A model generated the notes under the pieces. That model worked only from the letters and a program-made list of their open reading frames with translations. It did no database searches and had not been told where the DNA came from. From positions 1 through 64,000 of the forward strand of contig CADBHB010000006.1 in assembly GCA_902794395.1 (NCBI GenBank): a DNA stretch of 64,000 nt, written 5' to 3'. This stretch comes from an uncultured Ruminococcus sp. Its GTDB lineage: Bacteria; Bacillota; Clostridia; Oscillospirales; Acutalibacteraceae. A program made the position numbers and the translations under genes. The first letter of the stretch is position 1. The number at the start of each line of letters is the position of its first letter. This document shows, in pieces, positions 1 through 64,000 of the stretch.

Positions 1-99
1 TGTGATAGCAGCGGTCAGAGTGGTTTTACCGTGGTCAACGTGGCCGATAGTACCAATGTTAACGTGCGGCTTATTTCTTTCAAATTTTTCTCTTGCCAT
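1..99 (-). CDS. tuf: Elongation factor Tu, N-terminal fragment
   Basis: Only the first 33 codons lie in the window; the gene runs off the left edge. The visible protein starts [20 protein letters not shown] and continues into the GTPase P-loop stretch [10 protein letters not shown], which is diagnostic for EF-Tu, the GTPase that delivers aminoacyl-tRNA to the ribosome. A strong ribosome site (reverse complement of ttttcctcc, about 106-114) precedes the ATG at 99. It is the last visible gene of the str operon, about 110 bp after fusA. Confidence 0.97.
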
Positions 100-211
100 T
101 GGAATTTTCCTCCTTAGTCTAGTAAATGAAGCTCATTTACATTATTTCTAATTATTATACCAAAAAATATCGAAAAAATCAATACTTTTTCAGGACATTC
201 TTACGATGAGA

Positions 212-2308
212 TCAGTCCTTTTTGCGGTCGCTCATAATCTTTTCGGCGATGTTCTTGGGAACCTCGGCATAGGTGTCGGGCTCCATGACATACTGGCCGC
301 GGCCCTGCGTCTTGGAACGCATGTCGGTAGCGTAGCCGAACATCTCGGAAAGCGGTACCTGAGCGGTAACGCGCTGAACGCCGTTGTCTGCCTCCATGCT
401 CTGGATCATACCGCGGCGGGAGTTGAGGTCGCCGATAACGTCGCCGAGGTATTCCTCGGGAGTGATTACGGAAACCTTCATAATGGGCTCAAGCAGAACG
501 GGGTCTGCCTTCTTCATAGCGCTCTTGAACGCCATTGAGCCCGCGATCTTAAACGCCATTTCAGACGAGTCGACCTCGTGGTAGGAGCCATCGTACAGCT
601 CGACCTTGACGTCAACTACATTGTAGCCGGCGACAACGCCGCTGAGCATAGCGCCCTGGATACCCTGGTCAACAGCGGGGATGTACTCCTTGGGGATCGC
701 ACCGCCGACAACGGAATTAACGAACTCATAGCCGTGATCCTTGTTCGGGAAGATGTTGATCTTAACATGGCCGTACTGACCCTTACCGCCTGACTGACGG
801 GCGTACTTCTCGTCAACGGAAGCCTCCTTGCGGATGGTCTCCTTGTAAGCGACCTGAGGAGCACCGATGTTCGCCTCTACCTTAAATTCACGGAGCAGAC
901 GGTCAACGATGATCTCGAGGTGAAGCTCACCCATACCTGCGATGATGGTCTGACCGGTCTCTTCGTCGGTGTAAGCCTTGAAGGTGGGGTCTTCCTCGGC
1001 GAGCTTGGCAAGCGCGATACCCATCTTCTCCTGACCGGCTTTGGTCTTGGGCTCGATGGCAACGCGGATAACAGGCTCGGGGAACTCCATGGACTCGAGG
1101 ATGATGGGGTGCTTTTCGTCGCAGAGAGTGTCACCTGTGGTGGTGTTCTTCAAGCCGACAGCGGCGGCGATGTCACCGCTGTAGCAGCAGTCGATATCCT
1201 TTCTGTCGTTGGCGTGCATCTGGAGAATACGTCCCATACGCTCTCTGTTGCCCTTGACAGAGTTGAAAACGGTGGTACCCGCATCGACCTTGCCCGAATA
1301 TACGCGGAAGAAGCAGAGCTTACCTACGAACGGGTCGGTGGCGATTTTAAACGCCAGCGCCGCAAAGGGCTCGTCGTCGGACGCGGGTCTTTCCTCTTCT
1401 TCGTCGTTGTCGGGGTTGGTACCCTTGATAGCGGGGATGTCTGTGGGAGCAGGCATGTAGTCGATCACCGCGTCGAGCATCATCTGCACACCCTTGTTGC
1501 GGTAAGAAGAACCGCAGGTCACGGGGACCATGGTGTTTTCGATGGTAGCCTTACGGATAACAGCCTTGATCTCGTCGATAGAGATCTCTTCGCCGCCGAA
1601 GTATTTTTCCATAAGCTCTTCGTCGAGCTCCGCAACGGACTCGATGAGCTTCTCGTGATACTCATCGGCGATAGCCTGCATATGCTCGGGGATCTCCTCC
1701 TCCGAGTAGTCGGTGCCGTCCTCGTTGTGATAGATCTCAGCCTTCATTGTCACAAGGTCAATGATGCCGGAGAAATCGCTTTCAGCGCCGATGGGCAGCT
1801 GAATGGGGACAGCGTTACATTTGAGTCTGTCCTTCATCATCTGAACAACATGGTAGAAGTCTGCGCCCATGATGTCCATTTTATTAACGTAAACCATTCT
1901 CGGTACGCCGTAGTTGTCAGCCTGACGCCATACAGTCTCAGACTGAGGCTCAACGCCGCCCTTTGCGCAAAGAACCGTTACAGAACCGTCGAGCACGCGC
2001 AGGGAACGCTCGACCTCAACGGTGAAGTCAACGTGTCCGGGGGTGTCGATGATGTTGATCCTGTGCTTTTTATACTGGTGCTTGCTGCCTTCCCAGAAAG
2101 CAGTGGTCGCAGCAGAAGTGATGGTGATGCCGCGCTCTTTTTCCTGCGCCATCCAGTCCATGGTGGAAGCGCCGTCGTGGGTCTCACCGATCTTATGGTT
2201 TACGCCGGTGTAGTACAGGATACGCTCAGTTGTGGTAGTCTTACCGGCATCGATGTGCGCCATGATACCGATATTTCTGGTCTGTTCAAGTGATACCTGT
2301 CTAGGCAT
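212..2308 (-). CDS. fusA: Elongation factor G
   Basis: A 698-residue translocase GTPase that moves tRNA and mRNA through the ribosome. The N-terminus carries the G1 P-loop [15 protein letters not shown] at about residue 17, the G3 motif DTPGHVDF near residue 88 and NKMD near 142, followed by the EF-G domains II-V, with [14 protein letters not shown] typical of domain III. Length matches the family. It starts at ATG 2308 with a GGAGGAA ribosome site, follows rpsG and precedes tuf on the same strand, the normal str operon order. No tetracycline-protection paralogue features were seen; this is the housekeeping gene. Confidence 0.99.
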
Positions 2309-2451
2309 AAATTCCTCCTAAAATTACAGCAGCGTTTTGTCGGCGACGCAACGCCGCGCACATCCCGCCCTTTGAAAGCCCTGAGCTGCTCAGAACCCGC
2401 GGCGGGGCAAAATTGCGGAGCATCTTAAAAATGATGACCGCAACAGTGATA

Positions 2452-2922
2452 TTACCATCTGTAGTGAGCGAAAGCCTTGTTGGCCTCTGCCATCTTGTGG
2501 GTGTCCTCGCGCTTTTTGAAGGCGCCGCCGGCGCTGTTTACAGCGTCGAGGATCTCGCCTGCGAGTCTTTCCTTCATGGTCTTTTCACTTCTGGCTCTGG
2601 AATAGGTCGAGATCCAGCGCAGACCCAGTGTCTGACGTCTTGCGGGACGGACCTCCATGGGGACCTGATAGGTGGCGCCGCCTACACGGCGAGCCTTTAC
2701 CTCGAGAACAGGCATAACGTTTTCCATTGCCTGCTCAAAAACCTCAAGCGGGTTGTTACCTGTCTTTTCAGCAATAATATCAAATGCGCCGTAAACGATT
2801 TTCTGGGCAACGCCCTTTTTGCCGTCGTACATGATGTTGTTGATCAGACGGGTCACTAATTTTGAATTATAAAGCGGATCGGGTAATACGTCACGCTTCG
2901 CAATAGAACCTCTTCTTGGCAC
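2452..2922 (-). CDS. rpsG: 30S ribosomal protein S7
   Basis: S7 nucleates the 30S head by binding the 3' domain of 16S rRNA. I place the start at GTG 2922 (protein begins [16 protein letters not shown], the first V read as Met). GGAGGG sits 7 nt upstream, and the product is then 156 residues, the usual S7 length. An upstream GTG at 2940 would add six residues but would put the ribosome site inside the reading frame, so I reject it. The family core [13 protein letters not shown] and the C-terminal [10 protein letters not shown] are present. Second gene of the str operon. Confidence 0.98.
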
Positions 2923-2973
2923 TTTGCTTCCCTCCTTCACAATAATTGAGATATCATATACATTTTTGGGCGA

Positions 2974-3390
2974 TTACTTTTTCTTGGGACGTTTTGCACC
3001 GTACTTGGAACGGCTCTGCATACGTCCGTTAACGCCCTGCGCGTCAAGTGTACCGCGGACAATGTGGTAACGAACACCAGGCAAGTCCTTAACACGGCCG
3101 CCACGAATCAGAACCACGCTGTGCTCCTGAAGGTTGTGGCCGACGCCGGGGATGTAGGAACTGACTTCAATACCGTTAGAAAGTCTTACTCTGGCGATCT
3201 TTCTCAGCGCGGAGTTAGGCTTTTTGGGGGTAGCGGTCTTTACTGCAGTACAAACACCTCTTTTTTGCGGGGAGTTCTGGTTGATGGCAACTCTCTTTTT
3301 GGAGTTCCAGCCCTTAAGAAGAGCAGGCGCCTTCGCCTTCTTCTCAGAAACCTCTCTGCCCTTGCGTACCAACTGGTTAAAAGTAGGCAT
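2974..3390 (-). CDS. rpsL: 30S ribosomal protein S12
   Basis: S12 lies at the decoding centre of the 30S subunit and affects accuracy and streptomycin response. The 138-residue product starts [13 protein letters not shown] and contains [17 protein letters not shown] and the [11 protein letters not shown] segment, both in the conserved decoding loops, and ends in a lysine-rich tail. It has a GGAGGAAAA ribosome site and is the first gene of the str operon, about 100 nt downstream of a consensus promoter (3491-3519). Confidence 0.99.
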
Positions 3391-3490
3391 AGTTTTCCTC
3401 CTTTCCTTGGATATTAGAATTGATAAAGCGGTGAAGCCTGTCCGCCCCTACCTATAAAAGGGCGCACTTATGGCATATTCACGCTAGAAC

Positions 3491-3519
3491 ATTATAAACC
3501 ATACGCCGCTGTTTGTCAA
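3491..3519 (-). promoter_or_regulatory. Sigma-A promoter of the str operon
   Basis: On the minus strand TTGACA (3514-3519), a 17-nt spacer and TATAAT (3491-3496) form a perfect consensus promoter about 100 nt upstream of rpsL. This fits a highly expressed ribosomal operon. The leader of about 90 nt shows no obvious riboswitch. Confidence 0.9.
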
Positions 3520-3641
3520 GCGTTTTTTCGGCATGAACTGCGGTTTTTTCGCGCGCGCAAGCGCAAAACGGACGACTGCTTTCAGCCGTCGACCGTCACT
3601 CTCTTTATTCATGCTTTTCCGACCAACGCCGGAGCGAACAC

Positions 3642-3670
3642 AAAAAAGGTGCGCCGCAGAGCAGCGCACC
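3642..3670 (-). terminator. Rho-independent terminator after the membrane protein gene
   Basis: On the minus strand GGTGCGC (3664-3670) pairs with GCGCACC (3648-3654) and is followed by six T residues. It lies about 20 nt past the stop of the 217-residue membrane protein and separates it from the str operon promoter. The rest of 3520-3640 shows a second weaker hairpin and no credible gene. Confidence 0.85.
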
Positions 3671-3689
3671 CTTTAGATTTCACAAATGA

Positions 3690-4343
3690 TTATTTCTTCT
3701 TCTCGATGAGAGTCTTGGTCTTGACGATAGCGAAGATAACAAACGCCAGCAGGACGCCGGAAGCGATCCAAAGCAGCCAATACTGGCCAAACTGATTGAA
3801 AACTACTTCCTTGCCGTCTACCTTGTACTCCATGACGCAACCGGAGGCGTCGCCGGTGTTGGGCACGGGACGAACGTTCTGATTGACCTTCTCCCAGAAC
3901 TCTTCAACGTGGTTGGAGTCGTAGAAATAACGGATGATCTTATCGCCGACCTTGCCGTCGGGCTCGGGGCTGCGCAGATAAGAGAAGATAGTCATTACCG
4001 CCATGATGGAAGCGGGGATAGCGGCAAGCTTTGCCCTGTTCATCCACAGGAATGCGATACCGCAGATAACACAAAGGATAGCAACGGCAATAAAGCATCC
4101 CATTACCGCGCCGTTTTTGTAGTCGTTGGGCAGCATTTGGAACATGGTGTATTTGGTGGAGCTGTAGCTGGAAGTTGAGGCTACGCCGTGAATGTTGAAC
4201 ACCATACCGTACTCTTCAAACGGAATAAGCTCAAATACAGGCAGAACCAACATAAGGATGAAAACTGCGGGGAAAAGCAGCGTGCCGATGACTTTGACAT
4301 ACATCGGAGTGCTGTATCTTTTTGTCAAGATTGAAATATCCAT
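3690..4343 (-). CDS. Membrane protein of unknown function
   Basis: A 217-residue protein that I do not recognise. Hydrophobic segments, probably four, lie near residues 20-40 (LLFPAVFILMLVLPVF), 80-100 (GCFIAVAILCVICGIAFLW), 110-125 and 190-212, with polar stretches between and a lysine-rich C-terminus (KTKTLIEKKK). The start is ATG 4343 (MDISILTKRYS) with AGAGGTG just upstream. A longer frame to 4430 would begin inside the -35 box of its own promoter, so it is not used. It is monocistronic, between a promoter and a terminator, downstream of the maltodextrin operon; no functional link is visible. Confidence 0.8.
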   Translation of the reverse strand: MDISILTKRYSTPMYVKVIGTLLFPAVFILMLVLPVFELIPFEEYGMVFNIHGVASTSSYSSTKYTMFQMLPNDYKNGAVMGCFIAVAILCVICGIAFLWMNRAKLAAIPASIMAVMTIFSYLRSPEPDGKVGDKIIRYFYDSNHVEEFWEKVNQNVRPVPNTGDASGCVMEYKVDGKEVVFNQFGQYWLLWIASGVLLAFVIFAIVKTKTLIEKKK

Positions 4344-4401
4344 AACACACCTCTTAAATATACATTTGAATTGCCGCAAAAGCGTAATCCCTCTATTGAT
4401 G

Positions 4402-4430
4402 ATGATACCATAAACAGCAAGCCCTGTCAA
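4402..4430 (-). promoter_or_regulatory. Promoter of the 217-residue membrane protein
   Basis: Minus-strand TTGACA (4425-4430), 17-nt spacer and TATCAT (4402-4407), about 60 nt upstream of the chosen ATG at 4343. It makes this gene its own transcription unit and settles the start choice. Confidence 0.8.
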
Positions 4431-4534
4431 GGTATTTTTATGTAACTTTTATCAATTATGCGCAAAAAATCGAAAAAAATTGGTATTTTAGGATATCTGC
4501 GGAGATTGCGCTTCTGTGTGTTTATTTTGCTCGG

Positions 4535-6154
4535 TCAGCTCTTTGTACAGAGGACGACTGATGATAACGCGGGCAGCTTGAGCTTGCCGTCTTTAACGGC
4601 GGGAACATCCGCTTTCGCGGTTTGTCCGAAGAACAGCGCGACCTGCGGATCCTTCATCATTTCATCGGTGACGGTCAATGATTTTTCATCATCGGCGCTG
4701 AAATTGTGGATGACAAGCAGCTTGCTGCCCTCATGCTCGATGAAGTAGGCTCCCACAGCGCTGTCGTTGAAGCTGCACTGCGAGGTTATTCTGCCGCGCG
4801 CTATCGCGGGATAGCTGAGCTTGGCGGAAATCAGCGCCCGATAGTGGTTGAGCAGAGAGTTTTCGTCTGTGAGTTGCTGCTTTACACCGCCGTATTTCGG
4901 CTCAATGCTGGTTTTCTCGCCCTCGACGGAGATCGCCTGCGGATTATCGCTGTCGAAAACCATCGGCATGCGGTGATAGCGGTCGCTGCCGTTTTTGTCC
5001 GACTTCATGCCGATCTCCTCGCCGTAGTAGGTGAAGGAATTGCCCGGGACCAACATGTAGACGTTAGCGGCAAATTTTTCAGCCTCCAGACCCCTGCCCT
5101 CGAGCGCGTTCGCTATGCGCGTCTGGTCGTGGTTTGACAGGAAGACCGCGTTTATAAAATCGGATTTTACCTCGCTCATCTTGCTGTCGTAGCCCGAGAT
5201 CTTCTTTGCCAGTGACTGTCCCTCCGTAGTGGAAATAGACTGGACTATCTCACCCGTGCTCTGAGCAAAGCGGAACGCGAACAGGCTGTCGATGCCGCTG
5301 GCGTAATATTCCTTGATCTCGGAATCGTCCGACCAGTCCTCTCCGACGAGATATACGTCATCCTTAAGCTCGTGGCAGGTGTTGACGAACCAGGTCAGAA
5401 ACTCCACGCCGTCCGTGTGCTTGTTTTCAAAGTACTTCACCGCGTCGAGGCGGAAGCCGTCAACGCCGCGATCCAGCCAGAACTTAGCTATCTTTTTAAA
5501 CTCCTCCCGCGTTTTATCCGAGGAAAGGTTCCACTCGGGCATAGTTTCGGAGAAATTCGCCTCGCAGACATAGTCGCCGACATGGACCACCTTTGTATCC
5601 GCGGAGTAATAATCAGGCTCGTGGAACTCGAAGTACTGCGCGTCGCCGTCGAGCTTGCCGCGCTGCACCTCTTCGCAGGCGTTCAGGAAGAGCGGGTTTT
5701 TATAGGAAATATGATTAAGCACCAAATCGAGGATGATGTTGATGCCGCGGTTGTGGCACTCCTCTACCAGACGGTCGAAGTCGTCGATAGTACCGAACGA
5801 GGAATCGACATTGTAGTAGTCCTCCACGCTGTATTTGTGGTAGGATTCCGAGGGGGTGATTGGCGTCAGCCAAATTCCGTCGACGCCCAGATCCTCGCCG
5901 CCGGCGGGGTCGCCGTCGTTGAGGTAATCAAGGTGTTCGATGATACCCTGAAAATCACCCACGCCGTCGTTGTTGGAATCGGCGAAGGACTGGGTAAATA
6001 TCTGGTAAAAGTTGCGGTAATTATCGGTGGACGCCACCGGATCCGGAAGCTTTAGCTCCGTTTTAGCAGATTTTTTCTGTCCGGTGTCGCAGCCGGTCAG
6101 CACGCCGCCGCACAACAGAAGAGCGCACAATAATAATGAAAGTGTTTTTTTCAT
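4535..6154 (-). CDS. GH13 alpha-amylase family lipoprotein
   Basis: A 539-residue surface-anchored glycosidase of the alpha-amylase superfamily. The N-terminus MKKTLSLLLCALLLC ends in a lipobox (LTGC), so it is exported and lipidated. The four GH13 signatures are present: DLVLNHISY, GFRLDAVKYF (nucleophile Asp), LVGEDWSDD (acid/base Glu) and FLSNHDQTR (third Asp). The start is ATG 6154, with GGGGAAAGG upstream; a longer frame to 6217 is unlikely because it would add 21 residues before the signal peptide. It is the last gene of the maltodextrin operon and probably trims starch oligosaccharides outside the membrane for the importer. The exact substrate (alpha-amylase or oligo-1,6-glucosidase type) cannot be read from the motifs alone. 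Confidence 0.92.
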   Translation of the reverse strand: MKKTLSLLLCALLLCGGVLTGCDTGQKKSAKTELKLPDPVASTDNYRNFYQIFTQSFADSNNDGVGDFQGIIEHLDYLNDGDPAGGEDLGVDGIWLTPITPSESYHKYSVEDYYNVDSSFGTIDDFDRLVEECHNRGINIILDLVLNHISYKNPLFLNACEEVQRGKLDGDAQYFEFHEPDYYSADTKVVHVGDYVCEANFSETMPEWNLSSDKTREEFKKIAKFWLDRGVDGFRLDAVKYFENKHTDGVEFLTWFVNTCHELKDDVYLVGEDWSDDSEIKEYYASGIDSLFAFRFAQSTGEIVQSISTTEGQSLAKKISGYDSKMSEVKSDFINAVFLSNHDQTRIANALEGRGLEAEKFAANVYMLVPGNSFTYYGEEIGMKSDKNGSDRYHRMPMVFDSDNPQAISVEGEKTSIEPKYGGVKQQLTDENSLLNHYRALISAKLSYPAIARGRITSQCSFNDSAVGAYFIEHEGSKLLVIHNFSADDEKSLTVTDEMMKDPQVALFFGQTAKADVPAVKDGKLKLPALSSVVLCTKS

Positions 6155-6189
6155 TGTCTGTCTTACCTTTCCCCTGTTTAAGGAAAAGA

Positions 6190-6214
6190 GGGCGGCAGCC
6201 TTCGACTGCCGCCC
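6190..6214 (-). terminator. Leaky terminator-like hairpin between malG and the amylase
   Basis: Minus-strand arms GGGCGGCAG (6206-6214) and CTGCCGCCC (6190-6198) enclose a 7-nt loop and are followed by TCTTTTCCTT. The T-tract is interrupted, so partial termination or mRNA processing that lowers amylase expression relative to the importer is likely. Confidence 0.65.
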
Positions 6215-6243
6215 CAATGAGCATATTCGGTTGCGGGTCGGAA

Positions 6244-7122
6244 TTAACCCTTTACGCCGCCGGCGGTAACGCCTTCTACATAGTACTTCTGCATCTTCAA
6301 GAAGAGCAGGGTGATGGGAACCGCGACTACCACGGAACCGGCGAGGAACTGCTGATAGTAGGTGGTCTTGAAGTTGATGTCGATCATCTTCTGCAGACCG
6401 ATAGCTACCGTGTAGTTGTTGAACTTGTCGCCCATGATGATCTTAGCCAGAATAAAGTCTGTCCACGGACCGATGAACGAGGTCAATACGGTGTAAACAA
6501 CGATAGGCTTAGACATCGGGAGAATGATTTTCCAGAAGATCTGGTTTTTGGTTGCGCCGTCAATGGTCGCCGCTTCGTCGAGGGCGCGCGGGATGGTGTC
6601 GAAGAAGCCCTTGGAGATCTGGAAGCCCAGACCCGCGCCGCAGCTGTAGCAGAGAACCAAAGATACCAGCTGGCCGTTAAGACCCATGATCTTCAGCAGG
6701 TAATACATGGCGATCATGGTCATGAAGCCGGGGAACATACCGAGGATCATGGCAATGTTCATCAAAGTTTTACGGATGCCGAAACGCAGGCGGCTGAACG
6801 TATAACTTACCATGAGAACCGAGAGAGTGGAGATTACGCAGCTGCAAGCCGCGACCACAAGTGTGTTGAGGAACCAACGGGGGAAGTACAGGGAAGCCTG
6901 AACGTCCGCATTGGAGGAAGTTCCCGAGAACAGGTCGATGTAGTTTCTGAAGGTGAACTGTCTGGGAAGAATGTATCCGTTGCCGACGGGAGCGCCGTCC
7001 AGTCGGAAGGAGTGGAGCACCAGGTATGCAAAGGGCAATACCCAAATGATACACATGACGCCGAGGATCAGGTAGATGATACCGTTCGCAAGACCTCTTC
7101 TGAATTTATAGCTTTTTATCAT
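6244..7122 (-). CDS. Maltodextrin ABC transporter permease, MalG-like
   Basis: A 292-residue inner-membrane permease of the MalFG/CUT1 family with about six transmembrane helices. The EAA motif that docks the ATPase appears as EAATIDGATKNQIFWKIILP in the cytoplasmic loop near residue 190. It begins MIKSYKFRRGLANGIIYLIL and its ATG overlaps the malF stop by 4 nt (7119-7122), implying translational coupling. No MsmX-type ATPase is encoded here, so the importer must borrow one from elsewhere, as is common for CUT1 systems in Firmicutes. Confidence 0.94.
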   Translation of the reverse strand: MIKSYKFRRGLANGIIYLILGVMCIIWVLPFAYLVLHSFRLDGAPVGNGYILPRQFTFRNYIDLFSGTSSNADVQASLYFPRWFLNTLVVAACSCVISTLSVLMVSYTFSRLRFGIRKTLMNIAMILGMFPGFMTMIAMYYLLKIMGLNGQLVSLVLCYSCGAGLGFQISKGFFDTIPRALDEAATIDGATKNQIFWKIILPMSKPIVVYTVLTSFIGPWTDFILAKIIMGDKFNNYTVAIGLQKMIDINFKTTYYQQFLAGSVVVAVPITLLFLKMQKYYVEGVTAGGVKG

Positions 7123-8621
7123 GAGAACGCCTCCTCATCCTTCATAGACTTAGAATTGTTGTAGATAATCAGCGACAGGGTCGCGCAGATGACGAATACC
7201 AAGATACCGATTGCCGAGGCAAGACCGTAGTCTTTCTCCTGACCCATTGACAGGTTGTACAGCCATGTTACAAGGATGTCGGTGTAGCCCGCGTTGAAGT
7301 AGTTAGCGTTGTCGGGCTTACCGCCTGTCAGCAGGAAGATAACGTTGAAGTTATTGATGTTACCGACAAACTGCGTGATAAGCTGCGGGGTTGTAACGAA
7401 GATCATGTAAGGAAGGGTGATCTTGGTAAATGCCTGAACGGGTGAAGCGCCGTCGATACGGGCGGATTCGTAAAGGTCCTCCGGAATGTTCATCAAGATA
7501 CCGGACATTGAGAGGATGGTGTAAGGAATACCTACCCAGCAGTTGACGATGATTACCGTCAGACGCGCTACCCACGGCTGACCGCCGAGGAAGTTTACGT
7601 GCGGGTTGACGCCGCCGTTGAAGTGAGCGAGAAGCATGTTGAACGCACCGTCGTGCTCAGCCAGGATCTGGCTCATGAGCAGCAGGGATACGAACTGGGG
7701 AACCGCGATGGTGATAACGAACATGGTTCTGAAAACGCCCTTGAGCTTGATGCCCTTCTTGTTTATCATCAGAGCGACGATCAAACCGAGAATGTAGTTG
7801 GAGAAGGTAGCCGCGACCGCCCAGATAAGCGTCCAGCCCGCGATACCGAAGAAGGTCCTCGCTTTTCTGGCGTTATCTATGACGTTGAGCAGGTTTCCGA
7901 AGTTTTGCATGCCCACCCAGTCAAACAGGACGTTGTGCTTGTCGCCGTCGTAGTTGGTAAAGGCGATCAAGATCATAAAGATCAGCGGCAGGATGTTGAA
8001 TATCGAGATCATCAGGATCGGGAAGGAAAGGAGGGTGATGTGATACTTACCATCCAAAAATTCCTTCGCGTCTTCCTTGAGGCCGGTGGGCTTTTCGCCG
8101 TTAGCTCTCATTACCTGATGGCGATATGCGTCCTTGATGTTGGAGATGTAGATAGCGAAAACAACGATGGTAACAACGATGGTCAGGGTAGCATAAAGCA
8201 GGATCTGCATCGAGTTGTGACCCTGAACAACGTAGGTGTCGCCGTATTCATCTTCGAGCTGCTGCTGCTTGAGGAAGCCAAGCGAGGGAAGCAGATACAT
8301 CTGTTTTCCGCCGAAGAATACCATAAAGAGGACGTACAGCACTTCCACCAGGAAGAACAGTATTCCCTTGTAGTATTTACCCTTATGGAAATCACCGGCA
8401 CCGAAAACAAAATAAGAAAGTTTTGTTGCCCAGTCACCTTTAACAAAGGTGGTACCGTAGTTTTTGAAGCCTTTGCCTATGCCGACAAAGAAGTGAACAA
8501 TTGCCAGACCGAGACCCTTGAAGAACCGGGAAAGCGCTCCGGGCAGATTTTTGAAGAACTTCTTAAAGTTAAAGGCAAATCTCTGTAACGGATTGAGCTG
8601 TTTATATTCAACGTAAGTCAT
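7119..8621 (-). CDS. Maltodextrin ABC transporter permease, MalF-like
   Basis: A 500-residue permease. It is longer than usual because of an N-terminal extension of about 190 residues with two or three extra hydrophobic segments (such as YKGILFFLVEVLYVLFMVFF) before the conserved core. The EAA loop is present as ESARIDGASPVQAFTKITLP near residue 400. ATG 8621 is preceded by AAAGGAG. It overlaps malG by 4 nt and lies 180 nt after malE, the gap holding an internal promoter-like element and two sets of inverted repeats. It forms the membrane channel with MalG. Confidence 0.94.
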   Translation of the reverse strand: MTYVEYKQLNPLQRFAFNFKKFFKNLPGALSRFFKGLGLAIVHFFVGIGKGFKNYGTTFVKGDWATKLSYFVFGAGDFHKGKYYKGILFFLVEVLYVLFMVFFGGKQMYLLPSLGFLKQQQLEDEYGDTYVVQGHNSMQILLYATLTIVVTIVVFAIYISNIKDAYRHQVMRANGEKPTGLKEDAKEFLDGKYHITLLSFPILMISIFNILPLIFMILIAFTNYDGDKHNVLFDWVGMQNFGNLLNVIDNARKARTFFGIAGWTLIWAVAATFSNYILGLIVALMINKKGIKLKGVFRTMFVITIAVPQFVSLLLMSQILAEHDGAFNMLLAHFNGGVNPHVNFLGGQPWVARLTVIIVNCWVGIPYTILSMSGILMNIPEDLYESARIDGASPVQAFTKITLPYMIFVTTPQLITQFVGNINNFNVIFLLTGGKPDNANYFNAGYTDILVTWLYNLSMGQEKDYGLASAIGILVFVICATLSLIIYNNSKSMKDEEAFS

Positions 8622-8656
8622 ATAAGCTCTCCTTTAAAAAGTCAGAAATCTCTCTT

Positions 8657-8739
8657 ATTATAGCACACCAAACTAATAATGCATTTTACGTTTTCCTATA
8701 ATAAAACACATTATTCGTTTGGTGTTTTGAAAACGTAAA
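8657..8739 (-). promoter_or_regulatory. Interleaved inverted repeats with extended -10 element upstream of malF
   Basis: Two inverted repeats are interleaved. One has 17-nt arms at 8665-8681 and 8709-8725 (16 of 17 pair); the other has perfect 11-nt arms at 8685-8695 (TTTACGTTTTC) and 8729-8739 (GAAAACGTAAA). Directly next to them on the minus strand is TGCTATAAT (-10 hexamer 8657-8662), an extended -10 element without a good -35. This arrangement suggests an activator- or repressor-controlled internal promoter for malF, or two mutually exclusive RNA helices in the leader. Which of these applies is not decided by sequence. Confidence 0.6.
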
Positions 8740-8748
8740 GGGGATTAT

Positions 8749-8777
8749 GCAGGGCGCTTCACAAGGAAGCACCCTGC
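8749..8777 (-). other. Stable intercistronic hairpin after malE
   Basis: Arms 8749-8760 and 8766-8777 form a 12-bp stem (one G.U in the minus-strand RNA) with a 5-nt loop, 25 nt after the malE stop. No T-tract follows, so it is more likely a 3'-end stabiliser or processing site than a terminator. That would leave more malE than malF mRNA. Confidence 0.65.
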
Positions 8778-8801
8778 GTTGGATTTGATTTTCAACGAGA
8801 A

Positions 8802-10082
8802 TTATTCGTCGCGGATGTTAGCGATGATTCTCTTGAACAGAGCCAGAGTAGCCGCCTGATCGTCGGGATTCCAGGAATCCTTGTACATCTCGCTGCCGAG
8901 AGTACCGAAGGAAGTCCATAATGTACCGGAGATGTTTACCTGAGGAACGGAGTTCTCGGGCTTGGACTGCTCTTTCAGAGCTGCCAGAACGGGATCGTCA
9001 CCGAGCTCGGTAACAGCCGCCAGGTTAGCGGGACCCCAGTTGACCTGGTTGGCTCTTTCGATCTGAGCGTCCTTGCTGGTGAGGAACTCTGCAAGTCTTG
9101 CAGCGGACTTCGGATACTTGGTGTGAGAGTTAACGCCGATGTACTTGTAACCGAACAGACCGACCATCTGCTTGGGAGTGCCGTTTACATCAACGGTGGG
9201 AAGCTTGGCAGCGCCCATCTTCTCGCCGAGAGCCTTCTTGTTGGCAGCGGTGTCCCAAGGACCGTCGATGCCGGCGCCGACCTTCTTGTTGGTGAAGCCG
9301 GTGGAAATGCTGGCAACGTCGTTGCTGATAAAGGTGCCCTTGTAGGTCTTCATGAGTTTAGCGAACGCCATCAGAGTCTGAACAACCTCGTCCTCATTGT
9401 ACTCGGTGAACTTCTGGGTCTCGCCGTCTTCTTCAAAGCCGTCGATCTTAGCGCCGCCGGTGAAAGCAAATACGCATGAATAGAAGCCGTTGCCCGCGTC
9501 CATAACGAAGGTCTTGCCTGCCGCCTTACAGTCGGACAGAACGCCCTCGATGGTGGAGGGATCCTTAACTACGGTGTTGTCGTATACGAGATAGTAGCCG
9601 TTATCATTGGTTTCGGGATAAGCGTACAGACCTTCTTCACCTTCTACGGTAAAGGTAGCCGCCTTGATGGTAGCCTCGGCGTTCTGGTTGTCGCCTTCCT
9701 CGCTGAGGGTCTTGGCATACTTGGAACCTACCTTGGTAAGAACCTGAGCCGCCATCAGTCTGTTGAGCTGATCGCTCGGGAAGCCGAATACATCGGCAGC
9801 CTCGTCAGGGTCGGTTACGATCAGAGTAGCAGCCTCGTTTTCACCCTGCGCTACAACTTCGATGTTGAAGTTTACGCCGGAATCCTTGTACTTTTCCTTG
9901 AACGCTTCAACCTGGCTTTTGGTAAGCTCAACAGCCGCGTCGGGAGCCCATACCTTCAAGGTAACGTCTTTCTCGTCGCCGAAGGGGCTTGCGCCGCCCT
10001 TGCTGTTATTGCCGCCGCCGCAGCCTGCAAACGCAGTGGCAGTCAAAACGCCCGCCAACAGAATGGCAAGAATTTTTTTCAT
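8802..10082 (-). CDS. Maltodextrin-binding lipoprotein, MalE-like
   Basis: A 426-residue extracellular solute-binding protein, family 1. The signal peptide MKKILAILLAGVLTATAFAG ends in a lipobox with CGGG following, so it is lipid-anchored outside the membrane. The body resembles MalE (VTLKVWAPDAAVELTKSQVE, and NKKVGAGIDGPWD resembling the MalE ligand-site region). AAGGA precedes ATG 10082. It is the first gene of the importer operon; together with MalF, MalG and the downstream amylase lipoprotein it supports uptake of starch-derived oligosaccharides. Ligand specificity is inferred from the neighbours. Confidence 0.93.
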   Translation of the reverse strand: MKKILAILLAGVLTATAFAGCGGGNNSKGGASPFGDEKDVTLKVWAPDAAVELTKSQVEAFKEKYKDSGVNFNIEVVAQGENEAATLIVTDPDEAADVFGFPSDQLNRLMAAQVLTKVGSKYAKTLSEEGDNQNAEATIKAATFTVEGEEGLYAYPETNDNGYYLVYDNTVVKDPSTIEGVLSDCKAAGKTFVMDAGNGFYSCVFAFTGGAKIDGFEEDGETQKFTEYNEDEVVQTLMAFAKLMKTYKGTFISNDVASISTGFTNKKVGAGIDGPWDTAANKKALGEKMGAAKLPTVDVNGTPKQMVGLFGYKYIGVNSHTKYPKSAARLAEFLTSKDAQIERANQVNWGPANLAAVTELGDDPVLAALKEQSKPENSVPQVNISGTLWTSFGTLGSEMYKDSWNPDDQAATLALFKRIIANIRDE

Positions 10083-10152
10083 TGGTTTGTCCTTCTTTCA
10101 TAAAATTCTAATGGAGCAAATTGCACAAATCTCTTTCTGTTCCACTAACTAA

Positions 10153-10181
10153 ATAATATCAAAAACCCAAGCAAATTTCAA
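10153..10181 (-). promoter_or_regulatory. Promoter of the maltodextrin operon
   Basis: Minus-strand TTGAAA (10176-10181), 17-nt spacer, TATTAT (10153-10158), about 70 nt upstream of the malE ATG. The rest of 10200-10500 is AT-rich and without a credible gene; it holds one orphan hairpin (10444-10467) and the divergent murE promoter. Confidence 0.75.
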
Positions 10182-10443
10182 CCACTTTTGTACTTTTTAT
10201 CTAACTTGTTAATTTTAGGTTGGTTTTTTGTTTATTATTACCTGTATTTTTTTATGATTTGTGCAAAGCTACGAAATTTAAGGTTTGCGTTTGTGCAATA
10301 TCCCCGCTGGTCCATTGGCAATATTGCTCAATCCGTCCGAAAGATATTGAGAGATTTGTCCCATTTCAGCGAAGCAAAGCCCCTGATTTTGAGCGGGTGA
10401 AAAATTTTCTCGAAAAATTTTAGTTAATTTTCACCAATTGTCT

Positions 10444-10467
10444 AAAAAACGGGCACAAATCTGCCCG
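10444..10467 (-). terminator. Orphan minus-strand terminator-like hairpin
   Basis: Read on the minus strand, CGGGCA (10462-10467) pairs with TGCCCG (10450-10455) and is followed by TTTTTT. No minus-strand gene lies directly upstream. It could end antisense transcripts leaving the murE promoter region, or insulate malE. Confidence 0.5.
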
Positions 10468-10515
10468 AACGCGGGGCTTGACTTTAAATTCATTATCCGA
10501 AATCCCCCGAAAATG

Positions 10516-10544
10516 TTGTCAACCGCCGCTATTGTTGCTATAAT
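10516..10544 (+). promoter_or_regulatory. Promoter of the MurE-like gene
   Basis: TTGTCA (10516-10521), 17-nt spacer and TATAAT (10539-10544), 46 nt upstream of ATG 10591, with AAGGAG at 10577-10582 as ribosome site. Confidence 0.85.
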
Positions 10545-10590
10545 AGGAATATGTGACAGACCACTAACCTTATGACAAGGAGCGATCCAT

Positions 10591-12063
10591 ATGAAACTCA
10601 GTGAATTACTTACCCGTATCGACCACAGCTTTCTTCAGGGAGCCGACACGGACATAACCGACCTGGTGTACGATTCCCGAAAGGCGACCTCGGGCACCGC
10701 CTTCGTATGCCTGAAGGGATACGCCGCCGACGGTCACAAATTTGCCGCCTCGGCGGTGGAAAAGGGAGCTTCCGCCCTTATAGTCAGCGACGAGCTCGAC
10801 TTCGCGCCGCCGGCTGAGGTAGCTGTAGTCAAGGTGGACGACACCCGCCTTGCGCTGGCGCTGATGAGCGCGGCGCTCTTCGGCTATCCCGCCGAGGAGC
10901 TTATGACCGTCGCCATCACCGGCACCAAGGGCAAGACCACCACCACCGCCATGATAGCCGAGATCTTTGAGCACGCCGGCATCAAGACCGGCACCATCGG
11001 CACGCTGGGCATCGTGTACGGCGGCAACACCTACAAGACCGACAACACCACCCCCGAGAGCTACGAGATACAAAAGGCGATGCGCGATATGCTCAGCGCC
11101 AGCTGCAAAGCTATGGTCATCGAGGCATCCTCCATCGGACTCAAGCACCACCGCCTTGAGGGCATGACCTTTGACGTGGGCGTGTTTACCAATTTTTCCC
11201 ACGACCACATCGGCGGAGTGGAGCACAAGGATCTTGAGGAGTACCTTTTCTGCAAGAGCCTGCTGTTCCGCCAAGTGAAAAACGCCGCCGCTAACTGCGA
11301 CGACGAAAAGTACTTAGAGGTGACCAAGGATTTCAAGGGCAGGCTGCTAACCTTCGGCTTCTCGGAAAACAGCGACCTCCGCGCCAAAAACGACCGCCTG
11401 CTTTCCGACGGCGGCTTCATCGGCGTACACTTTGAGACCGAGGGCAAAAAGACGCTCTCGCTGGATGTCGGCGTTCCGGGCATTTTTAATGTATACAACG
11501 CGCTTGCCGCCATCAGCGCGGTCAGCTTTTTCGACATTCCCGACCGGGCTATCATCGACGGTCTTAGGGTAGCGCACGTCAAGGGCAGGGTCGAGCCGGT
11601 GCCGGTGCCCGGCAACTACAGCCTGCTTATCGACTACGCCCACAACGCGCTCTCGATGGAAAACGTGCTAACCACTCTGCGGCAGTACAACCCACACCGC
11701 CTTATCACCCTTTTCGGCGCGGGCGGCAACCGCCCGAAGGTGCGCCGTTTTGAGATGGGCGAGGCATCGGGCAGGCTAAGCGACCTGTCGGTCATCACCG
11801 AGGACAACTCGCGCTTTGAGGATGTTATGGACATCATTGAGGACATCAAGGTAGGACTCGCCAAAACCGACGGAAAATATGTGGTGGTGCCAAACCGCAA
11901 GGACGCCATACGCTACTGCATGACCCACGCCGAGGACGGCGACATAATAGTGCTGGCGGGCAAGGGTCACGAGGATTATCAGGAGATAAAGGGCGTGAAG
12001 TACCACATGGACGAGCGCGAATTGATAGCTGAGATCATTGAAGAAATGAAAGCGGAGAATTGA
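10591..12063 (+). CDS. murE: MurE-type UDP-MurNAc-dipeptide ligase, divergent
   Basis: A 490-residue ATP-dependent Mur ligase, cytoplasmic, predicted to add the third amino acid to the peptidoglycan precursor. The N-terminal UDP-binding domain has DSRKATSGTAFVCLKG. The ATP P-loop is ITGTKGKTTTTAMI near residue 110, and the central domain has NFSHDHIGGVEH. The C-terminal Mur domain has DYAHNALSMENVL. The substrate motif, DNPR in diaminopimelate-type MurE, reads DNSR here (EDNSRFED); the Arg is kept, the Pro lost. It stands alone, away from ddl and murF (28.8-31.2 kb) and without dcw genes. It could be the housekeeping MurE or a specialised paralogue. Confidence 0.85.
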   Translation: MKLSELLTRIDHSFLQGADTDITDLVYDSRKATSGTAFVCLKGYAADGHKFAASAVEKGASALIVSDELDFAPPAEVAVVKVDDTRLALALMSAALFGYPAEELMTVAITGTKGKTTTTAMIAEIFEHAGIKTGTIGTLGIVYGGNTYKTDNTTPESYEIQKAMRDMLSASCKAMVIEASSIGLKHHRLEGMTFDVGVFTNFSHDHIGGVEHKDLEEYLFCKSLLFRQVKNAAANCDDEKYLEVTKDFKGRLLTFGFSENSDLRAKNDRLLSDGGFIGVHFETEGKKTLSLDVGVPGIFNVYNALAAISAVSFFDIPDRAIIDGLRVAHVKGRVEPVPVPGNYSLLIDYAHNALSMENVLTTLRQYNPHRLITLFGAGGNRPKVRRFEMGEASGRLSDLSVITEDNSRFEDVMDIIEDIKVGLAKTDGKYVVVPNRKDAIRYCMTHAEDGDIIVLAGKGHEDYQEIKGVKYHMDERELIAEIIEEMKAEN

Positions 12064-12113
12064 ATTACGGTTTATTCCGAATGAATAAAAATGAAAACCA
12101 ATAATGTAAAATC

Positions 12114-12143
12114 GGGGCTCGGCGGTTGCCGTGCCCCTTTTTT
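12114..12143 (+). terminator. Terminator of the MurE-like gene
   Basis: GGGGC-T-CGGC, GGTT loop, GCCG-T-GCCCC (12114-12137), then TTTTTT. It lies 50 nt after the stop and overlaps the last codon of the convergent hydrolase, so it probably works for both strands. Confidence 0.85.
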
Positions 12144-13146
12144 ATCCGATAGATTTTTGATAGAAGGCGACAATTTGCCGCATAAAGTCCTCGTCCAGCC
12201 GATTCGCGCGCTGACGGTCGGTCGGGCGGGCGGTCTCTGCCAGGTATTCTGCCGACTCCCGCGACAGCCAAACTGTGCTGTGCTCGCAGCGGTATGGCTC
12301 GTCCACCTCCAGAAACACCGCGTTGGGGTTGGTGATGTCCTTCGCCCTGCCGAGGATGCTGATGTCTGCGGTCACGACGTCGTCGCTGCTTCCGCCGGCT
12401 ATCAGCACGGGGGTGTCTACGGCGTTTATGGCGCTGACAGCGGAATCGTCGCCCTTGCCGCCGAAGAGGAAGTAGTTTTGCAGACACATAAAGGGGTACT
12501 GCACATCCGCCAGCACGCCCACACGCCGCTTGGCGCTGACATACATATTGCGGTTGGGCGAGTCAAAGCCCGACACACACACCGCAGCGCGGATGTCCCT
12601 GCAGTCCCGCAGCGAGGCGGCGACCGCGTAGCCGCCCAGCGAATGACCGTAGAGCAGCAGCGGGAGCTTTTTGAGCGAGGCGTCACCGCGCGTATAGCGT
12701 ATGGCGGCGTTTAGGTCGAGCCTCGCCTGAGCTATACCCACCGAGTCGGCGCCTTCGCTTTTGCCGACGCCCGTGTTTTCAAAGGTCATCACCGTAAAGC
12801 CGCTGTCCACGAAGTAACATATCTCGGGCAGGTGCCGGTCGATGCAACAGTTCATGCCGTTCACCGCCACCACCAGCGCCTTCGGCTCGCCCCGCGGGCG
12901 GTAGACCGCGCCGAACAGCTTGTTTTTCCCTGAGGCGAAATAGATCTCCTCACGCGGATATTTGCTTTGGTCAATGTCACAGTAGCGCAGCTCAAAGGCA
13001 TTGACTGTAGAACTGCGGGCAAATACGATGTGAAATACGATCACCGAGCCCGCCATTGAAGCTATAACATAGGAAAGCACCGTAACGATCAAAATAACAC
13101 ACACCCTCCTGACGCGGCGTTTGGTCTTTGAAAGCGGCTGTTTCAT
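12142..13146 (-). CDS. Membrane-anchored alpha/beta hydrolase
   Basis: A 334-residue hydrolase with an N-terminal transmembrane anchor (VCVILIVTVLSYVIASMAGS). The nucleophile elbow is GHSLGG (YGHSLGGYAVAA), the likely acid is in GGSSDDVV, and the His is in RCEHSTVW. I choose ATG 13146 (MKQPLSKTKRR) because GAAAGGAAAG precedes it; an in-frame ATG at 13182 lacks a ribosome site. It is the most distal of three alpha/beta hydrolases on this strand between 12 and 18.4 kb. Substrate is unknown; an esterase or acyl hydrolase is inferred only from the fold and neighbourhood. Confidence 0.82.
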   Translation of the reverse strand: MKQPLSKTKRRVRRVCVILIVTVLSYVIASMAGSVIVFHIVFARSSTVNAFELRYCDIDQSKYPREEIYFASGKNKLFGAVYRPRGEPKALVVAVNGMNCCIDRHLPEICYFVDSGFTVMTFENTGVGKSEGADSVGIAQARLDLNAAIRYTRGDASLKKLPLLLYGHSLGGYAVAASLRDCRDIRAAVCVSGFDSPNRNMYVSAKRRVGVLADVQYPFMCLQNYFLFGGKGDDSAVSAINAVDTPVLIAGGSSDDVVTADISILGRAKDITNPNAVFLEVDEPYRCEHSTVWLSRESAEYLAETARPTDRQRANRLDEDFMRQIVAFYQKSIG

Positions 13147-13192
13147 GGTTCTTTCCTTTCTGTTATGGGTGATTTTTTTCATAATATGCAGA

Positions 13193-13221
13193 AAGCGCCG
13201 AAATAACCTCGGCGCTTTTTT
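13193..13221. terminator. Terminator hairpin between hydrolase and zinc-ribbon genes
   Basis: AAGCGCCGA (13193-13201) pairs perfectly with TCGGCGCTT (13209-13217) around a 7-nt loop. The plus side has TTTTTT; the minus side only TTTC. It sits between two minus-strand genes, so it may partly terminate the zinc-ribbon transcript or stop antisense reads. Confidence 0.6.
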
Positions 13222-13362
13222 GCGTGAATGTGCAACAACTGCATATCCGCAATACTATTATAATACGAATACGGTTGCCGTAAGTTTGGGTTTTGTCACG
13301 CCTTTTCGGATATGCCATAAAAATCGACGTTATCCGCAGGCTCAAAGAGCGCCCGCAGGCAC

Positions 13363-13788
13363 TTAATCGATACTGAAAGAGGCGCTGACTTCAAACGCTT
13401 TCTTGACTCCCTCGGGATCCTTTGAAATAGCGATCGCCATAATGATGATAAAGAACACCCAGAAAAGGATCAACACGATGCTTACGATCAAGCCCGCGAT
13501 ACCGAGCCTTTTGCCGATACGCACCTGATTTGCCACATCGCCGTACTGGGCGACATACTGATTCGCCTTGGAGATAGCCAGAATAGAGAAGATCAATCCG
13601 ACGATACCGGTGGAAGCACCGAGCGCCAGACCGAGGATGCCGAACACCAGCACTTGAGTGGGGTTGCCGAGGGTCTGCCTGGGCTGCTGCACCGCGTTCG
13701 CGGGAGTCTGATAAGAGTTGAGAGGTGTGCCGCAATTGGGACAGAAGCTTCTGCCCTGTACGTCAGCACCGCAACGGGGACAATTCAT
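13363..13788 (-). CDS. Zinc-ribbon membrane protein, DUF4190-like
   Basis: A 141-residue small membrane protein. Residues 1-20 form a zinc ribbon with two CxxC knuckles (CPRC and CPNC). Two hydrophobic hairpins follow (VFGILGLALGASTGIVGLIFSI, split near the middle, and GIAGLIVSIVLILFWVFF). This N-terminal zinc ribbon plus two-helix pattern is common among uncharacterised Firmicute proteins. The start ATG 13788 has AAAGGAG. It lies 39 nt downstream of the Cys-nucleophile hydrolase, probably in the same transcript. Function unknown. Confidence 0.8.
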   Translation of the reverse strand: MNCPRCGADVQGRSFCPNCGTPLNSYQTPANAVQQPRQTLGNPTQVLVFGILGLALGASTGIVGLIFSILAISKANQYVAQYGDVANQVRIGKRLGIAGLIVSIVLILFWVFFIIIMAIAISKDPEGVKKAFEVSASFSID

Positions 13789-13827
13789 ATAGTTCTCCTT
13801 TCTGCGGCTTTAACCGCAATACAATTC

Positions 13828-14802
13828 TCATTCACCGAAAATGCCTTCGGTGATAGTTCCATTATCGCACACTTCATGCAAAAAATCAATAATAACTTTG
13901 TTATATTTTGCGGGTGCGTTTATTTTTATATGGGAATGAGCGCCCTTTTCAAAATAGATCAGCCGTTTAGGCGCCGGACATCGGGCATACAAAAGCTTCG
14001 CCTGTGGCGGCAGGGAGTATTTGTCCTCCTTGCTCTGCAGCATCAAAATAGGCTTTTTCAGCTTGCCTATGCGGAAAATAGGACCGTCGCGCTTGATGTC
14101 GTAGCCCGTGAACAGGCGGATGTAGCCGCGTATTTCCTCAAGCGCTGGCTGCACCGGCTGATGTGCCTCTTTTATGTGGTTTTTCAGGCTTTCATAAAAA
14201 TGTATGAACATGCCCTCGCTGACCATGCCCTGCAAATAATCGGGAGCGTCGTCCGCGGTAAGGGCGAAAAGCGCGTTGGAGGCGCCTATGCAGATGCCGT
14301 GGAACACCACCTGACTGTTGCCCAGCTCGTCGTGGAGCAGGCGGCTCCACCGCAGGATGTCGCGGTGCTCGCGGTAGCCCAGCGAGCTGCGCCTGCCCTC
14401 GGACTTTCCGTGGGAGCGGTTGTCGATGACCAGCACATTGTAGCCCGACGCGCGGTAGGGCTCGGCAAAGTAGTAGGAGTACAGCAGGGTCTCGGTCCTG
14501 CCCGCGATGATGATAACAGCCTTGTCGTTGCCGAAATCAAAGTACTCGCCGAACAGATGATAGCCGTCGCTCTCCACATCCACCTCGCGCTTGTTCTGCT
14601 CATAGCGCGCCGCCCAGTCCATGCCGATGTCGAACATCTCCTTTATCTCGGGGTCGTTCGGCAGACTGCATTTGCGCGTCCACTTGCTTTTGCGGGTGCG
14701 CACCAGCAAAATAACATATATGCCGAAGGGGAACAGGATAAATGGAATAAATATCCCGAATATTCCCACCAGCCATATCAGTATAAATATCCAAATGTTC
14801 AT
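13828..14802 (-). CDS. Alpha/beta hydrolase with a Cys nucleophile elbow
   Basis: A 324-residue protein with an N-terminal hydrophobic region (residues 1-35) and an alpha/beta hydrolase domain. At the nucleophile elbow, where GxSxG is usual, the sequence is GICIG, placing Cys171 at the nucleophile position; the codon is TGC. The oxyanion-side segment DNRSHGKSEG, a probable acid (SKEDKYS) and a His (KGAHSH) are in their normal places. Cys nucleophiles occur in dienelactone hydrolases and a few thioesterase-like hydrolases. ATG 14802 has GAGG upstream. It lies downstream of the fakA-like gene. Confidence 0.82.
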   Translation of the reverse strand: MNIWIFILIWLVGIFGIFIPFILFPFGIYVILLVRTRKSKWTRKCSLPNDPEIKEMFDIGMDWAARYEQNKREVDVESDGYHLFGEYFDFGNDKAVIIIAGRTETLLYSYYFAEPYRASGYNVLVIDNRSHGKSEGRRSSLGYREHRDILRWSRLLHDELGNSQVVFHGICIGASNALFALTADDAPDYLQGMVSEGMFIHFYESLKNHIKEAHQPVQPALEEIRGYIRLFTGYDIKRDGPIFRIGKLKKPILMLQSKEDKYSLPPQAKLLYARCPAPKRLIYFEKGAHSHIKINAPAKYNKVIIDFLHEVCDNGTITEGIFGE

Positions 14803-14852
14803 ATAAACCTCATTAAGGCAATACCGGGTGTGCTTTATGCTTTCTCCGGCTT

Positions 14853-16499
14853 TTAGCCAAGTCCCAATACCCAGTGATAAACGCTTTGACCGCCGTTGAC
14901 AAACTCGACCTCAAGCAGCGGGTAACGGGCTTCGATAGCCTCAGCCAGCGCTTCCTCCTGCTCCTCCCCTACGCCTTCGCCGCGGAACACCACGCAGATC
15001 TCTCTGTCGTCGATGCCCTCAACGGTGTTAAGCCCGTCGAGCACAGCCTGCAGCGGGTCGCTGTTTACGCAGACTATCCTGTTGTTGACCAGCAGGATCT
15101 CCTCGCCCTTCCTGCAGCCTATCTCGTGATAGGTGTAGTCGCGCGACGCGGTGGTCTCGCACAGGGTCACGGTGTTGCGCATGCCGCTCTCCATCTCTCT
15201 CAAGCGGAATTCGATGTCATCGCTGTCCTGTACATCCATAGCGATGGCAAAGTAGCCCTCGGCTACGCTGCGCGAGGGCAGCACGCGGATGTTGTCCGCT
15301 CCGTAAAGCTGCACCGCCTGCTCGGCGGCGAGGATAACATTGGGGTTGTTGGGCAGCACCGCCACCGCGTCGGCGTCAAGCTGAGCGAAGGCGTCGATGA
15401 ACTCCTGAGAGGAGGTGTTCATGGTAGAGCCTCCGTCTATCACCGCGTCGCAGCCGAGGTCCGAAAACAGCTTCTTCATGCCCTCGCCGTTGACCACCGC
15501 CACGACAGCCAGCCGCTTGTGCTTCTTTTTAGAGGTCTCCATTTCGCGGTCGTGCTCATTGTGCTGCACCTGCATGTTTTCGAGCTTGAAGGTGAGGAAC
15601 TCGCCGAACTCCTGCGCGAGGACGATGATCTTCGCGGGCATAAGCGTGTGGATGTGCACCTTGACGCGCTTGTTGTCCTGCACCGCCACAATGGAATTGC
15701 CGTAGAGCTTGAGGTCCTCGATGAAGCCGGAGATGCGGAAATGGCGGTTGTACTTGGGGGCGTTCATAAGCTGCAGGATGAATTCCATGCAGTAGCCGTC
15801 CTCAAAGGCGCTGTTCTCGTTGAAGAGATCGAGCCGCACCGGCGCCGACTTTTCCTCGGCGTCGCCGCTGTCCTCGGGCAGCATAATATCGCCGTGCAGG
15901 TAATTCAGCATGCCCTCCGCTATGGCGATAAAGCCCATGGCGCCGCTGTCCACCACGCCCGCTTCCTTTAGCACAGGCAGCATTTCGGGGGTGACGGCAA
16001 GGGTCTTGTTCATCTCGGCGACATACATCGCCAGCAGCTGCTCGATGGTGGTGGTGCGGACTATCTGACCGCGTATGTGCTCGATGCCCTCGCGGGTCAC
16101 CGAGAGTATGGTGCCCTCAACGGGCTTTACCACCGCCTGATAGGCTACGCGGTAGCCGCGGATTAGCCCGTTGCGCCACTCGCCGATGCCCAACACCTGG
16201 CAGCGCGACAGCTCCTGATAAAAGCCCTTGAAAAACTGCGAGAGTATAACGCCCGAATTTCCCCGCGCGCCCAGCAGCATTCCCTCGGAGAGCTGCTTTA
16301 GATACTCGCCCGCGTTCATATCGGTCTTGGCGTAGCGTATGCCGTTTTGCAGCGTCAGCCGCATATTGGTGCCCGTGTCGCCGTCGGACACCGGAAACAC
16401 GTTTAGGCGGTTGATCTCCTTTTCGCGCATTTGCAGCAGCGCCAGACCGTTTTTTAACATCTGTTCCAGCTGAAAGCCGTTTGTTTTTTTCGTGCTCAT
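14853..16499 (-). CDS. fakA: Fatty acid kinase subunit, DAK2/YloV family
   Basis: A 548-residue protein. Its N-terminal DhaL-type kinase domain begins near residue 10 and shows the ATP/Mg motifs PVSDGDTGTNM and LLGARGNSGVILSQ. Further conserved positions include DSGAMGF near residue 190, and a C-terminal degV-like half follows. In the FakAB system FakA phosphorylates a fatty acid held by FakB, giving acyl-phosphate for phospholipid synthesis. Its ATG follows the FakB/DegV stop by 1 nt (TGATATG), so the two are coupled. It lies downstream of the acyl-ligase/ACP cluster on the same strand. Confidence 0.92.
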   Translation of the reverse strand: MSTKKTNGFQLEQMLKNGLALLQMREKEINRLNVFPVSDGDTGTNMRLTLQNGIRYAKTDMNAGEYLKQLSEGMLLGARGNSGVILSQFFKGFYQELSRCQVLGIGEWRNGLIRGYRVAYQAVVKPVEGTILSVTREGIEHIRGQIVRTTTIEQLLAMYVAEMNKTLAVTPEMLPVLKEAGVVDSGAMGFIAIAEGMLNYLHGDIMLPEDSGDAEEKSAPVRLDLFNENSAFEDGYCMEFILQLMNAPKYNRHFRISGFIEDLKLYGNSIVAVQDNKRVKVHIHTLMPAKIIVLAQEFGEFLTFKLENMQVQHNEHDREMETSKKKHKRLAVVAVVNGEGMKKLFSDLGCDAVIDGGSTMNTSSQEFIDAFAQLDADAVAVLPNNPNVILAAEQAVQLYGADNIRVLPSRSVAEGYFAIAMDVQDSDDIEFRLREMESGMRNTVTLCETTASRDYTYHEIGCRKGEEILLVNNRIVCVNSDPLQAVLDGLNTVEGIDDREICVVFRGEGVGEEQEEALAEAIEARYPLLEVEFVNGGQSVYHWVLGLG

Positions 16500-16500
16500 A

Positions 16501-17439
16501 TCACTCAGCGCTGTTCAAAAGCTTGTTCATCAGCGCCTTCTCCTCGGACAGATCCTTGGAAATTGGCTTGCCGCGGTAGTACGCCGCCATCAGGCCGGGT
16601 CCGATGTTGATGCCGGAGCCGGGGAACACATCGGTGATGATGACCTCCCTGGGCTTTATGCGCTCCTCGATGAGCTTCTTGTACTGCTCCGCCTGAGGCA
16701 GACGGTTGGTCTGGGCGATGAACACGGTCTGCTCGCCCGCGTCTTCGATGGTCGCCTCAATGTATTTTAGCAGCGCGGCATACGCCTTTTTGGGGCCCTT
16801 TGCCTTGCCGAGCACGGTGGTCATGCCGTTGTAGTCAAACTCACCCAGAGGCTTGATGCCCACCAGCGTTCCCATGAACGCCGCCGCGTGGTTCACCCTG
16901 CCCTTCTTGGCGACGAAGGAGAGGTCGTCGAGCCAGCCCGCCTGATGATAGCGGCACTTGTTTTCCTCGAGATACGCATTGACCTCCTCAAAGGTCTTGC
17001 CCTGCGCCTTGAGCTTTGCGGCGTCGACCGCCATCAAACCGTAGCCGGGGCCGAAGCGCAGCGAATCGATCACGCTGATCTTCACGTCGGGGTACTTTGC
17101 CAGCACCTGCTCTCTGCCCTTGCAGGCGAAGTTGTAGGTGCCGCTCATGGTAGAGGACATAGTCATAACCAGCATGTCCACGCCCCGCTTAGCAAAGCCC
17201 TCAAACACCTGAGCGAACATCTCGGGGTTGGCGGGAGAGGTGGAGTAGCCGTTGGGGTTCTTTTTGAGCTTATTATAGAAGTCCTCGCGGCCATAATCCT
17301 TCCAGCTCAAAAACTGGGAGATCTCGGAGCCGTCGGGCAGATGGATATGCCCCAAAACCGGGGTGATCTCATATTGTTTGAGCATTTCCTCACTGAGGTC
17401 GCAGGTTCCGTCCGCGATAATAACATAGTTTTTCATCAA
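16501..17439 (-). CDS. fakB: DegV family fatty-acid-binding protein, FakB-like
   Basis: A 312-residue DegV protein, the acyl-binding partner of fatty acid kinase. It begins MMKNYVIIADGTCDLSEEM (typical DegV opening DGxxDL) and has TMSSTMSGTYN, the motif that contacts the fatty-acid carboxylate, and the central RVNHAAAFMGTLVGIKPL. It overlaps the upstream hydrolase stop by 4 nt and is followed directly by fakA. DegV proteins differ in chain preference, which cannot be read here. Confidence 0.92.
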   Translation of the reverse strand: MMKNYVIIADGTCDLSEEMLKQYEITPVLGHIHLPDGSEISQFLSWKDYGREDFYNKLKKNPNGYSTSPANPEMFAQVFEGFAKRGVDMLVMTMSSTMSGTYNFACKGREQVLAKYPDVKISVIDSLRFGPGYGLMAVDAAKLKAQGKTFEEVNAYLEENKCRYHQAGWLDDLSFVAKKGRVNHAAAFMGTLVGIKPLGEFDYNGMTTVLGKAKGPKKAYAALLKYIEATIEDAGEQTVFIAQTNRLPQAEQYKKLIEERIKPREVIITDVFPGSGINIGPGLMAAYYRGKPISKDLSEEKALMNKLLNSAE

Positions 17440-18386
17440 AAGTCTCCTTGCTTGGTAAAATATGTATTGATAAACGCGGCCAGCGCATTTCCGACCGCTG
17501 TTTCATCCGTCAAAAGGCTAAGGGTGTGGGGCGCGCCCTCCACCAGCAGCAATTGCTTGGGCGCGGAACAAGCCGCGTAGTTTTTCTCGCTCCACCTGTA
17601 TTCCACGGTCTCGTCGTCGGTGCCGTGCAAAAAGAACACGGGAACGGCGCTTTTGGAAAGGCTTTCGGCGGTGTTGTCCTTGAGGTCGACCCGCAGGAAA
17701 GCCCGGGCGAGCACACGCTGCACGGGGACCATCCAGCCGGGGATGTGCAGCTTTTTCGCGTCGCGCTTCATCTGCTCGTACACCGAGTAAAAGCCGCTGT
17801 CCGACACGATAGCCTTCACCTTGGTGCCGCCCAGCTTATCGGAGGCAAAGGCGACCGAGGCTCCGCCCATAGATACCCCGTAGAGCAGTATCTCCCGCGC
17901 GCCGTGCTCCTCCGCCCAATCGACCCAGCTGAGCACGTCGTACTGCTCGCGCAGACCGATGGTGGTAAAACGCCCCTGCGAGGGCGCGTGGGCGCGGTGG
18001 CAGACAAGCAGCACGTTGAAGCCGTTTTGAAACAGGAACCGCGCCTGCGAGGAGAGGTTCGTGTACAGCTCCGCGCCGATGCCGTGAAAAAGGATGGCGG
18101 TGCGGCAGGCGCCTTGGCTGTAATACTCGCCGCAGAGCCGCAGCCCGTCATAGGATAAGGCGCACACGCGCTCTGCCCTTCTGCGCCTGAGGCTGTCGCG
18201 CGCTTCGCCTATCCTGCCCAGGTATGGCATATAGTAGTGGTTTTTGTATTTTTTTTGATCGTAGTCCTCAAAAGGGACAGGCTTTTTTCGGCTGAATACC
18301 GCGAAAAATATGACAAACGCGGGAAGCACCAAAAAAAACATCAATGCCGCCGCAAGGGCGATACACAGGATAGTCCAAAGGTTCAT
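17436..18386 (-). CDS. Membrane-anchored alpha/beta hydrolase
   Basis: A 316-residue hydrolase with an N-terminal membrane helix (LCIALAAALMFFLVLPAFVIFF). The elbow is GVSMGG (LYGVSMGGASVAF), the acid is in HGTDDETV and the His in GAPHTLSL, a complete Ser-Asp-His set. I choose ATG 18386 (MNLWTILC), with AAGGA upstream and 13 nt after the LRAT gene stop. The frame extends 64 codons further up, but that overlaps the LRAT gene with implausible sequence. It is coupled to fakB (4-nt overlap). It could remove or transfer acyl groups made by the cluster; this is inference. Confidence 0.85.
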   Translation of the reverse strand: MNLWTILCIALAAALMFFLVLPAFVIFFAVFSRKKPVPFEDYDQKKYKNHYYMPYLGRIGEARDSLRRRRAERVCALSYDGLRLCGEYYSQGACRTAILFHGIGAELYTNLSSQARFLFQNGFNVLLVCHRAHAPSQGRFTTIGLREQYDVLSWVDWAEEHGAREILLYGVSMGGASVAFASDKLGGTKVKAIVSDSGFYSVYEQMKRDAKKLHIPGWMVPVQRVLARAFLRVDLKDNTAESLSKSAVPVFFLHGTDDETVEYRWSEKNYAACSAPKQLLLVEGAPHTLSLLTDETAVGNALAAFINTYFTKQGDF

Positions 18387-18399
18387 TTGCGTCGGTCCT

Positions 18400-19245
18400 T
18401 CATTCAAAAAGCTTGCCGCCCATAAGGGTAGATGAATCGTTTTCGTACCAAAAATACTTGGCGGCGGCGCTGTGTTTGCCGTCGACGCAAACCGTCGCGC
18501 GCGGCTCGCGCAAAACGCGCACAGCGCCCTTTCCGGCGCTGTCCAGCCGCACCTCAACCTCAGCGTTAGACACCGCAACTGCGGTGATGCCGTTGAGCGA
18601 GCAGACCGAAAAGAAGAAGCTGTCGCTCACCCATCTGCCGCCGAGCTTTTTTCTGATGCCGGCGTGCTCAAGATCGGTGCCGAAGGAGCGCTTGGCGGCG
18701 TGCGCCAGCAGCCTCCAGCCGAACAGCCCCTCTGTACGCAGCGCGGGGTCGGAAACGGCGTTCAGCTCGCGGCGGCGCTTTTCGGGGAAAATGCCCTCGT
18801 CGCTGACGCTGTCGGGCGTGACCGCCAGATACACGTCGCAGATGGGGCGGTTTAGCCAGCGCTTGCGCACGTCGTCCGCCTGACTGCAGTGCGCCTCGCC
18901 GAACACGCACTCGTTTACAAAGTGCTCGCAGTTGTTGTGGATGATGTTGTAGCCGCCCTCGCCCAGACGCGCCCTGGCGCGCCCTACGGTCTTATCGGGA
19001 GAAAGCCTTCGGCGGCGCTCGCTTCTGTCAGGCACCGCGGTCTCTACTATGCAGCCGCAGGCAAAGGTGTCTATGTCGGTGGCGATGACCTTCACCTCGC
19101 CCTCGGCGGCGCGGTTTTCAGCCGTGGGCGGAAGTCCGAACTGGATCACCTCGTCCTCGCTTACAAATATCCCGTAGTGATACAGCCCGCCCAGGCGGAT
19201 GCGCACCATATCCCCCGCTTTGCAGGCAGTAGGCTCCCACTTCAT
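18400..19245 (-). CDS. LRAT-like domain fused to a decayed phosphopantetheinyl transferase half
   Basis: A 281-residue two-part protein. Residues 1-130 look like an LRAT/NlpC-P60-type thiol acyltransferase: His23 in YHYGIF and Cys106 in the hallmark NNCEHF. Residues 137-237 resemble the N-terminal half of an Sfp-type phosphopantetheinyl transferase (FGWRLLAHAAKRSF, then FFFSVCSLNG, AVAVSNAEVEVRLD). The SHS motif has become VCSL, and the GxDxE metal site has become EVRLD, so Mg binding should be lost; the second PPTase half is missing. Its start overlaps the ACP stop (TAATG). I infer that it binds the ACP through the decayed domain and transfers the acyl group through the LRAT Cys. Confidence 0.72.
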   Translation of the reverse strand: MKWEPTACKAGDMVRIRLGGLYHYGIFVSEDEVIQFGLPPTAENRAAEGEVKVIATDIDTFACGCIVETAVPDRSERRRRLSPDKTVGRARARLGEGGYNIIHNNCEHFVNECVFGEAHCSQADDVRKRWLNRPICDVYLAVTPDSVSDEGIFPEKRRRELNAVSDPALRTEGLFGWRLLAHAAKRSFGTDLEHAGIRKKLGGRWVSDSFFFSVCSLNGITAVAVSNAEVEVRLDSAGKGAVRVLREPRATVCVDGKHSAAAKYFWYENDSSTLMGGKLFE

Positions 19246-19499
19246 TACAGCTTGCCCTCGATGTAGGACACGACGTCGCCTACGGTTTTGAAGTCGTTCG
19301 TGCCCACCTCGTCAAAGCGGATGCCGAAGACCTCCTCGGTGGCGATTATCATATAGAGCATATTGACCGAGGACAGCCCCAGATCGCTTTGCAGACCCGT
19401 GCGCTCCGTAACAAGATGGATGGAGTCGCCCGCGGCCTCGTCGGCGGAAAGCAGTATTTCCTTGAGTTTTTCCAGTATTTCGTTTCTTGTCATTTGCAT
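19245..19499 (-). CDS. Acyl carrier protein
   Basis: An 84-residue free-standing carrier protein. The 4'-phosphopantetheine attachment site is DLGLSSVNML, with Ser44 in the DSL position; the acidic helix around it is typical (EEVFGIRFDEV). It overlaps the end of the acyl-AMP ligase by 10 nt and the LRAT gene start by 1 nt, so the three are translated together. It is most likely the acceptor for the adjacent ligase rather than the fatty-acid-synthesis ACP, because no fab genes lie near. Activation needs a PPTase encoded elsewhere. Confidence 0.93.
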   Translation of the reverse strand: MQMTRNEILEKLKEILLSADEAAGDSIHLVTERTGLQSDLGLSSVNMLYMIIATEEVFGIRFDEVGTNDFKTVGDVVSYIEGKL

Positions 19500-20995
19500 T
19501 TTTTATATCTCACAATCTTCATACTCGGGGTGCGTTCAAAATCGGATGTGCGTATAAATATCTTGCTTACGCGGGCAAAGGAAGGCAGCTTTGCGTTAAT
19601 CTTTTGCAGCTCGTCGCGGATAAAGGCGTCGGTGTCGATGTCGCCGAGACGGGCGACCTCGGTGGCGCGCGGAACTACCTCCAGCGACAAAAAGCGCCTG
19701 CCGTTTTCGTCGGCGTCCTCAAACACCTGCGAGTCCTGAATGAAGGGCAGGGTGTTGAACTGCGCCTCAAGCTCCGCGGGCGAAACGTTCTCGCCGTTGG
19801 GCAGGACGATGACCTCCTTGATACGGCCCGTGATATAGAGGAAGCCGTCCTCGTCAAAGCGAACCAGATCGCCCGTCTTGAACCAGCCGTCCTCGTAGGC
19901 GTCCTCTTCAACGGCGCCCACATAGCCGTCCATCATGTTTTTGCCCTTGAGCCAAAGCTCGCCGTTTACCGTCTTGTACTCCATCTCGGGGAAGATGAGT
20001 CCGACCGACGAGGGCTTTTTGAGGTTTTCGGGATTGCCCGAAACCAGATTGGCGGACTCGGTGAGTCCGTAGCCGGGATAGAGCGAGACCCCCATTTTGT
20101 TGTACTCCTCTATAAGATACGGCGGCACATTCGCCGCTCCGCAGATAATGGTCTTGAGCGCGTCGCCGAACATATTCCTGCCGAACTTCTTTGACAGGGT
20201 AAGCGCCATGTCCGCCAAAGCGGGCACCAGCACCATTATGGTGGGGCGGTACGCCGCCGCATCGCGGAACATATTGCGGTTGTCGCGGCAGATAAACAGA
20301 GTGCTGCCCGAATAGAGGGCGGCGAGCATATTGCGGATGAGTCCGAAGACGTGAGAGAGCGGCAGCACCAGCATATAGCGCTGTTCAAAGGTGCCGGGCA
20401 CACCCAGGCAGCTGTTTATTATGCCCTGCATAACTGCGGTGTTGCTGAGCAGCGCGCCCTTGGGTCTGCCCGTGGTGCCGCCGGTCATAACTATGGCGCA
20501 GCCGTCGCTGCCCTTGCAGTCGGCAGCCGAAACAGACTCTACGGCGGTCTCCTCAACGTTGACCACGGTGAGCACCTGCTTTGCCAAAGCCGCGGCGCCC
20601 TCGGTGGCGGACGACACGATCAGCGCCTGCGCGCCGAACATTTTCGCGCAGCCCAGCACCGCCTGCTCGCCCAGGTGAACGGGCAGCACCGCCGCCGTGC
20701 AGCCCAGAGTGGTGACGGCGAGAAACGCCTTTACAAAGTCGTAGGAATTGGGCACCAGCAGCGCCACGCGCTGTTTGTCCGCTCCCCTGCGCTTGAGCAC
20801 CGCGCGGAACCCTGCCACATCCTCGGCAAGCTGCGCGAAGGTGTAGCGTTTGCCGTCGTCCTCAACGGCGATGAGGTCGGCGTACTGCGCCGACCTGTCC
20901 TCCCACATCTGTGCGAGAGTGTCGTAGCGCTTTATGCGGGCGAAGCTCTCCTCCCCCGTGTATTTGCGGTAAAGATCCAAAGTATCTGCTATCAT
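19490..20995 (-). CDS. Acyl/aryl-AMP ligase (ANL superfamily)
   Basis: A 501-residue adenylate-forming enzyme that should activate a carboxylic acid with ATP and load the neighbouring ACP. Motifs: P-loop MTGGTTGRPKGALLS near residue 170, aromatic/acid-binding YPGYGLTES near 320, the hinge GWFKTGDLVRFDEDG, TGRIKEVI, and the terminal catalytic Lys in RTPSMKIVRYK. Length is normal. Its end overlaps the ACP start by 10 nt. The substrate could be a fatty or aryl acid; the A5/A8 pocket residues cannot be assigned by eye. Confidence 0.9.
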   Translation of the reverse strand: MIADTLDLYRKYTGEESFARIKRYDTLAQMWEDRSAQYADLIAVEDDGKRYTFAQLAEDVAGFRAVLKRRGADKQRVALLVPNSYDFVKAFLAVTTLGCTAAVLPVHLGEQAVLGCAKMFGAQALIVSSATEGAAALAKQVLTVVNVEETAVESVSAADCKGSDGCAIVMTGGTTGRPKGALLSNTAVMQGIINSCLGVPGTFEQRYMLVLPLSHVFGLIRNMLAALYSGSTLFICRDNRNMFRDAAAYRPTIMVLVPALADMALTLSKKFGRNMFGDALKTIICGAANVPPYLIEEYNKMGVSLYPGYGLTESANLVSGNPENLKKPSSVGLIFPEMEYKTVNGELWLKGKNMMDGYVGAVEEDAYEDGWFKTGDLVRFDEDGFLYITGRIKEVIVLPNGENVSPAELEAQFNTLPFIQDSQVFEDADENGRRFLSLEVVPRATEVARLGDIDTDAFIRDELQKINAKLPSFARVSKIFIRTSDFERTPSMKIVRYKKCK

Positions 20996-21088
20996 GGTAT
21001 TTCCCCCTTTTTCAGCGCCCCCGAAAGTCCCGTGACTTCGGTGCTGCCGTATATTGTTCAGGCAAAGAGCGCCGAGCGCCCTTTACTG

Positions 21089-21736
21089 TTATTTACCTGA
21101 TAAAAGCCCCTCCATGTACTCCTCGCGCTCGCGGAGGCGGCGGGTTATGTCGTTTATTTTGGAGAACGCGGGTCTGCCCTCGCACAGCGCCGTGAGGTCC
21201 ACAGGCTCGTCGACCACCGCCTCAAGGCGGCTGTACCAGTGTTCGCGGGGCTTGACATACACCGGCACGATGGGTCGCTTGCTCTGCATTGAGATAAGCG
21301 CCGCGCCGGTTTTGAACTCCTGCAGCTTACCGCCGTCGCCCACGTGGCCCTCGGGAAACAGCGTCACCAGATTTCCCGCGGTAAGGCTGTCGGTTATCTG
21401 ACGGAAGGAATTTATGCTGAAATTGTCCGCGTCAATCGGGATACAGCAGCCCGCCGCGCGGAAAAACGGTCCCGCCTTGGTTTCCATGAACGCCTGATGG
21501 CACACGAACCGATGGCGGCGGTACCAGATAACGAACATAAGATAGCCGGGATCGACAAAGCTGGTGTGGTTAGCCACCACCAGCGCGCCGCCGCGGATGC
21601 GTTTTTTTGCCTTGTCTGAGGTGTAGCGGATCCTCGGTCTGAGCCAGATGACGCCCGGAAGAGCGCCCGAGATCCTTATGAAATCGGCGACGAAGTCCTT
21701 GGGTGAGAACAGCCTCGCCTTATTTGGTTTGCTCAT
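21089..21736 (-). CDS. PlsC-like acyltransferase, second copy
   Basis: A 215-residue 1-acylglycerol-phosphate acyltransferase family protein. Motif I is NHTSFVDP (HX4D), motif III is FPEGHVGDGG, and PIVPVYV is motif IV. I start at ATG 21736 (MSKPNKARLF), which overlaps the end of the upstream acyltransferase by 17 nt. The extra in-frame sequence up to 21838 is the shadow of the neighbour. Two different acyltransferases beside two acyl-ligases suggest a lipid with two acyl chains, or acylation of a head group. The acceptor is unknown. Confidence 0.88.
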   Translation of the reverse strand: MSKPNKARLFSPKDFVADFIRISGALPGVIWLRPRIRYTSDKAKKRIRGGALVVANHTSFVDPGYLMFVIWYRRHRFVCHQAFMETKAGPFFRAAGCCIPIDADNFSINSFRQITDSLTAGNLVTLFPEGHVGDGGKLQEFKTGAALISMQSKRPIVPVYVKPREHWYSRLEAVVDEPVDLTALCEGRPAFSKINDITRRLREREEYMEGLLSGK

Positions 21737-22358
21737 ACAATTGTCGCTCCAAATCGATGATTTTTTCGCGCAGCGCTTCGGATATGCGCTCCAGATTCTC
21801 CTTTTCGGAGAGGGCGCTGTCGTAGAGCTCGCGCGCATTGATCGGAGCTCCGATTATGACGCGGGCGCGTTTTTTTGAGAAGTAGGCGCCGTTGGTGAAC
21901 ACCGGTATCACAGGCGCGCCGCTTTGCAGCGCCAGATACGCCGCGCCGGGCTTGAACGGCAGCGGACGCTGCTCGCCCTTGAGCGGCAGACGGCTTTCCG
22001 GAAACACCATGACCACGCCGCCGCGCTCCAGCACCGAGAGCGACTTGCCCGTTACGCCGTAGTCAAAGCTTTGGCGGTCTACAAATATGCCGCCCATCAT
22101 TTTCAAAAAGAGCCCCAGCGGCTGTTTTTGAAACAGCACCTCCGCCATCTGCGTGCGCAGGGTGCGGAAGAAAAACACAAACAGATACGCCGCGTAGTCC
22201 CAAACCGTGGTGTGGTTGGAAACAACGATCGCCGCGCCCTTTACGCGGCGGCTTTGCGCCGCCTTGTCCTCGTAATGCACCTTGGTGCGGAAAATCAGCT
22301 TTTGCACGGGCCAGCCCGTTATTTTGACAAAAGCGTTCCAAATGCTAATCAGTATCAT
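21720..22358 (-). CDS. PlsC-like acyltransferase, first copy
   Basis: A 212-residue LPLAT-family acyltransferase. Motif I is NHTTVWDY (HX4D), the glycerol-phosphate motif II region is GGIFVDRQS, motif III is FPESRLPL (Ser in place of the usual Gly) and motif IV is APVIPVFTNG. It overlaps the ligase-ACP gene by 14 nt and the next acyltransferase by 17 nt. The FPES variant sets it apart from housekeeping PlsC and from its neighbour, so the two probably differ in acceptor. Confidence 0.88.
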   Translation of the reverse strand: MILISIWNAFVKITGWPVQKLIFRTKVHYEDKAAQSRRVKGAAIVVSNHTTVWDYAAYLFVFFFRTLRTQMAEVLFQKQPLGLFLKMMGGIFVDRQSFDYGVTGKSLSVLERGGVVMVFPESRLPLKGEQRPLPFKPGAAYLALQSGAPVIPVFTNGAYFSKKRARVIIGAPINARELYDSALSEKENLERISEALREKIIDLERQLYEQTK

Positions 22359-24270
22359 TCTGCGCGTTCCTTATATAATCATAAAACTGACGGGCGGTGT
22401 TAAGGCTGCCCGCCTCCTGCGGGAACGACAGCGAAAAGTCCTCCTGCAGCTTGGCGATCATCGCGAAGTAGTCCAGACTGGTGCCGCCCAGATCCGCGAA
22501 GAAATCGGACTCGGGCGCGACCTCCTCGGTACGGCGCTCCAGCGCCACCGCGAACACCTCGCGCAGATGGCGCATCAGCTCGTCCTCCTCGCCGCCCGTC
22601 TCACGCTTTTTCGGGTCTACGGTATGCAGCCTGCCCGAGCGGTAGTCTTCGCCCAGGCGCTTGCGGTTGAGCTTGAATTCATCGCCCGTCATAAGCGGGT
22701 CGCTGATGTATACTATCCTGCCCACCTGACCCGTCAGCTGCTGTTCGCCTAAAAGGCGCTTGATTTCGCGGTCGAGCGACTCAAGCCGCTCCGCCGTTAT
22801 ATAGCGGTTGACACTTACCAGCAGCACGGGCGTTTTGCCGTCGCTTACAAGGCAAACGCCGTTTGAACCGCCTCGCAGCGCCGGCTCTGCCAGATTGGGG
22901 TTGAGGTTTTCGCCGTTTGATGCCACGATCAGATCGTCCGAGCGCCCGAGTATGCGGTACTTGCCGTTGACGCACTCCGCCAAATCGTGGGTATTGAACC
23001 ATTCGTTTTTATCGGTAACGGTCTTTTTGCCGTCCTCGATGATGTATTTTGCGATGGACTTGCCGCGCACCAGCAGCTCGCCCTTATCGTTTATCCTGTA
23101 TTCGGCGTAGGTCATGGGTCTGCCCACCGAGCAGGCGTTTAGCACCCTGCGGTCGTCGGACAGCTCCACCGAGGTTATGCCGATCTCGGTCATGCCGTAG
23201 CCGTCCGCCAGCCGATAGCCGACAGCGTTGAAGAACTCGATGACCTCGGGGCGTATCGCGCTGCCGCCGGTTATCAAAAAGCTTATGCTGTCGCCGAAGA
23301 GATTTTCGCGCACCTCCCTGAACGCCGCCTTGGAAAAGGCGTCGGCAAGCTTGGGCATGCCGCTTAGCCTGCGCGAGATGCGAAGTCCCTTTTGGAATTT
23401 TTTATAGGTCTTTTCGCCGCGGTTTTTGATGGTTTTTACAGCCTGATCGTACACCGTTTCCCAAAACAGCGGCACCGCGAAGATATGCGTGACCTTGTGG
23501 CGCTTGATGGTGTTGACGATGGTCTGCGGCTGCATATCGTTTAGCTGCACGAAGGCGCGCGAGAAAAACGCGAACCAGATATACATGGCTATCAGCCCGA
23601 ACACATGGTAAAACGGCAGGAAGCAGAGCTGCTTGATATAGCCCTCGCAGTGCCTCTTGACCAGGGCACATTCGCGGATGATGCCGTAGCTGTCGTGGAT
23701 CTGAAAGCGGAGCTCCTCGGCGGAATAGGCGCAGACCTTTACATGGTCGGAGGTGCCAGAGGACATCACCAAGATCTCCTCGCCGAAGGCGTCCGGCGAA
23801 AAGGGCGCGTCCGCCACGGGGATGTCGTCGGCGAGGACGGTGTTTACGGAATACCGCCGCCGGTCGGAGATGACCGCCTGCGCGCCGCAGTCCCCAAGCG
23901 CCTGCTCAAGCGCGGCTTCGCTGAGGCGCAGATTCATAAGCAGGGGCCGCCAGCCGCAGATCAGGATAGCCCAAAACAGCTCGATCCAGCGCAGCGAATT
24001 GTCCATGCTAAGTCCTACCGCCGCGCCCTTGGGCAGAGCGAGCAGCTCGTTAAGACCCGCCGCCAGCCGCAGTATCTCATCATACGCCTGACCGTAGGTG
24101 GTTTTTTGTATGCGGTAGCCCTCGCTTTTCTCGTACATAAGGTTTTCTTTTTCGCTGAACATCAGCTCAAACAGAGAGGAAAAACCCTCGGGCGAGGCGT
24201 CGAGCCTCTTAAGCTTCGCCTCTACAAATTCATTGATGGACCCGTAATGTCCCAATCCCAACGCTTCCAT
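22345..24270 (-). CDS. Acyl-AMP ligase fused to a C-terminal acyl carrier protein
   Basis: A 641-residue fusion. Residues about 30-520 form an ANL ligase with a shortened P-loop (MSSGTSDHVKV instead of SGTTGxPKG), YGMTEIG, NTHDL in place of TGDL, and a terminal Lys region FKLNRKRLG. Residues about 560-635 form an ACP with DLGGTSLDYF as the phosphopantetheine site. The first ATG (MEALGLGHYG) at 24270 is used; a TTG two codons upstream is less likely. It is the first gene of the cluster, behind its own promoter. It should self-load an acyl group onto its own carrier. The degenerate P-loop makes weak or altered activity possible. Confidence 0.88.
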   Translation of the reverse strand: MEALGLGHYGSINEFVEAKLKRLDASPEGFSSLFELMFSEKENLMYEKSEGYRIQKTTYGQAYDEILRLAAGLNELLALPKGAAVGLSMDNSLRWIELFWAILICGWRPLLMNLRLSEAALEQALGDCGAQAVISDRRRYSVNTVLADDIPVADAPFSPDAFGEEILVMSSGTSDHVKVCAYSAEELRFQIHDSYGIIRECALVKRHCEGYIKQLCFLPFYHVFGLIAMYIWFAFFSRAFVQLNDMQPQTIVNTIKRHKVTHIFAVPLFWETVYDQAVKTIKNRGEKTYKKFQKGLRISRRLSGMPKLADAFSKAAFREVRENLFGDSISFLITGGSAIRPEVIEFFNAVGYRLADGYGMTEIGITSVELSDDRRVLNACSVGRPMTYAEYRINDKGELLVRGKSIAKYIIEDGKKTVTDKNEWFNTHDLAECVNGKYRILGRSDDLIVASNGENLNPNLAEPALRGGSNGVCLVSDGKTPVLLVSVNRYITAERLESLDREIKRLLGEQQLTGQVGRIVYISDPLMTGDEFKLNRKRLGEDYRSGRLHTVDPKKRETGGEEDELMRHLREVFAVALERRTEEVAPESDFFADLGGTSLDYFAMIAKLQEDFSLSFPQEAGSLNTARQFYDYIRNAQNDTD

Positions 24271-24319
24271 AAACAAAATCCGTTTCTATTTCTATATTAT
24301 TTCTATGTACACATAACCG

Positions 24320-24349
24320 ATTATACTACAAACCTCCGCCTTTTTTCAA
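24320..24349 (-). promoter_or_regulatory. Promoter of the acyl-ligase/ACP cluster
   Basis: Minus-strand TTGAAA (24344-24349), 18-nt spacer, TATAAT (24320-24325), about 50 nt upstream of the ligase-ACP ATG. Because the genes down to 16.5 kb overlap or abut, this may drive the whole set including fakB-fakA. Confidence 0.8.
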
Positions 24350-24377
24350 GTCCTTTCGACACTTTCCTTTAAAAAGC

Positions 24378-24409
24378 AAAAAGGGAGCCCCCGGTCAACG
24401 GACTCCCTT
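24378..24409 (-). terminator. Terminator of the two-component operon
   Basis: Minus-strand AAGGGAG (24403-24409) pairs with CTCCCTT (24381-24387), followed by a T-rich run. It ends the histidine kinase transcript just before the promoter of the acyl cluster. Confidence 0.8.
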
Positions 24410-24430
24410 GTCGCTTTATGGTTATTGTTT

Positions 24431-25966
24431 TTATGTTCCTTTTTTATGCTTTTTAACGCTTACCGCTTCTATCTCGAACCAGAAGGTGCTGCCCTTTCCG
24501 ATGGCGCTGCGCACCCCGTAACGGGCATTGTGAGCGTCGAGGATGCTCTTTACTATTGACAGCCCCAGTCCCGAGCCTATCACGCCGCGCCTGTGCTCCT
24601 TGTCCACCTTGTAGTAGCGGTCCCAGATGTACGGCAGCTTGTCGGCGGGTATACCCTCGCCGTGGTCGGTGACCTCGATGCGCACGCGCTTGTCCTTGAC
24701 GCGCTGCGTGAGGATAACGGTCTTGTCCTCGCCCGCGTGGTTGACCGCGTTGTTCACAAGGTTGTAGATGACCTGCGAGATGCGCAGCTCGTCGGCGTCG
24801 ATATAAACGTCCTCGGCGCCGTTAAACTCGATGTCGAAGCCGTCCTGCTCCACAAGCTTGGCGTAGCGGTCGAAGATGGCGCGGACGCTGTCGGTGAGGC
24901 AGAACACCTTTTTCTCAGCCTGCAAAGCGCCTGACTGCAGCTTTGACAGGTCAAGCAGGTCATTGACTAAGGTGGAGAGGCGGGTAGCCTCGTCAATGAT
25001 GATCTGTATGTTCTCGGGGGTGTTTTCTCCCGGCAGATCACGCATCACCTCGCCGTAGCCGGTTATCATGGTCAGCGGCGTTCGCAGATCGTGTGAGATA
25101 TTGGCTATAAGCTCCCGCTGCAGCTTTTCGGTGGCGGCAAGCTCGGTTTTGGCGTATTCGAGGGTGCGGTTAAGCTCTACCACCTCGCGGTAGCCCTTGG
25201 CGCTGAAGCTGATGTCGTAGTTCTTTTTGGCAAGCTCCTTCGCCGCGCGGTTGGTCTTGGCTATCGGCTTGGCTATGCGGTGGCTGGCGTAGACCGAGAA
25301 GATCACCGACAGCAGCACAAACACGACCGACACCAGCAGCATTTGGTTTTTGATGACCTCGAGCGTCGTGTTGAGCGGAGTGATGGACGAGGTGATTATC
25401 AAAAAGGACTGCCGCCCGTCGGAGCGCGTTATTATGTAGGTGTAGACAAGGCTTTCGTTGTTGTCCGCCTTTGCCTGCCTCACCGCCGCCTGAACGCTGT
25501 CGGCGCTTGCCATCGACTGCTTAAGTATCTCTATGCGCCGCCGCGCCGCGTCCTCGGCGTCGTTGTGGTCCACAAAGCTGGTCTTGCCTCCGCTGTCAAC
25601 GGTTTTTTCGTAGTACTCCAGCACATCCGCGTCGTCTAAGTTGAGCTGTATGGCGGGGTTCTCGTAGGAACATTCGCGGGTCTTTTTCGGAGCGCCGCCG
25701 CTGAGGTCATACAGATACACCGACAGGGTGTATTCGCTGGCGACGTTGTCCACGGTCGCCCAGACGTTTTTGTTGTACGCCACCGCCCGCGAGATGCGCG
25801 AGGCGCCCTTGTCCACCTTCATCGATTTGGAAACCGTGTAGAGCGGCTTAAGGAAGAACGACTGGAACACCCACAGCACCACGAGAATGATGGCTCCGAA
25901 CACCAAAAAATAACCCAGCAGCTTGACACGCAGCGGCATTTTTTGCCGAATATCAAACCGTTTCAA
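24431..25966 (-). CDS. Sensor histidine kinase
   Basis: A membrane sensor kinase of about 511 residues. Two membrane helices (YFLVFGAIILVVLWVF and LVSVVFVLLSVIFSVY) flank an extracellular domain of about 140 residues. A HAMP linker (RIAKPIAKTNRAAKEL), the HisKA box ISHDLRTPLTMI, the N box NAVNHAG, the G1 box DHGEGIP and the G2 box GSGLGLSIV follow. The start is uncertain: TTG 25966 (KRFDIRQK) has GGGGAG about 12 nt upstream; ATG 25939 has no good ribosome site; TTG 25978 sits directly on the ribosome site. It overlaps the response regulator end and pairs with it. The stimulus is unknown. Confidence 0.92.
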   Translation of the reverse strand: MKRFDIRQKMPLRVKLLGYFLVFGAIILVVLWVFQSFFLKPLYTVSKSMKVDKGASRISRAVAYNKNVWATVDNVASEYTLSVYLYDLSGGAPKKTRECSYENPAIQLNLDDADVLEYYEKTVDSGGKTSFVDHNDAEDAARRRIEILKQSMASADSVQAAVRQAKADNNESLVYTYIITRSDGRQSFLIITSSITPLNTTLEVIKNQMLLVSVVFVLLSVIFSVYASHRIAKPIAKTNRAAKELAKKNYDISFSAKGYREVVELNRTLEYAKTELAATEKLQRELIANISHDLRTPLTMITGYGEVMRDLPGENTPENIQIIIDEATRLSTLVNDLLDLSKLQSGALQAEKKVFCLTDSVRAIFDRYAKLVEQDGFDIEFNGAEDVYIDADELRISQVIYNLVNNAVNHAGEDKTVILTQRVKDKRVRIEVTDHGEGIPADKLPYIWDRYYKVDKEHRRGVIGSGLGLSIVKSILDAHNARYGVRSAIGKGSTFWFEIEAVSVKKHKKGT

Positions 25967-26630
25967 AGCGATAACCAACTCCCCTGAGCGTAACTATGCA
26001 CTTGCTGTATTCGCCGAGGCTCTTTCTCAGCAGCTTAATGTGGGTGTCAAGGGTGCGCTCGTCGCCGAAGAAGTCATAGCCCCAGACCTCGCTGATAAGG
26101 CTTTCGCGGGTGAGGGCAAGCCCCTTGTTGCGCACCATATAAAAGAAAAGCTCGTACTCCTTGGGGGTCATCTCAACGCGATTGCCGTCCACGGTAACGG
26201 TGCGGGCGGCGAAGTCGACCTCCAGACCCTTGTAGGTAAAGACGTCGTTTTTCGCGGCGTCCTCGCTTTTGGCTGTGCGCTTTATTACGGCGCCCACGCG
26301 CATCATCAGCTCCTTGGGAGAGAAGGGCTTTACGACATAGTCGTCGCTGCCCAGCTCAAAGCCGTGGATCTTATCGTATTCCTCGCCGCGAGCCGATAGC
26401 ATGATTATGGGCGTGTCGCGGAACTTGCGTATCTCGCGGCAGGCGGAAAAGCCGTCCAGCTCGGGCATCATCACATCCATGATGATGAGGTCGAACTCCT
26501 TTTTGCGGCAGATCTCTATTGCCTGCATGCCGTCTACCGCCTCCTCCACTTCGTAGCCCTCGAACTCGGCGTACTTGCGGATTATCTGGCGGATGCGGTA
26601 CTCGTCGTCAACAACTAAAATTTTACTCAT
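25953..26630 (-). CDS. OmpR-family response regulator
   Basis: A 225-residue regulator. The receiver has VVDDE near residue 6, phospho-acceptor Asp in LIIMDVMMPE near 52, the Lys in VVKPFSP, and a winged-helix C-terminal domain ending RGVGYRFETV. It is the first gene of the two-component operon, transcribed away from fumarase. The kinase gene follows with a short overlap. Targets are unknown; the nearby acyl cluster and fumarase genes are candidates by position only. Confidence 0.95.
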   Translation of the reverse strand: MSKILVVDDEYRIRQIIRKYAEFEGYEVEEAVDGMQAIEICRKKEFDLIIMDVMMPELDGFSACREIRKFRDTPIIMLSARGEEYDKIHGFELGSDDYVVKPFSPKELMMRVGAVIKRTAKSEDAAKNDVFTYKGLEVDFAARTVTVDGNRVEMTPKEYELFFYMVRNKGLALTRESLISEVWGYDFFGDERTLDTHIKLLRKSLGEYSKCIVTLRGVGYRFETV

Positions 26631-26674
26631 GTTACCAGATCCTTTATTTTATTATGTATGATATTTTCAAAAAC

Positions 26675-26726
26675 ATTGTACCACAAAACAAAAAAGATTG
26701 AAATACCCCAAAAAAAGATTTATAAT
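26675..26726. promoter_or_regulatory. Divergent promoters sharing one -35 box
   Basis: Plus strand: TTGAAA (26698-26703), 17-nt spacer, TATAAT (26721-26726), driving the fumarase genes. Minus strand: the same six bases read TTTCAA, 17 nt from TACAAT (26675-26680), driving the response regulator. The minus -35 is weak. If both are used, polymerase cannot occupy both at once, which would tie the two operons inversely. Confidence 0.6.
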
Positions 26727-26799
26727 AAGAATACTTCACAAAACTGAAAAATAACTGAAACTCAGTTGATGATTTTATGAAACGGAGAGGAAAAGGCAT

Positions 26800-27651
26800 A
26801 TGGAAGTCAGAACCATAGAAGCGTCTGCCGTCACCGCGGCAGTAAAAAAACTGTTCATGGACTGCAACTACTTCATAGGACAGGACATCATGGAGCAGCT
26901 CGAACGCGCCCTCGACATCGAGGACTCGCCCGTAGCGCAGAGCGTGCTCAGGCAGATAATCGAAAACGACAGGATCGCCGCCGCCGAGGAGATACCCCTT
27001 TGCCAGGACACGGGCATGGCGGTGCTGTTCGTGGAGTACGGCGACAAGGTCTGCGTGCAAAACGGCAGCTTTGAGGACGCCGTGCAGCAGGGCGTGCGCG
27101 AGGCGTACGAGGAGGGCTATCTGCGCAAGAGCGTGGTGAGCGACCCCGTGTTTGACCGCGTTAACACCCGCGACAACACCCCCGCTGTCATCCACACAAA
27201 GATCGTTTCCGGCGACCGCATACGCTTTACCGCGGGCGGCAAGGGCTTCGGCAGCGAGAACATGTCCGCTGTAAAAATGCTTACGCCCGCCTACGGCGTC
27301 GAGGGCGTCAAGCAGTTCATTCTCGACACCGTCAGGGCGGCGGGACCCAACCCCTGTCCCCCGATAGTGGTAGGCGTGGGCATAGGCGGCACCTTTGAGC
27401 GGGCGGCGCAGCTTGCAAAAAAGGCGACCTTCCGCGCCATAGACACCAAAAACCCCGACCCCCGATACGCCGCGCTGGAGGACGAGCTGCTTGAGAGCAT
27501 AAACCAAATGGGCTTCGGCCCCGCGGGTCTGGGCGGCAAGACCACCGCTCTGGGCGTTAACATCGAGACCTCCCCCACACACATCGCCGGCATGCCCGTC
27601 GCGGTGAACATCTGCTGTCACGCGGCGCGTCACGCGAGCGCGGAAATCTAA
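26800..27651 (+). CDS. Class I fumarate hydratase, alpha subunit
   Basis: A 283-residue subunit of the [4Fe-4S] fumarase (or L-tartrate dehydratase) heterodimer, cytoplasmic, interconverting fumarate and malate. The family signature [10 protein letters not shown] carries one cluster Cys; [15 protein letters not shown] and [11 protein letters not shown]-type segments follow. GAGAGG precedes ATG 26800. The beta subunit begins 21 nt later, so the pair forms the enzyme. The oxygen-sensitive class I type fits an anaerobe. Tartrate specificity cannot be excluded by sequence alone; fumarase is more usual in this setting. Confidence 0.92.
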
Positions 27652-27672
27652 GGCTTTGGAAAAGAGGATAAT

Positions 27673-28200
27673 ATGGCAAAAAAAATAAACCTTCCGATAA
27701 CAGACGAGGATATTCAAACCCTGAGAGCGGGCGACAGCGTGCTGCTTTCCGGCACCATCATCACAGGCCGCGACGCCGCCCACAAGCGGCTGTATGAGCT
27801 GATAGAGCAGGGCAAGCCGCTGCCCGTGGACGTCAAAGGCGAGCTGATCTACTACGTAGGGCCAGCGCCCGCAAAGCCCGGCTACGCGGTGGGCCCCGCG
27901 GGACCTACCTCGAGCTACCGCATGGACAAATTCACCCCGGCGCTGCTCGATTTGGGGCTAAAGGGCATGATAGGCAAGGGAGCGCGCTCGCAGGAGGTAA
28001 CAGACTCCATCGTAAAAAACAAGGCGGTGTACTTTGCAGCCATCGGCGGCGCGGCGGCGCTTATCGCCAAAAGCATCAAAAAAGAGGAGCTGCTGTGCTA
28101 CGAGGATCTGGGCACCGAGGCGGTGCGGCGCTACACCGTAGAGGACTTTCCCTGCATAGTGGCGATAGACTGCGAGGGCAACAATGTTTACGACAGATGA
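27673..28200 (+). CDS. Class I fumarate hydratase, beta subunit
   Basis: A 175-residue C-terminal subunit of the Fe-S hydro-lyase. It shows DSVLLSGTIITGRDAAHKRL near residue 20, the active-site loop GPTSSYRMDKFTPALLDLGL, and GKGARS. It pairs with the alpha subunit upstream; in many bacteria the two are fused. GAGG-like ribosome site and 21-nt spacing imply co-transcription. After its stop there is a gap of about 200 nt before the next gene, with an own promoter. Confidence 0.92.
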   Translation: MAKKINLPITDEDIQTLRAGDSVLLSGTIITGRDAAHKRLYELIEQGKPLPVDVKGELIYYVGPAPAKPGYAVGPAGPTSSYRMDKFTPALLDLGLKGMIGKGARSQEVTDSIVKNKAVYFAAIGGAAALIAKSIKKEELLCYEDLGTEAVRRYTVEDFPCIVAIDCEGNNVYDR

Positions 28201-28277
28201 CCGCTTTTATGTCGTTTGTTAACGTTTTGTCAATCATATTGTAATAAACTCAAATAAAAAGCAAAAAATTCTCAATT

Positions 28278-28323
28278 TTCTCCCTTCTGTTCAATTGACA
28301 ACAGAGGGGAGAAATATTATAAT
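28278..28323 (+). promoter_or_regulatory. Promoter with an overlapping 14-bp palindromic operator
   Basis: TTGACA (28295-28300), 17-nt spacer and TATAAT (28318-28323) form a perfect promoter for the MIF-like gene and probably ddl-murF. An inverted repeat with arms 28278-28291 and 28300-28313 (13 of 14 pairs) covers the -35 box and half the spacer. No T-tract follows, so I read it as a repressor operator rather than a terminator. Confidence 0.75.
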
Positions 28324-28397
28324 AAATAACGAATATAATTTTTATTAGTTCGCACTAAATCAAATAACGAATATGAATTATAGGAGTTCACAAGCAA

Positions 28398-28742
28398 ATG
28401 CCATCAATTAACGTAAAAACAAACACAAAACTGACTGCACCGAAGAAGGAGATCATCAAAAGGAGGTTATTCGACTGCATCGGGATCATTCCCGGAAAAA
28501 GCGACCAATATCTTATGCTGACCATCGAGGACAATGTCGACATGGCGTTCCACCGCGAAAGCGACATGAAAATGGCGATGGTAGAGGTAAAGATCCTCGG
28601 CGGCTCCACCAAGGACGCCTATCAGCGCCTTACAAAAGCTATCTGCATGGTGCTCAACGACGAGGCTAAGGTCGAAGGCGAAAACTGCTACGTCAAATTC
28701 GAGGAAGTCAACTACTGGGGTTATAACGGGTTTATATTTTGA
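28398..28742 (+). CDS. MIF-family tautomerase
   Basis: A 114-residue protein that aligns by eye with macrophage migration inhibitory factor. Pro2 follows the initiator Met (MPSINVKTNTKL), so processing would expose the catalytic N-terminal proline. The middle has SDQYLMLTIEDNVDMAF (MIF: PPQYIAVHV..MAF) and KILGGSTKDAYQRL (MIF: KIGGAQNRSYSKL), and the end has NYWGYNGFIF (MIF: NVGWNNSTFA). MIF proteins are trimeric keto-enol tautomerases. The gene lies 22 nt before ddl in a probable operon with murF. Its bacterial role is unknown. Confidence 0.85.
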   Translation: MPSINVKTNTKLTAPKKEIIKRRLFDCIGIIPGKSDQYLMLTIEDNVDMAFHRESDMKMAMVEVKILGGSTKDAYQRLTKAICMVLNDEAKVEGENCYVKFEEVNYWGYNGFIF

Positions 28743-28764
28743 TTGATTATAGAGAGGAATAAAT

Positions 28765-29805
28765 ATGAGAATTGTTGTTCTTGCGGGCGGCACCAGCACC
28801 GAGAGGGATGTTTCCATCTCGTCGGGCATTTTGGTCGCCGCCGCGCTGAGAGAAAAGGGTCACGAGGTCGTTCTGCTCGACGTTTTCACGGGATATGAGC
28901 AGGACATTTTGGATGTCGACGAGCTGTTCAAACAGAACTACAGCTTCACCACCAGTGCGAACGTAGGTGAAACCATTTCCGACATCGACGAGGTCAGAGA
29001 AAACCGTCGTGACAAATCCAACCGCTTTATCGGCGAACACATCATCGACATCTGCACCTGTGCCGACATCACATTTTTGGCGCTGCACGGCGGCGAGGGC
29101 GAAAACGGACAGATACAGGCGACCTTCGATCTGCTGGGGCTCAAGTACACCGGCTCGGGCTATTTGGGCTCGGCGCTGGCGATGAACAAGGGTCTGACCA
29201 AAAGCGTACTTATGCAGCACAAGGTGCTCACCCCCCGGGGCGAGATATTCAAGACCGAGGAGGATGCCGAAAACTGGAAGATCTTCCCCTGCGTGGTAAA
29301 GCCGTGCTCCGGCGGCTCCAGCGTGGGCATCACCATAGTGGAAAACCGGTCGGAGTTCAAGCAGTCCGTCAGGGAAGCCTTTGGCTACGGTGAACGTGAG
29401 ATCGTCGTAGAGCAGTACATCAAGGGCCGCGAGTTCGCGGTAGGTGTTATCGGCGGCAAGGCGCTGCCTCCCATCGAGATAATCCCCAAGGGCGGCTTTT
29501 ACGACTACGCCACCAAATACCAGGCGGGCGCGGCTGAGGAAAAATGTCCCGCCGACATCACCCCCGAACAGGACGCGGTGATGCGCGAAGCCGCAGCCGA
29601 GGCGTTCCGCGCGCTCCATCTTGAGAGCTACGCGCGGATGGATTTCATCCTCGACAAGGGCAACAACGCCTACTGCCTGGAGGCAAACACCCTGCCCGGC
29701 ATGACGCCCACCAGCCTGCTGCCCCAGGAGGCGGCGGTGGAGGGCATAAGCTACGCCGATCTCTGCGAGCTTATCATCCGCAAATCTCTTGAAAAATACG
29801 CTTGA
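28765..29805 (+). CDS. ddl: D-alanine--D-alanine ligase
   Basis: A 346-residue ATP-grasp enzyme that makes the D-Ala-D-Ala end of the peptidoglycan precursor. It opens MRIVVLAGGTSTERDVSISS, has LHGGEGENG, the ATP-grasp loops VVKPCSGGSSVGITIV and VEQYIKGREFAVGVIGG, and the metal site EANTLPGMTPTSLLPQ. The loop residues that separate D-Ala from D-Lac ligases were not resolved by eye; the ordinary type is assumed. murF starts 12 nt downstream, and the product feeds MurF directly. Confidence 0.95.
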   Translation: MRIVVLAGGTSTERDVSISSGILVAAALREKGHEVVLLDVFTGYEQDILDVDELFKQNYSFTTSANVGETISDIDEVRENRRDKSNRFIGEHIIDICTCADITFLALHGGEGENGQIQATFDLLGLKYTGSGYLGSALAMNKGLTKSVLMQHKVLTPRGEIFKTEEDAENWKIFPCVVKPCSGGSSVGITIVENRSEFKQSVREAFGYGEREIVVEQYIKGREFAVGVIGGKALPPIEIIPKGGFYDYATKYQAGAAEEKCPADITPEQDAVMREAAAEAFRALHLESYARMDFILDKGNNAYCLEANTLPGMTPTSLLPQEAAVEGISYADLCELIIRKSLEKYA

Positions 29806-29817
29806 TAAGGGTGCGCT

Positions 29818-31173
29818 ATGAAACCTTTTACGCTATCTGAGATCGCCGCCGCGTGCGGCGGTACCTATGTCGGCGACGAGGCGCTGCGCGAGGCGACCGT
29901 AACCTCCGTTGAGCGCGACAGCCGACAGATCAAAGACGGTTCACTGTTTCTCGCCATCAAGGGCGAGCGCGTGGACGGCCACGACTTTATCAAAAAATGC
30001 TACGACAGCGGCGCGGTGTGCGCGATTTGTGAGCGCGCGCCCGAAAACGCCGAAAAGCCCTACATCCTGGTGCCCTCCACCCTTGACGCGGTGAAGCGGA
30101 TCGCCGGGGCGTACCGCGAAAAGTTCGACATTCCCGTGGTGGGCGTGTCGGGCAGCGTGGGCAAGACCTCCACAAAGGAGATGCTCTACGCGGTGCTGTC
30201 GCAGAAATACAAGACACACAAAACTCAGGGCAACCTAAACAACGAGCTAGGCGTGCCGCTGACTCTGCTGAGCATGCCCGAGGACGCCGAGGCGGCTGTA
30301 ATCGAGATGGGCATTTCGGACTTCGGCGAAATGAGCCGTCTGTCGCAGATGGCACAGCCCACCGTATGCGTGCTGACCATAATCGGCTGCTGCCACCTGG
30401 AAAACCTGGGCGACCGCGACGGCGTGCTAAAGGCAAAGACCGAGATGTTCCGCTACGCCCGCGAGGACGCGGAATTCATCCTTAACGGGGACGACGACAA
30501 GCTTTGCACCGTGACCGACGTGCGCGGCAAGGCTCCGATCTTCTTCGGCTTGAACGAACAGAACCGCTACCACGCGGAAAACATAGAAAACAACGGCGAG
30601 GGCGGCGTTAGCTGCACCCTCTGCTTCGACGGCAAAAGGCTTGACGTAACCATCCCCGCGATAGGCAGCTACATGGTGTCTAACGCACTGGCGGCGGTCG
30701 CCGCAGGCAGACTGCTGGGGCTGAGCGACGAGGAGCTGAAGCGCGGTGTGGAGTCCTACAAAACCGTGGGCAGCCGCGCGCACGTTATCAACACCGACTG
30801 CCTGCGCATCATCGACGACTGCTACAACGCCAACCCCACCTCGGTCAAGGCGTCGCTTGACACCCTTAAAAACTTTGACGGCAGAAAGGTAGCCGTTCTC
30901 GGCGACATGAAGGAGCTGGGTAAAAACGAGCTGGCGCTGCACTTCGACACCGGCGCCTATGCCAAAGAGTCGGGCGTCGACCTGGTGCTCGCCGCGGGTC
31001 CCTTGGCGAAGGAGCTTGCCAAGGGCGCTGACGGAAGCTGGTTTGAGAGCGTAGAGGCGCTGGAGGAAGCGCTGCCGAGGCTGCTCGAAAAAGGCGACAC
31101 GGTGCTGGTAAAAGCGAGCCATTCAATGCAGTTTGAGAGGATCGTCGGCTTTTTGAAAGAACTGAACGTATAA
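29818..31173 (+). CDS. murF: UDP-MurNAc-tripeptide--D-Ala-D-Ala ligase
   Basis: A 451-residue Mur ligase that joins D-Ala-D-Ala to the tripeptide. N-terminal DSRQIKDGSLFLAIKG, P-loop VSGSVGKTSTKEMLYAVL near residue 115, THKTQGNLNNELGVPL (MurF hallmark), EMGISDFGEM, and the C-terminal domain with DCYNANPTSVKASLDTL. It follows ddl by 12 nt, the classic ddl-murF pair. It works after MurE in precursor assembly. Confidence 0.96.
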   Translation: MKPFTLSEIAAACGGTYVGDEALREATVTSVERDSRQIKDGSLFLAIKGERVDGHDFIKKCYDSGAVCAICERAPENAEKPYILVPSTLDAVKRIAGAYREKFDIPVVGVSGSVGKTSTKEMLYAVLSQKYKTHKTQGNLNNELGVPLTLLSMPEDAEAAVIEMGISDFGEMSRLSQMAQPTVCVLTIIGCCHLENLGDRDGVLKAKTEMFRYAREDAEFILNGDDDKLCTVTDVRGKAPIFFGLNEQNRYHAENIENNGEGGVSCTLCFDGKRLDVTIPAIGSYMVSNALAAVAAGRLLGLSDEELKRGVESYKTVGSRAHVINTDCLRIIDDCYNANPTSVKASLDTLKNFDGRKVAVLGDMKELGKNELALHFDTGAYAKESGVDLVLAAGPLAKELAKGADGSWFESVEALEEALPRLLEKGDTVLVKASHSMQFERIVGFLKELNV

Positions 31174-31212
31174 TAACAACCAACCGGTTAACCACGCAAG
31201 GGGGACGTAAAA

Positions 31213-31839
31213 ATGTCAGTATCCTACATGACCCATCCGCTTATAAAACACAAGATCACCCTGTTGAGAAAGTATTCGACAGGCACCAATGAATTTCGCA
31301 AACTGATCGAGGAGATCGCCATGCTGATGGGCTATGAGGCGCTTGCCGACCTGCCCACCGCCGACATTGAGGTAACTACCCCGATAGAAAAGACACTGCA
31401 GCCTGTGATCAACGGCAAAAAGCTTGCCGTTGTGCCCATCCTGCGCGCGGGTCTGGGCATGGTAAACGGCATTTTGGCGCTGGTGCCCTCAGCTAAGGTG
31501 GGTCATATAGGTCTTTACCGTGACCCCGAAACACATCTCCCCCACGAGTACTACTGCAAGCTGCCCGAGGCTATCGACGAGCGCCAGATCGTAGTGGTCG
31601 ACCCGATGCTCGCCACCGGCGGCTCGGCTGTCGCCGCGGTGGATTTCATAAAGGCGCGCGGCGGCAGAAAGATAAAATTCATGTCCGTCATAGCGGCGCC
31701 CGAGGGCGTGAGCGCGTTGATGAAGGCTCACCCCGACATTCAGCTGTACGTAGGCTGTCTGGATCGCTGCCTAAACGAAAACGCCTACATCTGCCCCGGC
31801 TTGGGCGACGCGGGCGACCGTATTTTCGGCACACAGTGA
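31213..31839 (+). CDS. upp: Uracil phosphoribosyltransferase
   Basis: A 208-residue pyrimidine-salvage enzyme that makes UMP from uracil and PRPP in the cytoplasm. It has [13 protein letters not shown] near the start, [13 protein letters not shown] (uracil side), the PRPP loop [16 protein letters not shown] near residue 132, and the terminal [16 protein letters not shown] 31213 has GGGG upstream. It is 39 nt after murF and is followed by a strong terminator, so it closes this transcription unit. Confidence 0.97.
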
Positions 31840-31917
31840 CCAACGCCGATAACCGGTGCGCAGCTGCAACAAGCAAGCGGCTTTTCGCGGAGTAATCATT
31901 ATAATACCGACGCAACC

Positions 31918-31947
31918 GGAGGATGGGAGAACCCATCCTCCTTTTTT
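31918..31947 (+). terminator. Terminator after upp
   Basis: GGAGGATGGG (31918-31927), AGAA loop, CCCATCCTCC (31932-31941), then TTTTTT. A perfect 10-bp stem. The stretch from here to 32074 shows no gene. Confidence 0.95.
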
Positions 31948-32074
31948 GATTTCGGACGATCCGCCAAAACCCGCAACGGGGTATGGCATCTGTTCTATCT
32001 GCGGCGTCCGCGGGCGCGGTACATCAGCGCCTCGCGTATCATCCCTGTTACAGGAAGAAAACGCTATCGCTCTA

Positions 32075-32232
32075 ATACTAATCTCAGATAAAAAGCGGAC
32101 AAAGATTTGCGAGGATATTTTTCGCAAGACGAGGCGAAGGACGCCGCAAGGCTGGCGCCCTGCAAGGACGACAACGAAGTATTGCGGAAAACAGACCGCA
32201 AAGATTGTCTGTTTTTTATTTGAGTTTAGTAT
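32075..32232 (+). mobile_element. MITE-like repeat, copy 1
   Basis: A 158-bp element with terminal inverted repeats: ATACTAATCTCAGATAAAAA at the left and the inverse of ATACTAAACTCAAATAAAAA at the right (about 18 of 20 match). A second copy of identical length lies inverted at 61933-62090 with only 3 mismatches. TA dinucleotides flank both ends, as expected for TA-target (IS630/mariner-type) insertions. The interior is rich in short hairpins and encodes nothing convincing. It ends 11 nt before the -35 of the glycerate kinase promoter. Confidence 0.8.
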
Positions 32233-32242
32233 AAGCATAATC

Positions 32243-32271
32243 TGGACAACCGTTTTCGTTTATGCTATGAT
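32243..32271 (+). promoter_or_regulatory. Promoter of the glycerate kinase gene
   Basis: TGGACA (32243-32248), 17-nt spacer, TATGAT (32266-32271), 26 nt before ATG 32298. It abuts the MITE copy, which may have changed its upstream context. Confidence 0.7.
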
Positions 32272-32297
32272 TGTGACACAGAAACGAGGTGTTAAGG

Positions 32298-33413
32298 ATG
32301 AGGCTGATTTTCGCGTCGGACAGTCTGAAGGGCAGTTTGTCGAGTGAACAAACCGCCGCGCTGTTGACGAGAGCCGCGCACGAGGTGTTCGGCGAATGTG
32401 AGTGTGTTTGCGTGCCTGTCGCCGACGGCGGTGAGGGCACGGTGGACGCGGTTATCGCCGCGCTGCACGGAGAGAAAGTCGTTGCATCGGCACACGATCC
32501 GCTGATGAATGAGATACAGTCAAGCTATGGCGTCGCCGGCAAAAAAGCGATCATCGAAACTGCGGCGGCTTCCGGCTTAACGCTTGTCCCGAAAACGCTG
32601 CGAAATCCGCTGAACACCACCACCTACGGCACCGGCGAGCTGATTCGTGACGCTTTGGATCGCGGCTGTCGGGAGCTGTATATCGCGATAGGCGGCTCGG
32701 CTACCAACGACGGCGGCATGGGCTGTCTGCGCGCGCTGGGCGCAAGGTTTCTTGACAGAACCGGCAGAGAGCTGATCGGCAGCGGCGGGGACTTGGCTGA
32801 CGTTGCGGAAATCAATCTCGGCAGTTTGGATAGCCGATTGGCGGACGCACCCTTAACCGTGCTGTGCGATGTGAAAAATCCCCTGTGCGGCGAGCGTGGC
32901 GCTACCTGTACCTACGCCAAACAAAAAGGAGCAACTCCTGCGATGACGGAGCTGCTCGAAAACGGTATGCAAAACTACCGCGATGTTATCAAGCGGCAAT
33001 TCGGCGTTGACTGTGATACGGTCGAGGGCGCAGGAGCGGCAGGAGGCTTGGGAGCGGCGCTGAAAGTGTTTCTTAACGCGAAAATGCGCTCGGGCATAGA
33101 AACCGTGCTGAACCTGATCGGCTTTGACGAATTGCTGAACGGCGCCGATCTGGTCGTGACCGGCGAGGGCAGAGCGGACGCGCAGTCCCTCTGCGGAAAG
33201 GTAATGCAGGGCGTCGGCTTGCACGCCAAGGCGAAAGGCGTCCCCGCGATCGGCTTGTGCGGTTCGGTCGCCGACGGCGCGGAGCAGCTATATGACTGCG
33301 GCATCACTTCCCTCTGTTCGCTCGTTGATGAGAACACCTCTCTCGAAGAAGCGATAGCAAACGCCGAGCGGATTTATTACGAAGCAGCAGTCAGAATGTT
33401 TTGCAGTTTATAA
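32298..33413 (+). CDS. Glycerate kinase, GarK/GlxK family
   Basis: A 371-residue kinase that phosphorylates glycerate with ATP in the cytoplasm. It begins MRLIFASDSLKGSLSSEQ (family opening), has PVADGGEGTVDA, AIGGSATNDGGMGCLRALGARF and TGEGRADAQSLCGK, all conserved in type I glycerate kinases. I choose ATG 32298, with GAGGTG 6 nt upstream, over an in-frame GTG at 32289. It is monocistronic. It could serve glycolate/glyoxylate or sugar-acid catabolism; no pathway partners are adjacent. Confidence 0.94.
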   Translation: MRLIFASDSLKGSLSSEQTAALLTRAAHEVFGECECVCVPVADGGEGTVDAVIAALHGEKVVASAHDPLMNEIQSSYGVAGKKAIIETAAASGLTLVPKTLRNPLNTTTYGTGELIRDALDRGCRELYIAIGGSATNDGGMGCLRALGARFLDRTGRELIGSGGDLADVAEINLGSLDSRLADAPLTVLCDVKNPLCGERGATCTYAKQKGATPAMTELLENGMQNYRDVIKRQFGVDCDTVEGAGAAGGLGAALKVFLNAKMRSGIETVLNLIGFDELLNGADLVVTGEGRADAQSLCGKVMQGVGLHAKAKGVPAIGLCGSVADGAEQLYDCGITSLCSLVDENTSLEEAIANAERIYYEAAVRMFCSL

Positions 33414-33452
33414 GTTTAAAAGAAATAAAGCAGACCGTTGCCGGTGATTGAC

Positions 33453-33503
33453 CCGACCCCCGAAAGTTAGACCGAGAATCTAAGTTTCGGAGGTCGGCTT
33501 TTT
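33453..33503 (+). terminator. Terminator after glycerate kinase (IS-end-like sequence)
   Basis: CCGACC-C-CCGAAA at 33453 pairs with TTTCGG-A-GGTCGG ending at 33497, with further GTTAGA/TCTAAG complementarity, then TTTTT. It works as a terminator by shape; the CCCCCGAAAGTTAGACC half also resembles IS3-family ends. The following 33504-33698 shows no gene, only the leader of the sigma factor. Confidence 0.7.
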
Positions 33504-33698
33504 ATGTGAAGATGTACTTCCGCCCAAGCCCGCGGAGTTCCCGACGGCGCATAGTCAATACGCAAACCTTGATTATTTCTGCTTCGACCGGTGCGAGTGT
33601 TCATAACGGAATTTTTTTATTTTTTTGCACCCAAATACAATTAATAACTGTTATAATATACAGAAGCGCTTCAAAACTAAGCAAAGGGGATGAATCGA

Positions 33699-34241
33699 AT
33701 GAGGGACAGGCTTGTTGAAAAGCTGAAAAAACACGATGAAAAAGCGCTGACGCAGATTATCGAGCAGGAATCGCGGTTTGTGGCTTCCATAATTTTTAAC
33801 ACATCAAAGGGAAGTTTGTCAAAGGAAGATATCGAGGAAGTGACATCCGATGTTTTCGTAACGCTGTGGAACAACGCTGATAAGGTGCAAAACGGCAAGC
33901 TCAAGGGTTATCTTTGCAGCATTGCCAAAACACGCGCACTGAATAAGATCAAGAGCTTACATAATAACACTGTCCTAAACATTGATGATTATGACCCCGA
34001 AGACGATTTTTCGATTGCGGACGAAACGGAAAAGAAGGACATCCGCCGAGAGCTGCGCGAGGTTATTTCGGAGATACCGTTGCCCGACAGAGAGATATTG
34101 ATAAGGTATTATTATTACGATCAAACTGTTTCTCAGATTTCCGGTGAAATGGACATCAATATCGAAACGGTCAAATCCAAGCTAAGACGGACGCGCGAAA
34201 AAATCAAAACAAAACTGATTGAAAGGAGTTACGCGATATGA
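33699..34241 (+). CDS. ECF-type RNA polymerase sigma factor
   Basis: A 180-residue sigma-70-family factor. Region 2 spans about residues 10-90 (DIEEVTSDVFVTLWNNADKV, KGYLCSIAKTRALNKIK) and region 4 about 120-175 (IPLPDREILIRYYYYDQTVSQISGEM shortened here by family comparison; then NIETVKSKLRRTREK). I start at ATG 33699 because AAAGGGG lies 9 nt upstream; the ATG at 33690 sits directly on that ribosome site. The stop overlaps the anti-sigma gene by 4 nt, the usual coupling. Target promoters are unknown. Confidence 0.92.
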   Translation: MRDRLVEKLKKHDEKALTQIIEQESRFVASIIFNTSKGSLSKEDIEEVTSDVFVTLWNNADKVQNGKLKGYLCSIAKTRALNKIKSLHNNTVLNIDDYDPEDDFSIADETEKKDIRRELREVISEIPLPDREILIRYYYYDQTVSQISGEMDINIETVKSKLRRTREKIKTKLIERSYAI

Positions 34242-35578
34242 AAACAACATTCAAGACAGTTTTCACCGAGTTAGACGACGAACTGATGAATCTCGATATT
34301 CAGGAGAACACTCCTGTTGATATCGACATCGACAAAATAAAAAGTGAGGTATTTATGCAAATCAACAGCGAAAAAAGCACAAAAAAGAAAATCAGCAAAA
34401 AGATTTTCGTTATGCTTGTGGCGGCGGTAATCCTCGTAGGAGGAACGATCGGAGCTTTTGCGACAGGCTTTGCGACAGGCGGCGTGCAGGCGGTTTTCGG
34501 CAAAATCTTTCAAAACAGCGACGGAATGAACGAGCTCGGTCTTTTTGACGGCGGCAATGTGGAGGTAACGTCTGAGGACAGCAGCCTCGACATCAAGCTG
34601 CTCGGCGTGACGGGCGACGGAGAAAAGCTTTTCTCCGCCATTGAGATCACCAAAAAGGACGGCAGCCCCGTTATTGACAAGGACTATAACTATCCCTCCA
34701 ACAACGAACCCTTTGACGGCTCGTCATGGGAGGATGCGCTGACGATCAACGGCAAGGATGAAACCCATAACGCCCTGCAGTCGCCGCAATATGTCCTTTC
34801 CGACGGCAACAAAACGCTGACGATCTATCTGTTTACGACCACCGCTTCCGGGCTTGATGAAAGTCTGCAGGGCGGCAGGATGACCTTTGTCAGCAAGCAG
34901 TTCCATGCCTATAAAGTAACCAACGAACTAGCCTCCGTCAAGCTTCCCGGTCAGATGGATCCCATTTTTGACAAGATAAAATACGACGAGGATGCAACTG
35001 CAGACGACGTTTTGTTTGATCAGGAGGAGCTTGCCAAAAAGCGCAGCGAGCTGGGATTGTCCGAGGAGGACTTTACTACGATCGACTACCAAGGCAACCG
35101 CATTTATTGTCAGGCGGAGCTAAAGGCGTTTGAGCTGCCCTTCGCCGTCAGCTACGACCTCAACTACCGCACAGATCAGTTTATTGAAAAAGACCTCAGT
35201 GCCGAGATTGCACCTGAGATCGTTGTCAAAAACACACGGAATGCCCGGATGACCGTTTCTCCGTTTAGCATCTACCTGTCCGGAGAGTGCGACGCCGATA
35301 ATCCCGAATCCCCCACGAAGGACGGAGCGGATAAGTGCTTCCTGCTCCCGAAATGGGACGATACCAGCAAGGTCACTCTTACCGACGGCACGGTGTATTA
35401 TCTGTACGCAAACGAAGGCGGCGAGCACAGAGAGGATGAAAACGGCGTGTACCACACCACGGTTCACCTCAAATATTCAACCGTGATCGGACCGCCTTTA
35501 GAACCCGAAAACATCTTTGTCAACACCAAGGATATACAATCCGTCGTTATCAACGGAAATACGGTTTACGAAAAGTAA
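34238..35578 (+). CDS. DUF4179-type membrane anti-sigma factor
   Basis: A 446-residue protein with an N-terminal cytoplasmic stretch (residues 1-55, sigma-binding by inference), one membrane helix (FVMLVAAVILVGGTIGAFA, about 65-85) and a large extracytoplasmic domain, as in DUF4179 proteins that regularly follow ECF sigma genes. ATG overlaps the sigma stop (ATGA). The external domain presumably senses an envelope signal and holds the sigma factor at the membrane. The signal is not visible. A 16-bp-stem terminator follows. Confidence 0.85.
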   Translation: MKTTFKTVFTELDDELMNLDIQENTPVDIDIDKIKSEVFMQINSEKSTKKKISKKIFVMLVAAVILVGGTIGAFATGFATGGVQAVFGKIFQNSDGMNELGLFDGGNVEVTSEDSSLDIKLLGVTGDGEKLFSAIEITKKDGSPVIDKDYNYPSNNEPFDGSSWEDALTINGKDETHNALQSPQYVLSDGNKTLTIYLFTTTASGLDESLQGGRMTFVSKQFHAYKVTNELASVKLPGQMDPIFDKIKYDEDATADDVLFDQEELAKKRSELGLSEEDFTTIDYQGNRIYCQAELKAFELPFAVSYDLNYRTDQFIEKDLSAEIAPEIVVKNTRNARMTVSPFSIYLSGECDADNPESPTKDGADKCFLLPKWDDTSKVTLTDGTVYYLYANEGGEHREDENGVYHTTVHLKYSTVIGPPLEPENIFVNTKDIQSVVINGNTVYEK

Positions 35579-35591
35579 TTCCCGCGATACA

Positions 35592-35644
35592 ATCAAACAG
35601 TCCGCTGCTGTGTTCCTGCCGCAGCGGACTGTTTGATGTTTTTT
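35592..35644 (+). terminator. Terminator of the sigma/anti-sigma operon
   Basis: Perfect 16-bp arms ATCAAACAGTCCGCTG (35592-35607) and its inverse (35622-35637), followed by TTTTTT at 35639-35644. The next 200 nt show no credible gene. Confidence 0.95.
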
Positions 35645-35849
35645 GACGAGCATCAATCACCTCATAGTTTGTTGTATAGTAACTTTCCGTGAAGATCGAA
35701 AAAACAAATCCTTTGTGTGCGTGGTATTTTTAAAATAGTAGTGTTTTTCTTCTTTCAGACAGATTTTTGCTGGTATTCTTGCTGGGATTTGTGCCGGTAC
35801 TTTGACCTTATTAATTCCCGGCATAGGCGTTTCGCAGGGGATTCGCGTG

Positions 35850-36029
35850 ATAGCCTGAGTAATTCGCAACTACTCAGGCTATTTTTATGCGTTGATTAAA
35901 TACTATAAGGGTAAAAACCTCAAAAATCTGCACTACGGAGGGAAAATTGAGGGAAAAAGCGTTATTTCGGAGATTTTCGGGCAAAACGAAAAACAGCCTA
36001 AACGCACTGTTTAAGCTGTTTTCGACTGG
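35850..36029. repeat. 180-bp direct repeat, copy A (left border of the island)
   Basis: This stretch matches 56786-56966 over about 180 bp with few differences. It starts with a terminator hairpin (AGCCTGAGTA, loop, TACTCAGGCT, then ATTTTT) and ends with a second hairpin (ACAGCCTAAAC/GTTTAAGCTGT). In copy B that second hairpin is the terminator of the initiator tRNA. Homology stops exactly at TGG (36027-36029), which in copy B is the complement of the tRNA CCA end. So copy A is a tRNA-downstream region without a tRNA. Confidence 0.85.
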
Positions 36030-36071
36030 CATTGGCTGTAATGATTGATACAATGCACCCAGATGCACCCT
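36024..36071. other. Integration-site-like motif A with tandem GGGTGCA repeats
   Basis: After the repeat border comes TGGCATTGGCTGTAATGA, then two TGCACCC boxes about 10 bp apart (GGGTGCA on the minus strand). The same block recurs at 46727-46775. Spaced direct repeats beside a short core resemble arm-type sites of Tn916-type tyrosine integrases. No integrase gene is present. Confidence 0.5.
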
Positions 36072-36087
36072 CTGATTTGATTATTCA

Positions 36088-36624
36088 TCACTTATTCAGT
36101 GAGCAGGTTCTTATGTACTGCCTGACGTCAGCGCCGGATTGCAGGTAGCGCAGGAGTATTTCAGCGCAGGCGCGGCTGTCGCTGCTTGCCTGATGGTGGT
36201 TCAGGCAGATTCCGTAACGGTCGCAAACGTCATTCAATTTGTGGCTTATCCCGGGGTGAAGTCTCCTGCCCAACTGTACCGTACAGGTATAACGCACATA
36301 CAGTTTCCACTTGATTTGATAATCACGCAGGCAGTTTTTCAGCACGTTCATATCAAATGCAGCGTTGTGCGCCACAAGCAGACCACTCGACATTAGCGGC
36401 TCTATCTCAGCCCAAAGTTTGGGAAAGGTCGGCGCGCCTACAACCGTTTCTTCATCTATACCGGTTAGGCGTGTATTAAAATAATCAAATGGTTGTTCCG
36501 GATCGACAAGCGAATAATATTCATTGACAATAACGCCGTCTTCTATCACATCAATGCCGATGGCACTCATTCGATTGTTATATCGGTTCGGCGTTTCTAC
36601 GTCAAACACAACAAACCGTGACAT
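36088..36624 (-). CDS. DEDDh-family 3'-5' exonuclease
   Basis: A 178-residue DnaQ-like exonuclease. The four acidic positions and His are visible: FDVET (Asp, Glu), LVAHNAAFDMNVL (second Asp), and HHQASSDSRACAE (His and final Asp). It resembles stand-alone epsilon-like nucleases used in repair or carried by mobile elements, rather than the PolC proofreading domain. It lies just inside the island's left border, transcribed toward it. Role in the cell is unknown. Confidence 0.9.
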   Translation of the reverse strand: MSRFVVFDVETPNRYNNRMSAIGIDVIEDGVIVNEYYSLVDPEQPFDYFNTRLTGIDEETVVGAPTFPKLWAEIEPLMSSGLLVAHNAAFDMNVLKNCLRDYQIKWKLYVRYTCTVQLGRRLHPGISHKLNDVCDRYGICLNHHQASSDSRACAEILLRYLQSGADVRQYIRTCSLNK

Positions 36625-36669
36625 ATTCTCAACTCCAATAGTTTGAGTGCGTTTTTGTTATTCATAACG

Positions 36670-36843
36670 CTACGCTAAATATTTTTTGATACACTCGCAA
36701 GCATATTCCGCCGTACCTTTACCGTGTTTGTCAATGTTATTTGTGAAGCGTTCAGATGATAGAGATAATGCGGAAATCAGTTTTAAAAGCAATTCGCCTT
36801 GCGTAGGAGAATTCTTTCCTTGCTCAAATTGTGAAATCGTCAT
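36670..36843 (-). pseudogene. Truncated XRE-family regulator
   Basis: A 57-codon frame (MTISQFEQGKNSPTQGELLL...) matches the second half of an XRE helix-turn-helix, where the recognition helix reads TISxFExGKxSP. The first half of the domain is missing, and an in-frame TAG lies five codons upstream of the ATG. It is therefore a remnant, or a very short protein from the ATG. Such regulators are typical mobile-element cargo. Confidence 0.65.
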
Positions 36844-36906
36844 TTTCCCCTTTTCCTAGGAGCAGCCATTGGTTCATTGCCGAAAAATATCACCAAAAGA
36901 AAACGT

Positions 36907-36933
36907 AAAGGGGCGACAAATGGTCGCCCCTTT
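36907..36933 (-). terminator. Terminator of the giant surface protein and 38-residue peptide
   Basis: Perfect 11-bp stem (AAAGGGGCGAC 36907-36917 with GTCGCCCCTTT 36923-36933) directly after the three tandem TAA codons of the small gene. The minus-side tail TACGTTTTC is only moderately T-rich. Confidence 0.75.
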
Positions 36934-36937
36934 ATTA

Positions 36938-37054
36938 TTATATCCGCGAGGTTTCGTCTTCCTCATAGGGGATACTGCTGCTTGTGGTGATAACGTCCTC
37001 GGTTTGAAATTTGATGATTTCCAAATCGGTGCTTTCGTACTTTTCCCTATCCAT
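36938..37054 (-). CDS. 38-residue peptide coupled to the giant surface protein
   Basis: A short gene encoding MDREKYESTDLEIIKFQTED, then VITTSSSIPYEEDETSRI, ended by three tandem TAA codons. Its ATG overlaps the TGA of the giant gene (TGATG), and a GGAGG ribosome site 6 nt upstream lies within the giant gene's last codons. These features make it a real, translationally coupled gene. The peptide is acidic, lacks a signal or membrane segment, and has a Thr/Ser patch after an EDV motif. I recall similar short acidic peptides in related Firmicutes but know no function; a RiPP-like precursor is possible, though no modifying enzyme is nearby. Confidence 0.7.
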   Translation of the reverse strand: MDREKYESTDLEIIKFQTEDVITTSSSIPYEEDETSRI

Positions 37055-40000
37055 CAGTTGCCTCCATGATTAAAATACTTATCCGCCTCAAGCCAATACC
37101 GATAGAGCGCCTTGACAGTGTTGTCAAGCTTGGCGTCGCCCGAATTCTGCGCCCTGTAGCAGTAGGTCATGGGGCTGTAGGTGACAGTTCCGCTTTGTCC
37201 GTTCGATGTAACCGTAACGGTAAAATCATCGTTCAGCTCTGACGCCGAAATATTGCGGATTCGGATAGTGTACTCCTTGCCCTTGTGAGCAAGCTCATAG
37301 TCAACGCCCTCGGTTTTGCCGTCCATTGAAAGCGTTATCGGTGTCGCGCTCTTGAAATACAGCGACAGAGTCGTCTGTGACTTGAGCGAGAGCGTCGCGC
37401 CGTCAAACAGGGTCTCTTCGATCCCGGTCACAGTGTAAGTCTTTTCGGGGATCGCGGTTTCGATATTGGAGAGCGCGGCGTCGGTGCCGAAATAGTTTTT
37501 CGCGTATGCGCCGTAGTTGAGCATTGCCCTGACGAGCGGAGCCGCTTTTGCATATGCTTTCTGTTCCATTGTGCCGTTTGCGTTGACGTGCTCCAGCAGA
37601 TAATCCGCATATTCCATGACAGAATATGTATAGACTACGCTCTTGTTGTTTTCATTGTCGACAAGCTGCGCCGAAATCACGGAATCCATATTTTTCGCAG
37701 CCACGCGGCACTTGAATACGTAGTAGTCGCCGACCTTGATGTTGTCGCTGACTTCTATCTCCTGATGCTGATATTCTGTGCTTGTATCGGGAACGCTGAA
37801 CTGCATCTTAAGCCCTTCGTGAGAAGTGATCTCGGGATCAAGATTCATATAGAAGTTGACCGCGATATCGCCGTCGAGACTTATCGAATGACCCGCGAGG
37901 TGTGTTCCGAAATCATCGGAAAATGCGGCGGTCACCGATACGGGATAAGCGGGCATGGTAAAGGTGCGGGTGTCGCCCTCGCCCGAGAGCGCGATTTCCT
38001 GCGCAGCGACGGCTTGCATCTCAAACTCGCTCATCTGTATGCTGCTTCCGCCTTTATTCGATGTGATCTCGATTTTATAATACTGATAAGGCGCTGCGGG
38101 CGCGTCCAAAGGATAGTCATACTTGGTGAAGTTGACGTCCTGCGTGACGCTGTCATTTTCAACCGCTTTGACCACCCGCCACTGCGTGGAGTTGCGCACG
38201 GCTTCACTGTCGCTTGCGAAATTCGCGCCGTAGATCGTATAGTCTTTCCAATTTCTGCCGCCGTACCGGGGGGACGCGTTATCATTGCCGGTCGTCAGGC
38301 TGTAGCCTGTCATACAAACTTTTGCGTCCGCTTTCATAATAATATGACGCGGCTGTGTAACGCCGACACACCACTTCGTGCCGGTATTGCCGTCAAGCAG
38401 CTTGTCGTATCCCTCGTTGCCATCAAATTCACCGCTTAATGCCGTCAGGTTTACCTTTGCGGCGTCACTGTCGGTTGCGGACATCACGCGGATATCGCTC
38501 AGATGGGCGCCTTCACCGGGCGTGATGTTCAGCGTAATCTCATCATCCACGCGCGCTTCATAGGCGCTTGAGGTCACCGAGCCGCTGCCTGTCGTGTTGA
38601 TAGTGATGGGGTTGGGAGCTTCCTGTTCAAACACGACCTCTACCGTTGCGTTGCACTGCGGCATGATGAATGCGTTGCCGTTGCCGAGAACCTCCACCTC
38701 CGTATTATTTAAGGAAGGCGTTACGGTAACAGCGCTCACACGGAAGCCGGGGTCAGGCGTTGCGGTTATCTCAACAAGCTCACCCGGCTCCGCCATATCC
38801 GCGCTGAACGCTACGGTGCCGTGACCGGAAGTCGCGTTGGTTTGGTTGATCACGTACCAGCGGAACTGTGTCTGTTGTGTGTTGGAATAGAGGGTGCCCA
38901 TAAAGTTGACGGTCGCGGTCGAAACCAGATACAAGCCGTCGATGCTGTGCTCTACATTCGCCCTCACCTCTGCCTTAACACCGGACGCGTTGCTGAAGGT
39001 CGCCGTGGCTTTCGTATGATCTGCCGACCAATCCCACACCGGCGTGGGATTGAATTTGAAATTGGCGTTGGGGATCAGCTTTTGGTTCCGGATGCTTCGT
39101 TTTTGATCCTTGGACAACACGCCTGCGTTGAGAACGGTGTAACCGTTTTCGAACATCAGCTTTTTGCCTTCCATCACCGAAATCTCGGGATCGGTGTTGT
39201 TATAGCTATAGTTATTGACGTGGATATAGTCGCTCCATCCGCTCCAGCCGAGCTCGATCTTGTCGGACACTTCCAAAATATAGGCTTCAAAGACGCCGCC
39301 CGCGATCTTGCAGTTCTCGGCTGACAAGCCTCTGGAGTTGATTATCCTGCCGCCGTATTGGGCAAAGTCTTGGAAATGTCCGAGATCCTGGGTGGTTGAG
39401 GGATGGATCGTACCCGTCTGCTTCGCCTGACCGTACACCGACAATGAAGAATATTCGCCGGTCATACTGCTGGCCCAGAAACCCAGATACTGGCTCGACA
39501 CGGTCACATCGTCCGCGAGGATCAGCTTGACGTCGCCGTGCAAATACACGGCGTTGCCGATATCATCGGGTATATCCTCGTCGATGATATACCAGCCCCT
39601 GTACAGATCCAACCTATCATTTGTCACCGGGAACTTTCTCGCCAATACGGTCTGCTGTTCTCCGTTCTCGTCGATGTAGGTCGTTTCGATTACGCTTTCA
39701 TAAACAGCGGTATACGTATTGTTACCCTTAACAGTGTCAATCACATCGCCCGCGTACCGGATCGTCGCGTCGCCTTTCCAACCGACGAATCCCATTCCGT
39801 CGGGGACGTTCTCGGGATTGGGCATCGTAAACGAGCTGAGCTGAGGGATACTGATACTTCTTGTTACCTCATCGCCGTCGTCGTTCTGCTCCTTAAAGCT
39901 GTAAGTAAATGTCAGCGCGGAAGCGCCGCAGACGGTACATTTTAGGTCAGGACCCCAGATATGGTCGTCAGCAGTGATACTTTTACCGCAATAAGTGCAT

Positions 40001-42237
40001 TTTTGACCGTGCCAATGATCAGACACATAATTTTCGAGGTTCTCATGCGTACACGGATAGATGCTTATGTAGCGCGTTTCATCGCCGCGTCCGTTCTCAT
40101 AAATATAAGTGGCGGGAACGACTCTTGTATGATCCTTATCCTCGCCGATCCTGACAAGAAACGTTTCGGAGAAAAACATCCGTCCGTTGGAGGGATAGTC
40201 GCCCGTAAAGAACGACACGAAAGAGTCGTACGCGCCGTGACCGATACCTCTTGTGCTGCCGTTGTCGCCGCCGACGCCGGTAACGGTGCTTTCGCCGCGT
40301 ATGGTGATGGTTCCTGCGCCTCCATTCTCGCCGCCGCCGATGCCTGCGCCGTAGTAATTGCCCTGTGCGTAAACGGTAGAATCTTCGATCTCGATGTTGC
40401 CGCCGTTGCCGCCTTCACCGCCGCCGATACCCGCGGCGTCCTCGCCCGCGTAGGCTTTGACGTCAGATCCGTTCCTGATCGTGATGCTGCCGCTGCCGCT
40501 GCCGCTGCCGCCGTCGCCGCCGCCGATACCCGCGGCGTAAGCGCCGCCGTGGGCTTCAACGGTAGAACTGTCGATCTCGATCGTACCGTAATTCGGATAC
40601 TCGTTTCCGCTGCCGATGCCGGCGCTCTCGCTGCCGCCCGTCGCTTTTACGGTAGATCCGATGATACTGATTTTCGTATTGTCTGCGGGACCCGCTTCGT
40701 TGCCGCCGCCGATACCGGCGCCGTTATTGCCTCCGACAGTATCTACATAGCTTTCTTCAATCGTAATATTTCCGTACCTGCTTTGCTTGCCGCAGCCGAT
40801 ACCGGAGCCCAGATCTCCGCCCCGGGCGATGATAATACTGTTTTTGATATTGATCGTGCCTGACTTGCCTTTGTCACCGCCGCCGATGCCCGCGCCGTAA
40901 CCTCTGCCGCTGCTGGAGTTAAACAATGCGCCCAAGCTGCTGAAAGCGCCCGTAATGGCACTCAACATGGAGCCGTCGAGGGAACTGCCGAAAGTATGAA
41001 TCGCGTTTTGTGCCGCCGATACCATATTTGAGGTTACCGTTTGGAAAAGGCTTTTGTCGACATTTCCCGTGGAATAACCCAATACGATCGCGTCTTGGAT
41101 GTTGATTTCGCCGCCGCTTTTCCCAAAGCCGCCGCCGATACCTGCGCCGCCGCCCACTGAACAGGCGAATACCGCTCCGCCGGTGATGTTGATCCTGCCT
41201 GCGTCGCGTCTATAACCCGCACCGATGCCCGCACCGGTCTGGCTGATAGCTGCGACAGCGCCGCCGCTGATGTTGATATCACGGTCGTCTTCAAAATTTA
41301 TCAGCGGACGGTTCGCGCCGCTGCCGATACCCGCACCGCTTTGACCGTCGTCGTCTTCCGCCTCTGCGGTAATATCGCCGCCGTAAATATATATCTTTCC
41401 GTTTGCGCCCATCATGCCGCCGCCGATACCGGCGCCGCCGCCGAGCGATCTCGCGTTGACGGAACCGCCGTATATGGCGACAGAACCGTAGGAGCTGTCT
41501 TCGTCATAGCCGTTTCCGATGCCGGCGCCGGTGTAGCTTTCCGCTGTGATCGTACCGCCGTAAATACGGATACCCTCGCCGTTGTAGCTGCTCGCAGAGG
41601 CTTTGTAGCCGCCGCCGATACCCGCGCCTGCGCCGAACGCGCTGACGCTGATGTCGCCGCCGTAAATCGAAATGATATACGGTGAGCCTTTGCTGCCGCC
41701 ACCGATACCCGCGCCGCGGGGTCCTTCAGAGTCCAAGCGAAAAACACCGCCGTGGATACTGATAGTACCGGAGCTGCCGTCTTCGCCTGTGCCGCCTATC
41801 ATGGCGTTGTCACGGTTGCGGTCATCGCCGGGATCGAAAACCACTTCGAACGTTCCGGTTCCCTGCGACTGTCCGTAGATGTTCAGCGTCGCTCCCGACT
41901 CTACGCCGATACCCCGGTGAACATTCAGCGTCGCGCCGTCCTTCAAGATCAGGTTGACTGTTTCCCCGTTCTTGACAAACAAACGGCTGTCGATGAACAG
42001 GTTGCCGCTCGCGGCATACCAGCCCGACTCAAGCTCGTCGGATGATCTTTCGCTCATTTCGGTATAGTCGGTGCAGACCCTTGTTTCCTGCTTGACTTCC
42101 TTGGCGTCTGCGTCCCACCAGCGGTAGACATACTCCACCGCCTCAGCGGCATTCGCCGTAAACGGTACGATGGTAAACAAACCGATTACCATTATGACCG
42201 ATAACAGGATGCTGACCGGTTTTTTTATTTGCGTCAT
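37054..42237 (-). CDS. Giant secreted glycine-rich repeat protein with F5/8 C-like domain
   Basis: A 1727-residue exported protein. Residues 1-31 are a signal peptide (ILLSVIMVIGLFTIVPFTANA). Residues about 175-655 hold 14 repeats, each with AGIGGG or a close variant and a GTITI-type strand, expected to form a beta-helix-like rod. About 730-770 holds two CxxC pairs. InlB-like beta segments follow. About 1275-1400 looks like a discoidin (F5/8 C) carbohydrate- or surface-binding domain (LLDGNTGTKWCVG, YTIYGANFASD). The last 285 residues form a compact module (HLAGHSISLDGDIAVNFYM... MLNYGAYAKNYFG). No LPxTG or dockerin is seen. It is probably an adhesin. Strong GGAGG before ATG 42237. Confidence 0.85.
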   Translation of the reverse strand: MTQIKKPVSILLSVIMVIGLFTIVPFTANAAEAVEYVYRWWDADAKEVKQETRVCTDYTEMSERSSDELESGWYAASGNLFIDSRLFVKNGETVNLILKDGATLNVHRGIGVESGATLNIYGQSQGTGTFEVVFDPGDDRNRDNAMIGGTGEDGSSGTISIHGGVFRLDSEGPRGAGIGGGSKGSPYIISIYGGDISVSAFGAGAGIGGGYKASASSYNGEGIRIYGGTITAESYTGAGIGNGYDEDSSYGSVAIYGGSVNARSLGGGAGIGGGMMGANGKIYIYGGDITAEAEDDDGQSGAGIGSGANRPLINFEDDRDINISGGAVAAISQTGAGIGAGYRRDAGRINITGGAVFACSVGGGAGIGGGFGKSGGEINIQDAIVLGYSTGNVDKSLFQTVTSNMVSAAQNAIHTFGSSLDGSMLSAITGAFSSLGALFNSSSGRGYGAGIGGGDKGKSGTINIKNSIIIARGGDLGSGIGCGKQSRYGNITIEESYVDTVGGNNGAGIGGGNEAGPADNTKISIIGSTVKATGGSESAGIGSGNEYPNYGTIEIDSSTVEAHGGAYAAGIGGGDGGSGSGSGSITIRNGSDVKAYAGEDAAGIGGGEGGNGGNIEIEDSTVYAQGNYYGAGIGGGENGGAGTITIRGESTVTGVGGDNGSTRGIGHGAYDSFVSFFTGDYPSNGRMFFSETFLVRIGEDKDHTRVVPATYIYENGRGDETRYISIYPCTHENLENYVSDHWHGQKCTYCGKSITADDHIWGPDLKCTVCGASALTFTYSFKEQNDDGDEVTRSISIPQLSSFTMPNPENVPDGMGFVGWKGDATIRYAGDVIDTVKGNNTYTAVYESVIETTYIDENGEQQTVLARKFPVTNDRLDLYRGWYIIDEDIPDDIGNAVYLHGDVKLILADDVTVSSQYLGFWASSMTGEYSSLSVYGQAKQTGTIHPSTTQDLGHFQDFAQYGGRIINSRGLSAENCKIAGGVFEAYILEVSDKIELGWSGWSDYIHVNNYSYNNTDPEISVMEGKKLMFENGYTVLNAGVLSKDQKRSIRNQKLIPNANFKFNPTPVWDWSADHTKATATFSNASGVKAEVRANVEHSIDGLYLVSTATVNFMGTLYSNTQQTQFRWYVINQTNATSGHGTVAFSADMAEPGELVEITATPDPGFRVSAVTVTPSLNNTEVEVLGNGNAFIMPQCNATVEVVFEQEAPNPITINTTGSGSVTSSAYEARVDDEITLNITPGEGAHLSDIRVMSATDSDAAKVNLTALSGEFDGNEGYDKLLDGNTGTKWCVGVTQPRHIIMKADAKVCMTGYSLTTGNDNASPRYGGRNWKDYTIYGANFASDSEAVRNSTQWRVVKAVENDSVTQDVNFTKYDYPLDAPAAPYQYYKIEITSNKGGSSIQMSEFEMQAVAAQEIALSGEGDTRTFTMPAYPVSVTAAFSDDFGTHLAGHSISLDGDIAVNFYMNLDPEITSHEGLKMQFSVPDTSTEYQHQEIEVSDNIKVGDYYVFKCRVAAKNMDSVISAQLVDNENNKSVVYTYSVMEYADYLLEHVNANGTMEQKAYAKAAPLVRAMLNYGAYAKNYFGTDAALSNIETAIPEKTYTVTGIEETLFDGATLSLKSQTTLSLYFKSATPITLSMDGKTEGVDYELAHKGKEYTIRIRNISASELNDDFTVTVTSNGQSGTVTYSPMTYCYRAQNSGDAKLDNTVKALYRYWLEADKYFNHGGN

Positions 42238-42281
42238 AGAATAATTCCTCCTTTTTTGAAAATATTTATCTGCTTTTCATT

Positions 42282-42310
42282 ATTATAAATGATACAATAA
42301 GAATAGTCAA
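42282..42310 (-). promoter_or_regulatory. Promoter of the giant surface protein
   Basis: Minus-strand TTGACT (42305-42310), 17-nt spacer, TATAAT (42282-42287), 45 nt before the ATG. Confidence 0.85.
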
Positions 42311-42447
42311 GGCTATCGTGTGTTTATAACCTAAAAACCCCTTGAAAACTGGCATTTTCAGGCGGTATGGGGTGCAAAAGAAAATCCCGCTCTACCCGAT
42401 ACCGTTGTATCGGAATCAGAGTGGGATTATGGAAAGAAACGCATACT

Positions 42448-42528
42448 TTAATACAAATGCACCCCAGCCGTTTTCGTGGGGTGCATTTTGTGTTTTATGG
42501 GGTGCATTTTATAAGGCGGGGTGCATTT
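42448..42528. repeat. Cluster of GGGGTGCA boxes with a perfect hairpin
   Basis: AATGCACCCC and GGGGTGCATT form a perfect 10-bp hairpin near 42458-42490, and GGGGTGCATTTT occurs three times in a row to 42528. The boxes match those at 36055-36070 and 46758-46774. They directly border the end of the serine recombinase fragment. This looks like the end of a former mobile element. From 42311 to here no gene is seen. Confidence 0.6.
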
Positions 42529-42532
42529 TGCT

Positions 42533-42832
42533 TTAGCCGGAAATTACTGTCCCGTTATAAAAGCGGAAGATTAGGCTCCCGTCCCGTTGTACTGTTACTC
42601 GGTCGATGACCGTCAACCATAAGCAGTTGTCGAACTCCGTTAATATCTCATTCCGTTTCTTAAGTTCGGTGAAAAAGCATTTGATGGTATTCCGCTTTGC
42701 GATACGCTCATCGCGGGCAGCCGTGAGTTCATTGTATTTGCTCTTAGCTTGCTCGTAACGGTCGGCATAGGCGTTGTACCTGTTGTTGTATTCCGTTTGG
42801 TCTTGAGCCGCCGAGGCGTTTTGCAGATTGGC
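42533..42832 (-). pseudogene. C-terminal fragment of a large serine recombinase
   Basis: The last 100 codons of a recombinase remain, in frame to the TAA at 42533. They show a coiled-coil-like stretch (NNRYNAYADRYEQAKSKYNE) and then the typical family ending: LTEFDNCLWLTVIDRVTVQ and GSLIFRFYNGTVISG. Upstream of 42832 the sequence changes abruptly to AT-rich non-coding DNA, so the catalytic serine domain is gone. It is a remnant of an integrative element. The 250 nt from 42833 to 43083 hold nothing I can assign. Confidence 0.8.
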
Positions 42833-43083
42833 TTACTTTTATCATATTTATAAATTAGAATTATACGGTGAAAATGTGTTATATTTTGGTAACACAGCAA
42901 TCAGCAGGAGTTCTTTCCCTCGTACTATTATCTAACGTTTATCGATATTGCTCGCTTCTTTCAGGTCGGCGTCGAGTCGCACATAATCTGTTATCGCCCA
43001 TTTCTTTTAATTTATGGCAAACATTGCTTTTGAAAAGCTCTAACGCGGCGCGCGGCTGCATAATTTGTTGCTTCTATATGCAT

Positions 43084-45792
43084 TTATACATCCGCAGGGA
43101 ATTCGGTGATGAACTCCGCTAAATACATCTGGATCAGGGTCGCGTCGGCTATATCAATCTCGCCATCGCCGTTGGTGTCCGCCAAAGCGAGAGCCTGTTC
43201 AGAAAGCGGCTCTATCTCGGCGATATGTCTTTGGATCGCGGTCACATCGCAGATAGTCACTCTGCCGTCGAGGTTTGCGTCGCCGAGCAGAACCTCCGGC
43301 GTACCGGTAGCCCGAACCGAAAGCTTGACATAAAGCGCCATAAGACCGGATATCTCGGTGACAGTGCCGCCGTTTACAGTGATGTTTGTGTTCTCGTCCA
43401 GCCAATAACCGAAGTCGGGAATGAGCATACAGGAGGTGTAGTAGTCGGTTCCCGCTTGAATGGTTCCCTCAAAAATATCCTCTGCGGTCTCCCACACGGG
43501 CGGCATATGGATGTAGCAGTGGGCGTTTTCGCCGAGCGTGAGCTGCGGCGGGTTGGTTTGACCTTCCCAATCGCCCTCTACGACCGTACCGGCTTCGGGA
43601 GGAACAATGGTAAGCGCAACGTTGCGGAGCTTTTGATAGAAGCCCGCATACACGGTCATATCTGAGGTAACGGCGCTGTTGATCAGCTGCCACGCGTCCT
43701 CGCTGTATTCCTCCTCGTCGGCAAATTCCGCAAGCGGCTTGGTGGCAATATCGCGGAACAGGTAATCGTCGGTTTCCATATCGTAAAGAGCGGAGAAAAC
43801 GCCCGCGTCGCTCAACGCGTCAAAAAAGCGTGAGCCGTGGTCGATCTCAACAGCAACGATATCATCGCCAAATTCGCCGCAATCCACGGTAACGGTGTAA
43901 TGCTTCAACTCGAAAACGGGCTTGATCTCAACATCGGATGTCAGCATAACAAAGGCGTCATCCTCAACGGTCACGCCGCCGCTGACGACCTCCCAGCCCG
44001 TGAGCACATAGCCTTCATTTGGGGTCGCGGTCAGCGTGACCGCGTCGCCGTTTTGGGCGGAGAGTACGTCTGCCGCCGCGCTGCCGTGCTCGCTCTGAGC
44101 GACCGTAACAGTATGGGCGTCGCCCTTGATATAGGTGGTGACGACAGCCGGCTCGCAGCGGTACTGTATGCCGCCGACGGTAAACCGGCAGGTAACAGTT
44201 CCTTCCTGTCTGCCTGCGCAGGCATAGCTGAAATTGCCCTTGCCGTCCGTTTGTCTAAAAAACATCGAGTTGGGATATACGCTGTCGGAAACAATAATGC
44301 TCTGGTTTTCCATGGGATTTCCGTCCTTGTCAAAGGCGGTACCCTCGATATTAAAGGTTTCGTATACAGCCGCCTGGTTTGGCGCGGTCGCGGTGATATA
44401 CACATCCTCCTTCTCCAATACGTTGATCGCGCACGTATATTCCGCGCTGCCGTAGCTTACGCGGGCAGTATATTCGCCCGGCGCCGCGTCGTCCGGCACG
44501 GTAAAGGAACAGTCTACGTTAAAAAAGTAATTATTATTTTTACTGACGTTACTGGTTTTGCTGTAAACGATCGTTCCGTTGTAAAGCAATTCCGCCATGC
44601 AGGTATCGTTGTCGATCAAATATCCGCTTGACTGATCGGTCAGCTTTCCCCTTATCAAGAAGCTGTTTCCCTGATACACTTCACTTCGGGAACAGTACAT
44701 ATCGGAGAAAGCCGCGTTCGCGGAGCCCTTGACTCTGAATACAGGGGAATACTCCTTTCTGTAGCGAGACTCGTACTTGATCTCCCAGCCTTCAAAAATA
44801 AATTGAGCGTCGCCCTGCTTGGTCGGTATCAAATTGGTTGTGGGCGCTTCTCTTCCTTCGTAGCCTGTTTTTCTGTCCAGAACGCTTCCGTCATCATTGA
44901 ACCAAATATACTCAACTGTCTGTCGCTTCACAAATTTAGCGGTGAGCGTTACGTTATCGGAGGGCATATAGAACTCGTAAAACACGTTTTTCCACATCGG
45001 TATCAGCAGCATCTTATCGGTGATACAGGTCACCGAATCCAGCTTGTAGGCGTAATCGGAGGTATCAAATACCCTCACAAGGCTGCCCTCGAGGGCAGTA
45101 GAAACGTTGCATCTGATCGTGCCGCCCTGACTGTCCGCAACGGTGATGGTGTAGTTGTTTTCAACCTTCTTGAAAAACGCCTGTATCTGGATATCCATGG
45201 CGGGCATCGTGCAGTTGAAAACATTGTGGGCTTCTTCTTCTAACCTCCAAAGCTTGCCGTCGGCGCGCTCATACTGGATACCGGAAAGCATATATCCTTC
45301 GTCGGGATAAACATATACCGTAAAATTCCGTTCGGTCGTGACCTCAATTTCGCTTCCGCCGATCTCGATACTGCCCTTTCCTCCGACGACCCTCGTGGTT
45401 ACCCTGTGCTTTTGAACGGGCTTAAAAACAACATGAAAGGTCGTGTTCTCGGCGGGCATTTTTAGATGACATTCATATTCCGTCGTCTGTCCGTAGACCA
45501 GCGTGCCGTAGACCACCTTCTTTTCTCCGCTTTGAGGGGTATAGTAGATATGATCGACCTCGTAGCCCTTTTTAGGTTTTGCCCACAGCGTCACCTGTTC
45601 CCCGGCCGCAAAGCTTTCGGTGTATTTATCCTCGGCGTTATACGAGTAGAGCCTGCCCTGTGAATCGTCGTATACGCACGAAACGGAATAGACGGTCTCT
45701 GCCGAAGCGCTCAGCGGAAACAAGCCGAGCAGCAGGCAGAGGGCAAGCGCCAAAGCTAAAATTTTAACTAATTCTTTACTTGTCTTTTTCAT
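43084..45792 (-). CDS. Secreted protein with InlB-like repeats and a C-terminal type I dockerin
   Basis: A 902-residue exported protein. The signal peptide (KILALALALCLLLGLFPLSASA) is followed by several beta-rich, InlB B-repeat-like segments (AKPKKGYEVDHIYY, PNEGYVLTGWEV) and an Ig-like or carboxypeptidase-regulatory-like middle. Residues about 834-900 form a type I dockerin: two Ca-binding loops GDANLDGRVTICD and ADTNGDGEIDIAD. No glycosidase domain is visible. It should therefore dock a non-catalytic, perhaps adhesive, module onto a cohesin scaffold encoded elsewhere. GGAGGTG precedes ATG 45792. Confidence 0.88.
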   Translation of the reverse strand: MKKTSKELVKILALALALCLLLGLFPLSASAETVYSVSCVYDDSQGRLYSYNAEDKYTESFAAGEQVTLWAKPKKGYEVDHIYYTPQSGEKKVVYGTLVYGQTTEYECHLKMPAENTTFHVVFKPVQKHRVTTRVVGGKGSIEIGGSEIEVTTERNFTVYVYPDEGYMLSGIQYERADGKLWRLEEEAHNVFNCTMPAMDIQIQAFFKKVENNYTITVADSQGGTIRCNVSTALEGSLVRVFDTSDYAYKLDSVTCITDKMLLIPMWKNVFYEFYMPSDNVTLTAKFVKRQTVEYIWFNDDGSVLDRKTGYEGREAPTTNLIPTKQGDAQFIFEGWEIKYESRYRKEYSPVFRVKGSANAAFSDMYCSRSEVYQGNSFLIRGKLTDQSSGYLIDNDTCMAELLYNGTIVYSKTSNVSKNNNYFFNVDCSFTVPDDAAPGEYTARVSYGSAEYTCAINVLEKEDVYITATAPNQAAVYETFNIEGTAFDKDGNPMENQSIIVSDSVYPNSMFFRQTDGKGNFSYACAGRQEGTVTCRFTVGGIQYRCEPAVVTTYIKGDAHTVTVAQSEHGSAAADVLSAQNGDAVTLTATPNEGYVLTGWEVVSGGVTVEDDAFVMLTSDVEIKPVFELKHYTVTVDCGEFGDDIVAVEIDHGSRFFDALSDAGVFSALYDMETDDYLFRDIATKPLAEFADEEEYSEDAWQLINSAVTSDMTVYAGFYQKLRNVALTIVPPEAGTVVEGDWEGQTNPPQLTLGENAHCYIHMPPVWETAEDIFEGTIQAGTDYYTSCMLIPDFGYWLDENTNITVNGGTVTEISGLMALYVKLSVRATGTPEVLLGDANLDGRVTICDVTAIQRHIAEIEPLSEQALALADTNGDGEIDIADATLIQMYLAEFITEFPADV

Positions 45793-45841
45793 GGTAACAC
45801 CTCCTGTTTTGCATAAAATCTGCGCTGTATTTTATGATTTT

Positions 45842-45871
45842 ATTATATAATATTTCATTTTGTGATGTCAA
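45842..45871 (-). promoter_or_regulatory. Promoter of the dockerin protein gene
   Basis: Minus-strand TTGACA (45866-45871), 18-nt spacer, TATAAT (45842-45847), 50 nt before the ATG. Confidence 0.8.
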
Positions 45872-45910
45872 CGCAAAAACAAAAATGACTTGAAATTCGT
45901 TAAAAATCGC

Positions 45911-45939
45911 TTGGGTTTTGTTTTTACATCCGCTATAAT
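45911..45939 (+). promoter_or_regulatory. Promoter of the broken LytTR regulator
   Basis: TTGGGT (45911-45916), 17-nt spacer, TATAAT (45934-45939), followed by AAAGGAG and ATG 45968. The signals are intact although the gene is not. Confidence 0.7.
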
Positions 45940-45967
45940 AAAGACAGGTTTTTAAAGGAGTCGCAAT

Positions 45968-46469
45968 ATGAACCAACAAACCATCGCCGATCTTTCGGCG
46001 GAGCTGATCATGCAATACTATGAGAACGACTACATGCCGTTTTTGAACCATATGGACGACGAGGCGCTGTGGTACGGTCCCGCCGAGGGGCAGTTTTTGC
46101 AGGGCAGAGAGGAAATGATCCGCGTCTGGAACGCAGAGGAACACAGCCTAAAATTCTCTTTGGGAAATATAGAGGTGACGCATATCACCTCTAACCCGTC
46201 CTTTTGCGACGTGATGCTCGGCTATCATGTCACTACCCATTACCCGGATCACCACGACATCACATGGCGCGATAGAGGTCGCCGCATCCGTTTCAACACT
46301 TGCCAAGCAGTATGGCAGACTGTTTTTGCGCTGTCATCACAGCCACTTGGTAAACCCTGTCTATATCCAAAACATCCGCCGCTTCAAGGTCACGCTCTCC
46401 GACGGAACCGAACTGCCAATCCCCGAAAAGAAATATACCGCCTTTCGAGAGCAGTGTCAGAAGAGATAA
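45968..46469 (+). pseudogene. LytTR-family regulator with internal deletion and frameshift
   Basis: The first 90 codons encode a SnoaL-like N-terminal domain (MNQQTIADLSAELIMQYYEN ... HYPDHHDIT). The frame then shifts near 46245. In another frame the end of a LytTR DNA-binding domain is readable: YGRLFLRCHHSHLVNPVYI, then FKVTLSDGTELPIPEKKY, to the stop at 46469. The middle linker and first half of LytTR (about 100 codons by family comparison) are missing, so an internal deletion also broke the frame. The protein cannot bind DNA normally. It lies inside the island. The following 46470-46726 holds only short hairpins and a tandem TGGTTCACAA duplication. Confidence 0.8.
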
Positions 46470-46726
46470 GAGAGTAACGATGGTTCACAATGGTTCACAA
46501 TCGTATTCTTTCGTTAACTTTGTTTTTATTCATAATTATCGCACGAAAGTTGAGCAGTGTTCAATACGGCGATGAGTTTGACGGGTACTTTTAACCAAAA
46601 ACAAAAACGGCTCAAGCATCACTGTTTAAGCCTTGCGGCTTATGTTCAAAAACCGCATAAAAACGCGACAAATCGACCTTTTTTAAACGAAAATGCCCCG
46701 AAACGCGATCTGCGTCTCGAGGCGCT

Positions 46727-46775
46727 CGAGTGGCATTGGCTGTAATGAATAATACAATGCACCCCGATGCACCCT
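46727..46775. other. Integration-site-like motif C with tandem GGGTGCA repeats
   Basis: CGAGTGGCATTGGCTGTAAT, then ATACAATGCACCCCGATGCACCC, nearly repeats the block at 36024-36071 in the same orientation. It lies directly after the nucleoside hydrolase gene, whose stop is embedded in a 7-bp hairpin (ACCCTGC/GCAGGGT). It probably marks an old element boundary inside the island. Confidence 0.5.
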
Positions 46776-46789
46776 GCGATATTGCAGGG

Positions 46790-47893
46790 TCATTTACCGA
46801 TTGCCTGCAAATACAGATCAAAGTAATCCGAACCGCAGACGCCGCTTACCAGCGTCACATTATATTCAAAGTCGTTTTGAGCCACATCGTAGGTAAAGCC
46901 GTTTTGATAGAAAAGCACTTGTCCGCGGGTCTCGCCCTTATCGGTAATACAGCTTCCGTGACAACTGAGCGTCTCTGTGACAAAGTCATCATATATCACA
47001 CACATCATCGCCAGCGAATCGCAGTTGTATACCCGATCTCCGCTTCCGTTGTTTTTGTAAAACTCTCTGATCTTGGCAAATGAAGCTGTCACGAAATGAC
47101 CGATCTCATTATCCGCGTTAAGCTTATCAAACTGTTCACCTGACCATGCTGCCTCGCCGCCGCACATATCAAGCCCGACTACCGTGATCGGGATGCCGGA
47201 ATCCAACATTTCCTTATAGGCTTCGGGATCGTGGTAAGTGTTGAATTCCGCGACCGGGGTCGCGTTGCCCGGACCGAGTCCGGCGGTGCCCATCGACCAG
47301 ATCCTCTTGACCTTTTTCATTGTGCCGGGATCCCGCTTTATCGCCCCGGCTATGTTTGTTGCCGGCCCGAGCGCAACGATCTCAACTTCGTTTGGATTTG
47401 CCTTCACTGTTTCCAGAATAAAGTCGATCGCGTCCTTATCCTCAGATTTTCCGTTCGGATGGATCAAATCGGCGTCACCCATGCCGTCTGTTCCGAACAC
47501 GCTGAACGCATCGATCTTTTCACCGCTGAAGTTTTCGGCAGCACCTTTATAGACAGGAGCGTCGCAGCCTGCGATCTCCAGCGCGGCTAAAGCATTCTTT
47601 GTGCCCTGCTCAAGGTCGACGTTGCCCGCAAGCACAGTAACGCCGAGGATGTCGATATTCTCGCTTTTTGCCGCAAGGATCAGCGCCGATGCGTCATCCG
47701 CTCCGGTATCGGTGTCAATAATGACCTTCCGATCAGGCGCAGGCGTGTATTCGCTCAGCGCGGTATCTGTGGAGCAAGGTGTGTCATCTTGGTTTTCCGT
47801 TTTTGAACAGCCCAAAAAGGCTGCCGTCATTATCAGGCATAGAATCAGCAAAACAGTATTTTTAATTCCAAAACTTGATTTTATATCTACCAC
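46790..47893 (-). CDS. Nucleoside hydrolase family lipoprotein
   Basis: A 367-residue exported enzyme of the IunH family. The signal peptide ends in a lipobox (AAFLGC). The Ca-binding nucleoside hydrolase motif is IIDTDTGADDASAL; further family segments are EIVALGPATNIA, EFNTYHDPEA and the late DSLAMM. It should split ribonucleosides or related N-ribosides outside the membrane. It is the last gene of a seven-gene operon that begins with acetolactate decarboxylase at 53842. The operon mate FGGY kinase could use the released pentose only after uptake. Confidence 0.88.
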   Translation of the reverse strand: MVDIKSSFGIKNTVLLILCLIMTAAFLGCSKTENQDDTPCSTDTALSEYTPAPDRKVIIDTDTGADDASALILAAKSENIDILGVTVLAGNVDLEQGTKNALAALEIAGCDAPVYKGAAENFSGEKIDAFSVFGTDGMGDADLIHPNGKSEDKDAIDFILETVKANPNEVEIVALGPATNIAGAIKRDPGTMKKVKRIWSMGTAGLGPGNATPVAEFNTYHDPEAYKEMLDSGIPITVVGLDMCGGEAAWSGEQFDKLNADNEIGHFVTASFAKIREFYKNNGSGDRVYNCDSLAMMCVIYDDFVTETLSCHGSCITDKGETRGQVLFYQNGFTYDVAQNDFEYNVTLVSGVCGSDYFDLYLQAIGK

Positions 47894-47919
47894 TCCTTAT
47901 AGAAGTACAATAACATAAA

Positions 47920-48348
47920 TCACTCTTCATCTTGACCCGACGCTTTTTTGTTTGTGTCAACAGTCTTCCTATATACAAAATATCGATCATAAAAATACTC
48001 GGATACCAAATTTAACGCCATATTCAGTCCCGTCACGAGAAAATCGTTCCATCCGCAGTTTTCAGCCAAAAAGTTACCCAGCAAGGTTGAAAGCGGTGTA
48101 AATACAATATAGAAACAGGCGACCTTCAACATGGCTACGGATACATTCCCCGAAGCGCGGAACGTAAAACGGCGATTCAATGTGAAATTCCAAAGCACAG
48201 ACAGCACCAGAGCGATCAAATACTTCGGCCAGTAAGGCCACGGAGTAAAAGCCTCCAGCAGCGCGAATGAGACGATTTCAATAATTCCGGAGGATACCGA
48301 GAACAGCGCGAATTTGATACCTCTTACCGATTCTTTCCGTTTGTTCAA
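47920..48348 (-). CDS. GtrA-family membrane protein
   Basis: A 142-residue four-helix membrane protein of the GtrA family, which includes proteins that help translocate lipid-linked sugars for cell-wall or surface glycosylation. Family features: KFALFSVSSGIIEIVSFALL, WNFTLNRRFTF, and a polar tail after the last helix. It overlaps the FGGY kinase stop by 4 nt and precedes the nucleoside hydrolase by 26 nt. A role in surface polymer modification is inferred from family only. Confidence 0.88.
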   Translation of the reverse strand: MNKRKESVRGIKFALFSVSSGIIEIVSFALLEAFTPWPYWPKYLIALVLSVLWNFTLNRRFTFRASGNVSVAMLKVACFYIVFTPLSTLLGNFLAENCGWNDFLVTGLNMALNLVSEYFYDRYFVYRKTVDTNKKASGQDEE

Positions 48349-49949
48349 TTTCTGATACCTCCGTTTATTATTTTATAATTCGAGGCGTTGGACTTGTAGA
48401 GATTTTTGAATACTTTATAGTTGCGTTCATATGCTTCTTTGTTTTGGAGATTCGGAACGTAGGTTTGGTTGGATTTTACAAGCTGACGCGATAATTCAAG
48501 CACATCCGCGCCCTTGACGCCCGCCGCGACAACGAGCGCCGTTCCTATCGCGCCGACCTCCTGAGCGTTGCCGACAGTTTCTATGGTTCGTCCGGTTATA
48601 TCCGCAAGCATTTGGCAGGTAACGGGAGACAACGCCCCGCCGCCGACAAACCGAATAGTATCGGATGTTTTTACCTTTTTTTCCGAGCACTCCAGCAGCC
48701 AGCGCAGGTGATAGCATATGCCCTCCAACACCGCGCGGAGCATATCTCGCTTGCCGTTTTCAATTCTAATGTTGAAGAACATTCCTCCTGCGTCGGAGTC
48801 CTCAAACGGGCAGCGGTTGCCGTGCAGCCACGGGGTAAAGATCACGCCGTTTGCTCCGGGAGGAACCTTGCCGACCTCTTCGGAAAGGTAATCGTAAAGG
48901 CTTGTGTATTTGCTTTCGATGTCGTCCGCCACCGTGTTTTTATTCAAATAAACGCCTATCTCATCCAGCGCGAGATGATCCATGACCCATTCAAAGCACT
49001 TTCCGGCTGTTTCCAGCTCCGCGTAATAGTTGAAGTAACCGTGCTTAGCGGACAGAACGCCCGTTATCATGGCGTTGATATCGACGGTCTGATGATCCAT
49101 AAAGGTCGATACCCAGCCCGACGTTCCGACATAGATATGCGTATCTCCGGGAGTTGTGCATCCGGCGCCGATATTGACAAAGGTGGTGTCGCCGCCTCCT
49201 CCGAATACAGGTATTCCCTCAACGAGTCCGAGATCATCAGCCGCTTTTTTTGTCAGCCCGCCGACCCTGTCCGTGCAGTCGATGATCTCCGGCATATGGT
49301 CGGGGTTGACCTTGTACATTTTCAAAAGACCCTTGTTCCAGCCTTCCCTGCCCTTGCGCGTGTCATACAGGAAGGTCGCAAAGGCGGTATCGGCAGTCCT
49401 GATGATTCTGCCCGTGCAGCGTGACACGAGATAGTCGCCGATGTCCAGCCACTTATAAATCTTTTTGTAAACTTCCGGCTCGTTGTTTTCGACCCATTTA
49501 TACTTCCAGACAGGATCCTTGGCGCTGGTCGAGCCGGCGTAATTGACGAGCAGGTTCCGCGCGAGCTTGTAAAGGCTGCAGCCCGAAACCTTTATGACGC
49601 CGCGCCCCATACATTCCTTGTATTCCTTAAAGCCCTTTTGATCCAGATAGTTCATCGGGCGTCTGAGGGCGTTGCCTTTTTCGTCAACCAAAACCGTTCC
49701 CTGCATTTGTGAACAGAACGCCATTCCTTCAACAGCCTCGGGGCTGACATTCGATTTCTTTAACACATCGCGGGTGGTAGAACAAAGCGCCGCCCACCAT
49801 TCTTCCGTATCCTGTTCCGCGCCGCCGTCGTCGGAAATGTAAAGCCCGTACTCAGCGGCAGCTCCGGCGACAAGCTGTATTTTCGCGTCGATTTGAAACA
49901 GACAGGTTTTGACGCTGCTTGTCCCGAAGTCATAAATAATGATATACAC
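48345..49949 (-). CDS. FGGY-family carbohydrate kinase, xylulokinase-like
   Basis: A 534-residue sugar kinase. It opens MYIIIYDFGTSSVKTCLF (phosphate loop 1), has QDTEEWWAALCSTTRDVL typical of xylulokinases, CSQMQGTVLVD, and the C-terminal ATP side VRFVGGGALSPVTCQMLADI and NAQEVGAIGTAL. The catalytic Asp is most likely in MNYLDQKG. Substrate could be D-xylulose or another ketose/polyol. Its gene follows the HAD gene by 12 nt and overlaps gtrA-like. Confidence 0.9.
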   Translation of the reverse strand: MYIIIYDFGTSSVKTCLFQIDAKIQLVAGAAAEYGLYISDDGGAEQDTEEWWAALCSTTRDVLKKSNVSPEAVEGMAFCSQMQGTVLVDEKGNALRRPMNYLDQKGFKEYKECMGRGVIKVSGCSLYKLARNLLVNYAGSTSAKDPVWKYKWVENNEPEVYKKIYKWLDIGDYLVSRCTGRIIRTADTAFATFLYDTRKGREGWNKGLLKMYKVNPDHMPEIIDCTDRVGGLTKKAADDLGLVEGIPVFGGGGDTTFVNIGAGCTTPGDTHIYVGTSGWVSTFMDHQTVDINAMITGVLSAKHGYFNYYAELETAGKCFEWVMDHLALDEIGVYLNKNTVADDIESKYTSLYDYLSEEVGKVPPGANGVIFTPWLHGNRCPFEDSDAGGMFFNIRIENGKRDMLRAVLEGICYHLRWLLECSEKKVKTSDTIRFVGGGALSPVTCQMLADITGRTIETVGNAQEVGAIGTALVVAAGVKGADVLELSRQLVKSNQTYVPNLQNKEAYERNYKVFKNLYKSNASNYKIINGGIRN

Positions 49950-49961
49950 TTGCTGTTCCTC

Positions 49962-50594
49962 TTACTCTTCAAGATGGACGGTCCATCCCGTATCGACTTT
50001 CTCATGGACTTTTTTCAGAGTTTCCTCATCCAGCTCCGGCCAGTCGACCACGGTACTTGCGTTTTTAATTACCAAGTGGGCTTTTTCGGCGCACAGAGCG
50101 AGCGGCGTATCGGCGAGAGAGTCGGAATAAAAATTCTCGATCAGCGGAAAGCCGTTGTCAATCATATACTGCGCCTTTTCCTTAGCGTACATATGATTAT
50201 TCAGGAACACTCCGAATTCACGGTCGAAATCCGTCGCCATGAAGTTCACGCCGAGCCTGTTGGCGATCGGCTCGATGATGCAGGTGGGCGACGCGCTGAT
50301 GATCAGGTCGTCCGGCCGCTTTTGCGCGAGATACCAAGAGGATATCTTCTTTTCGTTTTTGTCCCAGTAGCGCTCTATTTGTTCATCAAAATCATCTATC
50401 AGCGTCAGATACCCGAAAAACTTGCGCTGCATCAGATACTCCGGCATTTTTCCCAGCTTGCGCAAAAGCAGGTTTTTGACCGCCTTAGGGAAAAAGGTGA
50501 AATACATCTTGGGATGCCGCCTCATGCACCAGAAGCAGAAGCCTATAGAGCAATCCCCGGGGAAAATAGTTTTGTCAAAATCATATACATTCAT
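49962..50594 (-). CDS. HAD-superfamily phosphatase, subclass IB
   Basis: A 210-residue phosphatase. The nucleophile motif is YDFDKTIFPGD at the extreme N-terminus, motif II is DLIISASPT, and motif III/IV is YSDSLADTPL. The helical cap inserted after motif I fits the phosphoserine-phosphatase-like subclass. It sits 8 nt after the symporter gene and 12 nt before the FGGY kinase. Acting on a phosphorylated sugar or lipid intermediate is inferred. Confidence 0.85.
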   Translation of the reverse strand: MNVYDFDKTIFPGDCSIGFCFWCMRRHPKMYFTFFPKAVKNLLLRKLGKMPEYLMQRKFFGYLTLIDDFDEQIERYWDKNEKKISSWYLAQKRPDDLIISASPTCIIEPIANRLGVNFMATDFDREFGVFLNNHMYAKEKAQYMIDNGFPLIENFYSDSLADTPLALCAEKAHLVIKNASTVVDWPELDEETLKKVHEKVDTGWTVHLEE

Positions 50595-50602
50595 TTCTTA
50601 CC

Positions 50603-52210
50603 TCAAAGCTTTCGTTCCGTTTCTTTATTATATTTTTGTTCCTCAATGGCTGCCGTGACTATATCGCCGATCACGTTGATGATGTTTTGGAGCCAGCCGA
50701 AAAACACTTCGGCAAAAATAGCGATGAGTATCAGCTCATCAGCCTTTAAATACAGTGTGATGATAAGTATGCCTATCATTATCGAGCCCGGCTGGTTGGG
50801 CGCGCCGACAGAGAGGAACAGAATAAGGAAGGCTATGCCGATGATCTGTAACCACGAAATCTCTATACCAAGCAGAAAGATGAAGCTCATCGAGATAAGC
50901 ATTATCAAAAAGCAGTTTCCGTCAAGGTTGGTCTGAGCGAGTATCGGCAGATTTTCCGAGAGCCTCTTTCTGTCGTAACCGTATTTGCGCGAGCAGTATC
51001 TGATATTAAACGGAACCGCGTCGATCACGGAGCTGATTTTAAAATTCTCCCACAGCAGCGCGGGCAGATACTTTACAAAGGGCTTGATTTTTACTTTGCC
51101 GATGATAAGGCGTACCAGATAAAACGCAGATATGACGAACATACTCAGCGCGATAATAATAAGCAGCTTTAATATGATCATCAGGTTGTCTATGCCGTCG
51201 ATCATCAGCATTGAAAGAGCCGTGAAAAAGCAGAAGAACGGCAGTGTGAACATAACGACGGTCAGCATTTTAGAGAACAGCTCTAAACTGATATTGATGA
51301 ATCTGTGCACCGCGCCGAAGTACTCCCCGATTGAACATAACGCGTAAGTAAGAAGCAGAGCTAAAATAATGATAGGGAACGGCATGATCGTTTCAAACGG
51401 TTCAAATATGTTGCTCGGAACCAGCGAGTTGATGAACTCGGTCAAATTCATACCGCTTGAGAGCAAGCCTATGTTTCCCAAAGAGCCCTGATGCGAATAT
51501 AAAATATCCGCAATGAGGGGCCCCGTGACAAGCGCGAGTATTACCGCAATAAAAGAAGTGACGATCGTTTTTATTTGCAGCTTTCTTGCGGAGGAGTTTT
51601 TTTCCGAAAGGATATAGATGTCTGTCAGATTTTTGACAAGAGAGAAGAACGTGACCGGAGCGCCTATCATCAGCATTGCGTTTGCGAACTGCTTTATTAA
51701 AGGCTGAATAAGGTTATTATCGAGCGATATTAATTTGTCAGCGCTTACGAAATTAATCAGCGCTATGCTGACCGGCACGGCAAGAAGGATAGCGATAAAG
51801 CAGTAAACAAGAGAGCTGTTGTTATTTCTTTTGACAACGATGCTGACGCGGTTATAGCCCAGGCGGTATCGGTAGCCCACCTTGTCGCTGTAAGCCTCAA
51901 CTATCTGCAGCTCGGGCGAAATGCTTTTTTGATCCTTTTTCATGCTCGGGATATATGTTTCGCCCTCAAAGCCGAGAGTGACAGTATATTCGCCGAAGCT
52001 CTTCCGTACCTTTACGGTCAGTATTGTGTCCTGACCATAGCCCTGTTCTATCATATCCTGAAACAAAGCCTCAAACAGCAGCATCGTCTCAAAAGCGTTT
52101 CTTTCGTCGATTCGTTTTTGCATCAGCCATTGCTTAATGAATTGATCGGCGGTCTCATAGCTTTCCTGTTTTAGCGGTATCTCTACGGAGCGTGTTTTAA
52201 CCGAGCTCAT
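50603..52210 (-). CDS. Dicarboxylate/amino-acid symporter with N-terminal RsbW-like domain
   Basis: A 535-residue two-part protein. From about residue 133 it is a sodium:dicarboxylate (SDF) symporter with about eight membrane helices (PLIKQFANAMLMIGAPVTFF; SVGAPNQPGSIMI near the re-entrant loop). Residues 1-130 are soluble. They resemble by eye the RsbW-type GHKL fold (FIKQWLMQKRI ... LLFEALFQDMIEQGYG ... YTVTLGFEGETYIP), but the N-box Asn, DNG and GLG boxes are absent. It thus looks like a kinase-dead RsbW-like domain. An intact RsbW, STAS and PP2C set lies divergently at 54.1-56.5 kb. I infer that a STAS protein may bind and gate this transporter. Confidence 0.75.
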   Translation of the reverse strand: MSSVKTRSVEIPLKQESYETADQFIKQWLMQKRIDERNAFETMLLFEALFQDMIEQGYGQDTILTVKVRKSFGEYTVTLGFEGETYIPSMKKDQKSISPELQIVEAYSDKVGYRYRLGYNRVSIVVKRNNNSSLVYCFIAILLAVPVSIALINFVSADKLISLDNNLIQPLIKQFANAMLMIGAPVTFFSLVKNLTDIYILSEKNSSARKLQIKTIVTSFIAVILALVTGPLIADILYSHQGSLGNIGLLSSGMNLTEFINSLVPSNIFEPFETIMPFPIIILALLLTYALCSIGEYFGAVHRFINISLELFSKMLTVVMFTLPFFCFFTALSMLMIDGIDNLMIILKLLIIIALSMFVISAFYLVRLIIGKVKIKPFVKYLPALLWENFKISSVIDAVPFNIRYCSRKYGYDRKRLSENLPILAQTNLDGNCFLIMLISMSFIFLLGIEISWLQIIGIAFLILFLSVGAPNQPGSIMIGILIITLYLKADELILIAIFAEVFFGWLQNIINVIGDIVTAAIEEQKYNKETERKL

Positions 52211-52241
52211 AAAGCTTTTTCACCATCCTCATTTTGAATAA

Positions 52242-52973
52242 TCAGCCGTTTCCCTGTTCAACTTCCTTGATCTCGGACTTTGACGCGTTTTTCAGAGAGT
52301 ATGTATCGAACGCAGCGTCGTTCGGAAGCTGAATGTCTATCCTGTCCATCTTTTGCATAAGACATGTTCCCGAGCTCATAGCCGCCCCGAAAACATGACC
52401 GCCGAACTTTTTGTCCTTTGACAGGAAGTGCATGTGCCATCCCGAAGCGTTTATGCCGTCCATATAATCGGGGAAATACACGCATACGAGCGTGCCGTAC
52501 AGCCCCTCAAAGCAAAAGTCCTTCTGCGTTTTTGAAAGGATATTTTTCAGGGAAACGTGCTGCGAGCGATACGGCGCTCCGGCGCGCGCGTGTATTTTTT
52601 CAAACCATCCGTCTATACGCGCTATATGTATGCTGTTCAGGCTAAAATCAAGATCTATGCTCAGGGTCAGTTCCAGTTTGATCGCTTCTATATCATTCAT
52701 ATCTTCCATATTAATGATTTTGCCGTCTTTTAAGGACCCCGCTACGGCAAAAGGCACGCCCGCGTCATCTTCCGCCCGAACAACGCTTCCGTCATCCTTC
52801 GCCTGATAGCACACGCCGTCCAGGATGATCATTTCGCCGTCAACGTGTTCAAACGTACCGAGTCCTATATCGCCGTTTTCAAGCAGTTCCCCGACCGTGA
52901 CGACCGGCTTTGTATATCCCAGCGCCAAAGCCTGCAACGTGGAAGCCTGATATAATTTGTTTGATTTCTTCAT
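52242..52973 (-). CDS. Alpha-acetolactate decarboxylase, cytoplasmic
   Basis: A 243-residue enzyme that converts 2-acetolactate to acetoin. Family features: STLQALALGY near the start, ELLENGDIGLGTFEHVDGEM, LDGVCYQAKDDG and the zinc site GWHMHFLSKDKKFGGHVFG with its His residues. No signal peptide. It follows its lipoprotein paralogue by 2 nt, so the pair is coupled. The product acetoin is a fermentation overflow product. The substrate source (acetolactate synthase) is not in the window. Confidence 0.9.
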   Translation of the reverse strand: MKKSNKLYQASTLQALALGYTKPVVTVGELLENGDIGLGTFEHVDGEMIILDGVCYQAKDDGSVVRAEDDAGVPFAVAGSLKDGKIINMEDMNDIEAIKLELTLSIDLDFSLNSIHIARIDGWFEKIHARAGAPYRSQHVSLKNILSKTQKDFCFEGLYGTLVCVYFPDYMDGINASGWHMHFLSKDKKFGGHVFGAAMSSGTCLMQKMDRIDIQLPNDAAFDTYSLKNASKSEIKEVEQGNG

Positions 52974-52975
52974 TG

Positions 52976-53842
52976 TTATTCCTCGTTTGTTTCAACTTTT
53001 TTGATCGCACCGCTGACGTCCTTTGAAAGCTCCATTTTCTGGAAATCACCGTTATCCGTCAGGCACATGTCAAATTCGGGCGTAGCGTCATACTCCGCCG
53101 TTGCTTTGGCGAATTGAAGGTCAAGCAAATGACCGCCTTTCGTTTTGTCGTCGGAGATGAAGTGGAAATGCCAGCCGGGGGTGTTCAGACCGTTCATATA
53201 ATCGGGGCAGTACAGAGCTACGACAGTACCGGCGATGTTGTCATAGTTAAATTCCCTCTGGTCTGTTTCAAGAGCCTTGTCGAGCGTCTTATACGGCTTT
53301 TCCTGCTTTAATTCGCTGCGCACGTTCATCTTCTCGAATGTGCCGCTCATTTTTACAAAGTAGAAAAGGTTTTTGCCGTTTTGCTCGACAATCTCGTTGA
53401 GCTTTTCTTTTAAGGCGTTGACGTCATTGATGTTTGAAAGCTCCGTGCTGCCGTCCTTGTCAAAGAAGGTCACGTTGGAGAACGGAACGGTCTCGTCGTC
53501 AGCCGCAGTCTGCACCGTACCGTCGCCGAGCGCCTGATACACCGTGCCGTCAAGCACTATCATCTCGCCGTTGACGCCCTCAAAAGTGCCTATACCGATG
53601 TCGCCGTGCTGCCTGAGCTCGCTTACCTTGATAATGCCGTCATAGTAACCCTGCGTCAGCGATTGCAAAAGGGCGACCTGATAAATGGTTTCTCTGTCGG
53701 TTTCAGCCTGCGCGCCTGTGTTTTCGGGCTGTTCGCTTTTGGTTTCAGCCTGTCCGCCGTTTTTTTCGGACTGCTGCGAGGAACATGCCGCCAGAGGTAC
53801 CGCCAGTGCCGCCGCTAAAAGAATAGCTAAGATTTTTTTCAT
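52976..53842 (-). CDS. Alpha-acetolactate decarboxylase, lipoprotein form
   Basis: A 288-residue paralogue carrying a lipoprotein signal (MKKILAILLAAALAVPLAAC) and a Ser/Gln/Glu-rich linker before the catalytic domain. The domain has LLQSLTQGYYDG, HGDIGIGTFEGVNGEM and the zinc site GWHFHFISDDKTKGGHLL. ATG 53842 has AAGGAAAT; a frame 31 codons longer adds non-signal sequence and is rejected. It is anchored outside the membrane, where acetolactate can form or leak. First gene of the seven-gene operon. Confidence 0.9.
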   Translation of the reverse strand: MKKILAILLAAALAVPLAACSSQQSEKNGGQAETKSEQPENTGAQAETDRETIYQVALLQSLTQGYYDGIIKVSELRQHGDIGIGTFEGVNGEMIVLDGTVYQALGDGTVQTAADDETVPFSNVTFFDKDGSTELSNINDVNALKEKLNEIVEQNGKNLFYFVKMSGTFEKMNVRSELKQEKPYKTLDKALETDQREFNYDNIAGTVVALYCPDYMNGLNTPGWHFHFISDDKTKGGHLLDLQFAKATAEYDATPEFDMCLTDNGDFQKMELSKDVSGAIKKVETNEE

Positions 53843-53924
53843 TTTTATTTCCTTCTTTCCAAAAGACACATTATCTCTGCACAAGCAGTTTGGTGCCCAT
53901 GCTTTTGTGCCTTTTACGATTACT

Positions 53925-54024
53925 ATTATACACAAAAACTATACAAAAAAACAATATATTTTTAAAAGATTTCGTTGCTTTTTTAAAACTTACTCTTGGA
54001 TTTTAAAAAAACATGTAGTATAAT
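53925..54024. promoter_or_regulatory. Divergent promoters between the AldC operon and the STAS operon
   Basis: Minus: TTGTTT (53949-53954), 18-nt spacer, TATAAT (53925-53930) for the decarboxylase operon. Plus: TTGGAT (53996-54001), 17-nt spacer, TATAAT (54019-54024) for the STAS operon. The two -35 boxes are about 40 bp apart, room for one shared regulator. Confidence 0.75.
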
Positions 54025-54102
54025 GAAAACAGATTTATAAAACAGTATGTACCTTACCCACAGGCGCTTGAAAATAATGATGAAAAACAGGAGGATAACA
54101 AA

Positions 54103-54459
54103 ATGGCATTATTCGGTAAAAAGGACAAAAAGCCCGCCGCGAATCTGAGCGGTAAAAGCCGCTTGGATATCAAGGTGAAAAAAGACGGAGCAGAATACAC
54201 ATTCCTGCTTGAGGGAAGACTTGACACGATAACATCTCCCGACCTCGAAGCCAAGATCAATGAAGCAACCGGCGACGCGTCCAAGCTCATTCTTGACTTT
54301 GCCAAGCTGGACTACATCTCCAGCGCGGGACTGCGCGTCCTGCTCGGCGCGACACAGGCAATGGACGGCAAGGGAGACATGGTCGTGCGCAACCCCACTC
54401 AGCCTGTGCGCGAGGTGTTCGACCTCACCGGCTTCAGCAATTTGTTCAACATCGAATAA
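54103..54459 (+). CDS. STAS-domain anti-sigma-factor antagonist
   Basis: A 118-residue STAS protein of the SpoIIAA/RsbV type. After a lysine-rich N-terminal stretch (KKDKKPAANLSGK) the domain has LEGRLDTITSPDLEAKI, LILDFAKLDYISSAGLRVLL with the phospho-acceptor Ser in SSAGLR, and VREVFDLTGFSNLF. It is the first gene of the module with a PP2C phosphatase and an RsbW-like kinase. In the known systems the unphosphorylated form binds the kinase. No sigma factor lies alongside. Confidence 0.92.
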   Translation: MALFGKKDKKPAANLSGKSRLDIKVKKDGAEYTFLLEGRLDTITSPDLEAKINEATGDASKLILDFAKLDYISSAGLRVLLGATQAMDGKGDMVVRNPTQPVREVFDLTGFSNLFNIE

Positions 54460-54554
54460 GATAAGACGCATACCGTCGTCCGGCAGGGATCGCAGTACGG
54501 CGATATCTCTGATGAGCTTGACGGTGGAGTGCGTCGACACAACGGAAAGAGCTT

Positions 54555-56078
54555 ATGATCAGGAAATTGAAAGATATTAAATTATACGGATTGATTTTTA
54601 CCGTTTTATCAACCCTTTTTGTTATAGCACTCAGCGCCCCTTTTTTTATCGAAGAGAGGCTGCAGCCGTATCTTTATAACGCAGGCATAGATTCTATGGG
54701 TGCGCTTATTTGCGCGGCGCTGTTTTACGGTTGTATGAGACAGGATGGAAGCGGAATAAAGCACTTCAGGCTCCTTATCATTTCGGTATGCGCGAGCTTT
54801 GTAGTTAATGAATTGATTTCTTATTCCGTGCTCGTGCCGGATTATCGCACGTGGTGTTTTGTTCTTTGTCTGTTGAGCAAGCTCATCGACCTTGCAATGA
54901 TCTTCCTTTTCTATCTGTATGTAAGAGAAACGCTCGGCTTTGAGGGCAAGCTCGCCAAATTCGCGTATATACTTATCCCCATCCTGTTGATCGTTCAAAC
55001 GCTCATAACGCTTGGCAATATCATCACACCGGTCACCTATTTGATCACCGCCGACGGTATGTATCAGAATACGGCGGCTTACTTGATCGAGGAAATTTTC
55101 CTCGCTGCGACGTCCGTTCTTACCACCGTACTTGTGCTTGCGTCGCACAACCCCGTCAGCCAGAAGGCGGCTGCCCTGATGTTCATCTTTTTACCGCTTA
55201 TCGAATACGGCATCATCGGCGGCAGCTTCGGCGAGGCCAGCCAGTACGGCATCGTTTTGATGTCGCTGATCATCATGTACTGCGTCATTTCCAATTACAA
55301 GAGCAGAAAGCTTGCGGCAACAGAAACCGAGCTCAATATGGCTACCGAGATACAGGTCGGCAGCCTGCCTACGACCTTTCCGGATCGACCGGAGTTTGAG
55401 CTCTACGCTTCCATGGATCCGGCAAAGGAGGTCGGCGGAGATTTCTATGACTTCTTTATGATCGACGACGATCATCTCGCGATAGTTATAGCGGACGTGT
55501 CCGGCAAGGGCGTTCCCGCGGCGCTGTTTATGATGTCCTCGAAGATCTATATTAACGACCATGCTAATATAGGCGGCTCTCCGGCAGAGATACTCGGAAG
55601 AGTCAACAAGCTGGTCTGCGCGAATAACAATGCTCATATGTTTGTGACGGTTTGGCTGGGCATCCTCGAGATCAGCACCGGCAAGTTCACCTCCGCGAGC
55701 GCCGGCCATGAGTATCCGATGATAAACACGAGCGGCAAATACGAGATACTGAAGGACAAGCACGGTCTGGCGATCGGCGCGTTTGATATATCCAAGTATA
55801 AAAACACCGAGATACAGCTCAAGAAGGGCGACAGTATCTTTGTCTACACCGACGGCGTTGCCGAGGCGACAGACGCAAACAACGAGATGTTCGGCACAGA
55901 CCGCACCGTTGACGCCCTTAACGCTATTCCTAAGGGCGCTTCGCAGAAGGATGTGCTGGCGGGCGTGCGCGCCGCAGTTGACGCTTTTGTTAAAGACGCG
56001 CCTCAGTTTGACGACCTTACAATGGTCGGACTGAAATACAACGGTCCCGCTGATAACGCTGCAACAGAGGAACAATGA
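54555..56078 (+). CDS. Membrane PP2C/SpoIIE-type phosphatase
   Basis: A 507-residue protein. Residues about 10-250 hold seven or so membrane helices; residues about 265-500 hold a PP2C SpoIIE domain: LNMATEIQVGSLPTTFPDRP, the metal Asp in EVGGDFYDFF, IADVSGKGVPAALFM, SAGHEYPM, and DGVAEATDANNEMFG with QFDDLTMVGLKY. It should dephosphorylate the STAS protein, sensing a signal through the membrane part. Its stop overlaps the kinase start by 4 nt. Confidence 0.92.
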   Translation: MIRKLKDIKLYGLIFTVLSTLFVIALSAPFFIEERLQPYLYNAGIDSMGALICAALFYGCMRQDGSGIKHFRLLIISVCASFVVNELISYSVLVPDYRTWCFVLCLLSKLIDLAMIFLFYLYVRETLGFEGKLAKFAYILIPILLIVQTLITLGNIITPVTYLITADGMYQNTAAYLIEEIFLAATSVLTTVLVLASHNPVSQKAAALMFIFLPLIEYGIIGGSFGEASQYGIVLMSLIIMYCVISNYKSRKLAATETELNMATEIQVGSLPTTFPDRPEFELYASMDPAKEVGGDFYDFFMIDDDHLAIVIADVSGKGVPAALFMMSSKIYINDHANIGGSPAEILGRVNKLVCANNNAHMFVTVWLGILEISTGKFTSASAGHEYPMINTSGKYEILKDKHGLAIGAFDISKYKNTEIQLKKGDSIFVYTDGVAEATDANNEMFGTDRTVDALNAIPKGASQKDVLAGVRAAVDAFVKDAPQFDDLTMVGLKYNGPADNAATEEQ

Positions 56079-56488
56079 TGAGGGAACTTATTATTGAAGC
56101 CGACAGAATGAATCTCCCTGAGGTACAGATGTTTATCGACGAACAGCTCGAAGAAGCCGGCTGCCCGATGCTGACGCAGATATCAATAGATGTTGCCGTT
56201 GAGGAGCTTTTCGTCAACATCGCAAGCTACGCCTACGGTGACGGGCACGGAAAAGCAGTGGTTCAGGTAAGTGTGCATGAGGAGCCGCTTTCGGTTGAGA
56301 TAACCTTTATCGACAACGGCGTGCAGTATGATCCTCTCGCAAAGGCTGACCCCGACACCGCACTTTCCGCTAAGGAGCGTAAAAAGGGCGGCCTCGGCAT
56401 CTTTATGGTCAAGAATACCATGGACAATGTAAGCTATGAGTACAAGGACGGAAAAAACATCCTGACGATTAAGAAGAATCTGAATTGA
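56075..56488 (+). CDS. RsbW-like serine kinase / anti-sigma factor
   Basis: A 137-residue GHKL kinase. The ATP-site boxes are intact: N box AVEELFVNIASYAYG, G1/D box FIDNGVQYDPL, G2 box KGGLGIFMVKNTMD. It should phosphorylate the STAS Ser and bind either it or a client. ATG 56075 (a second ATG follows immediately) overlaps the phosphatase stop. Its natural client is not an adjacent sigma factor; the decayed RsbW-like domain on the divergent symporter suggests a competing STAS partner. A terminator follows. Confidence 0.9.
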   Translation: MMRELIIEADRMNLPEVQMFIDEQLEEAGCPMLTQISIDVAVEELFVNIASYAYGDGHGKAVVQVSVHEEPLSVEITFIDNGVQYDPLAKADPDTALSAKERKKGGLGIFMVKNTMDNVSYEYKDGKNILTIKKNLN

Positions 56489-56531
56489 TCTGCATTTTAA
56501 AAGGCGGAGCGATAACGCAGGCAAATGGCTT

Positions 56532-56593
56532 AAGGCACTGTGAAGAAATGAAGCTGATTTGCTTCAAGTTTCGCGGTGCCTTCTTCTGTTTTT
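56532..56593 (+). terminator. Terminator of the STAS-phosphatase-kinase operon
   Basis: AAGGCAC (56533-56538 region) pairs with GTGCCTT (56576-56582), with an inner GAAGC/GCTTC hairpin, followed by a T-rich tail. From here to 56785 only a 32-codon frame (56683-56781) with no recognisable product is seen. Confidence 0.75.
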
Positions 56594-56785
56594 CATGGTT
56601 CGCAATTATTGTACCTTGTCTGAGAACAAAAATAAATTTACTGTGAGCATTATATATTGACTGTTATTACGTTGAGTTTCCTATGGGTATAGGAATTATT
56701 GAAGATGAAACCGCTTCCGAGAAAATGCAGACGGCACACAGTCAGGCCGAGGGATTTGTAGATTCAATTATATTCAAGTAATGAT

Positions 56786-56963
56786 ATAGCCTGAGTAATT
56801 CGCAACTACTCAGGCTGTTTTTATGCGTTGATTAAAGGGTACTATAAGGGTACAAACTTAAAAATCTGCACTCACGAGGGAAATTTGAGGGAAAAGCGTT
56901 ATTTCGGAGATTTTCGGGCAAAACGAAAAACAGCCTAAACGCACTGTTTAAGCTGTTTTCGAG

Positions 56964-56966
<3 letters not shown>
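56786..56966. repeat. 181-bp direct repeat, copy B (at the initiator tRNA)
   Basis: Matches 35850-36029 in the same orientation. It contains the AGCCTGAGTA/TACTCAGGCT terminator (plus strand, then GTTTTT) and, at its right end, the minus-strand terminator of the tRNA gene (AACAGCTTAAAC/GTTTAGGCTGTT followed by TTTTCG). It ends in the tRNA CCA complement. It is the right border of the proposed island. Confidence 0.85.
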
Positions 56967-57040
<74 letters not shown>

Positions 57041-57068
57041 ATATATGCTGTTTTTCTTTAGCTTAATT

Positions 57069-57097
57069 AGTATATCACTTTTGGACGGGTTTGTCAA
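57069..57097 (-). promoter_or_regulatory. Promoter of the initiator tRNA
   Basis: Minus-strand TTGACA (57092-57097), 17-nt spacer, TATACT (57069-57074), 29 nt upstream of the mature 5' end. Confidence 0.85.
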
Positions 57098-57151
57098 GCA
57101 CTTTTTTTGCGGGCTTATATGTTCTTTGGAGCTGATTATTTCGGAAACAAG

Positions 57152-57180
57152 TTGAAATTCGCGGCATGTTATGATATAAT
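57152..57180 (+). promoter_or_regulatory. Promoter of the neopullulanase-type gene
   Basis: TTGAAA (57152-57157), 17-nt spacer, TATAAT (57175-57180), 35 nt before ATG 57215, which has GAGGGG as ribosome site. Confidence 0.85.
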
Positions 57181-57214
57181 ACTATTATATATGTCTGTTT
57201 GAGGGGATGACAAT

Positions 57215-59083
57215 ATGCCTATCGCTTTTGATTCGCAGCGCGTTTACTACCGCACGCCTTTCGGCGCGGTGGAACAGGACACCGCCGTGCATTTTCGCGT
57301 GCTCGCGCCGCGCGATCTGCACTCAAAAAACATTGAGCTCTGCGTAAAATACGATTACGACTACAACTGGGAATACACAAAAATGCTGTGGTGCGGCAAT
57401 TTTGACGAGAACAGCGAGATATGGGAATGTGATTTCACGCCTCACCGCATGGGGCTGTACTGGTACGTGTTCCGCCTGCATACTATTTACGGCGTGCGCT
57501 ACATCATCCCCTCCGATCCCTACAAGGTCAGCGAGGTCAGCGAGCACCCGGGCAGAAGCTGGCAGCTCACCTGCTACAAAAAGGGCTTTACCACTCCGCG
57601 GTGGCCCGTGGGCACGGTGATGTACCAGATCTTCCCCGACCGCTTTAATTTCAGCGGCGAGGAAAAGCAGCTGAAGCGCACCGATTTTCAGCGCAACAGG
57701 GATTGGTACGCCCTGCCCGTATGGCAGCCCAACGAGCACGGCGAGATAACCAACAGCGACTTCTTTATGGGCGACCTAAAGGGCATAACCCAAAAGCTGG
57801 ACTATCTGCAAAAGCTGGGCGTAGGCTGCATTTACCTGAACCCGATTGGCGAGGCGTACTCCAACCACCGCTATGACACCGGCGACTACTCCCATGTCGA
57901 CCCTATCCTCGGCGATGAGGACGACTTCCGCGAGCTGTGCGCGCAGGCGAGATCCAGGGGCATACACGTCATCAACGACGGCGTCTTCTCCCACACGGGC
58001 GCAGACAGCGTCTACTTCAACCGCTCGGGACGCTACGGCGACGGCGGCGCCTACCGTGACAAAAATTCGCCCTATTTCAGTTGGTATAAGTTCAACGAGT
58101 GGCCCGACAACTACCACAGCTGGTGGGGCTTTTACACCCTGCCGGAGGTCAACGAGACCGACCCCGCCTTCAACGAGTACATCAACGGCGAGGACGGCAT
58201 AATCCGCAAGTATATGCGGCTGGGAAATTCCGGCTGGCGTCTTGACGTCGCCGACGAGCTGCCCGATGAATTTATGGAGAACCTTAGACGCTCCGTCAAG
58301 GACGAGAACCCCGAGGCGCTTATCGTCGGCGAGGTTTGGGAGGACGCGAGCAACAAGGAGAGCTACGGCGCGCGCAGGAAGTTCCTCCTCGGCGAACAGC
58401 TCGATACAGTGATGAATTATGTATTCCGCGGCGCGATCCTCGATTTCTGCCGCGGTCAGGACGCGCGCTACACCATGGCGGCTATAATGAGCGTCGTGGA
58501 AAACTACCCCCGTCCGGTGCTGAGGGTGCTGATGAATTCACTTTCCACCCATGACACCGAGCGCGCCATCACCCTGCTCGCGGGCGAACCGCTCAACGGG
58601 CGCGACCGCGCGTGGCAGGCGCATCAAAAGCTCAGCCCCGAACAGCGCGAACGCGGCGTAAGGCTTATGAAGATAGCCGCCGCCATGCAGTACACCCTGC
58701 CCGGCTTCCCCTGCGTCTACTACGGCGACGAGGCCGGCATGGAGGGCTACCGCGACCCGTTCAACCGCTGCTGCTACCCCTGGGACAAAGAGGACAAGGA
58801 GCTGCTGGAGTGGCACAAAAAGCTCGGCGCGCTGCGCGCGGAGTGTTCCGCCCTCTGGGACGGCGAGTTTGTCAACGCCTTTGCCAAAGACAGGCGGCTT
58901 GCCTACATCCGCCACGACGACAAGACCGCGCTTTATTGCTGCTTCAACCTCATGGACAAGGACGACGTGCTCACTCCGCCTCCGGGATATTCCGATGCGA
59001 CTCCCTTCTTCGGCAGCAAATTCGAGGAAAACAAGCTCTATCTCAAGTCGATGACCTGCGAGTTTTTGAGGATAGATCTATAA
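57215..59083 (+). CDS. GH13 neopullulanase / cyclomaltodextrinase-type enzyme
   Basis: A 622-residue cytoplasmic glycosidase without signal peptide. The N-terminal 120 residues resemble a CBM34 domain (VHFRVLAPRDLHSKNIEL). The GH13 barrel has MYQIFPDRFNF, DGVFSHTG (region I), GWRLDVADELP (region II, nucleophile Asp), GEVWEDAS (region III Glu) and LSTHDTERA (region IV). This pattern is typical of neopullulanases and maltogenic amylases, which act on imported maltodextrins; it would complement the importer at 6.2-10.1 kb. The next gene, an HAD phosphatase, starts 18 nt downstream. Confidence 0.93.
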   Translation: MPIAFDSQRVYYRTPFGAVEQDTAVHFRVLAPRDLHSKNIELCVKYDYDYNWEYTKMLWCGNFDENSEIWECDFTPHRMGLYWYVFRLHTIYGVRYIIPSDPYKVSEVSEHPGRSWQLTCYKKGFTTPRWPVGTVMYQIFPDRFNFSGEEKQLKRTDFQRNRDWYALPVWQPNEHGEITNSDFFMGDLKGITQKLDYLQKLGVGCIYLNPIGEAYSNHRYDTGDYSHVDPILGDEDDFRELCAQARSRGIHVINDGVFSHTGADSVYFNRSGRYGDGGAYRDKNSPYFSWYKFNEWPDNYHSWWGFYTLPEVNETDPAFNEYINGEDGIIRKYMRLGNSGWRLDVADELPDEFMENLRRSVKDENPEALIVGEVWEDASNKESYGARRKFLLGEQLDTVMNYVFRGAILDFCRGQDARYTMAAIMSVVENYPRPVLRVLMNSLSTHDTERAITLLAGEPLNGRDRAWQAHQKLSPEQRERGVRLMKIAAAMQYTLPGFPCVYYGDEAGMEGYRDPFNRCCYPWDKEDKELLEWHKKLGALRAECSALWDGEFVNAFAKDRRLAYIRHDDKTALYCCFNLMDKDDVLTPPPGYSDATPFFGSKFEENKLYLKSMTCEFLRIDL

Positions 59084-59101
59084 TACGACCGAGGTAAACC
59101 C

Positions 59102-59755
59102 ATGATAAAAGGCGCTATATTCGATATGGACGGGCTGATGTTCGACACCGAAAGGCTCGTCTACGATAACTGGCAGAAGATGATGGACGAAGCGGGCTAC
59201 GATTACAGCATCGAGGACTTCAAGCAAACCGTCGGCAGGCGCAAAAAAGAGGTGCAGAACTTTTACTTTTCCCGCTACGGAGCGGATTTCCCCTACTGGG
59301 AGTTCGCGGATAAGGGCAGGGCGCGCTATGTAGAGCGCGTCACCCGCGAGGGCATACCCGTCAAAAAGGGGCTGTTTGAGATCCTCGATTGGTGCAAAGG
59401 CGAAGGCGTTAAGATCGCGCTTGCCACCTCCACCTCGCGGCAGTCCGCCGAGCTAAATCTCCGCGTCGCGGGCGTAGTCGATTATTTTGACGCGCTGGTC
59501 TGCGGCGAGGAAGTAAAAAACGGCAAGCCGCACCCCGAGGTCTTTTTGACCGCGGCGGCGAAGCTGGGGCTCGCGCCGGAGGAGTGCGTCGCCCTTGAGG
59601 ACAGCATAAACGGCATCAAGTCCGCCTATGCCGCGGGCATGACCACCGTGATGGTGCCTGACTTTTTGCAGCCCACCGATGAGATAAAACCGATGATAAC
59701 CTATTTGTGCGGTGATTTGTCGCAGGCAAAGGAGCGCTTATGTTCAGACCGCTAA
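59102..59755 (+). CDS. HAD-superfamily phosphatase, beta-phosphoglucomutase-like
   Basis: A 217-residue subclass I HAD enzyme. Nucleophile motif IFDMDGLMFDTE, a helical cap, motif II LATSTSRQSAEL, the Lys in NGKPHPEVFL, and motif IV ALEDSINGIKSAYAAGM. Placed right after the neopullulanase, it could be a beta-phosphoglucomutase for maltose use, or a sugar-phosphate phosphatase; the two cannot be separated by eye. Its end overlaps the next gene by 16 nt. Confidence 0.88.
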   Translation: MIKGAIFDMDGLMFDTERLVYDNWQKMMDEAGYDYSIEDFKQTVGRRKKEVQNFYFSRYGADFPYWEFADKGRARYVERVTREGIPVKKGLFEILDWCKGEGVKIALATSTSRQSAELNLRVAGVVDYFDALVCGEEVKNGKPHPEVFLTAAAKLGLAPEECVALEDSINGIKSAYAAGMTTVMVPDFLQPTDEIKPMITYLCGDLSQAKERLCSDR

Positions 59756-60174
59756 CCCCTGATGACAGGGAACTGTATATGACCTATGTCGACGCGTTCT
59801 ACCACAGCGACGCGGTGGAGTCGCCCGTGCCCGAAAAAAACTACGGGGCGACCTTTGCCGAGCTGATGCGCGGCGACACTTATTTAAAATGCTATATATT
59901 TGAAACGGACGGCAAACCCTGCGGCTTCGCGCTGCTGTCAAAAACCTTCTCTCAGGAGGCGGGCGGAGTGTCCGTCACCATCGAAGAGATATACATAGAG
60001 GAGGCTTATCGCGGCAAGGGACTGGCGACCGAGTTTTTTGAGTGGCTGAAAAGCCTGCCCGGCATAGCTCGGCTGCGAATAGAGGTAGAGGACGACAACG
60101 AGGGCGCCAAGCGTCTTTATGAGCGCATGGGCTTCAAGCTTCTGCCCTACCTGCAAATGGTGATAGACAGGTGA
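59740..60174 (+). CDS. GNAT-family N-acetyltransferase
   Basis: A 144-residue acetyl-CoA-dependent acetyltransferase. The acetyl-CoA motif is IEEAYRGKGLATEFFEWL (Q/RxxGxG/A), followed by RIEVEDDNEGAKRLYERMGF, the classical motif B. Substrate unknown; single-domain GNATs of this type often acetylate small amines or ribosomal protein N-termini. It ends 2 nt before a strong terminator. Confidence 0.88.
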   Translation: MFRPLTPDDRELYMTYVDAFYHSDAVESPVPEKNYGATFAELMRGDTYLKCYIFETDGKPCGFALLSKTFSQEAGGVSVTIEEIYIEEAYRGKGLATEFFEWLKSLPGIARLRIEVEDDNEGAKRLYERMGFKLLPYLQMVIDR

Positions 60175-60175
60175 C

Positions 60176-60199
60176 AAAGCGCGGATCCCGCGCTTTTTT
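60176..60199 (+). terminator. Terminator after the acetyltransferase
   Basis: AAAGCGCGG (60176-60184), ATC loop, CCGCGCTTT (60188-60196), then a T run to 60199. It ends the GH13-HAD-GNAT transcript. Confidence 0.9.
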
Positions 60200-60248
60200 A
60201 CGCACAAAAACCGTTCACCGCGAAAAAATGACCGTTCGGCGTGATTTT

Positions 60249-60277
60249 GTGACAAACGCAAAACAGTGTGATATAAT
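60249..60277 (+). promoter_or_regulatory. Promoter of the ABC-2 exporter operon
   Basis: GTGACA (60249-60254), 17-nt spacer, TATAAT (60272-60277). A leader of about 95 nt follows, with a 6-bp hairpin (TCCGGT/ACCGGA, 60336-60355) just before the AGGAGGAG ribosome site. Confidence 0.75.
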
Positions 60278-60373
60278 ACAGACAATGAAAAAACGCTGAC
60301 AGCCTTTCAATATATAAAGGCGCTGTATATTAAGATCCGGTGCGCTCGGACCGGACACTTTAGGAGGAGCGTA

Positions 60374-61102
60374 ATGAACGCGATAGAAACCAAAGGCTTG
60401 ACCAAAAAATACAAGGATATAACGGCGGTGAACGCCCTTGACCTCACCGTGCGCGAGGGTGAGCTTTACGGCTTGCTGGGCGTGAACGGCGCGGGCAAAT
60501 CCACCACCATAAAAATGCTTTCCACCCTCACCTCTCCCACCGGCGGCGACGCCAAGGTGCTGGGTCACAGCGTAAAAACCGAGGCGGAAAAGGTCAAGGC
60601 GCTTATCAACGTTTCCCCTCAGGAGACCGCTGTGGCGGAAAAGCTGAGCGTCCGCGAAAACCTTGAGTTCATCTCCAAAATCTACGGCAGCTCCGCCAAG
60701 GAAGCGCGCGAAAAGGCGGGAGAGATGATAGAAAAATTTGACATGGAACAGATAGCCAAGCAAAAGGCGGGCACGCTTTCGGGCGGCTGGCAGCGTCGGC
60801 TGAGCATAGCCATGGCGCTTATCTCCGAGCCGAAGGTGCTCTTTTTGGATGAGCCTACGCTGGGGCTTGACGTTCTGGCGCGCCGCGAGCTTTGGCGTGT
60901 TATCGAAAAGCTCAAGGGAAAGATAACCATTATACTCACCACCCACTATCTTGAGGAAGCCGAAGCCCTGTGCGACCGCATAGGCATCATGGCAAAGGCT
61001 CAGCTTAAGGCAGAGGGCACAGCCGCCGAGCTTAAGACGCTGGCGGGCACCGACGACTTTGAAGAAGCATTCATCACTATCGCAGAGGAGGCGCTGAAAT
61101 GA
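60374..61102 (+). CDS. ABC-2 exporter ATPase
   Basis: A 242-residue ATP-binding subunit, DrrA/CcmA type. Walker A GVNGAGKSTTIKML, Q-loop SPQETA, signature LSGGWQRRLSIAMAL (Trp in place of the usual Gln in LSGGQ), Walker B VLFLDEPTLGLD and switch His TTHYLEEAE. It is coupled to the permease by a 4-nt overlap. Such pairs export drugs, lipids or polysaccharides; the substrate is unknown. Confidence 0.93.
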   Translation: MNAIETKGLTKKYKDITAVNALDLTVREGELYGLLGVNGAGKSTTIKMLSTLTSPTGGDAKVLGHSVKTEAEKVKALINVSPQETAVAEKLSVRENLEFISKIYGSSAKEAREKAGEMIEKFDMEQIAKQKAGTLSGGWQRRLSIAMALISEPKVLFLDEPTLGLDVLARRELWRVIEKLKGKITIILTTHYLEEAEALCDRIGIMAKAQLKAEGTAAELKTLAGTDDFEEAFITIAEEALK

Positions 61103-61842
61103 GAACGACCGCGTTTGCGTCACGAAACACAAAAGAGATCCTGCGCGACCCGCTGACCCTTATCTTCGGTCTGGGCTTTCCGCTGGTGCTGTTGGTCTTG
61201 CTGTCCGCCATCAATTCGGGCATACCCAAGGAAGGCAACGTGACGATGTTCGAGATAAATAATCTCACCCCCGGCATCACGGTGTTCGGACTCAGCTTCC
61301 TCTCGCTGTTTTCGTCCATGCTTATCGCTAAGGACAGGACCTCAAGCTTCATGCTGCGCCTGTTCACCTCGCCCATCCGTCCGGCGGAGTTCATCCTGGG
61401 TTACACCCTGCCCATGCTTCCCATGGCGCTGGCGCAGACAGCTATCTGCTATGCGGCAGCGGTGTTCTACGGCATGGCGTTCAATGCCAATGTGCTGTTG
61501 GCTATGCTCGTAAACCTGCCTATCGCGGTGGTGTTCATCTCGCTGGGACTGCTGTTCGGCTCTGTCCTGAGCGAAAAAGCCGTGGGCGGCGTCTGCGGCG
61601 CTCTGCTCACCAACCTTTCGGCGTGGTTCTCAAACATCTGGTTCGACACCTCAATGGTAGGCGGATGGTTTGAGAAGGCAGCAAAGCTTTTGCCCTTCTC
61701 CCACGCTGTCGCCGCCGCCAAGGCTGCGGTAGCCGGCAATTACGCCGACATCATGCCCGACCTGTGGTGGGTGGTTGGCTACGCGCTGGTGCTCCTTGTC
61801 GCGGCTATCACGGTCTTTTCCGTCAAGCTTAAAAGGAGTTGA
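61099..61842 (+). CDS. ABC-2 exporter permease
   Basis: A 247-residue ABC-2 membrane subunit with about six helices. It opens with the amphipathic RNTKEILRDPLTLIF typical of DrrB/NodJ-type permeases, and has LGSVLSEKAVGGVCGALLTN-like segment before the last helices. It partners the upstream ATPase and is followed by a terminator. Confidence 0.9.
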   Translation: MRTTAFASRNTKEILRDPLTLIFGLGFPLVLLVLLSAINSGIPKEGNVTMFEINNLTPGITVFGLSFLSLFSSMLIAKDRTSSFMLRLFTSPIRPAEFILGYTLPMLPMALAQTAICYAAAVFYGMAFNANVLLAMLVNLPIAVVFISLGLLFGSVLSEKAVGGVCGALLTNLSAWFSNIWFDTSMVGGWFEKAAKLLPFSHAVAAAKAAVAGNYADIMPDLWWVVGYALVLLVAAITVFSVKLKRS

Positions 61843-61879
61843 CATAAATCAGCTGCAGCAAGCCCCGATAAACCAATAA

Positions 61880-61917
61880 CCCGGAAAGTCCGAAAAAGGC
61901 TTTCCGGGCTTTTGTTT
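61880..61917 (+). terminator. Terminator after the ABC-2 permease
   Basis: CCCGGAAAG (61880-61888) pairs with CTTTCCGGG (61900-61908), followed by CTTTTGTTTT. Just beyond lies MITE copy 2. Confidence 0.9.
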
Positions 61918-61932
61918 TCCTATTATATATTA

Positions 61933-62090
61933 ATACTAAACTCAAATAAAAAATAGACAATCTTTGCGGTCTGTTTTCCGCAATACTTCGTTGTCGCCCT
62001 TGCAAGGCGCCAGCCTTGCGGCGTCCTTCGCCTCGTCTTGCGAAAAATATCCTCGCAAATCTTTGTCCGCTTTTTATCTGAGATTAGTAT
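61933..62090 (-). mobile_element. MITE-like repeat, copy 2
   Basis: A 158-bp copy, inverted relative to the one at 32075-32232, with three substitutions over the full length and the same imperfect terminal inverted repeats and TA flanks. It lies between the ABC exporter terminator and the rpmH promoter. 62091-62247 shows no gene and no DnaA box that I can recognise. Confidence 0.8.
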
Positions 62091-62247
62091 AACGACTGCC
62101 CGTAGCCTTTCTGTTTTTTTGACGTCACAGTATCCAATATCTTGTGTTTGACCGCGCGTAAAAAAACACGGCACACAATATCTGTCACACCCGCGGCTGC
62201 TTCTGATTTTGTGCGCTCATTATAATTCCTTCGGTGCAAAAAAAAGC

Positions 62248-62276
62248 TTGACTAATGGGGAAAATTACGATATAAT
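62248..62276 (+). promoter_or_regulatory. Promoter of rpmH
   Basis: TTGACT (62248-62253), 17-nt spacer, TATAAT (62271-62276), 41 nt before the ATG of rpmH. Confidence 0.88.
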
Positions 62277-62317
62277 GCTATATTGCAAGGTTATATTTTG
62301 AAGGGAGGTTTTCACCT

Positions 62318-62452
62318 ATGTTGAGAACATATCAGCCTAAGAAGCTCCACAGAAAAAAGGAACACGGCTTCAGAAAAAGAATGTCCACCGCTAACGGCAG
62401 AAAAGTTTTGGCGAGAAGAAGAGCAAAAGGCAGAAAAAGACTGTCCTATTGA
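62318..62452 (+). CDS. rpmH: 50S ribosomal protein L34
   Basis: A 44-residue, strongly basic protein: [19 protein letters not shown], then [19 protein letters not shown] and a short tail, a near-canonical L34. GGGAGG precedes ATG 62318. It is the first gene of the rpmH-rnpA-yidD-yidC block found near the origin in most bacteria. The dnaA gene that often lies divergently upstream is not seen here. Confidence 0.97.
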
Positions 62453-62500
62453 TACCGGAGCCGTTCTGCACATCCGCTGTTGTCAGGCGGTACCGGTATA

Positions 62501-62529
62501 AAAGGCCACAGTAAAACGTGGTCTTTTTT
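62501..62529 (+). terminator. Partial terminator between rpmH and rnpA
   Basis: AAAGGCCAC (62501-62509) pairs with GTGGTCTTT (62518-62526, one G.U), followed by TTT. It probably lowers rnpA expression relative to L34. Confidence 0.75.
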
Positions 62530-62578
62530 ATGTTATCACGGTCTTTTCCGACCGCGCCATACCTGAAGGAAACAATTA

Positions 62579-62962
62579 ATGAGTAGGTACACCACAGTAA
62601 AGGAAAACAGAGATTTTGCCCGCGCCTATCGCCGCGGCAAGTCCTGCGTCAGTCCTGTTTTGGTAACTTATGCCTTGAAAGCGAAAGGCAAACCACTGCG
62701 CTACGGCATCACCACGGGAAAAAAGGTAGGCAACGCCGTCAAACGCTCCCGCGCGAGGCGCGTCATCAGGGCTTCTTACTTCCAACTTTTCGACCAACTA
62801 AAGCCCGGATATATCCTCATCTTTGTAGCACGCGGAAAAACGCCTTATGTGAAATCGCAGGTGGTATACAAAGCGATGAGACAGCATCTTAAAACCTTGG
62901 GGATACTGTCTTTGAGCGGCGAGGAGCATAACGATGAAAAAGGTACTTCTGGCATTAATTAA
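62579..62962 (+). CDS. rnpA: Ribonuclease P protein component
   Basis: A 127-residue basic protein that assists the RNase P RNA in 5' tRNA maturation. The signature is [17 protein letters not shown], near residue 50, and the N-terminus [14 protein letters not shown] is typical. AAGGA precedes ATG 62579. Its end overlaps yidD by 29 nt, the usual coupling. Confidence 0.96.
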
Positions 62963-63158
62963 ATTCTACAGGTCAGCCGTTTCCCCTCACACCGCACCGC
63001 ACTGCAAGTACATTCCCACCTGCTCGCAATACGGGCTGGAGGCGATTGAGCGGTTCGGCGCTTTGAAGGGCTCGGCACTCACCATATGGCGCATACTGCG
63101 CTGTAATCCGTTTTCAAGGGGCGGCTTCGACCCCGTTCCCGAAAAAAAGCGGAAGTAA
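62934..63158 (+). CDS. yidD: Membrane protein insertion efficiency factor YidD
   Basis: A 74-residue protein of the YidD family: [33 protein letters not shown] and a C-terminal [12 protein letters not shown], all signature segments with conserved cysteines. It acts at the inner membrane face to help YidC-dependent insertion. It overlaps rnpA and precedes yidC by 19 nt. Confidence 0.96.
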
Positions 63159-63177
63159 TTCACAAAGAGGTATATGT

Positions 63178-64000
63178 ATGCAAATTTTCGGCTATATCGG
63201 ATGGCTGCTCGGCTACATCCTGTGGGGCGCTTTCTATGTATTCAAAAATTTCGGAATCGCCATCATCGTTTTTACCATCATCGTAAAAGCGGCGCTCTTC
63301 CCCTTTACCCTTAAGCAGCAAAAATCCATGGCTGGCAGCGCCAGAATGGCTAAGAAGCAGAAGGAGCTGCGCGAAAAGTACGGCAACGACCGCCAAAAGC
63401 TGCAGGAAGAGATGAACAAACTCTACGAAAAAGAGGGCGTAAAGCCGATGGGCGGCTGTTTGACCACCCTCATCCCCATGCTCATCCTTTTGGGTATATT
63501 TTACGCGGTAGCTTACCCGCTCACCAACACTCTGCACATCAGCAGCTCCAGTGTTGACAAGGCATTAAACTTCGCAAACTCCATTCCGGGCTACACCCAC
63601 ACTGTAGGCAACAACACTTACCGCGAGGTATCGCTCCTCAAGATATTCCCCCAGATCCAGGGATATATGCAGGACTGCTTCACCTCCGCCGAGATCGACC
63701 GCATCAACCTGTTCTCACAGGGCTTCACCATCTTCGGCAAGGTCGATCTGCTCACCATCCCCAGCCAGCGCGGCTTCTGGTCCTGGTATCTGCTCTTCCC
63801 CGTTCTCTGCTTCCTTTCCAACGTAGGCTCGTCCTTGATTATGCAGAAAATGAACAAGGCAAACCAGGCTATGCAGCAACAGGGCTGCATGAAGCTGCTG
63901 ATTTATCTTTTGCCCCTGTTTTCGGCTTATATTGCCTACAACGTACCCGCGGCGATGTCCTTCTACTGGATAATCTCCGCACTGCTCAGCCTCGTACAGT
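63178..64000 (+). CDS. yidC: Membrane protein insertase YidC (cut by right edge)
   Basis: The first 274 codons of YidC/OxaI. It opens MQIFGYIGWLLGYILWGAFY, followed by GIAIIVFTIIVKAALFPFTL with the conserved hydrophilic-groove Lys region, QKSMAGSARMAKKQKELREK (cytoplasmic hairpin), and PMGGCLTTLIPMLILLGIF. The short Gram-positive type lacks the large periplasmic domain; an insertion of about 80 residues sits between the second and third helices. AAAGAGG precedes ATG 63178. The 3' end lies beyond 64000. Confidence 0.95.
   Translation, partial: MQIFGYIGWLLGYILWGAFYVFKNFGIAIIVFTIIVKAALFPFTLKQQKSMAGSARMAKKQKELREKYGNDRQKLQEEMNKLYEKEGVKPMGGCLTTLIPMLILLGIFYAVAYPLTNTLHISSSSVDKALNFANSIPGYTHTVGNNTYREVSLLKIFPQIQGYMQDCFTSAEIDRINLFSQGFTIFGKVDLLTIPSQRGFWSWYLLFPVLCFLSNVGSSLIMQKMNKANQAMQQQGCMKLLIYLLPLFSAYIAYNVPAAMSFYWIISALLSLVQ

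What the first reader, a model, noticed from the sequence alone, without database searches (positions are those of the whole stretch)
50603..52210. Dicarboxylate-type symporter carrying a kinase-dead RsbW-like domain
Seen: about 130 soluble N-terminal residues precede an SDF transporter, and their pattern of helices and strands runs parallel to the intact RsbW-like protein at 56075-56488 (FIxxxL ... EALFxxMI ... YxVTLxFEG ... VGYRYxxG) but without ATP-binding boxes. A STAS-PP2C-RsbW set lies divergently 2 kb away. Inference: the STAS protein, depending on its phosphorylation, could bind this domain and gate transport, a partner switch acting on a transporter rather than a sigma factor.
Basis: partly seen in the sequence, partly recalled or inferred. 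Interest (0 to 1): 0.75.

Follow-up and report, generated by a model that had tools for sequence, protein, structure and literature searches.

The report
Transporter with built-in kinase-dead switch domain
A gut bacterium's membrane transporter carries a broken copy of a signalling kinase domain, and in some related bacteria such a transporter sits in one operon with the working kinase, phosphatase and switch protein, which suggests that a phosphorylation switch known for controlling genes can control a transporter directly.

Summary
Residues 1-130 of the SDF-family protein at 50603-52210 (-) form a degenerate RsbW/SpoIIAB-type GHKL domain: profile-profile probability 97%; a profile made only of transporter-fused domains finds the window's own RsbW at E 9e-11; the model's first 13 PDB matches are anti-sigma kinases. 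ATP boxes are gone: 0 of 64 SDF-fused domains keep the G1 Asp or G2 glycines, against 23 of 23 kinase-type domains. STAS, PP2C or RsbW genes lie within 5 kb of 14 of 39 non-redundant fusions and of 0 of 11 plain SDF controls; several loci are contiguous operons. Of five genomes with exactly two STAS genes, four have one in spoIIA and the other in the transporter operon, with no sigma gene on that contig. Related domains occur on MATE and ABC transporters. Best reading: a sigma-independent partner switch in which STAS docks on a pseudo-RsbW receiver and changes transport. Binding, direction and substrate are inferred; "dicarboxylate" is doubtful. Against it: 25 of 39 fusions lack these neighbours, and genome G613 has a fusion without SpoIIE or any strong RsbW match.

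The parts
51821..52210 (-). Residues 1-130: degenerate RsbW/SpoIIAB-like (GHKL, HATPase_c_2-type) N-terminal domain without ATP boxes (pseudo-kinase receiver)
50603..51820 (-). Residues 131-535: SDF (glutamate/dicarboxylate carrier) membrane domain with altered substrate site (TM7 NLDGN; TM8 positions of D394 and R397 replaced)
   Evidence: Pfam SDF E 7e-32; motif comparison
54103..54459 (+). STAS protein (RsbV/SpoIIAA-like) with the YISSAGLRVL phospho-serine region; divergent from the SDF side
   Evidence: Pfam STAS 4e-14, TIGR00377 over cut-off; motif
54555..56078 (+). PP2C/SpoIIE phosphatase with an N-terminal hydrophobic (probably membrane) region
   Evidence: Pfam SpoIIE 304-495 E 1e-44; hydrophobic region judged by eye
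56075..56488 (+). Intact RsbW-like serine kinase (N box, DNG, GGLG present)
   Evidence: Pfam HATPase_c_2 6e-22; boxes
52242..52973 (-). Acetolactate-decarboxylase homologue, 31 bp upstream of the SDF gene on the same strand
   Evidence: Pfam 2e-60; linkage only in close relatives
52976..53935 (-). Second acetolactate-decarboxylase homologue, lipoprotein-like N-terminus, first gene of the SDF-side run
   Evidence: Pfam 5e-75, TIGR01252 over cut-off

Best explanation
The protein is an SDF-family transporter whose N-terminal domain is a pseudo-RsbW: it keeps the fold of the STAS-binding kinases but lacks the residues with which they bind ATP (shown by sequence and model only). It is the output of a sigma-independent partner switch. 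The nearby or co-transcribed RsbW kinase phosphorylates the STAS protein, and the PP2C phosphatase, probably membrane-bound and sensing a signal, dephosphorylates it. STAS in one state (by analogy with RsbV/SpoIIAA, the unphosphorylated one) docks on the pseudo-RsbW domain and changes transport, so that a phospho-signal sets solute flux directly without transcription. Shown: domain identity, loss of ATP boxes, retained SSAGL region in STAS, intact kinase boxes in RsbW, linkage above background. Inferred: binding, which state binds, whether it activates or inhibits, the substrate, and that the window's own STAS set (rather than another of the genome's sets) serves this transporter.
For: Fold and homology; the fused-domain profile finds the window's RsbW at E 1.3e-7 and 9.3e-11. 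Boxes: SDF-fused domains 0/64 G1 Asp, 0/64 G2 GxG, 7/64 N-box Asn; kinase-type domains 23/23 for each (6 of the 23 were classed by PP2C fusion, 17 by score against a kinase profile, so those 17 are partly by construction). Linkage: STAS within 5 kb of 11/39 and PP2C of 13/39 non-redundant fusions, against about 0.7 and 0.8 expected from the density in 28 genomes; 0/11 for SDF proteins without the domain. Contiguous runs: PP2C-SDF-STAS-RsbW (L187), STAS-SDF-PP2C-RsbW (L189, same family as the window), STAS-PP2C::RsbW-SDF (L090, L138), SDF-STAS-RsbW (L107), STAS-SDF-PP2C (L143), STAS-SDF-MATE fusion (L192). In G007, G032, G1108 and G1050 the only STAS match outside the spoIIA-like cluster lies in the fusion operon, with no sigma70 match on that contig, and the second strong RsbW-type match is there too. 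Related degenerate domains on MATE and ABC proteins, some beside STAS/PP2C/RsbW.
Against: No interaction or transport data. 25 of 39 non-redundant fusions have none of the three genes within 5 kb (8 of the 39 have under 1 kb of sequence on one side). Among the 22 loci only 5 have a STAS-bearing gene within about 8 kb. The control set is small (11). G613 carries a fusion (L089) but no SpoIIE match, one partial STAS match, and only HATPase_c_2 matches of at most 29 bits in frames of 480-630 aa, probably histidine kinases. G405, the fifth genome with exactly two STAS matches, does not follow the pattern: its second STAS is about 100 kb from the nearest fusion on that contig. The window genome has three STAS sets outside spoIIA, so the adjacent one need not be the partner. 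Many fusions have lost canonical cation/substrate residues in the SDF domain, so transport itself is not assured.
Confidence: 0.58

Rival explanations
1. Information runs the other way: the SDF part is a substrate sensor (a non-transporting or slow transceptor), and substrate binding makes the pseudo-RsbW domain capture or release STAS, which then acts on another target.
For: In many fusions the TM7 NMDGT motif and TM8 ion/substrate residues are lost, whereas 10 of 11 plain SDF controls keep NMDGT and the eleventh has NMNGT. The same linkage would be expected.
Against: The window's protein keeps N and D of TM7 and the N and D of the TM8 NxxGD motif. Degenerate domains also sit on ABC ATPases and MATE proteins, which are more natural as outputs. 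No sigma70 match lies on the contig in 7 of 9 genomes examined, nor within 13 kb in the other two.
Confidence: 0.2
2. The domain is a dimerisation or tethering module: it pairs with the real RsbW (GHKL anti-sigma kinases form dimers; recalled) to bring kinase and STAS to the membrane, and does not itself bind STAS.
For: Same fold as SpoIIAB; RsbW genes or domains adjacent in L187, L189, L107, L090.
Against: STAS is linked to fusions somewhat more often than RsbW (11/39 against 7/39 within 5 kb); L143 and L192 show STAS and no RsbW match in the fetched stretch.
Confidence: 0.12
3. A structural or allosteric relic that senses another ligand, with gene linkage reflecting only shared ancestry or transfer of cassettes.
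For: G613 has no SpoIIE and no strong RsbW-type match; linkage is absent at 25 of 39 fusions.
Against: Linkage above genome background, several different gene orders, three transporter families.
Confidence: 0.1

Closest known systems
SpoIIAB / RsbW / UsfX anti-sigma serine kinases (HATPase_c_2, GHKL)
   Same: Fold and strand/helix order (top Foldseek matches), profile similarity, genes often beside STAS and PP2C
   Different: No N/G1/G2 ATP boxes, fused to a transporter, no sigma gene nearby in the 9 genomes examined
SDF / DAACS (SLC1-type) symporters such as DctA and the aspartate transporter 9bgz
   Same: Whole membrane domain matches
   Different: Extra N-terminal domain; TM8 Arg and Asp that hold carboxylate and amino group (roles and numbering recalled from GltPh) are replaced
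SLC26/SulP transporters with a built-in STAS domain (described in PMC8256260, passages seen)
   Same: A module of the STAS/anti-sigma world attached to a transporter
   Different: There the STAS part itself is fused; here a pseudo-kinase is fused and STAS is separate and apparently switchable
Partner switches with unusual or unknown outputs (SypA, RbaV, Btr in PMC8256260, passages seen; SiaABCD recalled)
   Same: STAS-kinase-phosphatase switch whose output is not a neighbouring sigma factor
   Different: Here the predicted output is a domain of a transporter

Membership tests
RsbW/SpoIIAB serine kinases | Bergerat/GHKL fold of the anti-sigma type | tested here: met
   Model pLDDT 84.9, pTM 0.80; first 13 PDB matches are anti-sigma kinases by title, TMq 0.64-0.72
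RsbW/SpoIIAB serine kinases | N, G1 and G2 ATP boxes | tested here: not met
   0/64 SDF-fused domains have all boxes; the window domain has EALFQ, FEGETYIP, no GxG. It is a degenerate relative, not a member of the active kinases
RsbW/SpoIIAB serine kinases | Phosphorylates a STAS protein | not testable with these tools
   Needs biochemistry; predicted negative
SDF symporter family (PF00375) | Profile match over the curated cut-off along the whole domain | tested here: met
   111 bits, cut-off 27.9, profile 6-383 of 387
SDF symporter family (PF00375) | Substrate-binding residues of dicarboxylate or acidic amino-acid carriers (TM8 D/R, TM7 NMDGT) | tested here: not met
   NLDGN; R397 position Q, D394 position G; N401 and D405 positions kept (position names recalled)
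Partner-switching module | STAS with phospho-serine region, PP2C phosphatase, intact kinase | tested here: met
Partner-switching module | A sigma factor as the neighbouring target | tested here: not met
   In 9 genomes no sigma70 region 2 match within 13 kb of the transporter-linked set (7 of 9: none on the contig)
Partner-switching module | Target competes with the kinase for STAS | not testable with these tools

The most novel reading that the evidence does not exclude
Pseudo-RsbW 'receiver' domains are a general output class of partner switching in Bacillota: one STAS phospho-switch, with its own kinase and phosphatase and no sigma factor, directly sets the activity of several unrelated transporters (SDF carriers through an N-terminal domain, MATE and ABC transporters through a C-terminal one), sometimes two of them in one operon.
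Probability: 0.5. Interest if true: 0.86.

Novelty: new variant of a known kind. Interest (0 to 1): 0.77.

Why it matters
Partner switching is a classic way to control sigma factors, and several bacterial STAS switches have no known target (PMC8256260, passages). A recurrent RsbW domain without ATP boxes, fused to transporters and at several loci encoded in the same operon as a sigma-free switch, would give such sets a testable target: membrane transport. It would be a post-translational, phosphorylation-dependent way to set uptake or efflux in gut and rumen bacteria, and a route to finding what the PP2C sensors respond to.

Tried and rejected
Single-sequence BLASTP between the N-domain and the window's RsbW: no alignment; the homology needs profiles. 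Pfam on the isolated window domain: only a sub-threshold LAIKA match. HATPase_c_2 was met weakly by 6 of 28 full-length relatives, best E 0.012. The first neighbourhood scan picked ORFs longest-first and missed genes in some loci; it was replaced by an all-ORF scan. The idea that the acetolactate-decarboxylase pair defines the system was dropped: such genes are next to the fusion only in the window and 5 of the 22 loci. 'The invariant Glu is the catalytic N-box base' was dropped: the base position (recalled: four before the N-box Asn) is Ala in 24 of 64 fused domains including the window's. Enrichment for MATE and ABC fusions was not computed, because part of those loci were chosen after seeing neighbours. 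Literature: searches found 0 papers; some searches listed 5, 6, 5 and 10; one search listed 20 of 2,716. Judged by titles and the starts of abstracts, none is about an RsbW-type domain fused to a transporter. Most subscription papers and all bioRxiv preprints are outside that library.

Rows dropped: SDF pieces under 350 aa or under 60 bits were left out (split L046, partial L196, pieces of L036 and L045; control L206 with a 312-aa frame, so 11 of 12 fetched controls counted). Fusions at least 70% identical were collapsed from 63 to 39. In one search, domains under 86 aa and identical copies were left out; the labels ABC and MATE there rest on ORF length, and Pfam confirmed 5 of 10 and 6 of 7 of them.

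Full report
WHAT IS THERE. The ORF at 50603-52210 (-) is 535 aa. Residues 138-522 match the SDF family (Pfam 7e-32), and solved relatives are aspartate/glutamate carriers. Residues 1-131 match nothing in Pfam above cut-off and nothing in NCBIfam. The gene follows two acetolactate-decarboxylase homologues on the same strand (gaps 31 bp and 2 bp). Divergently lie STAS (54103-54459), a SpoIIE-type PP2C (54555-56078) and an intact RsbW-like kinase (56075-56488). By eye, a TTGGAT-17-TATAAT promoter-like site and an AGGAGGA ribosome site precede STAS (sequence printed). The genome is 2.2 Mb in 51 contigs and has one SDF match. Record titles of the 22 closer relatives name mostly Ruminococcus, Clostridiales and Clostridia, many from rumen or goat gut (RUG read as rumen, recalled).

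THE N-TERMINAL DOMAIN IS A DEGENERATE RSBW. Aligned over 28 relatives (A4), it gives hhalign probability 97.2, E 3e-11, 118 columns against five RsbW-type sequences. Controls: 60 column shuffles reach at most 16.1 against 66.1, and the reversed profile 16.35. Searches of whole genomes with profiles made only from transporter-fused domains return standalone RsbW proteins, among them the window's own at E 1.3e-7 and 9.3e-11. AlphaFold2 gives pLDDT 84.9, pTM 0.80 and order b-a-a-b-b-a-b-b. Foldseek's first 13 PDB matches are, by title, UsfX, SpoIIAB, the Rv1364c protein (RsbU and RsbW domains) and B. subtilis RsbW (E 1.2e-5 to 3e-4). Single-sequence BLASTP finds nothing, and Pfam HATPase_c_2 is met weakly by only 6 of 28 members.

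IT SHOULD NOT BE AN ORDINARY KINASE. In one alignment of 108 domains (counts), the 23 kinase-type domains (13 standalone, 6 fused to PP2C, 4 in STAS-RsbW proteins) all keep the N-box Asn, the G1 Asp and the G2 GxG. The 6 were classed by fusion; the other 17 by their score against a kinase profile, so for them the result is partly by construction. Of 64 SDF-fused domains, classed by fusion alone, none keeps the G1 Asp, none keeps GxG, and 7 have Asn at the N box. Of 10 ABC-length and 7 MATE-length rows none keeps GxG; 2 MATE rows keep the G1 Asp. The window's domain reads EALFQ at the N box, so the catalytic-base position (recalled) is Ala. A glycine of G1 (61/64) and an Asn in the last hairpin (64/64) are kept. 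A midpoint-rooted FastTree tree puts kinase-type domains in one clade (support 0.99), ABC-length rows in another (0.96, with three unclassified rows), MATE-length rows in another (0.94), and SDF-fused domains in three groups.

THE FUSION RECURS. With the whole protein 19 of 295 order-level genomes matched at E 1e-10; in 7 of these 19 a match reaches the N-domain, the other 12 matched through the SDF part. With the domain profile 34 of 391 class-level genomes matched at 1e-5, 16 of 398 phylum-level at 1e-7 and 80 of 394 order-level at 1e-7; those tallies include plain RsbW proteins. In fetched loci I counted 63 SDF fusions, 39 after collapsing at 70% identity.

GENE LINKAGE. Within 5 kb of the 39 non-redundant fusions: STAS 11, PP2C 13, RsbW 7, any 14, two or more kinds 11. 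For all 63: 18, 17, 12, any 23. For 11 SDF proteins lacking the domain: 0 (Fisher p 0.022 at 5 kb, 0.09 at 1 kb). From 105 STAS and 114 SpoIIE matches in 72.8 Mb (28 fusion-bearing genomes) one expects about 0.67 and 0.80 of 39 at 5 kb; binomial p below 1e-10, overstated because fusions are related. 8 of the 39 have under 1 kb of sequence on one side. The order varies (open frames): PP2C-SDF-STAS-RsbW (L187), STAS-SDF-PP2C-RsbW (L189, same family as the window), STAS-PP2C::RsbW-SDF (L090, L138), SDF-STAS-RsbW (L107), RsbW-STAS-SDF (L190), STAS-SDF-PP2C (L143), STAS-SDF-MATE fusion (L192). Among the 22 loci, five (L025, L027, L028, L033, L035) have a STAS-bearing gene within about 8 kb and 17 do not, some with short flanks.

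NO SIGMA FACTOR. In nine genomes searched for sigma70 region 2, the transporter-linked set has no match on its contig in seven, and the nearest is about 13 kb (G1123) and 20 kb (the window's genome) away in the other two. Five of the 28 genomes have exactly two STAS matches. In G007, G032, G1108 and G1050 one is in a STAS-RsbW-sigma cluster (spoIIA-like) and the other inside the fusion operon; likewise one strong RsbW-type match is in that cluster and one in the fusion operon (G1108 has further, weaker matches). The fifth, G405, does not fit: its second STAS is about 100 kb from the nearest fusion on the contig, and its sigma genes were not searched. The window's genome has four STAS matches, so the pairing there is less certain.

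OTHER TRANSPORTERS. Degenerate domains related to the same profile occur at the C-terminus of Pfam-confirmed MatE proteins (L095, L192, L197, L202, L203, L204) and of ABC ATPases or a fused SBP-permease-ATPase protein (L090, L150, L151, L198, L199). Pfam HATPase_c_2 independently sees several (L192 above cut-off; L197, L203, L204, L150, L151 and one of L199 below it). L199 reads ABC-STAS-PP2C-RsbW and, 1.5 kb on, another ABC; L203 reads RsbW-STAS-MATE. Some of these loci were chosen because neighbours had been seen, so no enrichment is claimed.

THE TRANSPORT DOMAIN. The window's protein has NLDGN for NMDGT, and at TM8 the positions of D394 and R397 of GltPh (numbering recalled) are G and Q, while the N401 and D405 positions are kept. 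Acidic amino acids or dicarboxylates are therefore doubtful substrates. Many other fusions have lost the TM7 Asp altogether, whereas 10 of 11 controls keep NMDGT and one has NMNGT. This leaves open a sensor role.

MECHANISM. Shown: domain identity, lost ATP boxes, intact kinase, PP2C, STAS with the SSAGL region (34 of 36 STAS rows; SSAGI and SSSGL in the other two), linkage. From established knowledge (recalled): RsbW-type kinases bind and phosphorylate STAS proteins, PP2C reverses this, and SDF N-termini are cytoplasmic. Inferred: STAS binds the pseudo-RsbW domain in one phosphorylation state and changes transport. Rivals are a transceptor that controls STAS, a tether for RsbW, or an unrelated ligand domain. 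Against all switch models stands G613: a fusion (L089), one partial STAS match, no SpoIIE match, and HATPase_c_2 matches of at most 29 bits in frames of 480-630 aa (draft genome, 96% complete).

LITERATURE. Searches listed no paper that, by title or start of abstract, describes RsbW-type domains on transporters; one search listed only 20 of 2,716. In PMC8256260 (passages) STAS-transporter links are those of SLC26/SulP, and SypA and RbaV are said to act on unknown targets. PMC9540692 (passages) only lists such domains in signalling proteins.

Noticed in passing
L192:9619-11448, L203:8088-9944, L095:273-2036, L197:8311-10113, L202:2198-3946, L204:7624-9420: MATE-family transporters with a C-terminal degenerate RsbW-like domain; all but L204 have a STAS, PP2C or RsbW gene in the fetched stretch.
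   Followed up: partly
L199:1911-3011 and 7153-8274, L198:7852-9006, L150:7640-8722, L090:9653-12382: ABC transporter ATPases (one fused to solute-binding and permease parts) with a C-terminal degenerate RsbW-like domain; in L199 two flank a STAS-PP2C-RsbW set.
   Followed up: partly
window 52242-53935: Two acetolactate-decarboxylase homologues in tandem, one lipoprotein-like, directly upstream of the transporter in the window and such genes in 5 of 22 relatives; a hint at the substrate.
   Followed up: partly
L033:4887-6152 and 6253-7464: Two proteins of about 400 aa with a C-terminal STAS domain, one with a leucine carboxyl methyltransferase-like part, beside a fusion.
   Followed up: no
L148:6526-8118, L156:5307-6911, L157:7705-9333, L200:5244-6893: Proteins of 530-550 aa with an N-terminal STAS and a C-terminal intact RsbW domain near STAS and, in three of the four, PP2C genes.
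   Followed up: no
L035:7935-11236, L101:8077-11659: Two different SDF fusions in tandem, suggesting diversification of the transporter part.
   Followed up: no
L046:7998-9625, L036:7989-9565: Fusion genes split into two reading frames; assembly error or decay, read as pieces only.
   Followed up: no
L041:5519-7795: A 759-aa protein with an aerolysin-like Pfam match and a sub-threshold cadherin match upstream of a fusion.
   Followed up: no
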